DNA of 64,000 nt from the NCBI RefSeq assembly GCF_004118375.1, contig NZ_SDHX01000001.1, forward strand, positions 2,483,693 through 2,547,692, written 5' to 3'. Below, in pieces: positions 1 through 64,000 of the stretch; position 1 is the stretch's first letter; each line of letters opens with the position of its first letter. Origin of the DNA: Oleiharenicola lentus. Lineage in GTDB: Bacteria; Verrucomicrobiota; Verrucomicrobiia; Opitutales; Opitutaceae. The notes under the pieces were generated by a model that did no database searches, was not told the origin of the DNA, and saw only the letters and a program-made list of their open reading frames with translations. The position numbers were made by a program, and so were the translations under genes.

Positions 1-956
1 ACGAGTTTCCTGACATCCTCGTTACCGACACCAATTTTGAATCTCCCCGCAAGGTGACCGGGGGCGGCGCCCAACTCGCGCCCTTCCTCTGGGGTTCGGC
101 CAGCCTCGTCCGCTACCGCGGACCGGACGGGCAACCGTTGTCCGGTATGCTCTGCAAACCGGCGAACTTCGATCCGACGAGGAAGTATCCGATGATCGTT
201 TACATCTACGAGCGGCTCTCGGCCAATCTGCACCGCTTCTTCCTGCCCGCACCGCTGGCGGTGATTGAACCGAGCTTCTACACCAGCAACGGCTACGTCG
301 TGCTCATGCCGGACATCGCCTACACCACCGGCAAACCCGGCGCGAGCGCCTACCAGTGCGTCATGGCCGCGGTCGATGCGGTCGTGGCACAGGGCTTCGT
401 GGACGAGAACGCGCTCGGACTCGAGGGGCATTCGTGGGGCGGCTACGAGACCTGCTACATCCTCACGCAAACCGGCCGTTTCCGCGCCGCCGAGGCCGGC
501 GCGATCGTGGGCAACATGACCAGCGCCTCCGGTGCCATCGGCGAAAGCTCCGGACGCTCCCGTCAGTTCAAATACGAAAAGAACCAGAGCCGAATCGGCG
601 CCACCCTGCAGGAGGCTCCGCACCTGTATGTGGAGAATTCGCCGGTCTTTTTTGCGCACCGCGTCACCACGCCGCTGCTGATCCTGCACAACGACCACGA
701 CGATATCGTGCCGTGGCCGCAGGCCGTCGAGTTCTTCCTCGCTCTGCGCCGCGCCGGCAAGGAGGCCTATCTTTTCAACTACAACGACGAACTGCACAGC
801 CTGCGCCGGCGGGCCGACCAAAAGGATTTTGCCCGCCGCATGCACCAGTTCTTCGACCACTTTCTCAAGGGTGTGCCCCAACCTGCGTGGATGTCCGACG
901 GAATTCCCTACCTTGATCGTGAGGAGGAAAAGCTCCGCTTCCGCGACCCACCCTGA
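1..956 (+). CDS. S9 prolyl oligopeptidase-type peptidase, C-terminal part
   Basis: The reading frame is already open at base 3, so this is the C-terminal part of a larger peptidase whose start lies outside the window. The visible part is an alpha/beta-hydrolase catalytic domain. The serine nucleophile sits in GHSWGG near base 430, the acid in HNDHDDIVPW near base 690, and the histidine in DELHS near base 795, the order expected for the S9 family. A probable beta-propeller would lie upstream. These enzymes cleave peptides or act as acyl-aminoacyl peptidases, often exported. It ends 21 bp before the next gene on the same strand and may be the last-but-several member of the polysaccharide locus. 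Substrate cannot be deduced. Confidence 0.85.
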   Translation, partial: EFPDILVTDTNFESPRKVTGGGAQLAPFLWGSASLVRYRGPDGQPLSGMLCKPANFDPTRKYPMIVYIYERLSANLHRFFLPAPLAVIEPSFYTSNGYVVLMPDIAYTTGKPGASAYQCVMAAVDAVVAQGFVDENALGLEGHSWGGYETCYILTQTGRFRAAEAGAIVGNMTSASGAIGESSGRSRQFKYEKNQSRIGATLQEAPHLYVENSPVFFAHRVTTPLLILHNDHDDIVPWPQAVEFFLALRRAGKEAYLFNYNDELHSLRRRADQKDFARRMHQFFDHFLKGVPQPAWMSDGIPYLDREEEKLRFRDPP

Positions 957-977
957 GCCCGCATTTAATTTTCCGCC

Positions 978-1502
978 ATGACTACTCCCCGAAGACTTCT
1001 GCTCTCTGCCTTGCTCCTGCTCGCGCCCCTCGCTGCTCATGCCAGCTCGCCGTTCGACAGTCGCTGGCGCCTGGACCCTGCACGCAGCTCAGCCCTCGAT
1101 GGGTGGAGCGCCTGGGACCTTGTCATCACGGTGGATGGCCCGCGCGTGAGCCTGCGCCACGACATGCAGTGGCGTACGACGAAGCATCAGGCTACAAACA
1201 CGGTGGACACCACCGCCCCGGTCGAGCTCGCGGATTTCTTCCGCGTCGAGCAGCGCCACATGGCCCTCTATCCGGCCAAGGGCGGCAAGACCGCCGCGCG
1301 CGCCGCCTGGCTGGACGCCGGACGCACGCTGCGCGTCGAGGCCGACGCCCCCATCGAGATTTCCCAAGGTCAGGCCGTCATGCGTCTCTACTGCGAATAC
1401 CGCCTCGTCGAGGGCGACCAGTCCCTCGTGCTGATCGAGCTGCATAGCTCCCGCCCCCAGCCGCTTGTCTACCGTTTCAACCGCGTCCCCTCATCCCCCT
1501 GA
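978..1502 (+). CDS. Small secreted protein of unknown function
   Basis: A 174-residue protein that starts with a clear Sec signal peptide (MTTPRR, then a leucine/alanine-rich core ending near AHA-SS at residue 23). The mature part is about 150 residues, rich in alternating hydrophobic and polar residues, as in a beta-sandwich or lipocalin-like fold, but no family motif is recognised. The gene is 21 bp after the S9 peptidase and 3 bp before the GxGYxYP gene, so it is probably co-transcribed with both. The ATG is the natural start because the signal peptide begins there. Function unknown; a periplasmic accessory role in the surrounding carbohydrate locus is only inferred. Confidence 0.7.
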   Translation: MTTPRRLLLSALLLLAPLAAHASSPFDSRWRLDPARSSALDGWSAWDLVITVDGPRVSLRHDMQWRTTKHQATNTVDTTAPVELADFFRVEQRHMALYPAKGGKTAARAAWLDAGRTLRVEADAPIEISQGQAVMRLYCEYRLVEGDQSLVLIELHSSRPQPLVYRFNRVPSSP

Positions 1503-1505
1503 ACC

Positions 1506-3134
1506 ATGCGCTGCGCCCTTTTATTTTTCGCCCTGCTGCTCGCCCCCTTGTTGACCGCCGCCGAAAACGCGCGGTCGGCCTTCGTCATGCATTGGGACGG
1601 CCAATGGCAGGTCGCTGGCGGTTTGCCCGAAAAAGTCCTGCTCGTCAGCCTGCAGGGCCTCGCCAACCGCGCCGCCCCGCAGCTTTACGTCGTCCACCCG
1701 CGGGACTTCCAGTGGGAGATCACCGAGCCGCTCTTCGATTTCTACCAACGCAAGCACGGCGTTCGCTTCACCGGGCTCAAGACCGCCGAGGAGGCGCTGA
1801 GCCGGTTCGCCGGCGCCGCGAAGGGTTATGTCGTCTGGGACCCGGCCGTGCCCGCAACGTTGAACGTGGCCTTCACCATCGCCGGCCTCGAGGACGCGCT
1901 CGTCGTGACCGCCGGCCTTGTCCCCCTCGTGGAGAAACACGGCCTGAAGCCCATTGACGACCTGCGCGGTCGCTACACCGGCCAGACCGACGCCCAGATT
2001 TACGGCGATGCGGTCCGGCGCTACTGGGCACGTTGCACGCACGACAGCATCATGCTCATGGGCGGACACGCCGGTGCCGTGCGCCAACCCGCCATGGGCG
2101 ACTGGGGCGTGCGCCAGCGGATGTTTTTCCAGGATCTCTCGGCCAATCCCAAGCACCCGGAGGAACTCGCCCTCGCCCAGAAACTCCTTTCTGAACTCAA
2201 TCCCGGTGCCACGGTCTTCGGCTGGCACTCCTACGCGAAGGACACCGAGGAGCAGTGGACCACCCTGCTCTCCGGCTACGGCCTCAAGATGGAGGGGCTG
2301 CACAATCTCCCGAACCTCAGCTTCAACTGCCAGTTCGGTTTCACCCCGGGTTTCAAGTTCACGAACTCCCACCGCGTGGCGCGCGATGCCAAGCTCACGG
2401 CAGCGGCAAAGGTTTACCTCTCCTTTGTCCAGTCCGACAGCATCGGCATCGGCGTCTGGACCAAACCCGGTCGCGGCAAGCTGCCCTTCGCGTGGCAGGT
2501 CACGATGAACTGGACGAAGTTCTCGCCCGCCGCCCTCGAGTATTTCCACGAAAGCGCGACACCGAACGACTACTTCATCGGCGGGCTCTCGGGGCCGGGA
2601 TACATGTATCCCAACCATATTCCCGCCGACCGCTTCCCGCTGCTCATGAAGGAGGCCCGCGAGCTGATGGCCGTGCTCGACGAGCATGTGATGGAAATCA
2701 TGGACAACTCCGCCGCCGACGGAAACGTGGGCAACGCCGACCTCACCAAGGAAACGGTGGACCGCTATTACGAAGCGTTTCCCGATGTGATCGGCTTCAT
2801 CAACGGCTACGGTCCCGCCCGCACCCGCGACCTCCGCGACACCCGGCCGCTGATTTCCTACGACTACTATATCGACCCGCGCCGCCCGCGCACCGAGGTG
2901 GCGGCCGATCTCAACGAGCTCATCGCCCTCAACGCCACCCGGCCCTACTTCCTCCTCGTGCACGTCCGCGAATCCAACGACGTCAACAGCCTCGTCGAGG
3001 TGGTCAAGCAGCTCGACGGGCCCGTCGAAGTCGTGCCGCTCGACGTTTTCCTGAAGCTGGCCGCGAGCAAGAAGACCTACACGACCCGCTATCAGGACCC
3101 CGACGACCCCAAGCACTTCCACGGCTACAAGTGA
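1506..3134 (+). CDS. GxGYxYP domain-containing secreted protein (putative glycosidase)
   Basis: A 542-residue protein with a Sec signal peptide (MRCALLFFALLLAPLLTAAE). Its central part carries SGPGYMYPNH, the signature for which the GxGYxYP family is named. That family is regarded as putative glycoside hydrolases found in carbohydrate-utilisation loci, but its substrate is not established. The length fits the full family with its N-terminal domain. It starts 3 bp after the preceding gene's stop and is followed 55 bp later by a heparinase-type lyase, which supports a role in polysaccharide breakdown outside the cytoplasm. Confidence 0.8.
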   Translation: MRCALLFFALLLAPLLTAAENARSAFVMHWDGQWQVAGGLPEKVLLVSLQGLANRAAPQLYVVHPRDFQWEITEPLFDFYQRKHGVRFTGLKTAEEALSRFAGAAKGYVVWDPAVPATLNVAFTIAGLEDALVVTAGLVPLVEKHGLKPIDDLRGRYTGQTDAQIYGDAVRRYWARCTHDSIMLMGGHAGAVRQPAMGDWGVRQRMFFQDLSANPKHPEELALAQKLLSELNPGATVFGWHSYAKDTEEQWTTLLSGYGLKMEGLHNLPNLSFNCQFGFTPGFKFTNSHRVARDAKLTAAAKVYLSFVQSDSIGIGVWTKPGRGKLPFAWQVTMNWTKFSPAALEYFHESATPNDYFIGGLSGPGYMYPNHIPADRFPLLMKEARELMAVLDEHVMEIMDNSAADGNVGNADLTKETVDRYYEAFPDVIGFINGYGPARTRDLRDTRPLISYDYYIDPRRPRTEVAADLNELIALNATRPYFLLVHVRESNDVNSLVEVVKQLDGPVEVVPLDVFLKLAASKKTYTTRYQDPDDPKHFHGYK

Positions 3135-3189
3135 GCCTCCGTCCCCTGTCATCCGTTCTCCGTCTTCCGCACTCCGCCCCACCCGCCCC

Positions 3190-5280
3190 ATGAATACCCC
3201 CACCCGCCGCACCTTTCTCAAGAGTTCCGCCGTCCTCGCCGCCACCCTGCCCTTCGCCCGCCTGCCGCTCGGTGCAGCGACCGCGGCCAACCCACCGTCC
3301 GCCGGACCCGGGCGTGGCCTGCTGTTCGACCCCGCCGACCTGCCACGCATCCGCGCCAATCTCGATCTTCCGCGCTGTGCCGAGATCCGCAGCCAGTTGC
3401 TCGACGTGGATTTTGCCGCCGAGACGAAGTTCGTGCGCGAGGAATCACGCCTCAACAACCATGTGGCCGACTTCATGCGCCTGTGGAAACTGGTGCAGAA
3501 CTGCGCGTTTGCCTACACGGTCTGGGGCGACCGCCGCCAGTTGGACCTGTGTCTGCTGGCGCTCCGGCGCATGTGCGCATACCCGCGCTGGGATTACTTC
3601 CTCGAGGGCGGCAAGGACACCATCGGCCTGCAGCGCGCCCCCGAAGCCACCATCGCCGCCTGCTATGCGCTCGACTGGCTCGGCGCCGCCGTGCCGGCCG
3701 ACCTGGTGAATCTTACGGAGCACAGGATTCTCACGGAGGGAGCCCCCGCCTGTTACCGCACCCTCTACGGCATGAAGTATCCCGACCGCGTGAAGGGCTG
3801 GGGCTTCGATCCCGAGGACGACTATCCGCAGGCCTACCGCGTGAGCCTTGCCCGCTGGCCGCTCATCCTCAATGCCACCAATCTCAAGATCATCCCCACC
3901 TGCGGCCTCGGTCTCGCCGCCGTCTGGTTCCATGGCCGACACCCTGATGCGGGCAAGTGGCTCGATCTCTCCCGCCAGAGCGCGCAGGCCTTCGCCACGA
4001 TGTATGGCTCGGACGGCTCTTACGACGAGGGCGTCGGCTACTGGGGCTACACCACCTCCCACCTGGCGATGCTCGCGGAGGCCGTCTGGCGCCGGCTTGG
4101 CCTCGATGACCGCAAGCTCATCAACTACCCGGGCACCATCCGGTTCGCCCTGAGCATGGCCATGCCCTGCGGCGGCGGCGTGGTCGCGGATCCGAAGCTC
4201 GGCACCGCCTACAACGCCACGCCCAAGGGCAACTACAACCCTGCGCTCGATCTCGTGAATTTCTGCGATGCCGGCGTGGGTATGGATGTCTCGGTCGCCG
4301 GCTGGGTCGGCAGCACAGCCCATGATCCCCTCTGCCATCATGTCGCCCAGAACACCGGTTCGCTGCGCCTGCTGCAGGGCGCGGTCTGGTATCAGCCCGA
4401 TGCGCCGAGCCAGGCGCCCGGCCCTGACTTGCACGATGTGCGACTGAGCAACGACTGGGTCATCTCCCGCACCGGTTGGGCCCCGGCGGACACCGTCGTC
4501 GCACTGCGCAGCGGCGGTCCGGCCAACCACGAGCACGCCGACCGCAACAGCATCATCTTCAAGGCGCACGGTGACCGCCTGTTTCACGACCCATTCCGCG
4601 CCGGCTATTCCTTCACCACGCCGCAATGGCTGCTCCGACTCACCGAGGCCCACACCGCGGTTCTGATCAACGGCCAGGGCCACCAATACCACAACGGCTC
4701 CGAAGGCACGAATGCCTCCTGGGCCGTGGCGAGCGTCACGGATTTTCGCTCGGGCCCGGGCTGGATGACGGTCACGAGCGACGCCTCCGAAGCCTACGCC
4801 CTCGTGCTGCCCGACGCCGCGTTCGTCGTGCGCACGCTGGTCTTCCTCAAGCCCGAGGTCCTGCTCGTGCTCGATCGCGTCAAACTCAAGAGCACCGCGC
4901 CCGTGCAGGTGCGCTTCCAGGTCTTCAACGACGACGGCAAGGGCGCCGCGACCGCTGCCGGCACCACCTTCGGCATTGACCGGCCGCTGGCCTCGCTGCG
5001 CGCCACCGTCGCCTCCGCCGGCTCCGTCAGCGCGGGCACCGCCAAGCTCGCCCTGCCGGAGAGCGTCGGCGTCTTCCCCTATGTTGAAGTCGTCTCCCCC
5101 AGCGCCACCGACCATGAGGTCCTCACCGCCTGCACCACCGCCCCCGCCGGTGGCGCCCATGGCAAACTCGCTGTCACGCGCACGGCATCCGGCTGGCACA
5201 TCACCGGCAGCCACTCCGGACAGAAGGTGGACGTCACGCTCCAGACCACGACCAGCGTCCCTGCCCTCACCATCGCCTGA
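3190..5280 (+). CDS. Heparinase II/III-family polysaccharide lyase-like protein, Tat-exported
   Basis: A 696-residue protein whose N-terminus has a twin-arginine signal (TRRTFLKSS) followed by an Ala/Leu-rich segment. The middle is helix-rich, as expected for an (alpha/alpha) toroid (residues about 40-380). The C-terminal part is a beta-sandwich-like region opening with NHEHAD at residues 446-451, the histidine-bearing motif of heparinase II/III proteins. Such proteins eliminate uronic-acid-containing polysaccharides (heparan sulfate, alginate and relatives). No close substrate assignment is possible. It stands just upstream of a sodium symporter gene (67 bp gap), consistent with supplying cleavage products for uptake. 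Confidence 0.82.
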   Translation: MNTPTRRTFLKSSAVLAATLPFARLPLGAATAANPPSAGPGRGLLFDPADLPRIRANLDLPRCAEIRSQLLDVDFAAETKFVREESRLNNHVADFMRLWKLVQNCAFAYTVWGDRRQLDLCLLALRRMCAYPRWDYFLEGGKDTIGLQRAPEATIAACYALDWLGAAVPADLVNLTEHRILTEGAPACYRTLYGMKYPDRVKGWGFDPEDDYPQAYRVSLARWPLILNATNLKIIPTCGLGLAAVWFHGRHPDAGKWLDLSRQSAQAFATMYGSDGSYDEGVGYWGYTTSHLAMLAEAVWRRLGLDDRKLINYPGTIRFALSMAMPCGGGVVADPKLGTAYNATPKGNYNPALDLVNFCDAGVGMDVSVAGWVGSTAHDPLCHHVAQNTGSLRLLQGAVWYQPDAPSQAPGPDLHDVRLSNDWVISRTGWAPADTVVALRSGGPANHEHADRNSIIFKAHGDRLFHDPFRAGYSFTTPQWLLRLTEAHTAVLINGQGHQYHNGSEGTNASWAVASVTDFRSGPGWMTVTSDASEAYALVLPDAAFVVRTLVFLKPEVLLVLDRVKLKSTAPVQVRFQVFNDDGKGAATAAGTTFGIDRPLASLRATVASAGSVSAGTAKLALPESVGVFPYVEVVSPSATDHEVLTACTTAPAGGAHGKLAVTRTASGWHITGSHSGQKVDVTLQTTTSVPALTIA

Positions 5281-5347
5281 CAGCGTCATTCCTTTGTAAG
5301 GTCGCCGCACGCAACGATCCTGCATTCTTTACCCTCTGATTCCGGCC

Positions 5348-7120
5348 ATGCCCGTCCTCAATCATGCCAACGGTGCCGATTATGCGCTGATCACGCTCTA
5401 CTTCGGTATCGTCATTTTTGTGGGATGGTATTCGTCGCGGAAAAACCGGAACACCGACGATTACTTCAAGGCGGGCGGCAAGGTTCCCTGGGTTCTCGCT
5501 GGTGTGTCGAACTGGGTCTCGGGTTTCTCGGCCTTCATGTTCGTGGCCGCGGCCGGCTTCACCTACAAGCACGGGCTCGGCGCCGTCGTCGTCTTCACCG
5601 CGGCGACCTGGGCCTACCTCGTCGGAGCGTTCTACTTCGCCGCCCGCTGGCGAAGGGCCCGGATCAACTCTCCGCTTGAGTTTCTCACTCGCCGCTACTC
5701 GTCCTCGACCACCTATTTCTACACGGTCACCGCGATCATCCCGCAGGTCATCCTCATCGGCCAGGGCCTTTATATTCTCTGCATTTTCGTTTCCACCGCT
5801 CTCGGCTTTGCTTCGGAACAACACGCCTTCCTCGGACTGACTTTCTCGGGTCTGGAACTCACGATGATCTGCACCGGTCTCGTGATGATCGTTTATACCG
5901 TCATCGGCGGGCTGTGGGCGGCTGTGCTGAGTGATGCAGTGCAGGGCGTCATCATCCTGGTGACATCGCTGTTGATCCTGCCCGTGACCTTCCTTTACCT
6001 GGGTCAGGGCGACGGAGTTGCGGCGGGCTTCTCGCGGCTCTGGCGGGAGGCGCCGCAAGGTTATTTCGGGCTGAACGGCCAGACTGGCCAACCCCTGTTT
6101 TTGCTCAGCTACGCCGCCGCCTCCATGCTCGGCTACAACGTCGCCTGGTGGCAGGTGCAACGCTACCAGAGCGTGCCCGACGAGCGCGGCGCCCGGAAGA
6201 TGGCGATGCTCTGTGCGGGCCTCTCCCTGTTCGGCCCGCTGCTGTGGATTCTGCCCGTCATGGGCGCGCGGGTCATTTTCCCCAACATCACGGAGATCTG
6301 GCCGCAGTTCGCCGCGCCCGAGGAGGCCTCCTTTGTCGGCCTCGCCCTCCTGCTCCTGCCTCACGGCCTGATCGGCTTTGTCATCGCCGCCATTCTTTCC
6401 GCGACCCTCGGCCAGGCCAGCGACGGCTTCAACTGGCTCGCCGCCACCATAACCCGCGACATCTACGTGCCGTTGCGCAAACGATTCGGCCGGCCGGTCC
6501 CTGGTGAAAAACACCAGATGCGCGTCGGCCAGGCGACCATGCTGGTCATCGGCGTGCTCGGCATCGTCGCCGCCTTCTTTATCGCCCGGACGGGCGGCGC
6601 CTTCGCGTTCGCATTGAAATACTACTCGCTCTCCGGCCCGGGCTTCATGATGCCCGTCTTCCTGGGCATGATCTACCGCAAGACGCCGTGGTGGTCCGGC
6701 ATGGCCTCCTGCATCGCGGCCTTTACCGTCGCGTTCGCCCTGCTGTGGGCGGACGTCTTCCCCGCTCATGCCTACGAGCGTAACATCATCAGCGCCATCA
6801 CCGCCGCGACCGTGGTGTTCTTCCTCTCCGCGTTGTTCTACCGCAAAGACGACCCGCGCAGCGCCGAATGCCGGCGGTTCGACGCCGACCTGCGCACCCC
6901 TGTGCCCGTCGATCCCAACCTGCCCCCGGCCAGCCTGCGTGACTTCCAGATGCTGGCATTGGTCAGCGTGCTGCTGGGCCTCGTGTTGATCGCCTGCGTC
7001 GTTCTGCCCTCGTCGCCCCTCGCTCCGCCGCTTATCAATCTCGTCGCCGGCGGGCTGCTTTTTCTGATCGGCGCCCTGCTCTGGCGCGCTTCCCGTCCGG
7101 CCAAAACCAAACTACCCTGA
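5348..7120 (+). CDS. Sodium:solute symporter (SSS family)
   Basis: A 590-residue polytopic inner-membrane protein with about 13 predicted helices. The opening (LYFGIVIFVGWYSSRKNRNT followed by DDYF and KVPWVLAGVSNW) is typical of SSS transporters such as those for sugars and sialic acid. The C-terminus has a further helix pair and a short basic tail. It would couple sodium entry to uptake of the compound processed by the genes that follow. The next gene starts only 4 bp after its stop, and the train of overlapping genes downstream suggests that it supplies the substrate of that pathway. No terminator is seen between it and its neighbours. Confidence 0.9.
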   Translation: MPVLNHANGADYALITLYFGIVIFVGWYSSRKNRNTDDYFKAGGKVPWVLAGVSNWVSGFSAFMFVAAAGFTYKHGLGAVVVFTAATWAYLVGAFYFAARWRRARINSPLEFLTRRYSSSTTYFYTVTAIIPQVILIGQGLYILCIFVSTALGFASEQHAFLGLTFSGLELTMICTGLVMIVYTVIGGLWAAVLSDAVQGVIILVTSLLILPVTFLYLGQGDGVAAGFSRLWREAPQGYFGLNGQTGQPLFLLSYAAASMLGYNVAWWQVQRYQSVPDERGARKMAMLCAGLSLFGPLLWILPVMGARVIFPNITEIWPQFAAPEEASFVGLALLLLPHGLIGFVIAAILSATLGQASDGFNWLAATITRDIYVPLRKRFGRPVPGEKHQMRVGQATMLVIGVLGIVAAFFIARTGGAFAFALKYYSLSGPGFMMPVFLGMIYRKTPWWSGMASCIAAFTVAFALLWADVFPAHAYERNIISAITAATVVFFLSALFYRKDDPRSAECRRFDADLRTPVPVDPNLPPASLRDFQMLALVSVLLGLVLIACVVLPSSPLAPPLINLVAGGLLFLIGALLWRASRPAKTKLP

Positions 7121-7124
7121 CCCC

Positions 7125-7928
7125 GTGCGCCTGCCCGCCCAGCTCTATCGTCAGTTCGACGCCGATCCCGCGCTCGCGGTGCCGGGCGAGGGCTACGGTG
7201 GATGGCACACGGTCGAGGCTGAACTCGCCCCGCAACACACGGCGTTGGTCGTGATGCACGCCTGGGACTGCGGCCAACCGCACGAATTCCCCGGCTGGCG
7301 CCGCGCGGTCGAATATACCCCGCGAGCCGAGCGCATCCTGCGGGAGGTCTTCCCGCCCCTGCTGGCCGCCGTGCGCGCTTCGCCGTTGCCGGTCTTCCAC
7401 GTCGTGGGCGGCGGCAAGGACTACTACTCCCATTTGCCCGGACACCACCGCGCGATCCAGCTGGCCGGAGGCTCCAGTCTCCCGCGGCGCGTCACGCCCG
7501 ACCCGCTCCACGAAAGAATGCAGCGCCTGCGGGCCGCGCAGGGTTCGCCCGGCGCCCATAACAGCGCCGACATTGCCGCCGGGTTCGCCCGGCTGGATTT
7601 TGCCCCGTCCGCCCGCCCGGTCGGCGAAGAAGGCATCGCCGAGGACGGCGCCCAACTCGCCGCCCTGTGTCGCGCCCAAGGCATCAATCATCTCATCTAC
7701 TCCGGGTTCGCGCTCAACTGGTGCCTGCTGATGTCTCCGGGCGGCATGGTGGACATGGCCCGCCACGGTTGCCTTTGCTCCACCATTGCCGAAGCCACCA
7801 CCGCCGTGGAAAACCGTGAGACTGCCCGCGAGGAGCGCGAAAAACGCCAGGCCCTGTGGCGCGTGGCCTTGGAGTTCGGCTTTGTCTTCAAACTCGCGGA
7901 CTTTCTCCGCGCCCTTCCCTCGCCATGA
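7125..7928 (+). CDS. Isochorismatase-like cysteine hydrolase
   Basis: A 267-residue protein starting with GTG, 4 bp after the symporter gene. The fold is recognised from the N-terminal TALVVMHAWDCG strand and the C-terminal NHLIYSGFALNWCLL, where the cysteine of NWC is the expected nucleophile. Family members hydrolyse amides or enol ethers (nicotinamidase, carbamoylsarcosine amidase, isochorismatase). The first catalytic aspartate, usually inside a VVDMQ-type strand, is not at its usual place: this strand reads VVMHAWD. Activity may therefore be altered. Its stop overlaps the next start by 4 bp (ATGA), so translation is probably coupled. Substrate unknown. Confidence 0.7.
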   Translation: MRLPAQLYRQFDADPALAVPGEGYGGWHTVEAELAPQHTALVVMHAWDCGQPHEFPGWRRAVEYTPRAERILREVFPPLLAAVRASPLPVFHVVGGGKDYYSHLPGHHRAIQLAGGSSLPRRVTPDPLHERMQRLRAAQGSPGAHNSADIAAGFARLDFAPSARPVGEEGIAEDGAQLAALCRAQGINHLIYSGFALNWCLLMSPGGMVDMARHGCLCSTIAEATTAVENRETAREEREKRQALWRVALEFGFVFKLADFLRALPSP

Positions 7929-9163
7929 ATCCGACCCTTGCCCTCCACGGCGGCCCCAAGGCCGTCACCGCCCCCCGCCCCGAGCGTCATCGCTGGGGCG
8001 CCGAGGAATTATCGCGACTGACCGCCATGGTGGGACAGAAATCCCTTTTCTACGCCAACGGCCCGCAGTGCGCGGACCTCGCCGCCGAGTTCCGCCAGAC
8101 CTGCCCGGCCAAATGGCTGATGCCGACCTCCTCCGGCACGGCTGCGCTGCACGTCGCCGTGGCTGCGCTCCAGCTGCCGCCGGGCTCCGAGATCATCACC
8201 TCGCCCATCACCGACATGGGCTCGGTCATCGGGATTCTCTACCAACAACTGGTCCCGGTCTTCGCCGACATCCACCCGCACACCTACAACCTGGATCCGC
8301 AGGACGTCCGTCGGCGGATCACATCGAAGACGCGTGCCATCATGCCGGTCCACCTGACCGGGAATCCCTCCGACATGGAGGCCATCATGACCATCGCCCG
8401 GGAGCATGACCTCTTTGTGATCGAGGATTGCGCGCAGGCCTGGGGGGCTCTCTACCGCGGAAAACCGGTCGGATCCTGGGGCCATCTCGCCTGTTTTTCC
8501 TTCAACGAGTTCAAGCACGTCAGTTGCGGCGACGGCGGAATCGTGATGACCAACGACGAGCGCTTCGGTCCGACGCTCGCGAAATGGGCCGATAAGTTCT
8601 ACGACCGCAACAGCGCCGCAGACGCGCGCAACCCGACCAGCCTCGCGCCCAACTACCGCATGAGCGAACCCCAGGCTGCGGTCGCGGCCGGCCAGCTGAC
8701 GAAACTGCCCGCCATCATCGCCGACCACGTCCGTCTGGGTTCGCGGCTGCTCGCGCAACTGGAGACCCGTGCCCTTCCCGGCGTTTCCCTACCCGCCATC
8801 GACCCACGGGACCGTCACAGTTTCTGGTTCTGCCTGCTCCGGCTCGATCTCGCCCGCTTCCGTTGCACCCGCGATGAATTTGCCGCGGCCCTGGTCGCGG
8901 AAGGCGCCGCCGCCACGCCCGGCTACATCCCGCGTCCGGTTTACCGATACCCCCTGTTTCAAAATCACGATTTCTTCGCCGGGTTCTGGCCGCTCCGCGA
9001 AGCCGGCCTCACCACGATGGATTACCGCCGGGTCAGCTGCCCCGTCACCGAGGCCGTGCTGGCCGACAGCATTTCGCTGGCGATCAATCCCGGCCTGACC
9101 GACGAGATCATGGACCAGACCGCGGCCGCGGTGGCGAAGGTTACCCACCACTTTGCCCGCTGA
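7925..9163 (+). CDS. DegT/DnrJ/EryC1/StrS-family aminotransferase
   Basis: A 412-residue PLP-dependent enzyme. The ATG at 7925 is preferred over longer upstream options because it overlaps the preceding stop as ATGA and gives the usual family N-terminus (ALHGGPKAV). Recognised parts are the cofactor-binding TSSGTAALHVA, the acidic VIEDCAQAWGA, and the PLP lysine at residue 197 in FNEFKHVSCGDGG. Family members transaminate keto-sugars; most are biosynthetic. Placed among catabolic genes here, it could add or remove an amino group from a sugar, or be a cofactor-dependent dehydratase. The next gene begins 4 bp downstream. Confidence 0.88.
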   Translation: MNPTLALHGGPKAVTAPRPERHRWGAEELSRLTAMVGQKSLFYANGPQCADLAAEFRQTCPAKWLMPTSSGTAALHVAVAALQLPPGSEIITSPITDMGSVIGILYQQLVPVFADIHPHTYNLDPQDVRRRITSKTRAIMPVHLTGNPSDMEAIMTIAREHDLFVIEDCAQAWGALYRGKPVGSWGHLACFSFNEFKHVSCGDGGIVMTNDERFGPTLAKWADKFYDRNSAADARNPTSLAPNYRMSEPQAAVAAGQLTKLPAIIADHVRLGSRLLAQLETRALPGVSLPAIDPRDRHSFWFCLLRLDLARFRCTRDEFAAALVAEGAAATPGYIPRPVYRYPLFQNHDFFAGFWPLREAGLTTMDYRRVSCPVTEAVLADSISLAINPGLTDEIMDQTAAAVAKVTHHFAR

Positions 9164-9167
9164 CCCG

Positions 9168-9935
9168 ATGCGTATCATTGACGTCCATACCCACCCGATC
9201 CTGCGCGACGACCACCGCGGCCGCACCGGCGCGGAGCAACTCCTGGCCCGGGCCCGCGCCCACGGCATCCGCCAGGTGGTCGTGCTGGGCGACGTGCTTG
9301 CCTTCGGCCGCTCGCCCAATGCGGCGCAGATCCGCCTGATCAACGACGAAACGCACGAGCTGATGTGCCGTCATCCGGAGTTCGTCACGGGATTCTGTCA
9401 TCTCAACCCGACCCTCGGCGCCCCCGCCGTCCGCGCGGAAGTAGCCCGCTGCGTCGCCCGTGGCTTTCGCGGCCTCAAGCTGGAGATCGCCAACAACGCC
9501 GCCGATGCGGTCATGCGCCCGCTCATGGAAGAGGCTCGCCGCCACCACCTGATCGTTCTCCAACACGCCTGGAGCATGACCAAAATCGGCGAACGTGCCT
9601 TCCACACCGATCCGGAGGATGTTGCGACGCTCGCCCGGCGTTTTCCTGACGTCCGCATCATCATGGCCCACCTGACAGGCTGCGGCGTGCGCGGCGTGCA
9701 GGCCGTGAAAGCCTGCCCCAACGTCGTGGTGGACACTTCCGGGGCCGCCCCCGAGACGGGCATGGTCGAATACGCGGTGGAGCAACTCGGCGCCGGCCGG
9801 ATTCTCTACGGCTCCGACGCCCCCATCCGCGACTTCGGCGTAGCCATCGCCCGTATCACGGGTTCGCGCCTCGATCTCCGCACGCAGCGAAAAATCCTCC
9901 ACGACAACGCCGCGGCCCTTCTCGGACTGAAATGA
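9168..9935 (+). CDS. Amidohydrolase-family metal-dependent hydrolase
   Basis: A 255-residue TIM-barrel protein of the amidohydrolase-2 type. It opens with MRIIDVHTHPI, the HxH metal pair, and continues with QHAW, MAHLTGCG and YGSDAPI, which can provide the remaining histidines and aspartate. Such enzymes hydrolyse lactones or amides or decarboxylate acids. The ATG at 9168 is chosen because it begins exactly at the first beta strand; an in-frame TTG at 9153 would overlap the upstream gene. Its stop overlaps the next start by 4 bp (ATGA). The following gene encodes a shorter relative without the HxH pair. Substrate unknown. Confidence 0.82.
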   Translation: MRIIDVHTHPILRDDHRGRTGAEQLLARARAHGIRQVVVLGDVLAFGRSPNAAQIRLINDETHELMCRHPEFVTGFCHLNPTLGAPAVRAEVARCVARGFRGLKLEIANNAADAVMRPLMEEARRHHLIVLQHAWSMTKIGERAFHTDPEDVATLARRFPDVRIIMAHLTGCGVRGVQAVKACPNVVVDTSGAAPETGMVEYAVEQLGAGRILYGSDAPIRDFGVAIARITGSRLDLRTQRKILHDNAAALLGLK

Positions 9936-10690
9936 ACTTCTTCGACGCCAACACCTGGGTCGGCCGCTGGCCCTTCTCCTTCGCCGCCGCCCACACGCCT
10001 CGCTCGCTCGCGGGGCACTTGAAGCGACACGGCATCGCCCGCGCCCTCGTTTCACCGCTCGACGCCGTCTTCGCCCCGGCCCCGCAACCGGCCAACCTTG
10101 CCCTGCTCGCCGCGACGAAGCGCCAGCGCGCGCTGCTGCCCGTGCCGGTGATCAACCCTTCTCTCGCGAACTGGCGCGCTGATCTTGCCGCCGTCGCCAT
10201 CGATCCGGGCGTGCGCGCCGTGCGGCTGTTGCCCAACTACCACAATTACCGGCTCAACCATCCCGCGGTGGACGAATTGTGCGACGCCCTGAAATTTCTC
10301 CGCCTGTGTCTCATCATCCAGCTGCAGCTCATCGACCAGCGGCATGAGTATCACGCCCTGACGATCAAGCCGGTGCCGGTTGGCGACTTGGCAAACCTGC
10401 TGCGGCGCCACCCCGGTCGCCCCGTGCTAGCCAGCGGACTCCTGCGCCCCGACCTGCTCAAGCTGGCCCCCCGCCACCCCAACCTCCTCGCCGACCTCTC
10501 TTTCGCCGAGTGGCACGATACGATGGAGCACCTCCTCGCCAAGGTGCCCGCCCGCCAGCTCGCCTTTGCCTCCCACACCCCGCTGCTGATCACCGCCGCG
10601 GCCCGGGCCAAGCTGGACACCTCCACCCTGCGCGCCGCGCCTCGCCGCTTAATTGCTTCCGCCAACCTGCAACGTTTTCTCCGTCTCTGA
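9932..10690 (+). CDS. Amidohydrolase-like protein lacking the HxH metal motif
   Basis: A 252-residue protein that overlaps the preceding amidohydrolase gene by 4 bp. Its layout matches the same TIM-barrel family (opening FFDANTWVGRWPFS, late barrel strand FASHTPLL), but the usual N-terminal HxH is replaced by ANT, and the final aspartate of a YGSD-type motif is not visible. It is probably a metal-free paralogue, either a structural or regulatory partner of its neighbour or an enzyme with changed chemistry. The assignment rests on overall pattern and gene pairing, so it is less certain than its neighbour. A 14-bp gap separates it from the epimerase gene. Confidence 0.6.
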   Translation: MNFFDANTWVGRWPFSFAAAHTPRSLAGHLKRHGIARALVSPLDAVFAPAPQPANLALLAATKRQRALLPVPVINPSLANWRADLAAVAIDPGVRAVRLLPNYHNYRLNHPAVDELCDALKFLRLCLIIQLQLIDQRHEYHALTIKPVPVGDLANLLRRHPGRPVLASGLLRPDLLKLAPRHPNLLADLSFAEWHDTMEHLLAKVPARQLAFASHTPLLITAAARAKLDTSTLRAAPRRLIASANLQRFLRL

Positions 10691-10704
10691 ACCTGCCTAG
10701 AGCC

Positions 10705-11736
10705 ATGCCCGAGCTTCCCTCCACCGATCACGAGATTGAACTCCTGCTTTCGACGCCCACCGCTGGCGCCATTGAAGCCGTCCGTAATCTGCCCGGCGAT
10801 TTCATGGTCCTCGGAGTCGGTGGCAAGATGGGCACCTCCACCGCCGTGATGCTGCGCCGCGCGCTCGACGCTGCCGGCCGGGGTGAGGCCGTTGTCACCG
10901 GCGTTTCGCGGTTCAGCCGCCCCGAGGCCCGCGCCGGGCTCGAAAACCTCGGCGTGCGCACGCTCCCGTGCGACTTGGCGGATGCCGCGCAGGTGGCTGC
11001 GCTGCCGCTGGCGACCAATGTGCTTTATCTCGCCGGACAGAAGTTTGGCACCGACAGCGCTCCCGGTCTCACCTGGATACAAAACACCTATGTCCCGGCG
11101 CTGGTCGCACAGCATTTCCGCAACTCGCGCATCGTCGTGTTCTCGACCGGCTGCGTCTATCCCTTCGTGCCGGTCACCGGCCCAGGGGCCCATGAAGGCG
11201 AGCCGGTCGCCTTTCTTGGCGAATATGCCAGCACCTGCGTCGGACGTGAACGCGTCTTCGCCCACTTCGCGCAGGAATTCGGCACGCGACAGCTCATGTA
11301 TCGCCTGAACTACGCGGTGGAGCTGCGCTACGGCGTGCTCGTGGACATCGCCCTGAAGGTCGCGCGCGGAGAGCCGGTGGACCTGACGATGGGCTGGTTG
11401 AACTGCATCTGGCAGGGCGATGCGTGCGCCCGCGCCATCCAGTGCCTGGTTCACACGGCCAATCCGCCGAAGCTGCTCAACATCACCGGCGCAGAAAAAC
11501 TCAGTGTGCGCTCGCTGGCCGGGGAATTTGGCCGGCGTTTCGGCCGCCCGCCGCATTTCACGGGCACGGAGGCCCCGACCGCGTGGCTGTCCGACGCCCG
11601 CGAGTCGCTCAAGCTGTTCGGCCCGCCTGAAACATCCCTGCCGCGCATGCTCGACCTGATCGCCGCGCACGTGGGCGGCGGCGGCCGGCTCCTCGGCAAG
11701 CCCACCCACTTTGAAGCCCGCAGCGGCAAATTCTGA
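10705..11736 (+). CDS. NAD-dependent epimerase/dehydratase (SDR family)
   Basis: A 343-residue protein. The ATG at 10705 follows the preceding stop by 14 bp and places the dinucleotide-binding motif GVGGKMGTS near residue 37, as expected for an extended short-chain dehydrogenase. Other supports are the strand VVFSTGCVYPFVP and a MYRLNYAV segment near the active site; the usual YxxxK is represented by a YASTC-type region, so the catalytic tyrosine is uncertain. It would oxidise, reduce or epimerise a sugar or sugar derivative with NAD(P). The next gene starts 2 bp after its stop. Substrate unknown. Confidence 0.8.
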   Translation: MPELPSTDHEIELLLSTPTAGAIEAVRNLPGDFMVLGVGGKMGTSTAVMLRRALDAAGRGEAVVTGVSRFSRPEARAGLENLGVRTLPCDLADAAQVAALPLATNVLYLAGQKFGTDSAPGLTWIQNTYVPALVAQHFRNSRIVVFSTGCVYPFVPVTGPGAHEGEPVAFLGEYASTCVGRERVFAHFAQEFGTRQLMYRLNYAVELRYGVLVDIALKVARGEPVDLTMGWLNCIWQGDACARAIQCLVHTANPPKLLNITGAEKLSVRSLAGEFGRRFGRPPHFTGTEAPTAWLSDARESLKLFGPPETSLPRMLDLIAAHVGGGGRLLGKPTHFEARSGKF

Positions 11737-11738
11737 CC

Positions 11739-12785
11739 ATGGACCTTCGTTCCCATCTGCTTGCCGGCCACGTCATCCCCGCCCAACCGCTGGCGCTTGA
11801 TCGCCAGCGTAAATTTTCCGAAAGACACCAGCGCGCCCTGACGCGATACTACGTTGCGGCCGGCTCCGGCGGGCTCGCGGTCGGCGTGCATTCAACGCAG
11901 TTCGAGATCCGCGATCCGCAGCATAACCTGTTGCGGCCTGTGCTGGAGCTCGCCGCGGCGACCGTGCGCGCCGAGCTGTCCGCCGCGCCCCGCAACTTCG
12001 CGCTGATCGCCGGCATCTGCGGCCGGACCCCGCAGGCCACCCGCGAAGCCGAGCTCGCGCTCTCGCTTGGCTACCACGCCGCCCTAGTCAGCATGGCCGC
12101 GTTCAAGACCGAACCAGAGGAGACCATCATCGCCCATGTTGCGACCCTCGCCGGGCTCATCCCCGTCGTCGGCTTCTACCTCCAACCGGCCGTCGGTGGA
12201 CGCGTCTTCAGCTACTCCTTTTGGCGCCGCTTCGCGGAGATTCCCGGCGTCACGGCCGTGAAGATCGCACCCTTCAACCGCTACCAAACCTTGGACGTCG
12301 TCCGCGCGATCGTGGACGCCGGCCGCGACGACGTCGCGCTCTACACCGGCAACGACGACACCATCGTCGCCGACTTGCTGACACCGTTTACATTCCCGCA
12401 TCACGGACGACCCGTGACCCGGCGCATTGTCGGCGGACTCCTCGGACACTGGGGCGTGTGGACCCATTCGGCGGTGAAGCTGTTTCGCGAAGCCCAAGCG
12501 GCCGCCCAACAACCTGTGATCAGCGCCGAATGGCTGCGGCGCGCCGTGGCGGTGACCGACATGAACGCCGCGCTCTTCGATTCCGCCAACGCCTTTCACG
12601 GCTGCATCCCCGGCATTCTTGAGGTCCTGCGCCGGCAGGGCTTGGTTGAGTCAATCCATTGCCTGAATCCCCACGAGGCTCTCTCGCCGGGCCAGGCCGA
12701 GGAGCTCACCCGCGTCGGTCTCGCTTACCCCGAGCTGACCGATGACGCTTTCGTGGCGGAGAACCGTGAACGCTGGCTGCGCTGA
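11739..12785 (+). CDS. Dihydrodipicolinate synthase-family aldolase/lyase
   Basis: A 348-residue TIM-barrel protein of the DHDPS/N-acetylneuraminate lyase superfamily. The Schiff-base lysine is K175 in AVKIAPFNRYQ, and the N-terminal GSGGLAVGVHSTQ matches the family glycine-rich substrate loop. At about 50 residues longer than a biosynthetic DapA, and set inside a catabolic cluster, it is more likely a keto-acid aldolase or dehydratase than the lysine enzyme. It sits 2 bp after the epimerase gene and 2 bp before the M20 peptidase gene, so the three are surely co-transcribed. It is a good candidate for cleaving the carbon skeleton in this pathway. Confidence 0.82.
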   Translation: MDLRSHLLAGHVIPAQPLALDRQRKFSERHQRALTRYYVAAGSGGLAVGVHSTQFEIRDPQHNLLRPVLELAAATVRAELSAAPRNFALIAGICGRTPQATREAELALSLGYHAALVSMAAFKTEPEETIIAHVATLAGLIPVVGFYLQPAVGGRVFSYSFWRRFAEIPGVTAVKIAPFNRYQTLDVVRAIVDAGRDDVALYTGNDDTIVADLLTPFTFPHHGRPVTRRIVGGLLGHWGVWTHSAVKLFREAQAAAQQPVISAEWLRRAVAVTDMNAALFDSANAFHGCIPGILEVLRRQGLVESIHCLNPHEALSPGQAEELTRVGLAYPELTDDAFVAENRERWLR

Positions 12786-12787
12786 AC

Positions 12788-13939
12788 ATGCCCACCCTGC
12801 CCCCACCCACCAGCTGCGAGGAGTTGCTCGCCCAGATGGTCTCCTTCGAGACCGTGAATCCGGATTTCGGCGGCCCGGCCGGCGGGGAGTCGGCCCTGGC
12901 CGCCCATCTCGAGACCCTCGCCCATCACTGGGGACTGCAGACCCGGCGCCTCCCGGTGGGCGATCGCGGTTTCAATCTGCTCATCACCGCCGAGACCGCG
13001 CCTGATGCCGAATGGCTCCTGTTCGAAAGCCACCTCGACACCGTCAGCCTGGACGGCATGACGGTGCCGCCGCTGAAGCTGACCGCGGACGGTGACCGGC
13101 TTCACGGCCGGGGCACCTGCGACACCAAAGGGTCAGGCGCAGCCATGCTCTGGGCCCTGCAAGCCTACGCGCACTCGACTCAGCGCGTCCGGAATGCCGG
13201 GGTTGTGTTCGTCGTGGATGAGGAGGCACAGATGCGCGGCGCCAAGGCTTTCGCCGGGGAACTCGCGCACATTTCTCGACTGCGCGGGATCGTCGTCGGC
13301 GAACCCACCGGACTCCGCCCCGTCGTGGCCCATAATGGCGCACTGCGCTGGCGCACCATCACCCGCGGCGTGGCCGCGCATTCGGCCGATCCCAGCAAGG
13401 GTCGTTCGGCCATCCATGCGATGCTGCACGTGGTCGCCGCCCTGGAGGCGCGCTTCCTGCCGCTGGCCTGCCGGGGATTTCCCCTCACTGGCCGCGCCGC
13501 AGCCAGCATCAACCTTATCCGCGGCGGATCGGCCGTGAACATCATCCCCGACTACTGCGAGATTTACTGCGACCGCCGGCTCGTGCCGGGCGAGACCGCG
13601 GCCCAGATTTTGGCGGAACGTGATGCCGCCCTGGCCGGCCAGACCGTGGAGCACGACAGCCTGTATCTCGCCCCGCCGCTGCCCCCGCAGAATTCCGCGG
13701 CCTTGCACGCCTGGGCCGCGCCAGCGCTCAGGGCCTGCGGTCTCGACGCGACGGCCATCGGCGCGCCCTACGCCACCGATGCCAGCCACTACGCCGCCGC
13801 CGGCGCCCAGGTCATCGTGCTCGGCCCCGGCGATCTTGCGCAGGCCCACACCAAGGATGAATGGCTCGACCGCCGTGAACTGGAGCGCGCCATCGCGGTT
13901 TATGGTGCGCTGCTGCGCCTGCCCGCCGGCTCGGCCTGA
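12788..13939 (+). CDS. M20-family metallopeptidase/deacylase (ArgE/DapE/ACY1 type)
   Basis: A 383-residue zinc hydrolase. The metal and catalytic residues are visible: H82 and D84 in SHLDTVS, D112 in GTCDTKGSG, E145-E146 in VVDEEAQ, and a late histidine in QAHTKDEW. A dimerisation lid lies in the middle. Family members remove acyl or acetyl groups from amino acids and related amides, which fits a nitrogen-containing substrate for this operon. No signal peptide, so cytoplasmic. It begins 2 bp after the DHDPS-family gene and ends 16 bp before the glycosidase-like gene. Specific substrate unknown. Confidence 0.88.
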   Translation: MPTLPPPTSCEELLAQMVSFETVNPDFGGPAGGESALAAHLETLAHHWGLQTRRLPVGDRGFNLLITAETAPDAEWLLFESHLDTVSLDGMTVPPLKLTADGDRLHGRGTCDTKGSGAAMLWALQAYAHSTQRVRNAGVVFVVDEEAQMRGAKAFAGELAHISRLRGIVVGEPTGLRPVVAHNGALRWRTITRGVAAHSADPSKGRSAIHAMLHVVAALEARFLPLACRGFPLTGRAAASINLIRGGSAVNIIPDYCEIYCDRRLVPGETAAQILAERDAALAGQTVEHDSLYLAPPLPPQNSAALHAWAAPALRACGLDATAIGAPYATDASHYAAAGAQVIVLGPGDLAQAHTKDEWLDRRELERAIAVYGALLRLPAGSA

Positions 13940-13955
13940 CGGTCCTCCCCCCCCC

Positions 13956-16082
13956 ATGGCCCTGCCCGTCGGTCCCTCCCTCGAGGAATTCTCCAGCGCC
14001 CGGCTGACCTGCCGGAACGGCGAACTTTTCAATCCCCCCGCACTCACCAATTTCCTTGGCTGCCTCCAGGTCGCCCCCGACATCACCGCGGTCCAGCACC
14101 TGACCTTTGCCCCGTGGTCCGTCGGCGCCAGTTGGCTCGGCACCCTGCAGTTCGACGGTTGCCGCCTTCACACCTCCGCCGCCGAGATCGCCTTCGAATG
14201 GCGCCCGGACCGGGTCGTGCGCCAAACCGAGCACCGCGACTGGCATTTCACCAGCACCACGGTCATGGGCGTCCGCGCCCAAACCGTTACCGTCGCGCTG
14301 CAGATCACCAACCGCGCCGCCGCCCGCCGGACCGTGCGGTTCGGCCTGCTCGCCGGCGAAGGCGTCGTGCGTTCCGACGATGGCTGGCATACGCCCGTGT
14401 CGCCACAGGAAGCCCCGCTCATTTCCACCACCCCGTGGGAAGGCGCGCCACCCGCAACCACGCTGCGCCGCAACCGTCGCGAAGTGCTCGCCGACCGCAG
14501 CGGACTCCTCTTCTCCTCGCAGGCCAGCGCCGCGCACGCCCTGCAGGCGACGTCACCGTCTCCGGACTGGCTGGATCGCCGCTGGCTCGGCTTCGACTGG
14601 TCGTTCGAGCCCGGAGAAACCCGCACCCTGCACTTCATCATCGCGGTTGGCGGAGACCCGGATGAACTTCACTCCGCGTTGGCCCGCTGGCGCGAAAACC
14701 CGGGAGCAGAACTCGCCGCCGCCGAAACGGACTGGCGCGCCGAGATCGCCGCCGCCTTCACCCCGGGCAATGCGCGTTACAGCGGCCACCTGCCCGTGCT
14801 GCGCACGACCAACGCGGCCCTGCGTGCGGTCTATCTCAACGCGGTCATCACGGCCATTTACTTCAAGCGCGAGCCCCGGGTTTCACCGCACGGACGCACC
14901 TACGTCACGTTGATGCCGCGGTATTGGGTGACGACCAGCTTCATCAACGACTGGTCCCTCGCGGCGTTCCTGCTCACGCTCCTCGACCCGGCCTGCGTCC
15001 GCCGCACGATCGAGCGCTGGCTGGAGCGGGACATTCACCGCCACTTCGGGACGGAATACGTGAGCGGCCGGAGCACCGGCAACTGGTATTCGTGCAACGA
15101 CTATGCCATGGCGCGCTTGATCACGCTCTATGTGCGCGTGACGGGCGAAGCCGACTGGCTCACCCACCGGGTCGGCGACCGCACCGTCCTTGAGCATCTG
15201 GTGGCCTGCGCGTCGCACTACCGCACGCTGGACCGGGGCAGCGGCCTCGCCGACTACGGCGACCGCAACAGCCTGCTCGAAGCGGTCGGCACCTATGAGC
15301 ATGAGGTGGCGTCGCTCAACGCGGCCAACGTCTGGATCCTGCGCGAAACCGCCACGCTCCTCGATTGGCAGGGACGCGCCGGGGAGGCGTCCCGTTTGCG
15401 ACAGGAAGCCACCGCCCTCGTCTCCCGGGTGCAGTCGCTCTATGTGGCGGGCGCCGGCTACTGGCACTGCCGCCGGCCCGACGGCGAACTTGTGCCGGTC
15501 CGGCATGCCTGGGATTTCATCCACACCCTGAACTTTCTCCACGCGGACCTGCCGACGGAACAAATCAACGAGATGATCGACTTCTTCCGCCGCGAGCTGA
15601 TGACGCCGACCTGGATGTCGGCCCTTTCGCCGTTGGACGAGGACACCGGTTTCTCGCAGCGACCCGACCATCAGTGGAACGGTTCCTACCCGGCCTGGGT
15701 CTCCCTCGCCGCCACCGCGCTGCTCAAAACCGACCACGCCGACCTGCTCGCCACATGGCTGCCCGGCCTGGCGGCCACCGCCCAACAGGGTCCGTATTCC
15801 CAGGCCCACTTCGTCGAGACCGCCGCCCCCACCGTCGCCGGTGGTGCCCGGAAGGCGCCGACCGAGTGGCCTTATATCAACGACTGGACCTGCCTTTCCG
15901 CCGGCAACTTCTTCGAGACCGTCGTGCTCGGCCTCTTTGGTTTCGACCCTGGCTACACCCAGCCGAAGTCCCGGCCTCAACTCGACCGGCTCGATCCGCA
16001 TGCCGCCCTGCACGGCCTCCGCTGGCAGGGCCGGCTGCTGGAAATCCGCGCTGACGGCACCATTCACTCCCCTGGCTCCTAA
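13956..16082 (+). CDS. Six-hairpin glycosidase-like (alpha/alpha)6 protein
   Basis: A 708-residue protein without a signal peptide. The ATG at 13956 follows the M20 gene by 16 bp. The N-terminal 280 residues look like a beta-sandwich; the rest is helical with repeated acidic and aromatic motifs such as TTSFINDWSLAA, SCNDYAMARL, YEHEVASLNA and YINDWTCLS. This matches the six-hairpin glycosidase architecture seen in amylo-glucosidase, trehalase and related families, but no exact GH family can be named. It may hydrolyse the imported oligosaccharide in the cytoplasm. Its TAA overlaps the next ATG by one base (TAATG). Confidence 0.6.
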   Translation: MALPVGPSLEEFSSARLTCRNGELFNPPALTNFLGCLQVAPDITAVQHLTFAPWSVGASWLGTLQFDGCRLHTSAAEIAFEWRPDRVVRQTEHRDWHFTSTTVMGVRAQTVTVALQITNRAAARRTVRFGLLAGEGVVRSDDGWHTPVSPQEAPLISTTPWEGAPPATTLRRNRREVLADRSGLLFSSQASAAHALQATSPSPDWLDRRWLGFDWSFEPGETRTLHFIIAVGGDPDELHSALARWRENPGAELAAAETDWRAEIAAAFTPGNARYSGHLPVLRTTNAALRAVYLNAVITAIYFKREPRVSPHGRTYVTLMPRYWVTTSFINDWSLAAFLLTLLDPACVRRTIERWLERDIHRHFGTEYVSGRSTGNWYSCNDYAMARLITLYVRVTGEADWLTHRVGDRTVLEHLVACASHYRTLDRGSGLADYGDRNSLLEAVGTYEHEVASLNAANVWILRETATLLDWQGRAGEASRLRQEATALVSRVQSLYVAGAGYWHCRRPDGELVPVRHAWDFIHTLNFLHADLPTEQINEMIDFFRRELMTPTWMSALSPLDEDTGFSQRPDHQWNGSYPAWVSLAATALLKTDHADLLATWLPGLAATAQQGPYSQAHFVETAAPTVAGGARKAPTEWPYINDWTCLSAGNFFETVVLGLFGFDPGYTQPKSRPQLDRLDPHAALHGLRWQGRLLEIRADGTIHSPGS

Positions 16083-17428
16083 TGTTCTCATCTCCTGTTT
16101 CAACCATCCGAACCATGATCCGCCCCTTTCTCAGCCTGTTTTTCCTCGCCTTGCTCGGCTGTCCGCACCTGCCGGCGGCGCCTTTGCCCTCCTTGCCAAC
16201 CGACCTCGTCGAACTGGCCGTGCGCACAAAGGCGCCGCGCTGGAAATTCGTGGATCACCAACGCATGCGCGAGATGCGCGAGACCTTCGCGCTCCAGGTG
16301 ACGGCCGCGGCCGCCTTCCAGGCGCCCGATCAGGTCGTGGACGGGAAAACCCTCGCCACGCACCTCGCCGACAAACTCCGCTTCTTTCTCGTCACGCCTG
16401 AGCTATATCCCGATGGCAGCACGCGCGAACCCGAGGCCCAGGGCGGCATCGGCGGCTGGACACATCACGTCCCCGCGCACGCCCTGTTGCTCGCCAAGCG
16501 CACGCCTGCGGCCTGGAGCCAGCTCTCCGCCGATGAGAAGGCCCGCGCCGACCTGCTCATGCAGGCCCTCGCCCTGGCCGCCCACTTCTGCCTCGACGAT
16601 GACAACGACTACTACCTGCTCCTCGACGGTTACTCGTTGTTTCACAAGAGCTGGAATCCGAACCACGTCGAGGGCTACGTGGGCGCGATCATCTCGGCCT
16701 CGCTCTACTTCGGGCCCGACGAACTCAACGCCTTCTTTCGCGGTTTCGACTTCGACCGCTTCATCGCCCGGCTCGAGGCCGCCCGCTTCCTGAACATCAA
16801 GCGCTGCTGGACCTGGAATCCCGCGATCCGCGACCTGATGATGAACGGCGGCTCCGTCGCGGTGCCGGCCAAGCAGGTGCTCGCCCAAGGCGTCATCACG
16901 CGAGGCGCGGGTGTCCGCAATGATTTCACGTTGAACGGCGATACCCTGCACCAACCCTGGCTCCTGCACCGTGGACAGGCGCTGCGGCTCTTCTCCAAGG
17001 CCGTGCGCACCGTGGTGCACACGGGCACGGGCTACTCCTCCGGCCTGATGCAGCGCGCCTCCGCCGCCACCGAGTCGCCGTGGGAGGGCCAGATGGGCAT
17101 GCTGCACGAGTTCGAGAGCACCGACTGGGACGGTCTGCGCACCAGCCTCGGCTACGCCTTCGAGGGCGCGATGATTGATATTCCGACCGCGGCCACGCTT
17201 AAGCTGGTGGGTGAATGGCGCGCCACCGAAGGAGGCGACATGCTGGAGCGGCGCATGGGCGTCGGCATGGGCGACATGATCTTCAAGGCCCGCGAGGGCT
17301 ACCGCAGCTTCTCGCAGGCCAAGCAGCGCGAATACAACTGGGACGAACACCTGCTGCCCATGGGCGCCGACTTCATCGTCGGCCTCTGGCAGACTTACTT
17401 CGCCCCGCCACCCCCGCCGTCGAAATAA
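16082..17428 (+). CDS. Secreted protein of unknown family, helix-rich
   Basis: A 448-residue protein translated from the ATG that shares a base with the upstream stop codon. A second ATG at 16115 (MIRPFLSLFFLALLGC) gives a tighter signal peptide and a possible lipobox ending in C, so the true start is uncertain. The mature protein is rich in aromatic and acidic residues (CLDDDNDYYLLLDGYSLFHKS region) and in long helices, consistent with an (alpha/alpha) toroid such as a lyase or glycosidase. No family motif is recognised. As the last coupled gene it probably acts on the polysaccharide outside the cytoplasm. Confidence 0.6.
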   Translation: MFSSPVSTIRTMIRPFLSLFFLALLGCPHLPAAPLPSLPTDLVELAVRTKAPRWKFVDHQRMREMRETFALQVTAAAAFQAPDQVVDGKTLATHLADKLRFFLVTPELYPDGSTREPEAQGGIGGWTHHVPAHALLLAKRTPAAWSQLSADEKARADLLMQALALAAHFCLDDDNDYYLLLDGYSLFHKSWNPNHVEGYVGAIISASLYFGPDELNAFFRGFDFDRFIARLEAARFLNIKRCWTWNPAIRDLMMNGGSVAVPAKQVLAQGVITRGAGVRNDFTLNGDTLHQPWLLHRGQALRLFSKAVRTVVHTGTGYSSGLMQRASAATESPWEGQMGMLHEFESTDWDGLRTSLGYAFEGAMIDIPTAATLKLVGEWRATEGGDMLERRMGVGMGDMIFKAREGYRSFSQAKQREYNWDEHLLPMGADFIVGLWQTYFAPPPPPSK

Positions 17429-17432
17429 ATGC

Positions 17433-17486
17433 AGGGGCGCAGCTTGCTGCGACCTCATGTGCGAGGTCGGCGCAAGCGCCGCCCCT
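17433..17486. repeat. Cloverleaf palindromic intergenic element
   Basis: Two 24-nt arms (17433-17456 and 17463-17486) pair over 20 of 24 positions around a 6-nt loop. Each arm also folds on itself: GCAGC-TT-GCTGC at 17440-17451 and GGCGC-AA-GCGCC at 17469-17480. The result is a possible four-way cloverleaf between the unknown secreted protein gene and the beta-galactosidase gene. A single-arm relative lies on the opposite strand at 19782-19808. It may act as a transcription terminator or be a REP-like mobile repeat. Confidence 0.7.
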
Positions 17487-17568
17487 ACAGGTTTAATTTC
17501 CGTTCTATTGCAGTGTCTTCTCCCCATACTCAGGTTTCAGATCTCAAGTTTCAGGTTTCCTTTTCTCC

Positions 17569-19767
17569 ATGCCCCGCTCCCCGCTCATCTCGAAGGTGGA
17601 AATGCGCGCCGGTCGCCCGACGCTCGTGCTCAACGGCCAGCCCCACGCGCCGCTCATCTACGCGCTCAGCGACTGCCCTGGCGCCCGCTGGTCATGGGAG
17701 GAACTGCCCGCGCGTAACATCAGTCTCTTTGCCGCGCAGGGTGTCCGGCTTTTCCAACTCGACCTCTGGTTCGAGCAGATGCTCAGCGGGCCGGACGCCG
17801 CACTTGATTTGACCCTGGCGCAGCGCCAGATCGCCGGTGTCCTGGCTCAGTGTCCCGACGCGGCCGTGATGCTGCGCCTGCACGTCAACGCCCCGCCGTG
17901 GTGGTGCGCCCGGCATCCCGAGGAATGCGTGGGCTACGCCGATGTGCCGGTCGAGGAAAAGGAGCGCTGGGGCCTGGTGCGGCCCTTGCACGGCGACGGT
18001 GACCGTCCGCTGCGGGCCAGCTTCGCCTCAACCAAGTGGCGCGAATGGGCGGATACGCATCTGGCTGACTTTTGCACGCGCCTCGGCGCCACGCCCGAGG
18101 GCGGCGGGCTCTTCGCCATCCAACTCGCCAACGGGCTCTACGGCGAATGGCACCAGTTCGGCTTTCTTCACCACGATCCCGACACCGGGGTCGCCGCGAC
18201 CCGCGCCTACCGCGAGTGGCTGCGCACGCGTTACGGGTCGGACGAACAGCTGGCTGATGCGTGGCAGCGTCCCGGCGCACGTATCGAGGCCGTTCTGCCG
18301 CCCGATTCCCCGGCCCGCGAAACCGTCGCGGTGGGTCCGCTCCGCGATCCGCGCACGCAACAGGACCTGATCGACTACTTCACCTGGCTGCACCTGACGA
18401 TGGCCGATGCGCTGCTCGGGCTCGCCGCGACAGTGAAACGGTGCTGGCCGCGGCCCATCGTAACGGCGGCCTTTCAGGGCTATTTCTACGGCCAGTTCGC
18501 GCGCAATGCCGCGGGCAGTCACCTCGCCCATGACAAGGTTCTCGCCTCGCCCCACCTCGACTGCCTGTGCTCGCCCGCGTCCTACACCGACGGCGTGCGC
18601 GCGCTTGGTGGCTCCGGACACGGACGCGGCATCACGGGCGCCGTGCGTCGTGCGGGCAAGCTGTGGCTCGACGAGAACGATCACGGCACCTTCCTCGTCG
18701 GCTGCCCGTGGGACCGGCATTTCAAGACCACGCTGGAAGATGACATCGCCTGCCTGCGTCGCAACGCCCTGCTGCCGGTCATCCGCGGCGGCGGCCAGTG
18801 GTGGTATGACTTTGGCATGGTCGCCGGCACGCCCGACTTCGCCACGCATGGCAATGTCGGCTGGTGGGACCACCCGCGCCTCGCCGCCGAGATCCGCGCC
18901 ATCCACCGCGTTGCCCAATCGCGCCATGGCCGGCCGTACCGGCGTCCAGCCGATGTCCTGGTCATCCACGATCCGTGGTCCTTCTGCCACACGGTCGCCA
19001 AGCGCTGGTCGCTTGAGGGTTTCAAATTTGGCGACCAGCCGCCCGTCGGCCCCAATCCCTTCTCGGGTCGCGGCATGGACGGCCTGCTCGAGGGCCTTTA
19101 CCGCTCCGGCCTCGTGGCCGACGAGGCGCTTATCGGCGAACTTGGCCAGCTCGATCTCTCCCCTTTCAAGCTGGTGATCTTCGGATCCACCGTCGTGCTT
19201 AACGAGACGCAGCGGCAGGTGATCGCCAGCCAGGTCGCAGCGGCCGGTAGGCATGTCATGTTCACCGGCTACGTCGGTTGGAGCAATGGACGTGAAATCG
19301 GTGGCGCGCTCGCGGGCGCCGTGACGGGCATCACGACCCACGGCCGCGATGCCACCCGTCCCATCTCAACCCTGGAACTCGATGGCATTCGTGAGGTGCA
19401 GACGCTAGAACCACCGAAGCACGTGCCGGTCTATGATGTTCCTGCCACCCAGGTCGCCGGCCGCTGGTCCGACGGCAGCATCAGCGCCGCATGGCGCAAG
19501 ACCGATACGGCGACGTGGTGGTCCTTTGGCGTCAGTCCGACCGCGCCCGCCCTGCTGCGCACGCTTGGACGGCGGGCCGGATGTCACGTCATCAACGACC
19601 ATGACGACGCCACTTTGCTCGGCGACGGCTTGCTGATGGTGCACACCCTCACGGGCGGGCCACGGACCCTGCGCCTGCCCGGCGGGCCGACCATCCCGGC
19701 CAACCTCTCCGCCCGTAGCACGACCGTTTACGACGCCGAGTCCGGCGAAGTGCTACTGGGATCATAG
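17569..19767 (+). CDS. Beta-galactosidase-like glycoside hydrolase (GH42-like)
   Basis: A 732-residue cytoplasmic protein with no signal peptide. The first half is a TIM barrel; the probable acid/base is E193 in LYGEWHQF and a probable nucleophile is E369 in LWLDENDHG. The C-terminal half resembles the trimerisation (Rossmann-like) domain of GH42 enzymes (FKLVIFGSTVVLNE, HVMFTGYVGW) and a final beta domain. It would release terminal galactose or a related sugar. It follows the operon after a 140-bp gap that holds a palindromic element, so it may have its own promoter. GH42 is the best guess; another clan-A family is possible. Confidence 0.75.
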   Translation: MPRSPLISKVEMRAGRPTLVLNGQPHAPLIYALSDCPGARWSWEELPARNISLFAAQGVRLFQLDLWFEQMLSGPDAALDLTLAQRQIAGVLAQCPDAAVMLRLHVNAPPWWCARHPEECVGYADVPVEEKERWGLVRPLHGDGDRPLRASFASTKWREWADTHLADFCTRLGATPEGGGLFAIQLANGLYGEWHQFGFLHHDPDTGVAATRAYREWLRTRYGSDEQLADAWQRPGARIEAVLPPDSPARETVAVGPLRDPRTQQDLIDYFTWLHLTMADALLGLAATVKRCWPRPIVTAAFQGYFYGQFARNAAGSHLAHDKVLASPHLDCLCSPASYTDGVRALGGSGHGRGITGAVRRAGKLWLDENDHGTFLVGCPWDRHFKTTLEDDIACLRRNALLPVIRGGGQWWYDFGMVAGTPDFATHGNVGWWDHPRLAAEIRAIHRVAQSRHGRPYRRPADVLVIHDPWSFCHTVAKRWSLEGFKFGDQPPVGPNPFSGRGMDGLLEGLYRSGLVADEALIGELGQLDLSPFKLVIFGSTVVLNETQRQVIASQVAAAGRHVMFTGYVGWSNGREIGGALAGAVTGITTHGRDATRPISTLELDGIREVQTLEPPKHVPVYDVPATQVAGRWSDGSISAAWRKTDTATWWSFGVSPTAPALLRTLGRRAGCHVINDHDDATLLGDGLLMVHTLTGGPRTLRLPGGPTIPANLSARSTTVYDAESGEVLLGS

Positions 19768-19781
19768 CTCAACTTCCTCAA

Positions 19782-19808
19782 TGTAGGGTCGGCGATTGCG
19801 CCGACCTC
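19782..19808 (-). repeat. Half-copy of the 17433 palindromic element, opposite orientation
   Basis: Read on the minus strand these 27 bases match 17463-17489 at 25 of 27 positions, so related repeats lie on both sides of the beta-galactosidase gene in inverted orientation. It contains the short stem GTCGGC/GCCGAC. It sits between convergent genes and could serve as a terminator. Confidence 0.7.
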
Positions 19809-19822
19809 GCCCGCGAACCCAT

Positions 19823-20437
19823 TTACCCAAAGAACTCCTCCTCCAACATCAGCGAGAGGCAGTGATAGATCGACAGATGGTATTCCTGAGCGAGGTAGGT
19901 CTCGCTCGTCGGAGCACGGAGGCACACGTCGCTGAGTTTCTTGAGTTTCCCGCCGTGCGCAGCAGTTAGGGCCAGAATCTTCATTTTTTTCGCACGTGCC
20001 ACCTCGGCGGCGGCGCAGACGTTGGTGGCGTTGCCTGAGGTGCTGAGCCCAACGAGCACGTCACCGGGCCGACCGAGGGCAGAAATCAGCTGCGCGTAGG
20101 CCAGCACCGGTTCGACGTCGTTGCCAAAGGCCGTGCTCGCAGCCGGGAAGGAAGTTAGCGGAATCGCGGGCAATGCGCCCTGGAGCTTATTCGCAATCGC
20201 CGGGCGCAGCTTGCCTCGCAGTGGCTTCGTCAGCGGACGCTTCTTGCAAAACCCCTTGAGTAGTTCGCCCGACCAGTGATCGGCGTCCGCCGCGCTGCCG
20301 CCGTTGCCGCAGAGGAGGACCTTGCCGCCGGCGCGGTAGCAATCGCGCAGCAGTTCAAAGGCCTCGGCGATATCGGGACCGATCGCAGCGAGTTCCGGAC
20401 GGCGTTTCAGCAGATGGTTCAGTTGGCTCTGGGGCAT
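19823..20437 (-). CDS. SIS-domain phosphosugar isomerase, GmhA-like
   Basis: A 204-residue SIS-fold protein close to sedoheptulose-7-phosphate isomerase. The sugar-phosphate loop is CGNGGSAADADHWSGEL and the second is GLSTSGNATNV; the histidine/glutamate and late QEYHLSIYH residues match the zinc and catalytic positions known for GmhA. GmhA converts sedoheptulose 7-phosphate to D-glycero-heptose 7-phosphate for LPS inner core. Here it is 41 bp downstream of a ROK kinase rather than an HldE-type kinase, so it could instead isomerise another phosphosugar. No further ADP-heptose genes are in view. Both genes are read toward the beta-galactosidase gene. Confidence 0.78.
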   Translation of the reverse strand: MPQSQLNHLLKRRPELAAIGPDIAEAFELLRDCYRAGGKVLLCGNGGSAADADHWSGELLKGFCKKRPLTKPLRGKLRPAIANKLQGALPAIPLTSFPAASTAFGNDVEPVLAYAQLISALGRPGDVLVGLSTSGNATNVCAAAEVARAKKMKILALTAAHGGKLKKLSDVCLRAPTSETYLAQEYHLSIYHCLSLMLEEEFFG

Positions 20438-20478
20438 GGTGAGTGGGTTCGGGAATCCTGTAACTTGGCAGTTGAAAC

Positions 20479-21405
20479 TTATTCCTTGGCGCCGCCTTCC
20501 GCGACGCGCTCGGGCAAGGTATCAAGAGCGTGCAGCGCCACGGCAACCGCCGCGTTGCTGCCAATGCTCTCTCCCAGCACCGCGGGCAAAATCTGGCAGG
20601 CCGCCCGCGCGCTGGGCAGGGCCTCTGCCGCCAGCGCCCGGTTCATCGCGGGAAGGAGGAGCTCGGAGCAACGGGGATAATAGCCGCCCAGGACAATCCG
20701 CTCGGGATTCAGCGTATCCATGAGCAGCGCCAACGCTTCGCCGAGCCGTTCGCCGGCCGTGTCCAACACCTGCCGCGCGAGCGGGTCGCCCCGGGTTGCC
20801 GCCTCGGCGAGATCTTTCAACGTCACCTCCGTTTGCGGCCACCCCATCGCCAGGGCGAGCCGCGCGATGCCGCCTCCGCTGCAAAAGCCCTCGAACGATC
20901 CGTGCTTCCCGAAGCCCAGCGGGCCGTCCGGCCGCAAGCGCAGGTGTCCCACTTCTCCCGCGTCACCGGATGCGCCCTCATAAAGCCGCCCGTTAAGAAT
21001 CAGGCCTGCGCCCATGCCTGTGCCTGCGGTCAAAAAGACCATGTGGCGGCAGCCCTTCCCGGCACCGAAGTGCCACTCGGCCAGGGCGGAGGCGTTGGCG
21101 TCGTTCATCAGGAAGGCGCGTCCACCGAAAATCTCCGTGAAGACCCGACAAATCGGGATATCGACCCAGCCAGGCAGGTTGGGCGGACACAGGATGACGC
21201 CCCGCGCCGCATCCAGCGGTCCGCCGCAGGAAATGCCGAAGACAACATCAGGGCCGGGCTTGAGCGCGGCAACCGCCTGTCGAAAACGTGCAAAGGTCGC
21301 GGTGTAATCCTGCGTGGGAAACCGATCCACTTCCACCACCGCGCCGTCCCGCAACACGCCGACCGCGCACTTCGTTCCTCCGATGTCGATACCGATGATC
21401 TGCAC
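20479..21405 (-). CDS. ROK-family sugar kinase
   Basis: A 308-residue protein starting with GTG. The ATP phosphate motif DIGGTKCAVGVL is at residues 7-18, the catalytic aspartate is D102 in MNDANA, and the second phosphate motif TAGTGMGAGLI is near residue 126. There is no N-terminal helix-turn-helix, so it is a kinase rather than a repressor. The usual ROK zinc knot (CxCGxxGC) is absent: the corresponding stretch at residues 164-175 is GFGKHGSFEGFC, so zinc binding may be lost or different. It is the first gene of an operon with the SIS isomerase and is divergent from a sugar-phosphate isomerase gene. Confidence 0.85.
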   Translation of the reverse strand: MQIIGIDIGGTKCAVGVLRDGAVVEVDRFPTQDYTATFARFRQAVAALKPGPDVVFGISCGGPLDAARGVILCPPNLPGWVDIPICRVFTEIFGGRAFLMNDANASALAEWHFGAGKGCRHMVFLTAGTGMGAGLILNGRLYEGASGDAGEVGHLRLRPDGPLGFGKHGSFEGFCSGGGIARLALAMGWPQTEVTLKDLAEAATRGDPLARQVLDTAGERLGEALALLMDTLNPERIVLGGYYPRCSELLLPAMNRALAAEALPSARAACQILPAVLGESIGSNAAVAVALHALDTLPERVAEGGAKE

Positions 21406-21584
21406 GGTCTGTGGGTTTGAGTTGGGTGAATTTTAAGGGCAAATCACGGGGCACAACTAATTCACACTAACTATCCACTAATGAGGCAGGCCGGATGCCC
21501 CCGATCAAAACTTTTCCATTGTGAGACATTAGTGAGGATTAGTGGTGAAATCCTTCCGGCAAATTCCCATCTTCGCCACCACCG
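21406..21584. promoter_or_regulatory. Divergent control region with four CACTAAT-like half-sites
   Basis: Between the divergent ROK kinase and sugar isomerase genes are CACTAAC (21465-21471) and CACTAAT (21476-21482), then the reverse complement ATTAGTG at 21528-21534 and 21538-21544. Within each pair the sites are 10-11 bp apart, one helical turn, and the two pairs face each other. This is an operator-like arrangement, but a dispersed genomic repeat is an equally simple reading. No confident -35/-10 boxes are visible. Confidence 0.4.
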
Positions 21585-22382
21585 ATGCCCTATCGCCGCT
21601 CGATTTCCACCCTGGGTTGCCCTGAATATTCATTGGAGCAGGTCCTCGCTCTGGCGGAACGCCACCGCCTCGACGCGGTGGAAATCCGGGCCTTGGCCGG
21701 CACCATCGACGTGCCCGCCGTCCTGACCGAGGCCTACGGCACACCGGCCGCCCTGGCGGCGCGCCTGCGCTCTGCGCCAGCGCCGATTGTGTCGCTCGAC
21801 ACCTCGCTCAAACTCGCGGACAACAAGCAGGCCGACCGCGATGAATTTCTAAAATTCGTCCCCTGGGCGGAGGCTTGCGGCGTACCGTGGCTGCGGGTGT
21901 TCGACGGCGGCAAGTCCGCCAACGCCGCCACCCATCGGGCCATGGCCGACACCGTGACATGGTGGCGGGCAGAACGGAAGCAGCACGGCTGGCGCACCGA
22001 CATCATGATCGAGACGCACGACGCCCTGTTCACCGCGGCCACGATCCACCAGTTCCTGTCCCTCGCGCCCGGCACCGCCATTCTTTGGGACAGCCAGCAT
22101 ACCTGGCGCAACGGCGGCGAGGAACCGCTCGTGACCTGGCCGGCGATCAAGCCGCACGTGGTGCACATTCATGTGAAGGACAGCATCAGTAAGCCCAGTG
22201 AGCGGCACCCGTTCTCCTACGTGCTCCCCGGCGAAGGGGAGTTTGCCATGGCACCCTTGCGCGCGGCGCTGCAGGCGGACTTCACCGGCTGCGTCAGTCT
22301 CGAGTGGGAAAAACTCTGGCATCCCTATCTCGCCCCGCTCGACGACGCCCTGGCCGCCGCGGCCAAGCGCAACTGGTGGTGA
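21585..22382 (+). CDS. Sugar phosphate isomerase/epimerase (AP endonuclease-2 TIM barrel)
   Basis: A 265-residue TIM-barrel protein of the xylose isomerase-like family. Probable metal ligands are in IETHDAL, ILWDSQHTW, HIHVKDS and the terminal VSLEWEK. Such enzymes isomerise or epimerise keto sugars, or act as inosose dehydratases or hydroxypyruvate isomerases. No signal peptide. Divergent from the ROK/SIS genes across a 179-bp region with repeated half-sites, which suggests shared regulation. Its 3' end converges on the esterase gene across a palindromic element. Confidence 0.82.
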   Translation: MPYRRSISTLGCPEYSLEQVLALAERHRLDAVEIRALAGTIDVPAVLTEAYGTPAALAARLRSAPAPIVSLDTSLKLADNKQADRDEFLKFVPWAEACGVPWLRVFDGGKSANAATHRAMADTVTWWRAERKQHGWRTDIMIETHDALFTAATIHQFLSLAPGTAILWDSQHTWRNGGEEPLVTWPAIKPHVVHIHVKDSISKPSERHPFSYVLPGEGEFAMAPLRAALQADFTGCVSLEWEKLWHPYLAPLDDALAAAAKRNWW

Positions 22383-22394
22383 GGCGGACTTGAC

Positions 22395-22470
22395 TGGAGG
22401 CGGGGTGCTCTCACCCGTTGGTTCAGATTCTCGCGGTCTCCAACTCGCGGGTGAGGGCACCCCGCCTCCA
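22395..22470. terminator. Long palindrome between convergent genes
   Basis: Arms 22395-22417 and 22448-22470 pair at 22 of 23 positions, with an inner GTTGG/CCAAC pair. It fills nearly the whole gap between two convergent stop codons, so it is well placed as a bidirectional terminator. No T-run follows, so it could equally be a REP-like repeat. Confidence 0.55.
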
Positions 22471-23319
22471 TTAGGGAACAAGCCCGTGCCGCCGCAGAAA
22501 CGCGATCATCAGCTCGCGCGACTTCTCCTGCCACTCGGGCACGTCGTTGCCGAAATTGTGGCCGCCACCGGGCACGATGTGCAGCTCGCAGACGTTGCCG
22601 GTGGCGATGAGTTTATCCCGCAAGGCCACGGCCTGGCGCAGCGGCACCGTCTTGTCGGTATCGCCGTGGAAGGCCAGCACGGGCGGCATCTGCGCATCGA
22701 GCTGATGCACGGGCGAGAGCGCGGTCGTGTGCTCGCCGAAGCGCTGCGGGGTGTAACCGGTCTCGGCCGAGGTGTCGGACACCGTGCTGAAGAGAATGAG
22801 CGCCGCCGGCTTGATCAGGGGCGACTCCGCTTCGCGGGAGCCCGGAGGCGCGTGCGTGATGCCGGTCCAGAGCGCGACATGGCCGCCGGCCGAATTACCG
22901 CCCACGACGATACGCCGCGGATCCACGCCCAATTCGGCCGCATGATCCTGCACCCAACGCACAGCTGCGCGGCTGTCCGCCACGGAACCCATCGGCGGCA
23001 CATCGTGCCGGCCCTTCGTGCGGTAGTCGGGAGCGATGCCCACCAGCCCCAGGCCGGCGGCAAACTTCGCCCAGAAGATCGAACTGGCTGGCGTTCCGGT
23101 GGTCCAGCCACCGCCGAAGAAGAAAATCAGAGCCGGACGCCGGTCACCCGCCTGCCAGCCCGTTGGTTTCACAACGAACAGCCGCATCGGCGACTCTTCC
23201 GTTTCACGATAGAGTAACGTCTCGGCGCCAGGCAGCTCAGTCGGTGTGGTTTCCGGTCTCGACTGCGCGAACAAGGCTGTCGTGCAGCAGGCCAGGAAGA
23301 GAAGAGGCATTCTCCGCAT
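22471..23319 (-). CDS. Secreted alpha/beta-hydrolase esterase (acetyl-esterase-like)
   Basis: A 282-residue protein with a signal peptide (MRRMPLLFLACCTTALFAQS). The oxyanion strand FFFGGGWTTG, the nucleophile serine in GGNSAGGH, the acid in HGDTDKTVP and the histidine in GGGHNFG make a complete triad. This pattern is that of the BD-FAE/acetyl-esterase type that removes acetyl or feruloyl groups from plant polysaccharides. Its start lies 9 bp after the Rieske gene's stop, so the two form a minus-strand operon. The natural ester is not known. Confidence 0.82.
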   Translation of the reverse strand: MRRMPLLFLACCTTALFAQSRPETTPTELPGAETLLYRETEESPMRLFVVKPTGWQAGDRRPALIFFFGGGWTTGTPASSIFWAKFAAGLGLVGIAPDYRTKGRHDVPPMGSVADSRAAVRWVQDHAAELGVDPRRIVVGGNSAGGHVALWTGITHAPPGSREAESPLIKPAALILFSTVSDTSAETGYTPQRFGEHTTALSPVHQLDAQMPPVLAFHGDTDKTVPLRQAVALRDKLIATGNVCELHIVPGGGHNFGNDVPEWQEKSRELMIAFLRRHGLVP

Positions 23320-23328
23320 GGTCGCGGA

Positions 23329-24372
23329 CTATACCGTCGCTCCAGCCGTCAGCCAGCGCCGAAATTGCTTCTGAAAGGTGGTCGCGAGCGTGTCGCCGGG
23401 CATGACGAGCACGCCCCACCCTCCGCGCGACGGATTGAGCGGCACCTCACGCGGGATCTGCAGCTCGCACATCTGGCGGTCCTCATCGAGCACGCGGACG
23501 GCGAACTCGATCTGCTGCTCCGGCGGCGGTCCGCGAAATCCGGGTGAAATGGCGAGCGACCAGAACACCGTGCAGCTCTCGCCGGTGTTGGGCGACGGCA
23601 CATGGACCAACACGCGCTCGTCCCCATCAGGAAAGGACTGGCGGATGGTGGTGAAGTTCGGCAAGTGGCAGCGCTGTCGCCGATGATGCGTACTCTGGAG
23701 CTTGCCGGGCATTTCGTGGGTTGATTGCAGCGCAGGAAAGGGCGCGTCCATCTGGAAACCGTCCTCGTGCAGTGTAATTTTCATGTCCGGTATGCGCGGA
23801 TCGGCGGCCTGGCCCAGCGTGGCGCTGTGGGCGAAGGCGAAGTGCGACATGTCGAGGTAGTTTTCCACTTCACGCCGCCAGCCCGCCGCAAACTTCATGG
23901 GCGGCCCCATCAGGTAGGTCCAACGCTCGTCCTCGAACTCCGGCACGGCGGGCAGTCCGTGTCGGCTGGCCACGAGTTTTACCCAGATGAAACCATAGCG
24001 CTGCCGCACCTCGTAAGTGCGCAGGTGTGAGAGCGCAAGTTTATCGGCGTTCGGCTCCAGCAGCGAGGGGATGCTCAGGCAGTCGCCCTCGGCATTGAAG
24101 CGCCAGCCGTGATACGGACACATCAGCTGCCCGTCCCGAATGCAACCGGCGGATAGCCGCGCGCCTTTGTGCGGGCAGGCCACGTCGGCGGCGAGCAGAC
24201 TGCCGTCGGCAAACCGGGCAATCACCAGCTCGGTATTGAGCAACGTGTAGCCCATGACACCCCCGGGCGGCACGGCGGCGGCGTTGGCCACGGGCTGCCA
24301 GGTGCGGCGTAGCGCGTTGAGGGCGGTCTCCTCAGTCAGGAGCGGCAGGACGGTGGGCGGGAAATCAGACAT
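23329..24372 (-). CDS. Rieske [2Fe-2S] ring-hydroxylating oxygenase, large subunit-like
   Basis: A 347-residue protein. The Rieske cluster ligands are C66 and H68 in ACPHKGA and C85 and H88 in MCPYHGW. The mononuclear iron motif N171-D174-H177-H182 (NYLDMSHFAFAH) follows the NxxDxxHxxxxH pattern, so both centres are intact. Such enzymes hydroxylate or demethylate aromatic or related compounds using a reductase that is not encoded nearby. It is 87 bp from the divergent AraC regulator, which may control it. Substrate is unknown; O-demethylation of methylated sugars or aromatic acids would fit the context. Confidence 0.85.
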   Translation of the reverse strand: MSDFPPTVLPLLTEETALNALRRTWQPVANAAAVPPGGVMGYTLLNTELVIARFADGSLLAADVACPHKGARLSAGCIRDGQLMCPYHGWRFNAEGDCLSIPSLLEPNADKLALSHLRTYEVRQRYGFIWVKLVASRHGLPAVPEFEDERWTYLMGPPMKFAAGWRREVENYLDMSHFAFAHSATLGQAADPRIPDMKITLHEDGFQMDAPFPALQSTHEMPGKLQSTHHRRQRCHLPNFTTIRQSFPDGDERVLVHVPSPNTGESCTVFWSLAISPGFRGPPPEQQIEFAVRVLDEDRQMCELQIPREVPLNPSRGGWGVLVMPGDTLATTFQKQFRRWLTAGATV

Positions 24373-24458
24373 GGCAGATGAGGCAACCCAGCGTAGCAGG
24401 TCCGTCGGATAACCGCTTGGATTATCCTGTAATCCGGCTTTGGTAGATCGGGCACTTC

Positions 24459-25292
24459 ATGAAAACCGCGCATCCCCTCAGCATCACGTTGCCGGCCTCC
24501 GGCGTCCTCTTTGCCGAGAGCGTGCACACCGGGGATTTCCAGATGGCCCCGCGCACGGACCCGTTTCACAAGCTGCTCTACGTGCTGCGCGGACAGATAA
24601 CCTGCCACGAGACGGGGCGGCCCGGGGAAAGTATCGGCACCGGTATGATCCTCGTGATGCCGGCCGGGACCCGGCATCGGCTGGAGGACGAGCAACCTTC
24701 CACCCTGCTGTTGCTTTGCCTCAGCCCCGCCTTTCTCCGCACCGACCCCGAGCTACCCAGGCTGTGGCGCGAGCTGGCCGGCCGCCGCGAACGCCGCCTC
24801 GCCCTGAGCCGGCCGAGCCAGCTGCAGGTCGAGTCCACCTGGCGCCGGGCCTTGCTGGAGCGCGTGCATCCCCGCCTGGGCAGCGCCACTCTCGGCCGCG
24901 CCCTCGCCGCCCGCCTGCTGGTGACGCTGGCGCGAGTGCCCGTGCTGCAACCCGTTAGCGCTCCCCTCACCCGCGTGGCCGCGGTGGCCCGGGAACTTGA
25001 GGCCACCTTCTACGACGACTGGAATCTCGACCGCGCCGCCACGCGCGCCGGGGTGTCGCGGAGGCATTTCAGCATGCTGTTCCGCCGCGTCACCGGGCGG
25101 ACCTTCTGGGAACAACTCACCGACCTCCGCCTGACCCACGCCGCCGAACTGTTGCGACAGGGCGAGCACTCCGTCACCGGCGTGGTCTTCTCCTGCGGCT
25201 TCGGGGATCTCTCCCAGTTTTACCGCCTGTTCCGCCAGCGCTACGGCCTGCCTCCCAAGCAATGGGCCGACCGTGAGAAACGGAAGGCATGA
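24459..25292 (+). CDS. AraC-family transcriptional regulator
   Basis: A 277-residue DNA-binding regulator. The N-terminal half looks like a cupin ligand domain (MILVMPAGTRHRLEDEQ). The C-terminal 90 residues carry two helix-turn-helix units, with AATRAGVSRRHFSMLFRR and the second motif VVFSCGFGDLSQFYRLFRQR, and end with the conserved YGLPPKQW. It is divergent from the Rieske/esterase operon, so these are its most likely targets. The effector is probably a small carboxylate or sugar. An 89-bp region then leads to the terminator of the tRNA gene. Confidence 0.88.
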   Translation: MKTAHPLSITLPASGVLFAESVHTGDFQMAPRTDPFHKLLYVLRGQITCHETGRPGESIGTGMILVMPAGTRHRLEDEQPSTLLLLCLSPAFLRTDPELPRLWRELAGRRERRLALSRPSQLQVESTWRRALLERVHPRLGSATLGRALAARLLVTLARVPVLQPVSAPLTRVAAVARELEATFYDDWNLDRAATRAGVSRRHFSMLFRRVTGRTFWEQLTDLRLTHAAELLRQGEHSVTGVVFSCGFGDLSQFYRLFRQRYGLPPKQWADREKRKA

Positions 25293-25333
25293 ACGCCACC
25301 GCGACGTTATCAGTCCGGTGGAAGCCGGCCGAC

Positions 25334-25374
25334 TAAAAACAAAACTCCAGCAACCTGTTGGATTGCCGGAGTTT
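25334..25374 (-). terminator. Rho-independent terminator of tRNA-Arg
   Basis: On the minus strand a 12-bp stem (25342-25353 with 25363-25374, one G-T pair, 9-nt loop) is followed by a T-rich run. It lies just 3' of the tRNA-Arg gene. Confidence 0.75.
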
Positions 25375-25380
25375 CAAAAG

Positions 25381-25457
25381 TGGCGCACCCGTAGGGAGTC
25401 GAACCCCAAACCTTCTGATCCGTAGTCAGATGCTCTATCCAATTGAGCTACGGGTGC
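25381..25457 (-). tRNA. tRNA-Arg (anticodon ACG)
   Basis: Read on the minus strand, it folds into a full cloverleaf: acceptor stem GCACCCG paired with CGGGTGC, D-stem GCTC/GAGC, anticodon stem TCTGA/TCAGA with loop CTACGGA (anticodon ACG), T-arm with TTCGACT. The CCA end is encoded (25381-25383). The anticodon A is normally converted to inosine by TadA to read CGU, CGC and CGA arginine codons. The mature body is 25384-25457. Confidence 0.95.
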
Positions 25458-25592
25458 GCGAGAGAACGGCGAATAAGCGGGGTCTGCGGAGTGACTTCAA
25501 GCAGAATTTTTTCCGTATTTCGGCGGACGAATTCGAGTCCCCCCGCCGGTGCTCCCTGCCGGTTTAATCCCGCGCGGAGCGCGGAATCCACC

Positions 25593-26225
25593 TCATTCGT
25601 CCCACTTCATCCGGGCTTCGCGGACTTTCTTCACGACCACGATCACGACGACCACGAAGATGACCCCCGCTACAATCATCGTGTAGGTCTGGGTGCGGGA
25701 AAGGGCCTTGTCGAGTTGGGCGATGTCGTCCTTGAACTTGCGCCACAGCCAGTGGCCGAGCCACACGAAGAACGGCACGCTGATGAGCGCGGCGAGGCCG
25801 TCGAAGAAGAAGAATTTCCAGAACTTCACCCGCGAGGAGCCGGCGGTGAAGAAGATCGGCATGCGCAGGCCGGGCAGGAAACGACCCACAAAGAGCACCC
25901 AGGAATGGTAGCGTTCGAAGAGGTCCTCCACCTTGTCCTGTTTCTTCTGGGAGAAATAGCGCTGGAACCACTTGGAGTTGCGCCAACGGACGCCGAAGTA
26001 GCGCCCGGCGAAGAAAATCGTCGAGTCCCCGAGCATCACGCCGGCATACATCACTGCGGTGACCTCCAGCCAAGGACGGCCGTCGATCTCCCCGAGCGCA
26101 CCGGCGGTCACGAGCACGACGTCCTCGGGGAGCGGCAGCCCGAGACCGCAGAGCAACAGCACGAAGAACGGCCCCCAGAGCGAGAGCGGGGAGTTTTGGA
26201 AGGACTTGAGCAGCGTCTCGAACAT
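25593..26225 (-). CDS. DedA-family membrane protein
   Basis: A 210-residue inner-membrane protein of the DedA/SNARE-associated family. Typical motifs are LPEDVVLVTAGAL and VLFVGRFLPGLRMP, followed by helices and a C-terminal hydrophobic stretch. DedA proteins contribute to membrane homeostasis and are now tied to lipid scrambling of undecaprenyl phosphate or phosphatidylethanolamine. It is 18 bp downstream of recJ on the same strand, so they are probably co-transcribed. The C-terminus is unusually rich in positive charge (KKVREARMKWDE). Confidence 0.88.
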   Translation of the reverse strand: MFETLLKSFQNSPLSLWGPFFVLLLCGLGLPLPEDVVLVTAGALGEIDGRPWLEVTAVMYAGVMLGDSTIFFAGRYFGVRWRNSKWFQRYFSQKKQDKVEDLFERYHSWVLFVGRFLPGLRMPIFFTAGSSRVKFWKFFFFDGLAALISVPFFVWLGHWLWRKFKDDIAQLDKALSRTQTYTMIVAGVIFVVVVIVVVKKVREARMKWDE

Positions 26226-26243
26226 GAGCGGGCTTAGTGGCCT

Positions 26244-27959
26244 TTAAGTTCCGGTTGCGCGCCAATCTAGCAACTCCATTTGCAGGGTGCGACGGCCGTT
26301 GTAGTAATTCCAGTTCAGCTGCACGGCCAGTTCCAGCGGGGTGCCGACGGGCGGCAGGCGGTCAGCCATTTTCCAGGCCACTCCGCTGATGCGCCGGCCG
26401 GCGGCATCCTCGGCCGTGAAACGGAAGTGCTGCTCCTTGAAAACATCGGGCCGGTTCCGCAGGCGCAGGCCGCGCACGCCGAACACCGGCTCGGGGTTGC
26501 CCATGCCGAAGGGATGCAGCCGGTCCAGTTCGCCCATGAGCACCTCGTTCACCGCCGTGCCCTCGAGCCAGCCCGACAGCTCCACGCCGGGCTCGACCCC
26601 GGACCCGTCATGGCGGGCGCGGATGGCCGCTTCGAAACGGGTGCGGAATTCCTCCAGCCGTTCCTTGCGCAGGGAAACGCCCACCGCCATCGGGTGTCCG
26701 CCCCACCCGTCCAGGCAATCGGCGCAGGCGCCAAGAATCTCGACGAGGTTGAAGCCGTTGATGCCGCGGCCGGAGCCCTTGGCGAGTTCGCCCTCGTTGC
26801 CCAGCACGATGGCCGGACGGTTGTATTTGCGCGAAATGCGGCCGGCCACGATGCCCACCACGCCGGGATGCCAGGCCTCGTCGAACAGCACCAGCCCGCC
26901 GGCGGTGGCAAAGCGTTCTTCCACGTGCCGCTCCGCACATTCGGTGATCTGGCGCTCGATGTCCTGCCGCTCGCGATTGAGACCGTCGAGCTGGCGGGAG
27001 GCCTGTTCGCAAAAACCCGGATCGCGGCTGAGGAGCAGATCCACCGAAAGCGCCGCATCGGCGAGGCGTCCGCTGGCGTTGATGCGCGGCCCGAGCCGGA
27101 AGGAGATGTCGGTGGGCACCAGCCCCTGCTCGGCCTTGAGGCCCGAAACCTGCATCAGGGAGATCAGACCGGGGCGGCGCGTCTCGGCGAGCACGCGCAG
27201 GCCGTGCCGGGCAAAAATGCGGTTCTCCCCGTGCAACGGCACCAAATCGGCGATCGTGCCCATCGCCACGAGGTCGAGGTAGTCCTTCAGCACGATGGAA
27301 AGCGCCACCGGGTGCTGCTCCTGGCGCAGTTTTTTCAACAGCCCGTGAGCCAGCTTGAAGACCAGGCCCACCGTGCAGAGGTAACGCCAGGCGTCGTCCC
27401 CGGCGGCCGGAAAGACATGCGGATTGATCAGAATCGCATCGGAGGCGGGCGGCTCGGTGGAACGGTGATGGTCGACGATGATGACCTCCGCGCCCTTGCC
27501 GCGCAGAAACGCCACCTCCTCGGCGGAGTTCGTGCCGCAGTCCAGGGCGATGAAGAGGTCGGGCACGCCGGCCTCAAGGGCGCGCTCGATCGAGGTGCAG
27601 GTCAGGCCGTAGCCTTCCTCGGCGCGGCGCGGCACGACATAGGTCGGCTCCAGGCCGAGCCGGCGCAGCAGGCACACGAGGATCGTGGTGCTGCACACGC
27701 CATCCACGTCGTAGTCGCCGAGCACGGTGACCTTTTCCTTGCGCTGCAGGGCCAGCAAAAGCCGGTCCGCCGCCCGCTCCAGGTTGGCCACCAGGAAGGG
27801 ATCGGCCAGACTGGCCAGCGTGGGCTGGAGGAAGCGAATTGCCGCCTCCCCGTCCACGCCGTTGCGCAACAGCAGTTCGGCCACGATCGGCGTCGTGCCC
27901 AAGCCGCGCGCAAGGGCCTCCACGCTTTCGGCGCGGACCGGCGTGTAATTCCAGCGCAT
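26244..27959 (-). CDS. recJ: Single-stranded-DNA-specific exonuclease RecJ
   Basis: A 571-residue DHH/DHHA1 nuclease. The DHH metal motifs are visible: LGDYDVDGVCSTT, LDCGTNS, IIVDHHRSTEP, then INASGRLADA. The DHHA1 domain carries GGHPMAVGVSL, and an OB-fold forms the C-terminus. RecJ degrades single-stranded DNA 5' to 3' in recombination and mismatch repair. The length is that of a typical bacterial RecJ. It lies between secDF (18 bp upstream) and dedA (18 bp downstream), a packed minus-strand group. Confidence 0.95.
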   Translation of the reverse strand: MRWNYTPVRAESVEALARGLGTTPIVAELLLRNGVDGEAAIRFLQPTLASLADPFLVANLERAADRLLLALQRKEKVTVLGDYDVDGVCSTTILVCLLRRLGLEPTYVVPRRAEEGYGLTCTSIERALEAGVPDLFIALDCGTNSAEEVAFLRGKGAEVIIVDHHRSTEPPASDAILINPHVFPAAGDDAWRYLCTVGLVFKLAHGLLKKLRQEQHPVALSIVLKDYLDLVAMGTIADLVPLHGENRIFARHGLRVLAETRRPGLISLMQVSGLKAEQGLVPTDISFRLGPRINASGRLADAALSVDLLLSRDPGFCEQASRQLDGLNRERQDIERQITECAERHVEERFATAGGLVLFDEAWHPGVVGIVAGRISRKYNRPAIVLGNEGELAKGSGRGINGFNLVEILGACADCLDGWGGHPMAVGVSLRKERLEEFRTRFEAAIRARHDGSGVEPGVELSGWLEGTAVNEVLMGELDRLHPFGMGNPEPVFGVRGLRLRNRPDVFKEQHFRFTAEDAAGRRISGVAWKMADRLPPVGTPLELAVQLNWNYYNGRRTLQMELLDWRATGT

Positions 27960-27977
27960 GAGGCGACGGGGCGTCGC

Positions 27978-30521
<2,544 letters not shown>

Positions 30522-30586
30522 GGGTGTTGGTTGTTAAAGGGGTATGGTGCGGCACACGGGCCGCGGAACGGACTCGGACGGAAGAC

Positions 30587-30916
30587 TCAGGCCTTCTTCA
30601 CCAGCGCGCTGATGAAGCCCTTGCCGATCTCGACCTTGACGTTGTCGTGGCCGATGCGAACGACGAATCGGTCATCCTTCACCTGCGTGATCTCGCCATA
30701 GATGCCACCGGCCGTAACGACCTCATCGCCGGCCGCGAGGGCCGCGAGCATCTTCTCGTGCTCCTTCTGCTTCTTGCGCTGCGGGGCGATGAGGAGGAAA
30801 TACATCGCGGCGAACATCAGCACGAGCGGCAGGAACTGCATCAGGGATCCGGCGCCACCGGGGGCGGCGGGCGAGGCGGGAGCGGCTTGGGCGATCAATA
30901 GGGAGATTTTAGTCAT
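30587..30916 (-). CDS. yajC: Preprotein translocase subunit YajC
   Basis: A 109-residue protein with one membrane helix (SLMQFLPLVLMFAAMYFLLI) followed by the QRKKQKEHEKML basic stretch and the small beta domain GDEVVTAGGIYGEITQV. It associates with SecDF in the Sec holotranslocon. The N-terminal region is Ala/Pro-rich. It is the first gene of the minus-strand yajC-secDF-recJ-dedA group and is divergent from the arginine decarboxylase gene over 96 bp. Confidence 0.93.
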   Translation of the reverse strand: MTKISLLIAQAAPASPAAPGGAGSLMQFLPLVLMFAAMYFLLIAPQRKKQKEHEKMLAALAAGDEVVTAGGIYGEITQVKDDRFVVRIGHDNVKVEIGKGFISALVKKA

Positions 30917-31012
30917 TGCGTCTGCGGGTGTTTTGAAAAATGGAAAAGGGCGACTAAGCCCAGCCCGATTTTAAAAAGCAAGCCTAAGCCCTCCCCTTTT
31001 CCGTCTGTAAAA

Positions 31013-32953
31013 TTGAAGATCAAAGCCGCATCCGCGTGGTCCGCCGCCCAGTCTGAAGAATTCTATGGTTTCAAGCGCTGGGGCGCCAATCACTTCTCCG
31101 TCGATTCCGAGGGTTTCGTGCAGGTTCAGCCACTCGCCGACGGCCGTACCGTCCGCCTCATGGACGTGGTGGACGAGGCCACCAGCATGGGCCTCAAGGC
31201 CCCCCTCGTCATCCGTATGCAGGACACCCTCCGTCACCGGGTGACCCAGCTCAACGAGGTCTTCCGCAAGGCCATCAAGGACGAGGGCTACAAGGGCGAC
31301 TACCGCGGCGTCTTCCCCATCAAGGTCAACCAGCTGCGGGAGGTCGTGGACGAGGTCGTCTCGGCCGGCAAGGACTTCAACTACGGCCTCGAGGCCGGCT
31401 CCAAGCCCGAGCTGATGATCGCCCTGGCGATGCACGAAGGCGGCCAGCGCCTCATCATCTGCAACGGTTACAAGGACAAGGATTACATGCGGCTCGCCCT
31501 CCTTGGGCGCAAGCTGGGCAAGAAGGTCATCATCGTGATCGAGCAACTGTCCGAGGTGGACAGCATCATCGAGATCTCGAAGGAGACCGGCGTGAAGCCG
31601 ATGATCGGCTTCCGCGTGAAGCTCCAGACCCGCGGCGAGGGCAAGTGGGCCATGTCCACCGGCGACAACGCCAAGTTCGGCCTCAACACCGCTGAGATCC
31701 TCTTCGCCGTCGAGAAGCTCCGCGCCGCCAAGATGCAGCAGTGCCTGCGCCTCGTGCATTTCCACATCGGCTCGCAGGTGCCGAACATCATCACGATCAA
31801 GGCCGCCGTGACCGAAGCCGCGCGCTTCTACTGCCAGCTCGCCAAGATGGGCTTCCCGATGGGCTACCTCGATGTCGGCGGCGGCCTCGGCATCGACTAC
31901 GACGGCTCGCGCACGAACTTCGAGTCCTCGATGAACTACACCGTCGGCGAATACGCCCGCGACGTGGTGTTCAACATCCGCGAAATCTGCGAGGCCTCCG
32001 GCGTGAAGGTGCCCGACATCGTCACCGAATCCGGCCGCGCCGTCGCCGCCCCCCACTCCATGCTCGTGGTCGAGGTCTTCGAGCGGATCAACAAGCACGA
32101 GTCCCTCGGCAAGCAGCACCAGCCCAAGTCCCGCCACAAGATCGTGGACGACCTCGCCGTGCTCCTGAAAAACAAGGCCCGCCTGGGCCGCCTCGAGCGC
32201 TTCCACGACGCGCTCCAAAAGAAGGAAGAAGCCTTCTCGCTCTTCAACCTCGGCTACCTCGACCTCGAGAACCGCGCCGCGGCCGAACAGATTTTCTGGC
32301 AGATCTGCGAACAGATCGACAAGGAGAGCGACAAGGCCGGCTACCAGCCCGAGGAACTGCACGACCTCAAGAAGCTCCTCGCCGACCAATACGTCTGCAA
32401 CTTCTCGGTCTTCCAGTCGCTCCTCGACAGCTGGGCCCTCAAGCAGCTCTTCCCCATCACGCCGCTGCACCGCCTGAAGGAGAAGCCCACCGTCAACGCC
32501 GTGCTCGTGGACATCACCTGCGACTCCGACGGCAAGGTGGACCGCTTCATCGACCTGCAGGACGTGAAGGACTACATGACGCTGCACCCGCTGAAGCCCG
32601 GCCAGCCCTACTACCTCGGCATCTACCTCACCGGCGCCTACCAGGACATCATGGGCGACCTGCACAACCTCTTCGGCCGCGTGAACGAGGTCCATGTCTT
32701 CCTCGAGGACGACGAGCCCAACGGCTACTATATCGAGGAAGCCCTCGCCGGTTCGCGCGTCTCCGAGGTCATCGAGGGCGTGCAATACCAGTGGGAAGAG
32801 CTCTGCCGGAAGATCAAGCAGCAGATCGACCACGCCACGAAGAAGGACCTCATCAAGCCCCGCGAAGGCGTGCGCCTCGTGGAGTTCTACGAGGCCCAGA
32901 TGCAGGCCAAGACCTACCTCAACATCGAGCAGAACGGGAAGCGGAAGCGTTGA
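31013..32953 (+). CDS. speA: Biosynthetic arginine decarboxylase
   Basis: A 646-residue PLP enzyme that makes agmatine from arginine, the first step toward putrescine and spermidine. The PLP lysine is K104 in GVFPIKVNQ, the metal/substrate motif VGGGLGIDYDGS follows, and the active-site cysteine is in DITCDSDGKVD. The TTG at 31013 is chosen because the next in-frame ATG would remove the conserved N-terminal start (FYGFKRWGANHF). No Shine-Dalgarno sequence precedes it. No other polyamine gene is near. It probably stands alone, with its own promoter in the yajC divergent gap. Confidence 0.93.
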   Translation: MKIKAASAWSAAQSEEFYGFKRWGANHFSVDSEGFVQVQPLADGRTVRLMDVVDEATSMGLKAPLVIRMQDTLRHRVTQLNEVFRKAIKDEGYKGDYRGVFPIKVNQLREVVDEVVSAGKDFNYGLEAGSKPELMIALAMHEGGQRLIICNGYKDKDYMRLALLGRKLGKKVIIVIEQLSEVDSIIEISKETGVKPMIGFRVKLQTRGEGKWAMSTGDNAKFGLNTAEILFAVEKLRAAKMQQCLRLVHFHIGSQVPNIITIKAAVTEAARFYCQLAKMGFPMGYLDVGGGLGIDYDGSRTNFESSMNYTVGEYARDVVFNIREICEASGVKVPDIVTESGRAVAAPHSMLVVEVFERINKHESLGKQHQPKSRHKIVDDLAVLLKNKARLGRLERFHDALQKKEEAFSLFNLGYLDLENRAAAEQIFWQICEQIDKESDKAGYQPEELHDLKKLLADQYVCNFSVFQSLLDSWALKQLFPITPLHRLKEKPTVNAVLVDITCDSDGKVDRFIDLQDVKDYMTLHPLKPGQPYYLGIYLTGAYQDIMGDLHNLFGRVNEVHVFLEDDEPNGYYIEEALAGSRVSEVIEGVQYQWEELCRKIKQQIDHATKKDLIKPREGVRLVEFYEAQMQAKTYLNIEQNGKRKR

Positions 32954-33104
32954 CTTGGATGAGCTGCAGCCGGTCTCGCTGAGGCCGGTCCAGAGGCCGT
33001 GTCGTTTGCGACATCCCCAGGTCCCATCCTTGCCTGGAGTTTGCTTATCGGTATAAACTGAAGCACGCTGGGACCGTTCCGGCACCTGCCAATACCTCTT
33101 AAAC

Positions 33105-34277
33105 GTGAGACTACCCCTCTGCCTCCTCCTTCTTGTGGCGATCGCCTCCGGGCGTGCCGCCGAAACGCCGCTCCCGGAAGTCATCCGCGCGAGCCTCACC
33201 GCCGCGGCCCGGCAATACGAGTGGATGTTGGCGCACCTGCCGGCCGATCCCGCCAAGCCGATGCCGCGCACCTTTGAGCACGGCAAGCTCGTCACGGTCG
33301 CGACCCGCGACTGGACCAGCGGTTTCTTCCCCGGCTCGCTCTGGTATCTCTTCGAGGCCACGGGCGACACGAAGTGGCGTGCCGCCGCGGAAAAATTCAC
33401 CGCGCAGCTCGAGCCCGAACAACACAACACGCGCACGCACGACGTCGGGTTCATCCTCTATTGCAGCTATGGCAATGGCCTGCGCCTGACGGGCAACGCC
33501 GACTACAAGCCGGTCCTGCTCAACGGCGCCAAGTCCCTCACCACCCGCTTCAACCCGACCATCGGCTCGCTCAAGTCGTGGGACTGGAGCAAGGTCTGGG
33601 AATTTCCCGTCATCGTGGACAACATGATGAACCTCGAAATGCTGCTGTGGGCCGGCCGCGAGCAACCTGGTTCGCCCTTCCGCGAAGTGGCGATCCGGCA
33701 CGCCGACACCACGCTCGCCCACCATTTCCGCGACGACGGCAGCTCGTTCCATGTCGTGGATTACTCGGCGGCGGACGGCCGCGTGAAGTCCCGCGTCACC
33801 CATCAGGGCATCGCCGACGCCTCGGCCTGGGCGCGCGGCCAGGCCTGGGGGCTTTACGGATTTACGGTGATGTATCGGGAGACCAGGGACGAGCGCTACC
33901 TCGCGCAGGCGCGCAAGATCGCGGCGTTCATCATGAACCACCCGCGACTGCCGGCCGACAAGGTGCCGTATTGGGATTTCGACGACCCGAAGATCCCCAA
34001 CGCCCCGCGCGACTCTTCGGCCGCGGCCATCATCTGCTCCGCCTTGCTGGAACTCCGCACCTACGTGCCCGCCGACGAAGCCGTCCGCTACGCAGCCTTT
34101 GCCGAAGCGCAACTGCGCAGCCTCGCCTCCCCCGCCTACCTGGCCGAGACCGGCACCAACGGCGGATTCATCCTCAAACACGCCACGGGCAACCATCCAA
34201 AGAACAGCGAGGTCGATACGCCGCTCAACTACGGCGACTACTACTTCCTCGAGGCCCTGCTCCGCGCGCGGAAGTGA
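33105..34277 (+). CDS. Unsaturated uronyl hydrolase-like protein (GH88), secreted
   Basis: A 390-residue protein with a GTG start and a signal peptide (MRLPLCLLLLVAIASGRAAE). The (alpha/alpha)6 barrel of GH88 is supported by D113 in THDVGFILYCSYGNG and D172 in VIVDNMMNLEMLLWA, the two aspartates needed for hydration of the unsaturated uronic acid. These enzymes remove the 4,5-unsaturated residue that polysaccharide lyases leave, so it complements the heparinase-type lyase at 3190. It is followed by a GH2 gene after an 88-bp gap containing two short hairpins. Confidence 0.88.
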   Translation: MRLPLCLLLLVAIASGRAAETPLPEVIRASLTAAARQYEWMLAHLPADPAKPMPRTFEHGKLVTVATRDWTSGFFPGSLWYLFEATGDTKWRAAAEKFTAQLEPEQHNTRTHDVGFILYCSYGNGLRLTGNADYKPVLLNGAKSLTTRFNPTIGSLKSWDWSKVWEFPVIVDNMMNLEMLLWAGREQPGSPFREVAIRHADTTLAHHFRDDGSSFHVVDYSAADGRVKSRVTHQGIADASAWARGQAWGLYGFTVMYRETRDERYLAQARKIAAFIMNHPRLPADKVPYWDFDDPKIPNAPRDSSAAAIICSALLELRTYVPADEAVRYAAFAEAQLRSLASPAYLAETGTNGGFILKHATGNHPKNSEVDTPLNYGDYYFLEALLRARK

Positions 34278-34283
34278 CGGGTG

Positions 34284-34352
34284 GGCGGGATCGCGGATCC
34301 CGCCTGTTTGCGCGCTTCCCCTCGCCTCAGCGGCAGGATCGGCGATTCCGCC
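34284..34352. repeat. Two tandem short hairpins between the GH88 and GH2 genes
   Basis: A perfect 9-bp stem GGCGGGATC/GATCCCGCC with a 3-nt loop (34284-34304) is followed by a variant GGCAGGATC-GGC-GATTCCGCC (34332-34352). They look like two diverged copies of one small unit. A role in transcript processing or attenuation is possible; a REP-like repeat is more likely. Confidence 0.55.
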
Positions 34353-34365
34353 CTACACTACTCTC

Positions 34366-37300
34366 ATGCGACTCCCCCTGCTTTTCGTGCTTTTGACCGG
34401 ACTCGCTCTGGCGCACGGTCGTGAAACAATCGATTTCAACCCCGACTGGCGCTTCCTCAAGGAGGACCCGGCCAAAGCCGAGACTCCCGGCTTCGACGAT
34501 TCCGCATGGGAGCGCGTCTCGGCCCCGCACACCTTCAACGACACCGACACCTTCGACAATTGGTCGCTGCCCGGCCACCGCGGCGAACAGGACCAATGGA
34601 GCGGCCGCACCTGGTATCGGAAGACCTTTGCCGCTCCCGCCGAGTGGCAGGGGCGCAAGGTGTTCATCGAGTTCGAAGCCGTCCGGCAGGTCGCCGAGGT
34701 TTACCTCAACGGTGTGAAGCTCGGCACGGCCAAAGGCGGCTTCACGCCCTTCGGTTTCGATCTCACACCGCATCTGCGCCCCGGTGAACCCAACGTTCTC
34801 GCGGTGATGGCCGACAACCGTTTCCAGCGCGATCCGATGGACCCGGCGCTCGACCCGCAGGCCGCGACCAACGCGAAGACCCACCCCAACCTCGCGCAGC
34901 TCTCGAAGCAGCTCATGGAGCAGATCCCGGAAACGCTGGAGGAACTGCAGGCCGACCAGATTCCCTGGAACAACCCCCACTGGCATCCGGCCCACGGCGG
35001 GATTTACCGCAACGTCCGCCTCATCGTTACCGACCCGCTGCACCTCACGCTCCCGCTATACAGCTTCCTCCAGACCGAGGGCCCCTACGCCTACGCCACG
35101 AGCATCAGCGAGAAATCCGCCCAGATCGGTATCGAGGTCCCCGTTCGCAACGACCGCACCGGCTCGGCTGACTTCCAAATCGGCGCTGAAATCATTGATG
35201 CCGACGGACGCTCCGTGGCCGCCATGCAAGTGCGCGAGACATTGCCCGCCGGCGGCAGCCGCAAGTTCACCCTTCCTGCCATTGTCATCCCCCGGCCGCG
35301 CCTCTGGGAGCCCGCCTACCCGCACCTCTACCGCGTCGTCATCAGCCTCAATGTTCGTAATACGAACATTGATCGCGTCGAGATTCCCCTCGGCATCCGG
35401 CAGGTCCGCTGGGAGACCGACGGCGGGCTCTTCCTGAACGGCGCGCATCTGAAGCTTCGTGGCTGGGGCCAGAAACCCACCAATGAGTGGCCCGGCCTGG
35501 GCGCGGCGCTGCCGGATTCGCTCCAGTTCTACACGCTGCAACTGATGCGCGAGGCCGGCGGCAACTTCGTGCGCTGGGGCCATGTGCCCGGCGGTCCGGC
35601 GCAAATCGCCGCGGCCGACCGACTGGGCCTCGTCACGCTTCAACCCGGCACCGACGGCGAACACGACACCAAGGGCGGCGCCTGGGCGTTGCGCGTGGCG
35701 AACTTCCGCGACGTGCTCATCTACTATCGCAATCACCCGTCCATCCTCATCTGGGAGGGCGGCAACCAGAAGATCTCGCGCGAACACGCGGCCGAGTTGC
35801 GCGCGCTGATGGACCGCTACGACCCGCACGGCCAGCGCGCCTACGCGCACCGCCGCGCCGATGCCATCACGGCCGAGTTCATGGATGTCGGCATCGGCAC
35901 CGAGGGCGGCCGCGAGATTGCGCGGCTGCCAGTCGTCGAGGGCGAATACAACCGTGAGGAGTCACCGCGCCGGGTCTGGGACGATTTCTCCCCGCCGAAC
36001 TTCGGTTACCCCGAGGCCAAGGGGCAGACCTACCAGCTCACATCCGAGCAGTTTGCCGTCAACCAGATCGGCCACTACGTGAAAAAACTCGGCGCACCCG
36101 AGCACGCGGGCGGCGCCAACTGGATCTTCTCCGACTCCACAAGCGGCGGCCGCGTGGCCGTCGAGGTGGCGCGCACCAGCGGCGAGGTGGATGCCGTGCG
36201 TCTGCCCAAGGAGGCCTACTACGTCACCCAGGCGATGTTCCGCGACGATCCGCAGGTCCACATCATCGGTCACTGGTCCTATCCCGCCGGCACGCGGAAA
36301 AGCGTCTATGTCGTGGCCAACACCGACACAGTCGAGCTGTTGCTCAACGGGCGTTCCCTGGGGTCGGGCAAGAGGTCCGACCGCTTTCTCTTCACGTTCC
36401 CCGAGGTCGCGTTTGAGCCGGGTGAGATAAAGGCGGTCGCGTCATCCGGCGGCAAGGTGCTCGCAACCGCCACCAAGCTTACGGCCGGGCCCGCCACGGC
36501 CCTGCGGCTGAGCCTGGTCCGGCATACCGGCGGTCTCGTGGCCGATGGAGCCGATGTGGCCCTGGTTGATGTCGAGGCCGTCGATGCCGAGGGCCGGCGG
36601 GTGCCGACCTTTCAGCAGCGCGTCGATTTCGACGTGAGCGGCCCCGTCACTTGGCGCGGTGGCTACAACAGCGGGAAAACCGACTCCATCAACCACCGCC
36701 ATCTCGACTTGGAGGCCGGCATCAATCGCGTCGCCTTGCGGGCCGGTCGCGAACCCGGCGAAGTAACCGTGACCGCCCGTGCGGCCGGACTGCAGAGCGG
36801 CCATATCCGTTTTCGCCTCAACGCCTACGCCGGCGCCCCGCCGGCGTTGCCGACGGTGTCACTCCCGGCCACGGCTCCTGCCCGCCTCATCCTCGCCGCG
36901 ACAGCCGCCACCGCCGCCCGGACCGACGCCACCCGGCTCGGCCGATTCATCCGAACCCTGAACTACACCGGCCCCAACGCCTCGATCGTCCACGTCGAGA
37001 CGCATGCGCGCGACGGCCGCAACGCCTACGTGAACACCGATTCACCTTTCGCGGGACTGCCCGTCGCCCTTCAGGACGCGGATTGGGTCCAGGTGGACAA
37101 CCGCGACGCCCTCTACAGCGCCGTGGACCTGATCGAGCTGTCCGTCGCGACCGACGCAACCGTGTGGATCGCCCATGACGAGGCGCTGCCCCGTCCGGCG
37201 TGGCTGACCCGGCAGTTCGAGCCCACTGACACCGTTCTTCGCGTGCTGGAGCGTCCGATGAGGCTGTTCCGACGCAATGTGACAGCCGCCGCGAGCCTCA

Positions 37301-37380
37301 CCCTCGGCTCGAACACCGAAGACCCGCGCCAGACCGAAGGCAACCTCTACCTCGTCTTCGTCGGCCAAACGCCTCCCTGA
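34366..37380 (+). CDS. Glycoside hydrolase family 2-type protein, catalytic acid/base altered
   Basis: A 1004-residue secreted protein. The ATG at 34366 begins a signal peptide (MRLPLLFVLLTGLALAHG). The order is sugar-binding sandwich (to about residue 220), immunoglobulin-like domain, TIM barrel (about 340-600) and further beta domains with a DUF4982-like stretch. In most GH2 enzymes the barrel strand after NHPS reads WxxGNE with glutamate as acid/base; here it is WEGGNQ (463-468), so the usual glutamate is glutamine. The likely nucleophile is in VVEGEYN. Inactive, binding-only or altered specificity is possible. It is paired with the GH88 gene. Confidence 0.8.
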   Translation: MRLPLLFVLLTGLALAHGRETIDFNPDWRFLKEDPAKAETPGFDDSAWERVSAPHTFNDTDTFDNWSLPGHRGEQDQWSGRTWYRKTFAAPAEWQGRKVFIEFEAVRQVAEVYLNGVKLGTAKGGFTPFGFDLTPHLRPGEPNVLAVMADNRFQRDPMDPALDPQAATNAKTHPNLAQLSKQLMEQIPETLEELQADQIPWNNPHWHPAHGGIYRNVRLIVTDPLHLTLPLYSFLQTEGPYAYATSISEKSAQIGIEVPVRNDRTGSADFQIGAEIIDADGRSVAAMQVRETLPAGGSRKFTLPAIVIPRPRLWEPAYPHLYRVVISLNVRNTNIDRVEIPLGIRQVRWETDGGLFLNGAHLKLRGWGQKPTNEWPGLGAALPDSLQFYTLQLMREAGGNFVRWGHVPGGPAQIAAADRLGLVTLQPGTDGEHDTKGGAWALRVANFRDVLIYYRNHPSILIWEGGNQKISREHAAELRALMDRYDPHGQRAYAHRRADAITAEFMDVGIGTEGGREIARLPVVEGEYNREESPRRVWDDFSPPNFGYPEAKGQTYQLTSEQFAVNQIGHYVKKLGAPEHAGGANWIFSDSTSGGRVAVEVARTSGEVDAVRLPKEAYYVTQAMFRDDPQVHIIGHWSYPAGTRKSVYVVANTDTVELLLNGRSLGSGKRSDRFLFTFPEVAFEPGEIKAVASSGGKVLATATKLTAGPATALRLSLVRHTGGLVADGADVALVDVEAVDAEGRRVPTFQQRVDFDVSGPVTWRGGYNSGKTDSINHRHLDLEAGINRVALRAGREPGEVTVTARAAGLQSGHIRFRLNAYAGAPPALPTVSLPATAPARLILAATAATAARTDATRLGRFIRTLNYTGPNASIVHVETHARDGRNAYVNTDSPFAGLPVALQDADWVQVDNRDALYSAVDLIELSVATDATVWIAHDEALPRPAWLTRQFEPTDTVLRVLERPMRLFRRNVTAAASLTLGSNTEDPRQTEGNLYLVFVGQTPP

Positions 37381-37386
37381 CCCGCG

Positions 37387-37857
37387 TCACGGTGCGATGC
37401 GGCGGTAGGCGTATTCCACGCGGCGCGTGGTGCCGTCGGCCCGGGGTCCTTCGATCCAGGCCAGCAGCGAACCATCGGCGTTCAGGCGGTAGCCGATGAC
37501 CTGCGGAAAATCGTGCTCCTTGTTTTCGAAAACCACCTCGGTTTCGCTCTGCGTCGCAACCTTGAAGGTGGCCTCCTTTTGCCGCGCCGGCAGGGCGACG
37601 TAGTAGAGTTCGCCCCCCGGGCCGCTGCGGATCTGCAGAAACTCATGTTCAACCACCTTGCCCTTGGCCACCGTGCGCGACATGCCGAGCATGACACCGC
37701 CGGCGGGCGCCATCCACTGTTCGTCGGTCACGCGGCCGGCGCGCTCCATCCGCCAGCTGCCCGCCAGCCAGGCGAGACGGTCGAGCGCGAAGCCGGACGG
37801 CTTTTGCTCCTGGGCAAAGGCCGCGAGCGGCAGCAACAGGGCTAGGAGGAGGCGCAT
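37387..37857 (-). CDS. DUF6265-like small secreted protein
   Basis: A 156-residue protein with a signal peptide (MRLLLALLLPLAAFAQEQ). The repeated WLAGSWRMER, DEQWMAPAGGVMLGMSRT and FENKEHDFPQVIGYR strings are those of a lipocalin-like family often annotated as DUF6265. Function unknown. It lies only 6 bp from the convergent GH2 stop and 67 bp downstream of the MFS transporter gene, with which it may be co-transcribed. Confidence 0.72.
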   Translation of the reverse strand: MRLLLALLLPLAAFAQEQKPSGFALDRLAWLAGSWRMERAGRVTDEQWMAPAGGVMLGMSRTVAKGKVVEHEFLQIRSGPGGELYYVALPARQKEATFKVATQSETEVVFENKEHDFPQVIGYRLNADGSLLAWIEGPRADGTTRRVEYAYRRIAP

Positions 37858-37924
37858 GGGGAATCAGGGCTCGAACAAACGATGGGAGATAAAGCAGCCC
37901 GTGGCAGCATCGACGCGCATGTTC

Positions 37925-39310
37925 TCAATTCATAACTTTTCCCTCTTCCTTCTCCAACGGGGTCACCGGGTCGATGAACAGCCAGCAGAATGCGCCGAGC
38001 GAATAGATGATGCTGGTGACCACGAACACCTGCTGCCAGTCGCGGTTGGTGAGCGTCAGCACCCAGCCCACCACGATCGGCCCGGCCATGCCGCCAAAGT
38101 TCCCCATCATGTTCATGCTGCCCGAGACGGTGCCGGCGTATTTGCCGCCCACGTCCATGCAGGTCGCCCAGCTGCCCGGCAACGTCAGGTCGTTGAAAAA
38201 GCCCGCCATGCCCATGGCGATCATCGCCAGGAGCGGGTCGCGGATGTAGAACGAGGCCATCAGGAGCGAAGCCGCACCCGCCAGGCCCACGAAACCGAAG
38301 GTGCGCCGCACCCGCGTGACGCTGCCACCGCGCGCGATGATCCGGCTCGACACCTGGCCGGCCAGCAGGGCGCCGAAGCCGCCGAAGAGCAGCGGGGTGC
38401 CGGAAAGCGCCGCGGCCAGGATCTTCAAGGTGAGTTCGGGGCTGAACCAGCCTTCCAGCACGGCGGCGAGCCACTTCATCACAACGTTCGACTTGATCTC
38501 CAGCCCGCGCTCGTCGCGCAGGTAGGTCGGCAGCCAGGTGACGAAGAAATACCACCCGTAGCTGAGGAAGAAATACTGGCCCCAGAGCAGCCACATGGTC
38601 GGCCGCGTGGCCAGTTCCCGCCACGGCACGTTGCCGTGGCCGCTGGCGTTGGCGGCGTTTTCCTTCAGCAGCTCGAGTTCGGCCGCGTTGACCTTGGGAT
38701 GATCCTTGGGGTTGTCGCGATACCACTTGGCGAAGACAATCGCCCAGATCACGCCGAGCAAGGCGAACACCACGAAAGCCGCGCGCCAGCTCACCAGCGT
38801 CATCACCAACACCACCAGCAGCGGTGCCGACGCCCCACCCCAGCGCGCGCCCATCCACATCAGCGACTGCGCGCGCGTGCGATCCACCTTGGGCAGCCAC
38901 GTGCTCAGCGCCTTGGTGAGGTTGGGGAAACACCCCGCCTCGCCCGCACCAAAAAGGAAACGGGTGACCAGCATGGAAACATAGTTCCAGGCCCAGCCCG
39001 TTGCCGCGGTGAAAAATGACCACCACAGCACGACGCGGATCAACACGCTCTTCGCACCGAGCTTGTCGCCCATCCAGCCCGTGGGAATTTCGAAGAGCGC
39101 GTAGGCCAGCGTGAAGGCCGAGAAAATCATGCCCTTCTGCGCATCGGTGAACTTCATCTCCGCCGCGATGTCGGGCATCGCCTGCGAGATCGCCACGCGG
39201 TCGATGTATTGGATGACGGCCAGCGTGACGGCGAAAACAATCACCCAATAGCGGGTGCGCGTCGGCCGGTCGTGGGGATGGCTCGGGGCGGAGCCGGTCG
39301 GGGTGGACAT
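37925..39310 (-). CDS. MFS transporter, anion:cation symporter (hexuronate/glucarate-type)
   Basis: A 461-residue inner-membrane protein with 12 predicted helices. The loop after helix 2 (TGWMGDKLGAKSVLIR) is the MFS motif A, and the N-terminal YWVIVFAVTLAVIQYIDRVAIS is typical of the ACS subfamily that carries sugar acids such as glucarate and hexuronates. That fits a habitat rich in uronic acids and the GH88/GH2 genes nearby, but substrate is not proven. It is separated from opcA by 71 bp. Confidence 0.85.
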   Translation of the reverse strand: MSTPTGSAPSHPHDRPTRTRYWVIVFAVTLAVIQYIDRVAISQAMPDIAAEMKFTDAQKGMIFSAFTLAYALFEIPTGWMGDKLGAKSVLIRVVLWWSFFTAATGWAWNYVSMLVTRFLFGAGEAGCFPNLTKALSTWLPKVDRTRAQSLMWMGARWGGASAPLLVVLVMTLVSWRAAFVVFALLGVIWAIVFAKWYRDNPKDHPKVNAAELELLKENAANASGHGNVPWRELATRPTMWLLWGQYFFLSYGWYFFVTWLPTYLRDERGLEIKSNVVMKWLAAVLEGWFSPELTLKILAAALSGTPLLFGGFGALLAGQVSSRIIARGGSVTRVRRTFGFVGLAGAASLLMASFYIRDPLLAMIAMGMAGFFNDLTLPGSWATCMDVGGKYAGTVSGSMNMMGNFGGMAGPIVVGWVLTLTNRDWQQVFVVTSIIYSLGAFCWLFIDPVTPLEKEEGKVMN

Positions 39311-39381
39311 GCGTGGTGACTAAGACGCGCCTCCGGTGTGAAAGCCAGTCTCTGTTTTGCGCTAGCGTTTGACCGGCCCGC

Positions 39382-40344
39382 TCAGAAGAACATCGCTTCG
39401 GCCAGCGCCTGCTCGGCGGTGAGCAGGTGCGCTCCCACTGTTAGCGTCGTGCGGCCGCGGCCCAGATCACCGACAAACTCGGCGTGATTCCTGGAAAGAT
39501 CCGCCTGCCAGAGGAAAGTCTTCTTCGGATCGGCGTAGCTGAACGAAAGCTCGAAGCAGCCCTGACATTTTTCCGGGGTCACCCGGAAGGCGATCTGCGC
39601 AAGGTCGGCGCCGCCGCGGGCCAGGCCCTTCTTGATCCAGCCGAGCAGACAAGCGGCCTCGGCCGCATACTCGGCCTGATGACGCAGCGAAACACCCTGC
39701 AGCCCGGCCGCAATGTCGGCCGGTTCGTAACGGCTGAGGAACTGTCCCAGGTTCTGTCGGAGCGGCAGGGTGCGGGTGTAGGCCAGATCGCGCACCGCCG
39801 ACAGGTTAGGCCAGGGAAAGGTGAAGGCGTCCGGCGGCACAATGGCGCTGTCGAAGAGCACGCGCTGCGAGCGGGTGAGCAGCGTGTCGTAGTCGGCGAT
39901 CTTGCGGCTCTCGGCGAAGGCGTGCGCCCAGTAGTAGAGCGGCAGGTCGGTGGAGAGGCACACCGACACCTGGTCCTGCAGGTGCGCACGGGCGGCCATC
40001 GTGTAATGCAGGATGACAAACTCCACACAGCGGGTGTCGCTCTTGGATTTGCCGAAGAAGCACTCGCCGTAGATCTTCGCGCGCATCTCGACGGGACGGC
40101 CCTCCTCGTAGTCCGGACAAAGCACGACCACGCGGGCCGGATAACGGTGGGCGAAGCTCAGCAGGTGGCGGAACTGCGTGACCGCATCGGCCGCGGAGGA
40201 GCGTCGACCGAGGTGCAGCACGAGGTTGAGCTGCACGGCCCGACCGTCCTTGGCCGGGGTGTCGGCCCAGAGTTTCTTGAAACCCGCCGCGATGCCGCCG
40301 ACGGGCACCTCCTGGCCGGGCAGAGCGTCGAAAAATTCAGGCAT
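39382..40344 (-). CDS. opcA: Glucose-6-phosphate dehydrogenase assembly protein OpcA-like
   Basis: A 320-residue protein if the ATG at 40344 is used; a TTG at 40362 adds six residues. OpcA is a redox-sensitive partner that activates glucose-6-phosphate dehydrogenase in cyanobacteria and actinobacteria. Here the region QVSVCLSTDLPLYYWAHAF and the later FRVTPEKCQGCFELSF agree with the family, and the location 127 bp downstream of zwf on the same strand is its usual one. It is more reliably assigned by context than by motif. A 15-bp stem hairpin lies just upstream of its start. Confidence 0.82.
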   Translation of the reverse strand: MPEFFDALPGQEVPVGGIAAGFKKLWADTPAKDGRAVQLNLVLHLGRRSSAADAVTQFRHLLSFAHRYPARVVVLCPDYEEGRPVEMRAKIYGECFFGKSKSDTRCVEFVILHYTMAARAHLQDQVSVCLSTDLPLYYWAHAFAESRKIADYDTLLTRSQRVLFDSAIVPPDAFTFPWPNLSAVRDLAYTRTLPLRQNLGQFLSRYEPADIAAGLQGVSLRHQAEYAAEAACLLGWIKKGLARGGADLAQIAFRVTPEKCQGCFELSFSYADPKKTFLWQADLSRNHAEFVGDLGRGRTTLTVGAHLLTAEQALAEAMFF

Positions 40345-40363
40345 GGGCTGAGAGGTCGCCAAG

Positions 40364-40400
40364 TATCAACGGACAGGTATCAAAAACCTGCCTGTTGATA
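40364..40400 (-). promoter_or_regulatory. Hairpin between zwf and opcA
   Basis: Arms 40364-40378 and 40386-40400 pair with two mismatches around a 7-nt loop. It lies about 20 bp upstream of the OpcA start, inside the zwf-opcA gap. It could be an attenuator, an mRNA stabiliser or an operator. No T-run follows on either strand. Confidence 0.5.
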
Positions 40401-40471
40401 GGGTGAATGTAAGCGCTGATCATCTTGTTACTTGATCCTTGCTTCTGGTTACTTGCCGCGCCGGCCGCGGC

Positions 40472-42010
40472 TCAGGGTTCCCGCCAGCTGTGGCCGTGGG
40501 TCGCGAGCAGGGCCTCGCCGGCCTTCGGGCCCCAAGAGCCGGAAGCGTAGGAGTCGAGGCCGTTGCGGCCCTGGGCGGCCCAATGTTCGTGGATGGGGGT
40601 GATCAGCTGCCAGGAGCGCTCGGTCTCGTCGCCGCGGATGAACAGCGTGCCGTCACCGATCATCGCGTCGAGCACGAGGCGCTCGTAGGCCTCGGGCGTG
40701 TTGGAGCCGAAGGTCGTGGCGTATTTGAAGTTCATCTTCACCGGCTGCGTGCGCGTTTCGAGGCCGGGGATCTTGGCGTTGAGGATGAGGCTCATGCCCT
40801 CGTCGGGCTGGATCTGGAAAGCCAGGGTGTTGGGGGCGAGTTGGAAGCGCTCCGACTCGGAGAACAGGCTGCCGGGGGCGCGCTTGAAACGCACCGCGAT
40901 CTCCGAGACGCGCCGGGCCATGTGTTTGCCCGAGCGCAGGTAAAACGGCACGCCCTGCCAGCGCCAGTTGTTGATGCTGAGACGGAGCGCCGCGTAGGTC
41001 TCGGTGGCGGAGGCCGGAGCGACGTCCTTCTCCTGGAGGTACCCCTTCACGGGTTTGCCGCCGATGAGGCCCTCGCCGTATTGCGCGCGGGCCACGTCGG
41101 GATCCGGCCCGTCGAGGCGCAGCGCCTGGATGGCTTTGAGCACCTTCACCTTCTCGTCGCGCACGGACTCAGCGTCCATCGAGACGGGTGGCTCCATCGC
41201 GGTGAGCGCGAGGAGCTGCATGGTGTGGTTCTGGATCATGTCGCGCAGCGCACCGCTCTGCTCGTAGTAACCGGCCCGCGCCTCGACGCCCACCTGCTCG
41301 GCCACGGTGATCTGCACGTGGTCGATGAAGTTGCGGTTCCAGATTGGCTCGAAAATCGAATTGGCGAAACGCTGCACCAGCAGGTCCTGCACGGTCTCCT
41401 TGCCGAGGTAGTGGTCGATGCGGAAAACCTGCGGCTCCTCGAACACATCCGTGAGCTCCTTGTTGAGCGCCTGCGCGCTGGCCAGATCGCGGCCGAAGGG
41501 TTTCTCGATGATGACCTTCGACTGGTGGCGCTGGCCGAGGTAGCGCGAGGCCAGCCCGCTGGCGCCGAGGTTGCGGATGATCGGGGCGAAGACGGTCGGG
41601 GGCGTCGAGATGTAGAACAGCGGCTGCAGCTCCTGGTTGATCTGCTTCTCCAATCCGGCGATGCGGTCGCGCAGCCGGTCGAAGGCCGCCTTCTCGTCGT
41701 AGCCGCCGCTGACATAGAGCGTGCGGGGGGCGAGGCGGCCCCACACGTCGGCCGTGGGCTCGCGCCGGGAGAACTCCTTGATCGCGCCCTCCGCGATTTT
41801 CTGGAATTCCTCGTCGGGAATCGGTTTGCGCCCGAAACCGATCAGATAGAAGTCCGCCGGGAGCAGGCCGTCATGCGCGAGATTGTAGATGGCCGGGATC
41901 AGCTTGCGCGCCGTGAGGTCGCCAGAGGCGCCGAAGATGACCACGACCGTGGGCGGCGAACCGCGGTGCTTGCTCAGACCATGCAAAAACGGGTGACGGG
42001 TGTCTGCCAT
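40472..42010 (-). CDS. zwf: Glucose-6-phosphate 1-dehydrogenase
   Basis: A 512-residue enzyme. The ATG at 42010 is preferred because the 27 residues added by a longer frame are unrelated to the family. It shows the NADP motif GASGDL at 27-32, EKPFG at 169-173 and the substrate motif RIDHYLGKE at 197-205, with the catalytic histidine following. It oxidises glucose 6-phosphate to 6-phosphogluconolactone, the entry to the oxidative pentose phosphate and Entner-Doudoroff routes. OpcA follows on the same strand. No 6PG dehydrogenase gene is in the window. Confidence 0.97.
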   Translation of the reverse strand: MADTRHPFLHGLSKHRGSPPTVVVIFGASGDLTARKLIPAIYNLAHDGLLPADFYLIGFGRKPIPDEEFQKIAEGAIKEFSRREPTADVWGRLAPRTLYVSGGYDEKAAFDRLRDRIAGLEKQINQELQPLFYISTPPTVFAPIIRNLGASGLASRYLGQRHQSKVIIEKPFGRDLASAQALNKELTDVFEEPQVFRIDHYLGKETVQDLLVQRFANSIFEPIWNRNFIDHVQITVAEQVGVEARAGYYEQSGALRDMIQNHTMQLLALTAMEPPVSMDAESVRDEKVKVLKAIQALRLDGPDPDVARAQYGEGLIGGKPVKGYLQEKDVAPASATETYAALRLSINNWRWQGVPFYLRSGKHMARRVSEIAVRFKRAPGSLFSESERFQLAPNTLAFQIQPDEGMSLILNAKIPGLETRTQPVKMNFKYATTFGSNTPEAYERLVLDAMIGDGTLFIRGDETERSWQLITPIHEHWAAQGRNGLDSYASGSWGPKAGEALLATHGHSWREP

Positions 42011-42130
42011 AAGTGTGTGCGGGGAAAGTCTGTCCGCCGGCAGGCCCCCGCAAGGATTTATTCCGACACCGTGGGGATGTGACACACTCAACCGGCCACG
42101 ATTTAAAGCTTATGCCCCCCGCTTGCTCCG

Positions 42131-42622
42131 CTACTGAACGCCGGCCGTGCCGCCGGTGGGACCCTGCCGGGCCAGATGATAGCCCTTGGGGAAGAGCGGT
42201 GCGTTCTCGTAGTGCATCACCTGCGGCGGCAGACGCTCACTCAGCGTGACCTCAACCACGTCGAAGCGAAACGTGCGCGGCGGCGGCGTGAGCTGGCTGA
42301 GATAAGCCTGCACCGCCCGGCGCAACGCGCGCTTCTTACGCTCGTCCACCGCATGGTAACCGCTCACCAAAGCCCCCGCCGCCCGGGCCTTAACCTCGAC
42401 GAAGACGAGCACATCCCCATCGCGGCAGATCAGATCAATCTCATCCCGCTGGTCGCGGGGGCTCCGCCAGTTTCTGGCCAGGATGGCGTAGCCTTGGCGG
42501 GCTTTCAGAAAATCGGCGGCCGCCTTTTCGCCGCGGGCACCGGCTGCGGCTGAAGCGGAAACAGGCTCCGGTTTGGCGCCGAGCCCCGTCCACAGATTTT
42601 TAAGCCAGCGAATCATTTGCAA
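42131..42622 (-). CDS. YraN-family endonuclease-like protein (UPF0102)
   Basis: A 163-residue protein. The YraN/PD-(D/E)XK-like core is [10 protein letters not shown], then [29 protein letters not shown], with D/E-x-K at EVK, and the [15 protein letters not shown] tail. About 30 extra residues at the N-terminus are unusual; a second ATG at 42616 changes only two residues. The biochemical role of YraN is still uncertain, though the nuclease fold suggests DNA metabolism. It is 120 bp upstream of the zwf start and divergent from the PilB-type gene. Confidence 0.88.
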
Positions 42623-42738
42623 GTTAGCCCTCGACCACGCTAAAAAGAGGCATTACAAGCAAGCGCGATTTTTAATCGTCGGCGTTGACCCGCAGGGGTT
42701 TCCGCGCGACGGGCGCCCCCCATCCCCTCTTCCACCAC

Positions 42739-44985
42739 ATGGCCTCCTCCAGCAATCTCACAGGCACGCTGCGTCGGTCTCTGCTCATCAAGGTCATCTC
42801 CAAACCGGCGCCGAGCCGGGAGGACGTCAACTCCGTCATCGAGCTCACTGCCAGCAAGGTCGTCGAATCCCTGCAGGCACAGTCCATGACCCTCTACCTC
42901 GTCGAGGCCGGTGAGATCGCCTTCAAGCATGTCTACTACTCCCCGACCCTCTGGGGCTCGGACAAGGACAAGGAGATGCAGCTCAAGGGCACCCAGCAGA
43001 AGCTGCTCACGCTCAAGCTGCCCGCCGGCACCGGCAACGTCGGCAAAGTCATCCAGACCGGCGAACCCCTCTTCTTCAGCGGCAAGGGCCCTGATGCCGC
43101 CTCGCTCAAGAAGATGGATGTCGGCTTCGAGGTGCACTCGATGCTCACGGTCCCGCTCAAGACCAACATCGTCATCGGCGCCATCCAGGTGCTCAACAAG
43201 GAGCCGTCCGCCGGCACCGGCGGGCTCTTCACGCCCAAGGATCTCAGCGTGCTCATGGAGGTGGCCGAGTATTCCTCCACGCTCATCCAGCGCATGCTGG
43301 ACCCGAAGTTCCAGCTCAGCGCCGAGGATACCGCCAAGTTCATTTCCAAGTTCACCGAGCTGCCGCTCGTGACCAAGGTGGACGACGGCGAGGTGGATGA
43401 AAAACTCGTCGAGATCACCGGCGACGCGATCATTCGCCGCGAATGCATTTTCCCCTACAAGAAGACGGGCACGAACTCCTGCGCGGTGTTCATGACCAAC
43501 CCTCTGGACTACGCCAAGCGCGAGGCGTTCTCCCAGGCGACCGAGATGTCGATCGACGACGTCAAGGTCATCCCCGCCAGCCTGCTCGACACGCTGCTCA
43601 AAAAACACTTCGGCGAAAAGGCCGGGGCGAAGAAGGCCGGTGAGGAAGCCGCGGAGGTGGACATCGACGAGGTGAAGGACCTGATCGCCGGCGCCTACAC
43701 CGAGGGCGGCACGAGCGAGGTGAAGGCCACCGACCTCGAGAGCGAGGACTCCGCCCCCATCATCCAGCTCACCAACCGCATCATCGAGGATGCCTACGTC
43801 TCCGGCGCCTCGGACATCCACATCGAGCCGCAGGAAAAGGACCTGATCGTGCGCTACCGGGTGGACGGCATGTGCGCCGAGAAGATGCGCCTGCCCAAGC
43901 AGGTCACCCACGCGCTTGTCGCCCGCCTGAAGATCATGTGCAACCTCGACATTTCCGAGCGCCGGTTGCCGCAGGACGGCCGTATCGTCTTCAAGAAATT
44001 CACGAAGAAGAACATCGACATCGACCTTCGTGTCGCCACCGGCCCGATGAACCACGGCGAGAAGGTGGTCATGCGTATTCTCGACAAGCAGAAGTCCACC
44101 CTGCCCCTGCCGATGCTCGGATTCTCCGACGAGAACCTCGCGAAATACCGCGAATGCGTCCGCCAGCCCTACGGCATGATCCTCCACTGCGGCCCCACCG
44201 GCTCGGGCAAGTCCATGACCCTCTACGCCGCGCTGGCCGAGATCAACACGCCCGACGTCAATATCCAGACCGCCGAGGACCCGATCGAATACACCCTGCC
44301 CGGCCTGAACCAGATGCAGATGAACAAGCAGATCGGCCTGGATTTCCAGCGCGCGCTCCGCTGCTACCTGCGTATGGACCCCGACATCATCCTCGTCGGT
44401 GAAATCCGCGACAAGGAGACCGCCCAGATCGCCTGCGAAGCGGCGCTCACCGGTCACTTGCTTGTCTCGACCCTGCACACTAACGACGCGCCCTCGACCG
44501 TCTCGCGTATGGGTGAAATGGGCATCGAGCCCTTCAACATCTCCGCCGCCCTCGTCTGCGTGTGCGCCCAGCGCCTGCTCCGCCGCGTCTGCAAGAACTG
44601 CAAGGTCAAATACAAGCCCGAGGGCCGCGAGGCGGAGGTCATCATGAAGGCGCTCAACCTCACGGAAGCGCCCGAGATCTTCAAGGCCGCGCCCGGCGGC
44701 TGCCACGTCTGCAGCGGCAACGGTTACAAGGGTCGCGTCGGCATCCACGAGCTCATGGTCAACAACGAGGAGATCGTCGAGGCCATCAACGCCGAGGTCG
44801 AGGTCGCCGATCTCAAGCGCGTCTGCATGAAGACCGGCATGAAAACCCTGCACCAGGACTCGATGCTGAAGGTCAAGATGGGCCTCACCACCATGGAGGA
44901 CGCCCTCGCCAACGTGCCCGCGGACATGATCACTGAGGATTCTCCGGATGGCGGCGCCGCGAAGAAGAAGGCCCACGCCCACTGA
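42739..44985 (+). CDS. GAF-PilB type secretion/pilus assembly ATPase
   Basis: A 748-residue protein. The first 190 residues form a GAF-like sensor region ([35 protein letters not shown]), then an N1-type domain, then the ATPase: Walker [10 protein letters not shown] at 485-493, Asp and Walker [11 protein letters not shown] near 554, and a tetracysteine zinc site in RRVCKNCK and [12 protein letters not shown]. It powers type IV pilus extension or type II secretion. There is no pilC, pilT or pilin gene beside it. The ATG at 42739 starts the protein after a run of unrelated residues in a longer frame. A terminator follows. Confidence 0.9.
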
Positions 44986-45025
44986 TCCTTTCCCGACCGG
45001 CCACCCCACGGTCGGGCAAGCAAAG

Positions 45026-45062
45026 AAGGCGCGATCCGCAAAGGTCGCGCCTTTTGCTTTTT
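45026..45062 (+). terminator. Rho-independent terminator after the PilB-type gene
   Basis: A perfect 9-bp stem AAGGCGCGA/TCGCGCCTT with a 10-nt loop is followed by TTGCTTTTT. It lies 40 bp after the ATPase stop codon. Confidence 0.85.
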
Positions 45063-45145
45063 CCTGTCACCGGGGCCGGCGCACAGTCACCCCACCCGCC
45101 ATGACCTTCGGCGGGAACTGCGCCGGGGCTCCGGTCAATTGTTTC

Positions 45146-45307
45146 TCAGCGGTGCCCGTGATGGCCGTATTGCTCGAAGGTCCAGGCGACCAGCCCGGTG
45201 CCGAAGAGGATCACCGCACAGAAGGCGATGTCGATCTGCCGGCCGAAGAACAGGTAGAGCAGCCAGAGCCCGGCACCCGCCAGGATTGCTACGAAGGGGG
45301 TTTTCAT
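45146..45307 (-). CDS. Small membrane protein, 53 residues
   Basis: A 53-residue protein (MKTPFVAILAGAGLWLLYLF start) with two hydrophobic segments, the second around AFCAVILFGTGLVAW, ending in a histidine-rich EQYGHHGHR. The choice of ATG at 45307 is supported by AAAAGGAAA a few bases upstream, one of the rare Shine-Dalgarno sequences in this window. Longer in-frame versions lack such support. No family recognised. It is convergent with the PilB-type gene and ends in the gap downstream of it. Confidence 0.6.
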   Translation of the reverse strand: MKTPFVAILAGAGLWLLYLFFGRQIDIAFCAVILFGTGLVAWTFEQYGHHGHR

Positions 45308-45423
45308 GGGGTTTCCTTTTGAGGCAACTATACCACACCCCGCCCGGCCAAGGCCGGGTCGCGCTACGCTAGAGGTTGCGCTAATGACAGCCCGTGCGCA
45401 GCAATCCCTGCGCACCGAGGCCG

Positions 45424-48400
45424 TCAAACCGCGGCGGGAGCCTGCGGCTTGGCGCCGCGCACGGAGTCGGCGATGGTCGTCGGCAGGGTCTCGGCCTCGC
45501 CGCGCTCCTTGTTGAAGCGCATGGAGACGGTCTTGGACACGCCGCGCTCCTGCATCGTCACGCCGTAGAGCGCGTCGGCCGCGGCCACGGTGCTCTTGTT
45601 GTGCGTGATGATGATGAACTGGGAGTCCTTGACGAACTGTTTCAGCAGGTTGGTGAACCGGTGGATGTTCGACTCGTCGAGCGGGGCGTCGAGTTCGTCG
45701 AGCAGACAGAACGGCGACGGCTTCACCATGTAGAGCGCGAAGAGGAGCGCCACGGCGGTGAGGGTCTTCTGGCCGCCCGAGAGCAGCGTGATGCCCTTCA
45801 GCTTGGTGCCCGGCGGCTGCGCCACGATCTCGATGCCGCTCTCCAGGGGATCCTCGGCGGAGATCAGCTCGATCTCGGCCCGGCCGCCGCCGAACAGCAG
45901 GTTGAAGGTGTAGGCGAAGTTCTTGCGGATTTGCTCGAAGGTGACCTTGAACTGCTCGAGCGAAGTCTTGTTGATGTCGTCGATGGCCTTGAGCAGCTCC
46001 GTCTTGGCGTTGATCAGGTCGTCGCTCTGGGTCTTCAGGAACTCGTAGCGCTGCTTCAGCTCGGAGTATTCCTCGATGGCGACCAGGTTGACCGCACCCA
46101 TCGTGCCGATGCGCTGACGCAGGGCATCCACCTCGGTCTTGATTTCGGCCCAGTTCGTGTTGTCGAGCGCGGCGAGGTCGGACTCGGTCGGCTCACCCTT
46201 GTTTTCCTTCTTCCTGCGACGCTTCGGCTTGGTTTCGGCCGCCGGCTCACCTTCGACGGGTTGGGCGGCGGGCGCCGGGGCCGAACCGTCATCGTCCTCG
46301 TCGAGGTCAAGATCCTTCATGCCCTCGGGCTCGTCTTCGGCGTGCCAGAGCAGGCGGCGCCAGTCGAGGGTCGAGACATCGGTCTGGAACTCGTGGGTGA
46401 TCTCCTCAACGAGGAACTGCACGCGCGCCTTGGTCTCGGCGGCCTTCACCTCATGGCGGGAAAGCTCCGTCATCGCAGCCTCGGCTTCCGTGCGGATGGA
46501 GCTCATGCCCGATTCCTCGGCGTTGATCTGCTGCTCGATGCGGGCGAGGTCGGTGCGGACCTTTTCCACGTTCTCCTGCGCGTTGGCGAGGGTGACTGCG
46601 ATTTCCTCGGCGCGGGCGCGCTGGCCGGCGCTCTCCTGCTCGAGGGCGGCAATCTGCTCGTTCCAGGTCTCGATCTCGATCTGACGCTGGTCGTGGAGAT
46701 CCGCCAACTGGACGCGGCGGCGCTCCATCTCGGTCAGGCCGCGGTCGAGCACTTCGACCTTCTGGCGGCGCTCGGCGAGCTCCAGGCGGGCCTGCGCCAG
46801 GGAATCGCGCTTCTGGTCCCGGTCGGCCCGCTTGTCGTTGATGGAAGATTCAATGGCGGCGATGACCTGCTTCTGGGCCTCGACCGCCCCGTGGGCCTCG
46901 GCCAGCTGGGCCTGCGCCTTCGCGAGGCGGGCAAGGGCCTCGTCGTGGTCGCGCTTGAGGTTGGCCAGCTCGTTTTCCATGCGCTGGAGCCGGTTGCTGG
47001 CATCGTCGAGGGAACGCTGGGCGTTCTTTTCCTCGGTATGGAGGGCCGCGGCGTGCTGCGAGGCGGCGAGCACGTCCTTGCGCCGCTGCTCCAGCGTGGC
47101 CTCGGCCTCGGCGAGCGCGGCGTTGAGCTGGTCGATGAGCGCACGCTGCTCGTCGTGCGCGGCCTGCTCGGCCACGACGGCCTTGCCGGTTTCGCGCAGG
47201 TCCACCTCGCGCTGCACGATGCTGTTCTGCGGCTTCTTGTGATGGCCGCCGGAAATCAGGCCGCGCCGGTCCACCAGGTCGCCCTTCGGCGTGGCCACCA
47301 TCAGGAAGCTGAAGCCCGGGTTCGCCTGCCAGAAATCCAGAAAACCGTTGAGATCCTCGGTCAGGTAGCAGGCCGACAGCATGGCGGCCGCGGGGTGCGA
47401 GGCTTCGAGATTGGCCACCGCCTCGGAGGCCGGCTTGAGGAAGGCGGGAAGTTCACCGTTGGCCGAGACCCCGGCGAGGCCGGAAACTTGCAGGCAGACG
47501 CTGCCGATCTGGTCGGCGGCGAGCTGGCCGAGAATCTTCTGCGCGGTGGCGAGGTCGGAAACGGCGATCGCCTCAACCGAGGCTCCGAGCAGCGCTTCCA
47601 GCGCCTTGGCGTATTCCGCGCGAACCTCGAGTCCCTGGGTAATGGGCGTGAACTTCTGTTCGCCGATCACCGAGGCGAGCCGGCCCGTCAGCAGCGCCTT
47701 GGCGCCCTCCCCGAAACCCTCCCACTTTTCCTGCAGTTGCTGGAGCAGCTTCAGGCGGGCGGTCTTTTGCGCGAGACCACGGTCGATCTCCTGCAGCCGG
47801 CGCTGGGCCTCGCGGAACTTTTGCGTCAGTTCCTGGAGCGCGGCCTGGGCGGCCTGGGCCTCGTTGTTGACGCGGCTCTGCTCGATGCGCGCCTCCTGCA
47901 CCTTCTGGCTGGCCTCGGCCAGGGCCGAGGCGGCGCCTTCGACGGCGGAGCGCAGTTGCGCGAGATCCTGGGAAAGCGTGTCGAACTTGTGCTGGCTGGT
48001 GCGGGCGTCCACCTCGAGGCCGGAGCTGTCCGTGCGCAGGCGCGCGACCGTGCTCTCCAGCTGCAGCAGATGGAACTTGTCCTGGTTGAGCTGCTGGTCG
48101 GCCTTGGTCAGCTCGCCCTCGATGACGGCGAGCTCGCGGTTGCGGTCCTGAAATACGGCGTCGGAACTGCCGAGCAGCGAGAGCTGCATCTGCTTGTCCT
48201 GTGCGCCGGAGTCCACCTGCGTGGCCAGCTCGCGCAGCTGCATCTCCAGCTCGGCAATGTCTTCCTTGCCCGAATCCAGCCGCTCGGCGAGGCCGGTGCG
48301 CTTGACCTCGGCCAGGCCGGAACGGTTCTCGGCCTGCTCCTTCTGGGAACGGAGATCGAAAACCGCCTGCTGGGCGTCCTGCACGCGTTGCGTGAGCGAC

Positions 48401-49230
48401 GAACGCTCCGCTTTCTGCTCGTCGAGCGCGCGGGTCTTTTCCTCGAGCACGGTGCGGCGGGACTCGGCGGCGCCGCGCAGTCCGCTGACGCGGCCCTCGA
48501 GTTCCCCGAGCGTGGCGCTGAGGCCCTGCCACTGGTGGCTGCCGTGGGCGAGCGCGAGCTGCCGGAGGCGGAAACTGAGGCGCTTGTAGCGCATGGCCTT
48601 GGCGGCCTGGCGGCGCAGCGAACCGATCTGGCGCGCGATCTCGTTGATGACGTCGGTCACGCGGGCCAGGTTCTGCTCGGTGAGCGCGAGCTTGTTCATC
48701 GCCTCGCGGCGCTGGCTCTTGTATTTGGTGATGCCGGCGGCCTCCTCGAACACCACCCGGCGCTCCTCGGGCTTCGACGACAGGATCTGGTCGATCTGGC
48801 CCTGCGCCATAATCGAGTAGCTGGTCCGGCCGACGCCGGTGTCCATGAAAAGCTTGTGGATGTCCTTCAGGCGGCAGGGCTGGCCGTTGAAGTAATACTC
48901 GCTCGAGCCGTCGCGCGACACGCGGCGCATGATCTCGATCTCGTGGAACTCGCTGCCGAGCTGCTTCTCGCAGTCGGTCAGGTGCAGGGCCACCTCGGAA
49001 AACTGGGCGGGCTTGCGCGTGTCCGCGCCCTCGAAGATCACGTCCTGCATCTTGCCGCCGCGGAGAGCCTTGGCGCTCTGCTCACCGAGCACCCAGCGGA
49101 TGGCGTCGGCGATGTTGCTCTTGCCGCAGCCGTTGGGGCCGACGATCGCGGTCACACCGGGCTGGAAACTGAGGGTCGTGTTGTCGGCAAAACTTTTGAA
49201 GCCGTGGAGCTTGAGAGCCTTGAGATGCAT
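45424..49230 (-). CDS. smc: Chromosome segregation protein SMC
   Basis: A 1268-residue ATPase. The N-terminal P-loop is GPNGCGKSN at 31-39; long coiled coils with a hinge follow (hinge around residues 480-640); the C-terminal signature LLSGGQKTL (near 1147) and Walker [14 protein letters not shown] (near 1175) close the ATP site. SMC loops and compacts DNA with ScpAB. An unusual stretch (about residues 965-1015) between the second coil and the C-terminal lobe contains a run of aspartates and glutamates, then prolines and a [11 protein letters not shown] basic patch. The scp genes are not in the window. Confidence 0.95.
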
Positions 49231-49253
49231 CAGCGATTAAAGCGTCGAATTGA

Positions 49254-49265
49254 GGGAGCGCTCCC
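49254..49265. promoter_or_regulatory. Perfect 12-bp palindrome upstream of smc, LacI-type operator-like
   Basis: GGGAGCGCTCCC lies 24 bp upstream of the smc start codon. The sequence equals the core of known LacI-family boxes such as the streptomycete CebR site. With no sugar gene next to it, a functional role is doubtful. Confidence 0.3.
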
Positions 49266-49440
49266 GGCCGGTGCAACGGTAAAAGCGGCGATTTTCCCTC
49301 TGAAAAATTGCTCACAATGCCCATTTTGGGCTGGTCAATCCTACGGGGATGGATTGTCCGCGGGCTGAACTCTCGTCCTGTCATTCTGGCGGAGCAAGAA
49401 CCCATGCGAAGTCATCGCCCCGCAGGGCTGCGCTGCGGAT

Positions 49441-49461
49441 GACCACCTGTATGAGGTGGTC
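49441..49461 (-). terminator. Hairpin at the end of the FAD-linked oxidase gene
   Basis: A perfect 8-bp stem GACCACCT/AGGTGGTC with a 5-nt loop overlaps the stop codon region. No T-run follows on the minus strand, so its strength as a terminator is doubtful. Confidence 0.4.
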
Positions 49462-50893
49462 ACTTGTGATCCCACGGCAGGTGGACCTGGAGCTTCGGGT
49501 ATTTCCAGATGCGCACCTCCTTGAACATCTTCCCGGGATTCAGGATGCCCCGCGGGTCGAGGGCCTTCTTCACCGCCTGCATGGCCTTCACCTGGGCAGG
49601 CGAATGCTGGATGCGCAGGAAGGGCGTCTTGGCCAGGCCGATGCCGTGCTCGCCGGAAATGGCGCCGCCGAACGACACGACCGTTTCCATCAGGTTCTGC
49701 ACGGCGGCCTCGGCGGCCTTGGTCTCCTTCGGATCGGCGCGGTGATACATGATGTTCACATGCAAATTTCCGTCCGCGAGGTGCCCGAAGGTCGGAATCG
49801 GCAGGCCGGACTTCCGCTTCAACCCGGCGAGGTAGCGGGCAAACTTCTCATAATTGCGCATCGGGACGACGATGTCCTCGTTCAGCTTGGCGTCGCCGAG
49901 CTCGAACATGGCGCCGGAACACTTGCGGCGCACGGTCCAGAGCGCCTCGGCCTCGTCGCGGCTGCGCGCCTCCTTGAAACCGAGCGCGTTCGCCTGCGCC
50001 CACGCGAGCACCTCCAGCTTCAGGTCGTCCACTTCGCTGACGCCTCCCGCCAGCTCCAGCAAAATCACCGGCCGGCCCGCCTGGCCGGGGAAGATCGTGG
50101 TCTTCATCGCCCGCTCGGCGCAGACCACGCTCTCGCGGTCAAGAAATTCGCAGATCGCGGGCTGCACGCGGGCGCGGAAGAGCGCGCGGGCCGCCTTGAG
50201 CGCCGCGCCCTCGTCCTTGAAGGAGGTGAGCAGCGTCCAGCGGGCGGGCGGTAACGGCACAAGCTTGAGCACGGCCCCGGTCACGACACCCAGCATGCCT
50301 TCGCTGCCGATCCACAGGTCGCGCAGGTTGAAGCCGGCGGAAAACTTCTTCGTCGCCGTGCCCCACTCCACGAACTCGCCGGTCGGCAGGTAGCCACGCA
50401 GCGCGATGATGAAGTCGCGCGTCACGCCGTATTTGCCACCGTGCATGCCGCCGGCGTTGCAGGCGATATTTCCGCCGATGGTACAGTAATTCTTTGATGA
50501 CGGGTCAGGCGGATAAAACCAGCCCAGCTTCTCCGCCGTCGCCTGGATGTTCGCCGTCGTCGCGCCCGCGCCGACGTGCGCCATGCCGGCGTCGGCGTCG
50601 ATGGAAATTTTGTTCAGCCGCAGCATGTCGATCACCCAGCCGCCGCGCACCGGCGCCGCCGAGCCCATGAGCGTGGTGCCGCGTCCGCGCACGGTCACGG
50701 GCACGCGGTGCCGGTTGGCCATTTCGAGCACCACGCCGATGTCCGCTTCCTGGCGCGGCGTGATAACGGCGTCCGGCAGGAAAGAAATTTTGCTGCTGTC
50801 GAACGATGCGGCCCAGCGGCCTTTTTCGGAAACATCCACCGCAGCGCCCAACCGACGCTTAAGGGAGGCAGTGACTTGCACAGGTGTTTTCAT
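49460..50893 (-). CDS. FAD-linked oxidase (glycolate/D-lactate oxidase-like, GlcD type)
   Basis: A 477-residue flavoprotein of the VAO/PCMH fold. The FAD-binding part contains TVRGRGTTLMGSA and MLRLNKISID, and IGGNIACNAGGMHGGKYGV; the cap region has the FGHLADGNLHVNIMYH motif and the terminal EHGIGLAKTPFLR. It oxidises D-2-hydroxy acids such as glycolate or D-lactate. The ATG at 50893 is used because upstream residues in the longer frame do not fit the family. It is divergent from a D-2-hydroxyacid dehydrogenase gene over 112 bp, which suggests a shared role in hydroxyacid metabolism. Confidence 0.87.
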   Translation of the reverse strand: MKTPVQVTASLKRRLGAAVDVSEKGRWAASFDSSKISFLPDAVITPRQEADIGVVLEMANRHRVPVTVRGRGTTLMGSAAPVRGGWVIDMLRLNKISIDADAGMAHVGAGATTANIQATAEKLGWFYPPDPSSKNYCTIGGNIACNAGGMHGGKYGVTRDFIIALRGYLPTGEFVEWGTATKKFSAGFNLRDLWIGSEGMLGVVTGAVLKLVPLPPARWTLLTSFKDEGAALKAARALFRARVQPAICEFLDRESVVCAERAMKTTIFPGQAGRPVILLELAGGVSEVDDLKLEVLAWAQANALGFKEARSRDEAEALWTVRRKCSGAMFELGDAKLNEDIVVPMRNYEKFARYLAGLKRKSGLPIPTFGHLADGNLHVNIMYHRADPKETKAAEAAVQNLMETVVSFGGAISGEHGIGLAKTPFLRIQHSPAQVKAMQAVKKALDPRGILNPGKMFKEVRIWKYPKLQVHLPWDHK

Positions 50894-51005
50894 TAGCGAA
50901 AAAAGAACCAACGGAATTTTTGCGGTCAGCGCAACCCGCATGACAGGCTCGCGGCAAGATTCGCTTTGAGTGCGCCGGCCCGGCCTGCTCAGATTCGCGT
51001 TCCCT

Positions 51006-51986
51006 ATGACGCGCATTCTGCTCACCACCACCTCGTTTCAAGACACCCCCGGGGCCCATCACCAGATGCTGGCCGACACCGGTTGGGAAATCATCCGCGC
51101 CCGCGGCCCGCTCAACGAGGCCGACACCCTCGCCCTCGTCGGCGACATCGACGGCTACATCTGCGGCGACGACATGATCACGCGCGCCGTGCTCGAGAAG
51201 GCCAAGCCGCGCCTCAAGGTCATCAGCAAATACGGCATCGGCGTGGACAAGATCGACGTGAAGTCCTGCACCGAGTTCGGCCTCCCCCTGCTCTTCACCC
51301 CGGGCGTCAACCACACCACCGTCGCCGAGCACACTTTCCTGCTCCTGCTCGCCCTCGAGAAGAACCTCCTCTTTCACACCGACTCCACCCGGTCCAACGG
51401 CTGGAAGCGCAAGACCGGTCACGAGCTTCTGGAGAAGACCATCGGCATCATCGGCCTCGGCCGCATCGGCAAGGAGGTCGCCATCCGGGCCCGCGCCTTC
51501 GGCATGAACGTCATCGGCTTCGACGTCTATTGGGATGAGAAGTTCGCCGCCGCCCACAACGTGAAGCGCGCCGCCACGCTCGATGAGGTTTACGCCGCCG
51601 CGGACTACCTCTCGCTCCACACCAACCTTACGCCCGAGACGCGCGACATGATCAGCGCGAAATCCTTCCCGAAGATGAAGAAGGGCGTGCTCATCCTCAA
51701 CTGCGCCCGCGGTGAGATCGTGCACACCGCCGACATGGTCGAGGCGCTCAAGTCCGGTCAGGTGGGCGGATATGGCACCGACGTGCTCGACTCCGAGCCG
51801 CCGACACCCGACCACCCGCTGCTCAAGCTGCCCAATGTCGTCTGCACGCCGCACGTCGGCTCCCGCACCTACGAGAGCGTCGTCCGTCAGGCCACAACTG
51901 CCGTGAAGAACCTCATCCTCGCCATGAACGGCGAGAAGCCCCTCGCCCAGATCAACCCCGAGGTGCCGGTCAAGAAGGTCGTCTAA
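51006..51986 (+). CDS. D-2-hydroxyacid dehydrogenase (phosphoglycerate dehydrogenase-like)
   Basis: A 326-residue NAD-dependent dehydrogenase. The coenzyme motif is GIIGLGRIGKEVA, the catalytic arginine lies in LNCARGEIV, and the glutamate/histidine pair occurs in DSEPPTPDH and TPHVGSRT. Substrates of the family include glycerate, glyoxylate and hydroxypyruvate; which one applies cannot be told. The ATG at 51006 gives the standard N-terminus (MTRILLTTTSF). It is divergent from the FAD-linked oxidase gene and 101 bp upstream of an Ldh-family gene. Confidence 0.88.
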   Translation: MTRILLTTTSFQDTPGAHHQMLADTGWEIIRARGPLNEADTLALVGDIDGYICGDDMITRAVLEKAKPRLKVISKYGIGVDKIDVKSCTEFGLPLLFTPGVNHTTVAEHTFLLLLALEKNLLFHTDSTRSNGWKRKTGHELLEKTIGIIGLGRIGKEVAIRARAFGMNVIGFDVYWDEKFAAAHNVKRAATLDEVYAAADYLSLHTNLTPETRDMISAKSFPKMKKGVLILNCARGEIVHTADMVEALKSGQVGGYGTDVLDSEPPTPDHPLLKLPNVVCTPHVGSRTYESVVRQATTAVKNLILAMNGEKPLAQINPEVPVKKVV

Positions 51987-51996
51987 ACAAGCCACC

Positions 51997-52072
51997 AGAC
52001 TACGGACCCCTGACCACGGCCAAGCCGTCGCGTCTTCAGGTCGGTAGCCAGTGGTCAGTAGTCCCGTAGTCT
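51997..52072. repeat. Imperfect inverted repeat between two dehydrogenase genes
   Basis: Arms 51997-52017 and 52051-52072 pair over about 21 bases with one single-base gap. It occupies most of the gap between the D-2-hydroxyacid dehydrogenase and the Ldh-family genes. An attenuator or a dispersed repeat is possible. Confidence 0.5.
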
Positions 52073-52087
52073 TAAATAATTCCTCCC

Positions 52088-53185
52088 ATGCCCGAAACCT
52101 ACTTCATCGTCTCCGAGTCCCAGCATAACGCCCTGATCGAGGCGGCCTACCGCCATCGCGGCTTTGATGCCGACGAGGCCCGCGAGGGCGCCATCGTTTG
52201 CGCCGACGCCTCGCGCCACGGCATCCGCACGCACAACGGCATCAAGGCCCTGCACCTCGACCACCTCTTCGGCTCCGGCTCGAAGGGCTGCGTCCCCGGC
52301 GCGAAGATCGAGGAGAAGCCCTCGAAGTTCGAGGCCGCCAAGATCTGGAACGCCAACCGCAAGCTCGGCCAATCCACCGCCTACCGCGCCATCAACGAGG
52401 CCATCCGCCTCGCCGACAAATACGGCGTGGGTACCGTGTCCGTGGACAACGCCTTCCACTACCTCTGGGGCGGCGGCTACGTGATGGACGCCGCGCGCCG
52501 CGGCTACATCGCCTACACCAACTGCACCGCCGCGCTCGCGGAGGTCGTGCCCTTCGGCGGCAAGTTCCCGACGCTCGGCACCAACCCGCACTCGTGGGGC
52601 TTCCCGACCACCGAGGCCGTCGGTTACCCGATCGTGATCGACTGGGCCACGTCCGTCGTCGCCATGGGCCGCGTGCAGCAGCTCGCCCGCGAGGGCAAGT
52701 CGCTCCCGCCCGACGCCGCCGTGGACGAGAACGGCCAGGTCACCACCGACCCCAAGAAGGCCAAGTTCCTCATCCCCTTCGGCGCCCACAAGGGCTACGG
52801 CCTCGCGCTCATCAACGAGATCGTGGGCGGCTTCATCGGCGGCTCGCTGCCCACCATCCGCAACCGCTGGGAAAAGACCGAGGGCGACAAGGGCACCTGC
52901 TGCTTCTTCTTCCAGGTCATCCACCCCGACGCGATCAGCGGCGGCGCCTTTGCCAAGGGCCGCAGCCAGCAACAGAACGTGAAGGCCGTCATCCAGGACG
53001 TGCTCGGCCACGGCAACGAGAAGTGCATGCTCCCCGGCCAGCTCGAAGCCGGCTGGGCCAAGCACAGCGCCACCGCCGGCGGCCTGCTCTTCACCAAGGC
53101 CGAAATCGAGGCCTTCAACGAGCTCGCCACCGAGGCGAAGCTGCCGTTGTGGGACGCATCCGCCTTCAAGACCTACACGGTCTGA
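52088..53185 (+). CDS. Ldh-family malate/L-lactate/ureidoglycolate-type dehydrogenase
   Basis: A 365-residue NAD(P)-dependent oxidoreductase of the Ldh2/YlbC family, unrelated to classical LDH. Motifs include DASRHGIRTHNGIK, PFGGKFPTLGTNPHSWGFPT and the substrate/cofactor loop FGAHKGYGLALINEIV. Family members oxidise L-malate, L-lactate, L-sulfolactate, ureidoglycolate or 3-dehydro-L-gulonate; the last would fit a uronate-consuming cell. It is the third member of the hydroxyacid group and is followed by a strong terminator. Confidence 0.88.
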   Translation: MPETYFIVSESQHNALIEAAYRHRGFDADEAREGAIVCADASRHGIRTHNGIKALHLDHLFGSGSKGCVPGAKIEEKPSKFEAAKIWNANRKLGQSTAYRAINEAIRLADKYGVGTVSVDNAFHYLWGGGYVMDAARRGYIAYTNCTAALAEVVPFGGKFPTLGTNPHSWGFPTTEAVGYPIVIDWATSVVAMGRVQQLAREGKSLPPDAAVDENGQVTTDPKKAKFLIPFGAHKGYGLALINEIVGGFIGGSLPTIRNRWEKTEGDKGTCCFFFQVIHPDAISGGAFAKGRSQQQNVKAVIQDVLGHGNEKCMLPGQLEAGWAKHSATAGGLLFTKAEIEAFNELATEAKLPLWDASAFKTYTV

Positions 53186-53210
53186 ACGGCCACCCAGTCA
53201 GACACTTCAA

Positions 53211-53236
53211 GGCCCGGCGCAAGCCGGGCCTTTTTC
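53211..53236 (+). terminator. Rho-independent terminator after the Ldh-family gene
   Basis: An 8-bp perfect stem GGCCCGGC/GCCGGGCC with a GCAA tetraloop is followed by TTTTTC. It starts 25 bp after the stop codon. Confidence 0.88.
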
Positions 53237-53238
53237 TT

Positions 53239-53299
53239 GTAGGGCCAGTCTCCGACTGGCCGGCACGGGGCCAAGCGGCGGGTCGGAGACCGGCCCTAC
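53239..53299. repeat. Palindromic intergenic element
   Basis: Arms 53239-53257 and 53281-53299 pair at 18 of 19 positions. The ends read GTAGGG, as in the elements near 17486 and 19782, which suggests a family of short repeats sharing a terminal GTAGGG. Confidence 0.6.
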
Positions 53300-53319
53300 G
53301 TTTGCGAGCAACCGCGTTC

Positions 53320-53404
53320 CGTCATCCTGAGCCGTGCGAAGGACCCGGGCGGTCGGCGAACGACCGTCCTTTTCCTTGGATCCTTCGCACGGCTCAGGAT
53401 GACG
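53320..53404. repeat. Perfect 24-bp inverted repeat with 37-nt spacer
   Basis: Arms 53320-53343 and 53381-53404 are perfect reverse complements. They contain GTCATCCTGAGC, a phrase familiar as a dispersed intergenic repeat in several bacterial groups (recollection, not searched). A small stem CGGTCG/CGACCG lies in the spacer. Confidence 0.75.
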
Positions 53405-53535
53405 CTGGTGTGGATCTGTTCCGGTTCAGGTCGGTATGCGACGCCGCCCCCCAGCGGAAAGACGCCGCTGTATGGGTCAGCCCCCAACGCGCACTTGCGA
53501 TAGCCGCGCTGAACGAGTCTCTTCGTGCCCCGCCC

Positions 53536-54771
53536 ATGGCCGACAACATCGACTTCAGCATGAAAGCCCTTCTGACGCCCTGGCGCCGGCTCCTCGCCGA
53601 GCGCGAGTTCGTCGTGCTCATGCTGAGCAACCTGGTGCTCGGCATGGCCTACTCGTTCGTCGTGCCGTTCTACTCGATGTTCGGCACGATCGAGGTGGGC
53701 ATGTCCAACTGGACCTTCGGCGTGTTCATGACCATCACCACGCTGGCCGGCATCGGCATCAGCACGGCGCTGGCGCGCTGGTCGGACACGCGTTTCAGCC
53801 GCCGCTCCATCCTGCTCCTCGGCTGCCTCTGCGGGGCCCTCGGCTATGGCTGCTATGCCTACGTGCGCAGCGTGCTCTGGCTGACCGTGATCGGCTCGGT
53901 GGCGCTCGGCATCTCGTCGATCAGCTTCGCCCAGCTCTTCGCGGCGGCGCGCGAGGCGATGGGACGCCATGGCATCCCCCAGTCGGAGGCGCCGCTTTAC
54001 ATGAACATTTTCCGCCTGCTCTTCTCGCTGGCGTGGACCATCGGCCCGGCGATCTCGGCGTGGGTGATGATCCACGCCGCCTACGAGGGCATCTTCCTGG
54101 TCTGCGCGGGCCTGTTTGCGCTGCTGTTCGTGATCGTGCTGCTTTTCATTCCGCACCGGCCGCCACCCGCCGCCAATGCCGCCACCCGCCTGCCGTTGAC
54201 GCAGGTGCTGCGCCGCCCGGACCTGCTCTGCTACTTCGCCGCCATGGCGCTGGTCTTTGTCTGCGTCACGATGGGCATGATGGGGCTGCCCCTGATGATC
54301 CTGCGCACGCTCGGCGGCAACGAGAGCCACGTGGGCATCGCCTACAGCGTCGCGCCGGTCTTCGAGCTCCCCTTCATGTTCTGGTTCGGTCTGCTCGCCT
54401 CGCGCGAACATCCCGGTCGGCTCATCCGGCTCGGCGTGATCATCGCCATCGCCTACTACGTGCTGCTCTTTTTCGTCCGTGAGCCCTGGCACATCTACCC
54501 GGTGCAGATCCTCAGCGCCGCGATGATCGCCATCGTGTCAGGCATCGCGATCACCTTCTTCCAGAGCTACATTCCCGACCAACCCGGCACGGCCACCAAC
54601 CTTTACACCACGGCCAACCGCCTCGGCTCGACCGTCGGCTACCTCGCCTTCGGCACGCTGGCCGAGGTGCTGGGCTATCGGGCCATCTTCCTCGTCTGCG
54701 CGGGCCTCTGCGGCGCCGCCTTCCTGCTGCTCTGGCTCGCGCGGGAAAAGCACGAACACCCGGCGGCCTGA
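53536..54771 (+). CDS. MFS transporter (efflux or sugar type)
   Basis: A 411-residue inner-membrane protein with about 12 helices. The first loop (LARWSDTRFSRRSILL) is a motif-A variant; later motifs (SVAPVFELPFMFWFGLLASR) resemble the sugar-efflux or MFS_1 branch. The ATG at 53536 starts MADNIDFSMKALLTPW; a later ATG at 53560 is also possible. There is no partner gene, so the substrate is open. It is followed by the four-helix-bundle gene across an inverted repeat. Confidence 0.82.
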   Translation: MADNIDFSMKALLTPWRRLLAEREFVVLMLSNLVLGMAYSFVVPFYSMFGTIEVGMSNWTFGVFMTITTLAGIGISTALARWSDTRFSRRSILLLGCLCGALGYGCYAYVRSVLWLTVIGSVALGISSISFAQLFAAAREAMGRHGIPQSEAPLYMNIFRLLFSLAWTIGPAISAWVMIHAAYEGIFLVCAGLFALLFVIVLLFIPHRPPPAANAATRLPLTQVLRRPDLLCYFAAMALVFVCVTMGMMGLPLMILRTLGGNESHVGIAYSVAPVFELPFMFWFGLLASREHPGRLIRLGVIIAIAYYVLLFFVREPWHIYPVQILSAAMIAIVSGIAITFFQSYIPDQPGTATNLYTTANRLGSTVGYLAFGTLAEVLGYRAIFLVCAGLCGAAFLLLWLAREKHEHPAA

Positions 54772-54797
54772 GGCGCCGGCTCACGCGAAACTGAGGA

Positions 54798-55292
54798 GGT
54801 GAGGGTGTGAAACCTGAGGATAACGACCTTAAATCAGGTCGAGTCTTCCGCTGCTCTCAGAACAGAGATGGGCAAAGTTGCCGCCATGATTCCCCTCGAA
54901 GAAAGAAAAGTGCTCATGCGAAAAAGGACCAAGGCTTTCGCCAGTGCGGTGGTAAGATTTTATATCGGATTGGACAAGCGGCGCGAAGAGTTGAGGGTTC
55001 TTGGCAAGCAGGTGTTGCGATCTGGAACATCGGTTGCCGCAAACTACCGGGAAGGCTCCCGCGCGCGAAGCGCGGAGGAGTTCATTGCAAAAATTGAGCA
55101 ATGCACCCAGGAGGCCGACGAATCCCAGCTCTGGCTCGAGCTGTTGCGCGATGATTGCGGCATCGATTCCCCGGCCCTCACCTACCTCTGGCAGGAATCC
55201 GACGAATTGATCGCCATCTTCGTGACCATGGCCAAGCGCGCCAAAGGCGACTAGATTGCCCTCCTCACCCCCTCAGGTTTCACCCCCTCACC
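54798..55292. mobile_element. Inverted-repeat-bounded cassette carrying a four-helix-bundle gene (putative)
   Basis: The sequences 54798-54819 and 55271-55292 are 22-bp inverted repeats that match at 21 positions. They enclose one gene (54868-55254). Purine-rich GAGG/GGTG units recur next to each repeat. Four-helix-bundle (S23) proteins are best known from intervening sequences of 23S rRNA genes, whose ends are also inverted repeats. Together this suggests a small non-autonomous element, but no transposase is present and no target duplication was found. Confidence 0.5.
54868..55254 (+). CDS. Four-helix-bundle protein (S23 type)
   Basis: A 128-residue protein whose core is the S23 family: SGTSVAANYREGSRARS, then EFIAKIEQCTQEADESQLWL. 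It folds as a four-helix bundle and forms pentamers in known structures. Its biological role is unknown. In some bacteria such genes sit inside rRNA intervening sequences, in others they stand alone. Other starts at 54886 and 54916 are possible. The gene lies within a 21/22-bp inverted repeat and has no relation to its neighbours. Confidence 0.9.
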   Translation: MGKVAAMIPLEERKVLMRKRTKAFASAVVRFYIGLDKRREELRVLGKQVLRSGTSVAANYREGSRARSAEEFIAKIEQCTQEADESQLWLELLRDDCGIDSPALTYLWQESDELIAIFVTMAKRAKGD

Positions 55293-55307
55293 CCCTCTCC
55301 GCTAGGC

Positions 55308-58300
55308 TCACGCTTCCGCCAGCGTCGTGGCGCGCTCGATGGCCAAGGTCCGGCATCCCTTCAGGTCGGTCTTGCCCGTGCCGAGCACGGGGATCGCGTC
55401 CACCTTCACGATGAGCTTCGGCACCCAGAGATTCGGGAATCCGGCCTCCAGCAGCTTCGCGCGGACATCAGCGAGCACGACCTCCTTCGTCGTGAGGAGC
55501 ACGAGCGCCTCGCCCTTGGACGCATCGGGGATGCCGGTGACCACGGCGGTCGGGCCGTCGTTCTGGTCCCACTCGAAGGCCGTGATGAGCCGCTGCTCGA
55601 TCGTCCCGTGCGGCACCATCTCGCCGCCGATCTTGGAGAAACGCGAGAGCCGGCCTTCAATGAACAGGAAGCCGTCCTCGTCGATCCGGCCCAGATCCCC
55701 CGTGATGAACCAACGGTCCTTGATGGCCGCCGCCGTCTTCTCCGGATCCTTCAGATAGCCCGGGAAAACGTGCGGGCCCTTGAGCCAGAGCATGCCGGTC
55801 GAGTTGAGCGGCAGTTCTTCACCGGTGTCGGGATCGGTGATCTTGGCGGTCGAGCCGGGCAGCAACCGGCCAACGGCGCCGAGCCGCTTGCCCTCCTGGT
55901 GCTCGGCCGTCGAGGTCGTGATCGGCGGGTGATACTGGTTGATGCTCGCGGCGGGCGTGGTCTCCGTGAGGCCGTAGCCCTGCAGGATCTCGATGCCGAA
56001 CTGCGCCAGGAACGCGTCGTAGAGATCCATCGGGAGCTTCTCGGCGCCCGTGACCACGAGGTTGAGGGTCTTGAGTTCCTCCTTCGTCGCCTTCTTGAGG
56101 AACGGCCGGATGAAGGTCGGTGCGCCGATCATGACCGTCGCCTGCTCCTCCTTGATCGCATCCACGATTTTCTTGGTGTCGAGCGGGCTCGGCACGGTCA
56201 CCACGCGGCAACCGCGCATGAGCGGATACCAGAGCGTCACGGTGAAGCCGAACGAATGAAACACCGGCAGACAGCCGAGCATCGTCGCCGTCTCGGGCAG
56301 GATGGAGAGCGAGGAAATCTGCGCGCAGTTCGACAGGATGTTGCGATGCGTCAGCACCACGCCCTTCGGCTCGCCGGAACTCCCGCTCGTGAAGAGCAGC
56401 GCCGCCTCCTCGTTGTCGCCGGTGCGCGACAAGCCCATGAGGTCGGCCACCCACTGGTTGGGCAGCACATTGGCGGCGAGCAGCCACGGGATGATGGCCT
56501 TCTTGCCGCCGGCCGCCTCGACCTCCTTCTTGAAGTCCAGCGTGCGCTCCGGGAAGGGGAAATTCGGCACCTTGGCCCGCATCGCGTCGGCGGAGATGAC
56601 GGTCTTGATCTCGCCCAACCGCAGCGACGCCTCGACCGCGGCCTTGCCGGCCGTGAAGTTGAGGTTCACCGGGACCTTGCCCGCGCAGGCAATGGCGAGA
56701 TTGGCGATGGTCGCGCCGGCGCCCGGCGGCAGCACAATGCCCACGCGCTTCTCGGGGACCGTCGCCTTGATGCGGCGGGCGAGAACGGCGGCCACCGCGA
56801 TCAATTGTCCGGCCTTGATCTCACGGCGGTCCGCCGTGCGGTCCACCACGGCGACATGCCGCGGGTGCTTGGCGAGCGCCCGCACCGCCTCGCGCGCAAG
56901 ATTGCGTTTCAACACCGGCCGTTCCTGGAAGGCCTGTTCACCGAGGTCCAGCAACGCCCGGCGGGCGGAGTCGAGATTGACCTTCGCGGACGGTATCGGA
57001 GCGCCGAACATCACGCAGACGTGCGTCGGCATCAGCCGGGGCGGTTTCCAGAGGTATTTGTTGCCGGCAAAGGAGTAGATCGAACCCCACAGCCCGTCGA
57101 TCGCCGCGGGCACCACCGGCGCCTTGGCCGACTCGGCAATCAGGCCGAAGCCGCGCTTGAGCTGCATCAGTTGCCCGGTGCGCGAGATCGCGCCCTCGGG
57201 GAAGACGCAGACCAGCTCGCCGTTCTGGATCGCCTCGACCGCGAGCCGGATGCCCTTCATCGGCTTGTTGGCCGTGACCGGAATCACCCCCGCCGCCCGA
57301 AAGATAAACCGCATGAACGGGCTCTTCACAAAGCCCGCAAACGCGATGAACCGCATCGGCCGCGGCGAAGCGATCTGCAGCACGACCGCGTCCACATAGG
57401 AGAGGTGGTTGCAGATCATGAGCGCCCCACCCTGCGGGATGTTTTCCCAGCCGATGGATTTCACCCGGTAGAAGATCGGTCCGATCAACCGCATCACCGT
57501 GCAGACCGTGTGGTGCGGGATGTGCCAGACGCCGTAAAGCAGCATCGCGAAGGTCACCGCGGCCAGGAGGAAAAGCTGGGCATGGGGGTTGAGCGCCAAG
57601 GCGCCGTCGCCCGCCACCAACGAGTAGACGCCGCTGATCGCCGAACCCGCGAGGCTGTCCAGCAGGGCCACGCCGGCCAGGATGCGCCCGCGCCGATGAT
57701 CGCCTGACTTCTGCTGGATGAACGCATACAGCGGCACCACGAAAAGCCCGGTGGCAAATCCCGCCGCGACCAGCAGGCCGGTGAAGCCTGAACCGCCAAA
57801 CGGCGTGAACCCCATCGCAAAGAGCACGCCCAGCAGCAGGGCGCCGCCAATCGGCGCCAGGCCGAGTTCGACGCCGCGCCGCGACAGCAGACCCGCCAGC
57901 AGGTTGCCCAGCATCGTGCCGACGCCGACCCACAGCATCATCAGGCTGGAGACGGCCGAGGTTTTCACTCCCCCGCCTTCCAGTTCGTAGGCGATCTGCG
58001 GGATAAGCAGCATGAAGTAGCCGCCCACCGCGTAGAAGAAGCAGATGCCCATCGTGGAGCGCCACAGTGGCCGCTCGCGCCACACCTCGACGATGTCCGT
58101 GAAGTGCCGGAACCAGAGGCTCCAGCGGAAAGGCTCCGTCGACTGGGACTTCGTGGGCTGGGCCACTTGGAAAAATGCCCACGCCACCACGGCCAATCCG
58201 GTCAACAACCACGCCACCTTCAGGCCGGCCGCCCAGATATCCTCCCCCTGTCCCAGCCAATGGGAAAACAGCCAGCCGCCCGCAAAGGTGCCCACCAGGA

Positions 58301-58751
58301 TCGCCGTGATGTTCAGCATCTCCATGTAGCCCACCCAGCGCGACAACTGCCGCTCGCCGACGTATTCGAGCAGGATGCCGCGCTTGGCCGGCGCCAGGAC
58401 CGCGGTCTCGGCCGAGAGGAGGAAAAAGGCCACCATCGCCAGGCCGTAGGACTTGAAGGAAAGGGCCGCGACCAACAGCAGCATGACTCCCACCTGCGAG
58501 ATGAGCGTCCAATTGAGCACACTGCGTTTGGGAAACCGGTCGGCCAACCACCCGCAGACCGGCGCAAACAGCACATAGGGCAGCACCAACAGCAGCGCGA
58601 TGAACGAGATCATCGGCTTCGGATCCTCCCCGGCCGCCCGCGCCAGCTGCTGGGTGAGGCCGATGAGCATGAATTTCGCCGCGCAGTCGTTAAAAGTTTC
58701 CTGCGCCTGGGCAAGGAGGAGCGCGGCCAGCGAAGCACGGGGTAGTTTCAT
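55308..58751 (-). CDS. aas: LplT-PlsC-acyl-ACP synthetase triple fusion (Aas-like)
   Basis: A 1147-residue protein joining three functions. Residues 1-400 are an MFS-type lysophospholipid flippase (AAKFMLIGLTQQLARAAG and LADRFPKRSVL). Next is a PlsC acyltransferase with H-x4-D in NHLSYVDAV (near 446) and FPEGAISRTG (near 515). The last is an AMP-forming acyl-ACP/acyl-CoA synthetase with TSGSSGEPKG (near 790), GYGLTETTPA, and GDLGRIDEDGF (near 1020). In E. coli LplT and Aas are separate. It would recycle lysophospholipids. ATG 58751 begins MKLPRASL; the longer frame upstream is unrelated. Confidence 0.93.
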   Translation of the reverse strand: MKLPRASLAALLLAQAQETFNDCAAKFMLIGLTQQLARAAGEDPKPMISFIALLLVLPYVLFAPVCGWLADRFPKRSVLNWTLISQVGVMLLLVAALSFKSYGLAMVAFFLLSAETAVLAPAKRGILLEYVGERQLSRWVGYMEMLNITAILVGTFAGGWLFSHWLGQGEDIWAAGLKVAWLLTGLAVVAWAFFQVAQPTKSQSTEPFRWSLWFRHFTDIVEVWRERPLWRSTMGICFFYAVGGYFMLLIPQIAYELEGGGVKTSAVSSLMMLWVGVGTMLGNLLAGLLSRRGVELGLAPIGGALLLGVLFAMGFTPFGGSGFTGLLVAAGFATGLFVVPLYAFIQQKSGDHRRGRILAGVALLDSLAGSAISGVYSLVAGDGALALNPHAQLFLLAAVTFAMLLYGVWHIPHHTVCTVMRLIGPIFYRVKSIGWENIPQGGALMICNHLSYVDAVVLQIASPRPMRFIAFAGFVKSPFMRFIFRAAGVIPVTANKPMKGIRLAVEAIQNGELVCVFPEGAISRTGQLMQLKRGFGLIAESAKAPVVPAAIDGLWGSIYSFAGNKYLWKPPRLMPTHVCVMFGAPIPSAKVNLDSARRALLDLGEQAFQERPVLKRNLAREAVRALAKHPRHVAVVDRTADRREIKAGQLIAVAAVLARRIKATVPEKRVGIVLPPGAGATIANLAIACAGKVPVNLNFTAGKAAVEASLRLGEIKTVISADAMRAKVPNFPFPERTLDFKKEVEAAGGKKAIIPWLLAANVLPNQWVADLMGLSRTGDNEEAALLFTSGSSGEPKGVVLTHRNILSNCAQISSLSILPETATMLGCLPVFHSFGFTVTLWYPLMRGCRVVTVPSPLDTKKIVDAIKEEQATVMIGAPTFIRPFLKKATKEELKTLNLVVTGAEKLPMDLYDAFLAQFGIEILQGYGLTETTPAASINQYHPPITTSTAEHQEGKRLGAVGRLLPGSTAKITDPDTGEELPLNSTGMLWLKGPHVFPGYLKDPEKTAAAIKDRWFITGDLGRIDEDGFLFIEGRLSRFSKIGGEMVPHGTIEQRLITAFEWDQNDGPTAVVTGIPDASKGEALVLLTTKEVVLADVRAKLLEAGFPNLWVPKLIVKVDAIPVLGTGKTDLKGCRTLAIERATTLAEA

Positions 58752-58869
58752 GCAGGGGGTAGCGCCCTCACAGTGCCCGCCTACCCTGCTTCGGCAAGTT
58801 CTTCCTTTGCTCGCGGGCTGGGGCCGGAATTGGCTGGAAACATTCCGTGCCCGCCCTGTCCTAGACGAC

Positions 58870-59727
58870 ATGCTCCGCCCGTTGCTGCTTTCCGCCCTGA
58901 CCGTCCTCGCCGTGCATGCGGGTGAGCCGTCGGTCCGCGAACAGGTCGGCGAGCTTTTCCAACAGCGCCGGTGGCATGACGCGCGACTCGTGCTCGAGGG
59001 CATCACGGCAAGGGAGCCCGCCAACGCCGAGGCCTGGCAGGCCCTCGGCCAGGCCAATCTCGCCCTGCAAAACGCCGACGCCGCCGTCGCCGCCCAGGAG
59101 AAGGCCGTCGAGCTTCTGCCCCACGACGCCGTTTACCGGCTCCAGCTTGGCCACGCCTACGGCTTTGCCGCCACCAAGGCCGGGCTCTTCGCTAAGCTGG
59201 GTTTCGCGAAAAAATGCAAGGCCGCCTACGACCGCGCCGTCGAACTCGATCCGACCAACCTCAACGCCCGCTGGAGCCTCATGGAATTCTGCCGGCAAGC
59301 CCCCGGCATTGTGGGCGGAGGGATCGAGCTCGCCTACGCGCAGGCGGCGGAGATCAAGAAACTCGACGTCCGCCGCGGACGCGCCGCCTACGCCTCCCTC
59401 TACTCGCACGAAAAGAAATTCACCGAGGCCATCGCCCTCTACGACGAGGTCCTGCGCGAAACGCCCGGCGATCCCGACGCGCTCTACCACTTCGGCCGCC
59501 TCGCCGCCCAAACCGGCCTGCAGCTCGATCGCGGCCTCGCCGCACTGCGCGAGATCGTCGCCCAGCCCGACCGCAAAAACGACGCCCGCGTGCACACCTT
59601 CATCGGCGACATCCTCCTGAAAAAGGGCGACAAACCCGGCGCGATCACCGCTTACGAGACCGCCCTCACCGGCGACCCCGGCTATACCCGCGCACTCGAG
59701 GCCCTCCGCAAGCTGAAGGAAGGCTGA
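58870..59727 (+). CDS. Exported TPR-repeat protein
   Basis: A 285-residue protein with a signal-like N-terminus (MLRPLLLSALTVLAVHA). It consists of tandem tetratricopeptide units: motifs AWQALGQANLALQNADAAV, LQLGHAYGFA and ALYHFGRLAAQ, with typical W/G/A/P positions. The region between units 3 and 4 has a longer helical insert (KCKAAYDRAVELDPTNLN). TPR proteins form scaffolds; this one probably acts in the periplasm, with an unknown partner. It is divergent from the Aas-like gene over 118 bp. Confidence 0.85.
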   Translation: MLRPLLLSALTVLAVHAGEPSVREQVGELFQQRRWHDARLVLEGITAREPANAEAWQALGQANLALQNADAAVAAQEKAVELLPHDAVYRLQLGHAYGFAATKAGLFAKLGFAKKCKAAYDRAVELDPTNLNARWSLMEFCRQAPGIVGGGIELAYAQAAEIKKLDVRRGRAAYASLYSHEKKFTEAIALYDEVLRETPGDPDALYHFGRLAAQTGLQLDRGLAALREIVAQPDRKNDARVHTFIGDILLKKGDKPGAITAYETALTGDPGYTRALEALRKLKEG

Positions 59728-62529
<2,802 letters not shown>

Positions 62530-62560
62530 GCCGGGCGCAAAAATTGCCATGCAACAACCG

Positions 62561-62587
62561 GCGGGGCCTGCGGGCCCCGCTTTTTTT
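62561..62587 (+). terminator. Rho-independent terminator after katG
   Basis: An 8-bp stem GCGGGGCC/GGCCCCGC with a 4-nt loop is followed by seven T. It starts 31 bp after the katG stop and lies next to the convergent esterase gene. Confidence 0.9.
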
Positions 62588-62597
62588 GCGGCCGGCC

Positions 62598-63380
62598 TCA
62601 GGGCAACGCCTGCGACTGGAAAAACTTCACGATCAAACCGGGTGCCACGTCAGAGGGATAGGCATGGCCGCCGGAGTGCAGATACACCGCTACTTCGTGA
62701 CCGGTGGACGAAGGATAGGACGTGTAGCCCAACGTATCCGGCCGGAGCGTTCCGCAGCCATTGAGTCGCAGGACAAAGCGTAGCATGCGCTCCTGCCAGG
62801 CGAACTTCACCAATTTATCCTCCCGGCTCGCCAGGTGTAGCAGGGGCTTGGGGTTGAATTTCTGAAACCCGCGGGACAACAGCGCTGCAGAGGGCGCCAA
62901 CGCGGCCAATCGCTCGCCCCGCTCCGCCCATAGCAGGTAGGTGAAGCCCCCGCCGTTCGAGTGCCCGGTGGCATACACGCGGCGCCGGTCAATCCGGTGC
63001 TGCGTGGCCAATTCCGCAAACATCGCATCGAAGAAGGCCAGGTCCCGGTCCGCCTGATCCCCCGCGTGCGCCTGCCAGCCGGCGCGGCGGCCAGCCTTGT
63101 CCGTGAGTTGTCCCGGCGTAGGCAACCCCTGCGGATAAACCACGACCGCCTCGGGCCACTTTTCATGCAGCGGCATGCTCCGGGCGGCCTGCCGCATCGA
63201 GCCACCATGGCCGTGAAAAACAAACACCAGCGGCGCGCCCTCCGGTGGCATCGCGGTCGGCAAGTGCACCAGTGCCTCGCGGGCGGTCCCCGCCACAGTC
63301 CACGTCATGCGTGGCAGCGACTCCGCGGCCGCAGGCACGACCGCAAGCAAAGCGACCAGCACCAGTTGGACAAAACGCAT
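62598..63380 (-). CDS. Secreted PHB-depolymerase/LpqC-like esterase
   Basis: A 260-residue alpha/beta hydrolase with a signal peptide when started at ATG 63380 (MRFVQLVLVALLAVVPAAAES). The oxyanion strand FVFHGHGGS, the nucleophile serine in ATGHSNGGGFT, and the terminal histidine in GGHAYPSDV are visible. This is the pattern of polyhydroxyalkanoate depolymerases and of feruloyl or acetyl-xylan esterases of that family. It converges on katG. Given the locus, a plant-polymer esterase is as likely as a PHB depolymerase. Confidence 0.82.
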   Translation of the reverse strand: MRFVQLVLVALLAVVPAAAESLPRMTWTVAGTAREALVHLPTAMPPEGAPLVFVFHGHGGSMRQAARSMPLHEKWPEAVVVYPQGLPTPGQLTDKAGRRAGWQAHAGDQADRDLAFFDAMFAELATQHRIDRRRVYATGHSNGGGFTYLLWAERGERLAALAPSAALLSRGFQKFNPKPLLHLASREDKLVKFAWQERMLRFVLRLNGCGTLRPDTLGYTSYPSSTGHEVAVYLHSGGHAYPSDVAPGLIVKFFQSQALP

Positions 63381-63491
63381 GGGGTTGATGACGCCGGACA
63401 TAACCCATGGTTTCAAGTCCCTCGAACAGGAGAATCAGGCCAGGCGGAATTGCCGCCGGCAGAGTGGCACATGCCTTGCTCGTGCGTCGCC

Positions 63492-64000
63492 ATGTTCCCC
63501 ACATCCCGCCGTGATTTCCTATGCCGATTGGCCCTGTTGGTCGGGCTGTTTTGGCCCCTTCTGATCCGGGCCGCCGAACCGTCCAAGCCGCTGATCGCCG
63601 TGCTCAACGCCTACCCGCCCGAGATGGACGCGATGGTGAAGGAGTTTGGCCTGCTCGACGGCGGGTTCCGCGAGCAGCAGGTGAAGGGCTTCCGCTACTT
63701 CCACGGCCAGGTCGAGGGCAAGGATGTGGTCGTGTTCGAGACCGGCATGAGCCTCGTCAACGCCGCCATGGCGCTGCAACTCGCGCTCGAGCGCCTGCCG
63801 ATCACGCACGTGCTTTTCGCCGGCGTGGCCGGTGGCACGGATCCCGACCTGCACGTGGGTGATGTCGTCATCCCTGAGCAATGGGCCTATCACAGCGAAG
63901 CGGCCTATTTTAATCCGACCCCCGACGGCTCAGGCTGGATCAAGGCCGATTATTTCAAGCAGCAGTATCCGAACTTCGGCATGATCTTCCCCGACGCCGT
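63492..64000 (+). CDS. MTA/SAH nucleosidase-like phosphorylase-fold protein, exported, 3' end outside window
   Basis: The frame is open from ATG 63492 to the window edge (169 codons seen). The N-terminus has SRRDFL followed by a hydrophobic core (LALLVGLFWPLLIRA), a probable Tat signal, and then the nucleosidase fold: IAVLNAYPPEMDAM (a PPEM-type start as in Pfs), FETGMSLVNAAMAL and FAGVAGGTDP. MTA/SAH nucleosidases cleave adenine from methylthioadenosine in the cytosol; an exported version would be unusual. The catalytic aspartate region lies outside the window. Confidence 0.8.
   Translation, partial: MFPTSRRDFLCRLALLVGLFWPLLIRAAEPSKPLIAVLNAYPPEMDAMVKEFGLLDGGFREQQVKGFRYFHGQVEGKDVVVFETGMSLVNAAMALQLALERLPITHVLFAGVAGGTDPDLHVGDVVIPEQWAYHSEAAYFNPTPDGSGWIKADYFKQQYPNFGMIFPDA

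Follow-up and report, generated by a model that had tools for sequence, protein, structure and literature searches.

The S23 element and its neighbours

The window, that is, the whole stretch of 64,000 nucleotides of Oleiharenicola lentus DNA that was analysed, contains a gene for a four-helix-bundle protein of the S23/IVP family, enclosed between two short arrays of degenerate repeats and located between two protein-coding genes. The features of the locus are the following:

53536..54771, + strand: neighbouring MFS transporter gene (domain match), context outside the element
54778..54786, + strand: left copy of the direct repeat GGCTCACGC, 9 bp, flanking the element; candidate target duplication
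54787..54819, + strand: left array of 7-8-bp units starting with TGA, limits set by eye; pairs with the right array
54868..55254, + strand: S23/IVP four-helix-bundle ORF of 128 amino acids, with profile matches
55260..55299, + strand: right array, inverted with respect to the left array, limits set by eye
55305..55313, + strand: right copy of the direct repeat GGCTCACGC, reaching into the 3' end of the next gene
55308..59057, - strand: neighbouring ORF with MFS, acyltransferase and AMP-binding domains (domain matches), context outside the element

The enclosed ORF matches PF05635 with 53.2 bits (cut-off 33.8) and TIGR02436, 'four helix bundle protein', with 73.9 bits (cut-off 24); judged from its relatives, the second ATG, at position 54886, may be its true start. 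A repeat search of the window places the arms at 54793-54819 and 55271-55297 (27 nt, 93% complementary), and in their 22-bp core 21 of 22 positions are paired, compared with at most 18 (mean 14.7) in 100 dinucleotide shuffles of both flanks. The inverted repeat scores 22 versus 9.5-14 in eight mispaired controls. The inverted repeats that a preliminary description of this DNA had reported around the gene are therefore real, and the element is slightly bigger than the interval 54798-55292 assigned to it there, as the arrays run, by eye, from about 54787 to 54819 and from about 55260 to 55299. The arms are short arrays of degenerate 7-8-bp units, with no fixed terminal repeat, and folding of the element as RNA predicts a terminal stem in both the MFE and the centroid structures (z -3.74).

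The same description saw no functional link between the gene and its surroundings, and none is evident with the MFS transporter on one side and the ORF at 55308-59057 on the other. The latter joins its MFS, acyltransferase and AMP-binding domains in a single reading frame, and its true start probably lies inside the called frame. A search with Rfam finds one tRNA and no rRNA in the window. Three other long inverted repeats are present in the window, at 53320-53346/53378-53404 (27 nt, 96%), 22395-22417/22448-22470 (23 nt, 96%) and 17461-17489/19782-19810 (29 nt, 93%). Lastly, the string GGCTCACGC occurs twice in the whole window, and the 9-bp direct repeat that it forms around the element is only suggestive as a target duplication. 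The target-site duplication for which the preliminary description had suggested a test has a candidate at the window copy, but there is no general signal of it, as the direct repeats next to the arrays at 146 loci resemble those of mispaired controls.

Arrays at the borders of S23 genes

S23/IVP genes are familiar mostly from rRNA insertions, and we know of no established function for them. The window genome (G000, 4.71 Mb) has nine PF05635 matches, eight of them above the cut-off, and, when printed side by side, most of these genes have degenerate 7-bp repeats at their borders in opposite orientation. The words differ from locus to locus (e.g., GGAGACC, ACGATTT, GATTTTC, GAGACCT, AAGTAAC); the look at other four-helix-bundle genes that the preliminary description had suggested thus finds the arrangement at most of them, each with its own word. 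With a strict criterion of at least 20 of 28 at a lag of 7 in at least one flank, four of the nine loci pass (L001, L004, L006, L008), L002, L003 and L005 reach 18-19 of 28, and L009 and the window's own locus fail, the latter (12/28 and 15/28) because its units alternate between 7 and 8 bp. The inverted match of the two flanks is clearly above mispaired controls at L004, L006, L007 and L008, and not, or barely, at the other five.

The comparison was extended to 206 S23 loci: 98 from the window genome and its relatives (the nine above and 89 among the matches listed in the relatives, some of which were picked mostly as long matches far from contig ends), 79 from across phyla (80 kept of 586 confirmed hits, minus L129, a duplicate of L068) and 29 from the order of Dokdonella (one per genome, with L373 and L374 excluded as repeats of L170 and L197). 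With array thresholds of our own choice, 7- or 8-bp arrays are found in at least one flank of 162 of the 206 loci (71/98, 69/79 and 22/29), 44 loci have none by the criterion used, and both flanks pass at only 32 of the 98 and 39 of the 79. The periodicity is specific: when lags from 4 to 20, except 14, were tested in the 98-locus set, 51 loci reached 20/28 at lag 7 and 0-7 loci did so at any other lag. Likewise, lag 7 is reached by 54 of the 79 cross-phylum loci (lag 8 by 10, lag 16 by 7, other lags by 0-10) and by 17 of the 29 loci from the Dokdonella order (lag 8 by two, the other tested lags by none). The arrays are also confined to the borders of the gene, being detected in 139 of 348 segments adjoining it versus 15 of 688 segments at 600-1150 bp.

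Other gene families of the relatives served as controls, with 28 of 30 loci each after two were dropped for short flanks. Arrays accompany 2 of 28 ParE toxin genes, and Y1 transposase genes have short 7/8-bp arrays at 3 of 28 loci and no lag-7 pass (0/28), versus the 71 of 98 S23 loci. Shuffles, mispaired loci, other lags, distant segments and other gene families together rule out chance or composition as the source of the arrays. The Y1 loci also bear on the idea that the arrays are REP-like repeats of the usual kind, mobilised by the RAYT/Y1 transposases of the same genomes: 25 of 38 genomes carry Y1_Tnp genes, among them G024, which has solitary arrays (see below), and 10 of the 28 Y1_Tnp loci have inverted flanks, so that inverted flanks are not special to S23 as such; those flanks, however, lack heptads, and a RAYT/Y1 origin is accordingly very improbable.

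A first estimate of exactly five units per array was forced by the window size of that estimate and was discarded; a refined estimate puts the medians at 4.4-4.6 units, widely scattered and subject to a lower limit of detection, and these values are compatible with one unit per protein subunit without proving it. As to distribution, the archaeal Methanophagales loci L166 and L191 have octad arrays, with nucleotide matches of 87-91%. Plasmid records matching S23 number 22, of which 16 are cyanobacterial by genus name, and phage records gave no match for the S23 query used. Among the seven of these 22 plasmid-borne relatives that were inspected, all cyanobacterial, both flanks pass at lag 7 in five; L372 is an octad locus, with 18 and 20 at lag 8, and L368 reaches 20 in a single flank, and visual inspection reveals no inverted pair there. 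The plasmid copies sit, for example, between nrdB and nrdA, cas6 and cas4, and cas10 and a cmr3-like gene, and those at L370 and L372 are S23 cassettes within CRISPR-Cas gene clusters. On the side of the relatives, the octad-array S23 genes L126 (G012:C40) and L128 (G013:C1) lie between genes reading as ATP synthase gamma and beta subunits.

The two arms form a pair

The two flanks of S23 genes match each other in inverted orientation at 41 of the 98 and 47 of the 79 loci, and in direct orientation at 3 and 4, respectively, with flank matches in 1.1% and 0.6% of mispaired loci. Moreover, when orthologous sites are compared, 38 of 51 pairs show a better fit of an arm to its own partner than to that of a related species, and 11 a worse one; neither these pairs nor those used below for word similarity and for pN/pS are mutually independent. 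The formation of an RNA stem by the arms, with the gene in its loop, is in this way partly shown.

The two arms differ in composition: purine-rich arrays predominate upstream (38:15 and 40:17) and pyrimidine-rich ones downstream (43:5 and 40:10), an asymmetry that hints at a strand-specific reader. Transitions and transversions between units are 215:211 in the genus set (composition predicts 162:264) and 174:183 in the cross-phylum set (composition predicts 125:232); this transition excess was considered as a sign of wobble pairing and the idea was dropped, as ordinary mutation bias would produce it too.

Gene and arrays travel together

For pairs of S23 genes at non-homologous sites, the similarity of the array words rises with the identity of the proteins: it is about 0.05 below 50% identity, 0.09 at 50-60%, 0.37 at 60-80% (23 pairs) and 0.75 at 80% or more (6 pairs). 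The flank proteins were checked for 18 such pairs, and related genes were found in three (L120, L118 and L114, each with L121). This comparison shows, at the level of sequence, that arrays and gene behave as one evolutionary unit that occupies unrelated sites. The S23 subfamily of the window is found at four places in three genomes, and the relative in G007 is homologous along the entire window element, arrays included. This nearest relative, L110 (G007:C157:10045-10410), lies, by eye, next to the orthologue of the gene that the window element borders, but at its 5' end instead of its 3' end.

Genome G031 carries several copies of an octad version (GGCACAAA): two are complete, 93% alike and located at different loci, and in two more the gene interior is deleted or replaced. 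At its loci L322, L324 and L325, where this multi-copy octad element is found, arrays of other 6-8-bp words occur nearby. Regarding orientation, at the 152 loci with both neighbours called, both are in the sense of S23 at 95 and both against it at 12. The count takes the longest ORF close by as the neighbour, a choice prone to error where GC content is high (the calls at L049 and L072 look wrong), and covers S23 loci with no control gene set; it partly shows that the gene mostly shares the orientation of its neighbours.

Empty sites, remnants and solitary arrays

The window junction is empty in two relatives, with about 22 bp between the genes in G003 and about 4 bp in G007, and neither S23 nor array in either. 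The empty site for which the preliminary description had suggested looking in a close relative is therefore found, and with it a trait of insertion sequences and MITEs, a clean empty site. In G012 about 140 bp of unrelated sequence fill the junction. L290 (G020:C192, compared with window positions 54753-55306), the closest relative detected at the site, has a different insert of more than 800 bp, and the junction may be a tolerant site because G020 carries another insert at the same place.

A second site, livK|livH, was found in 14 genomes and read in 13 of them (without G021). Five have S23 with arrays, G001 has a partial S23 with an array, G011 (21/28) and G012 (18/28, by eye) have a single arm of similar word with the gene absent, and four have no array; in G002 the junction runs directly from gene to gene. 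Taken with the copies in G031, the comparison shows that related species differ in whether a given site carries the element, and that the element occurs in full, partial and multi-copy forms, as far as sequence can tell. The full, partial, single-arm and clean states of livK|livH are also the reason why solitary arrays, which number 12 in G000, 7 in G013 and 20 in G024 in samples of 400 kb, are read as relics, and would represent decayed S23 elements. Both S23 genes without repeats and repeats without the gene, either of which the preliminary description had taken to count against a cassette, do occur, and the outcome is mixed: the former are the 44 array-less loci, and the latter, at many gene-free sites, are those that we read as relics.

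Conversely, the arrays may have come first, as an independent genome feature of dispersed heptad repeats within whose inverted pairs S23 genes settled. Solitary arrays are indeed common: G024, with its abundance of them, has no PF05635 match among the matches listed, and GAAACCT-type arrays are present also in genomes without a cognate S23, so that a requirement for a cognate S23 in the same genome is unsupported. The abundance in G024 fits relics and also leaves room for arrays that live independently. However, the orthologous empty sites carry no arrays, the words travel with the protein, and the solitary words resemble the S23 words of their own genome, both in G000 (0.417 versus 0.149 for random sets, 0 of 1000 as high) and in G013 (0.191 versus 0.097, P 0.04, for four of its loci). 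Moreover, none of the 39 solitary lag-7 arrays has a separate inverted partner within 1.5 kb, although three 8-bp solitary arrays of G013 have one 24-116 nt away. Arrays that preceded the gene are on this evidence an unlikely explanation, albeit one with some claim.

The window element instead probably belongs to a widespread family of minimal mobile cassettes, consisting of one S23/IVP gene between inverted 7-8-bp arrays. The preliminary description had suggested such a small cassette, and the suggestion is borne out by the empty junction in the two relatives, by the joint presence of arrays and protein at non-homologous sites and by the same architecture around most sampled S23 genes.

The S23 protein

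In all 96 pairs of S23 proteins with at least 60% identity pN is lower than pS, with median ratios of 0.27 and 0.25, and comparison at the sequence level thus shows the protein to be under purifying selection; therefore, it is likely made and useful, either to the host or to the element. Xcc0516 reportedly consists of five four-helix bundles, according to the title of a cited reference. A profile search retrieves two solved relatives, 2rld and 2gsc, with five chains each. A single-sequence structure prediction of the S23 protein of the window had a mean pLDDT of 41.8 and was left unused.

A possible mode of action and the question of the mover

In the proposed mechanism, the element would sit in transcribed gaps between genes, where its arms would pair into a terminal RNA stem with the S23 gene in the loop. 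By analogy with the rRNA intervening sequence (IVS) of Coxiella, for which RNase III cleavage has been reported (PMC4990558), RNase III would cut the stem and separate the element from the host message, and insertion between genes would be tolerated for this reason. The S23 ring would bind the arrays, perhaps with one unit per subunit, and the part of the protein would be to protect the element or to move it. Movement is visible only by its results.

A reverse transcriptase could move the element as RNA, with S23 in the role that Avd, a protein with a related four-helix-bundle fold (PMC10053308), plays in diversity-generating retroelements, and the sense orientation of many elements would agree with this. 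Nevertheless, RVT_1 is found in 9 of the 38 genomes, and 20 of the 27 S23-bearing genomes, several of them drafts, have no RVT_1 match among the matches listed; those without it include the one- or two-contig genomes G003, G013, G023 and the window genome G000, which differs in this from the bearers of diversity-generating retroelements. Movement by a reverse transcriptase is quite improbable, although a past or external enzyme might have acted. In short, the lack of an RVT_1 match in most carriers and the Y1 loci without heptads disfavour both a reverse transcriptase and RAYT as the mover.

Relation to known systems

The closest known system is the 23S rRNA IVS of Coxiella burnetii with its S23p, of the same protein family as the window ORF; its inverted terminal repeats form a 28-bp stem, and two to three tandem heptamers precede its ORF (PMC4990558). 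The window arms are likewise predicted to form an RNA stem. From the shared protein family and the paired ends, the preliminary description had suggested that the window element may be a cassette that moved out of rRNA, and the Coxiella IVS does combine the protein family, the paired ends and the heptameric repeats (PMC4990558). Escape from rRNA is unsupported in our comparison: a 23S motif lies near 0 of 177 loci, in a weak test that used short motifs and no positive control, and the reverse direction is equally plausible, making an origin by escape highly improbable. Rather than sitting in a 16S or 23S gene, as rRNA intervening sequences do, elements of the window type differ from the Coxiella IVS in lying between protein genes, in having arrays on both sides and in encoding a protein under purifying selection, whereas the Coxiella S23p is thought by the authors of that report not to be made and to be decaying (PMC4990558). 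The report also cites older proposals of the IVS as a mobile element (PMC4990558). The rRNA intervening sequences would be one case of the cassette, which would decay into solitary arrays.

REP/RAYT systems and REPINs likewise have a gene within inverted repeats whose relatives are dispersed in the genome (PMC2817692, PMC3116915, PMC3686654). The window element differs from them in that its only enclosed ORF is S23, without a transposase domain, in that arrays of 7-8-bp units replace palindromes, and in that the Y1 genes of these genomes lack heptad arrays.

Degenerate intergenic heptamer arrays have been described in Xanthomonas and Nostoc (GGGAATC, GGGGAYT), in Xanthomonas mostly with four units and often as inverted pairs (PMC4692102), and in Beggiatoaceae (TAACTGA; PMC4679880). 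Words similar to the published heptamers lie beside the S23 genes L389, L391 and L160, and the main texts of PMC4692102 and PMC4679880 do not mention S23. Among the papers listed in a search of the open-access literature, none was recognised as drawing a general link between S23/IVP genes and heptad arrays.

Significance

S23 and short inverted arrays of 7-8 nt may, as a tentative generalisation that we hold at somewhat less than even odds, be the two components of a selfish system that is general in bacteria and extends to some archaea. Each S23 subfamily would have its cognate word, read by a five-fold ring with about one unit per subunit, and the system would move without a transposase or reverse transcriptase of its own; the intergenic heptamer arrays of Xanthomonas, cyanobacteria and Beggiatoaceae would all derive from it, with the rRNA intervening sequences merely its most visible case. 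The repeat signature common to most sampled S23 genes, with a word that tracks the close subfamily, provides a testable ligand for the protein, and heptamer arrays that were reported separately in several groups are offered one shared explanation. If S23 binds its arrays, a few dozen bases and a small ring-forming protein would together make up a mobile element, one that brings along no recognised nuclease or polymerase.
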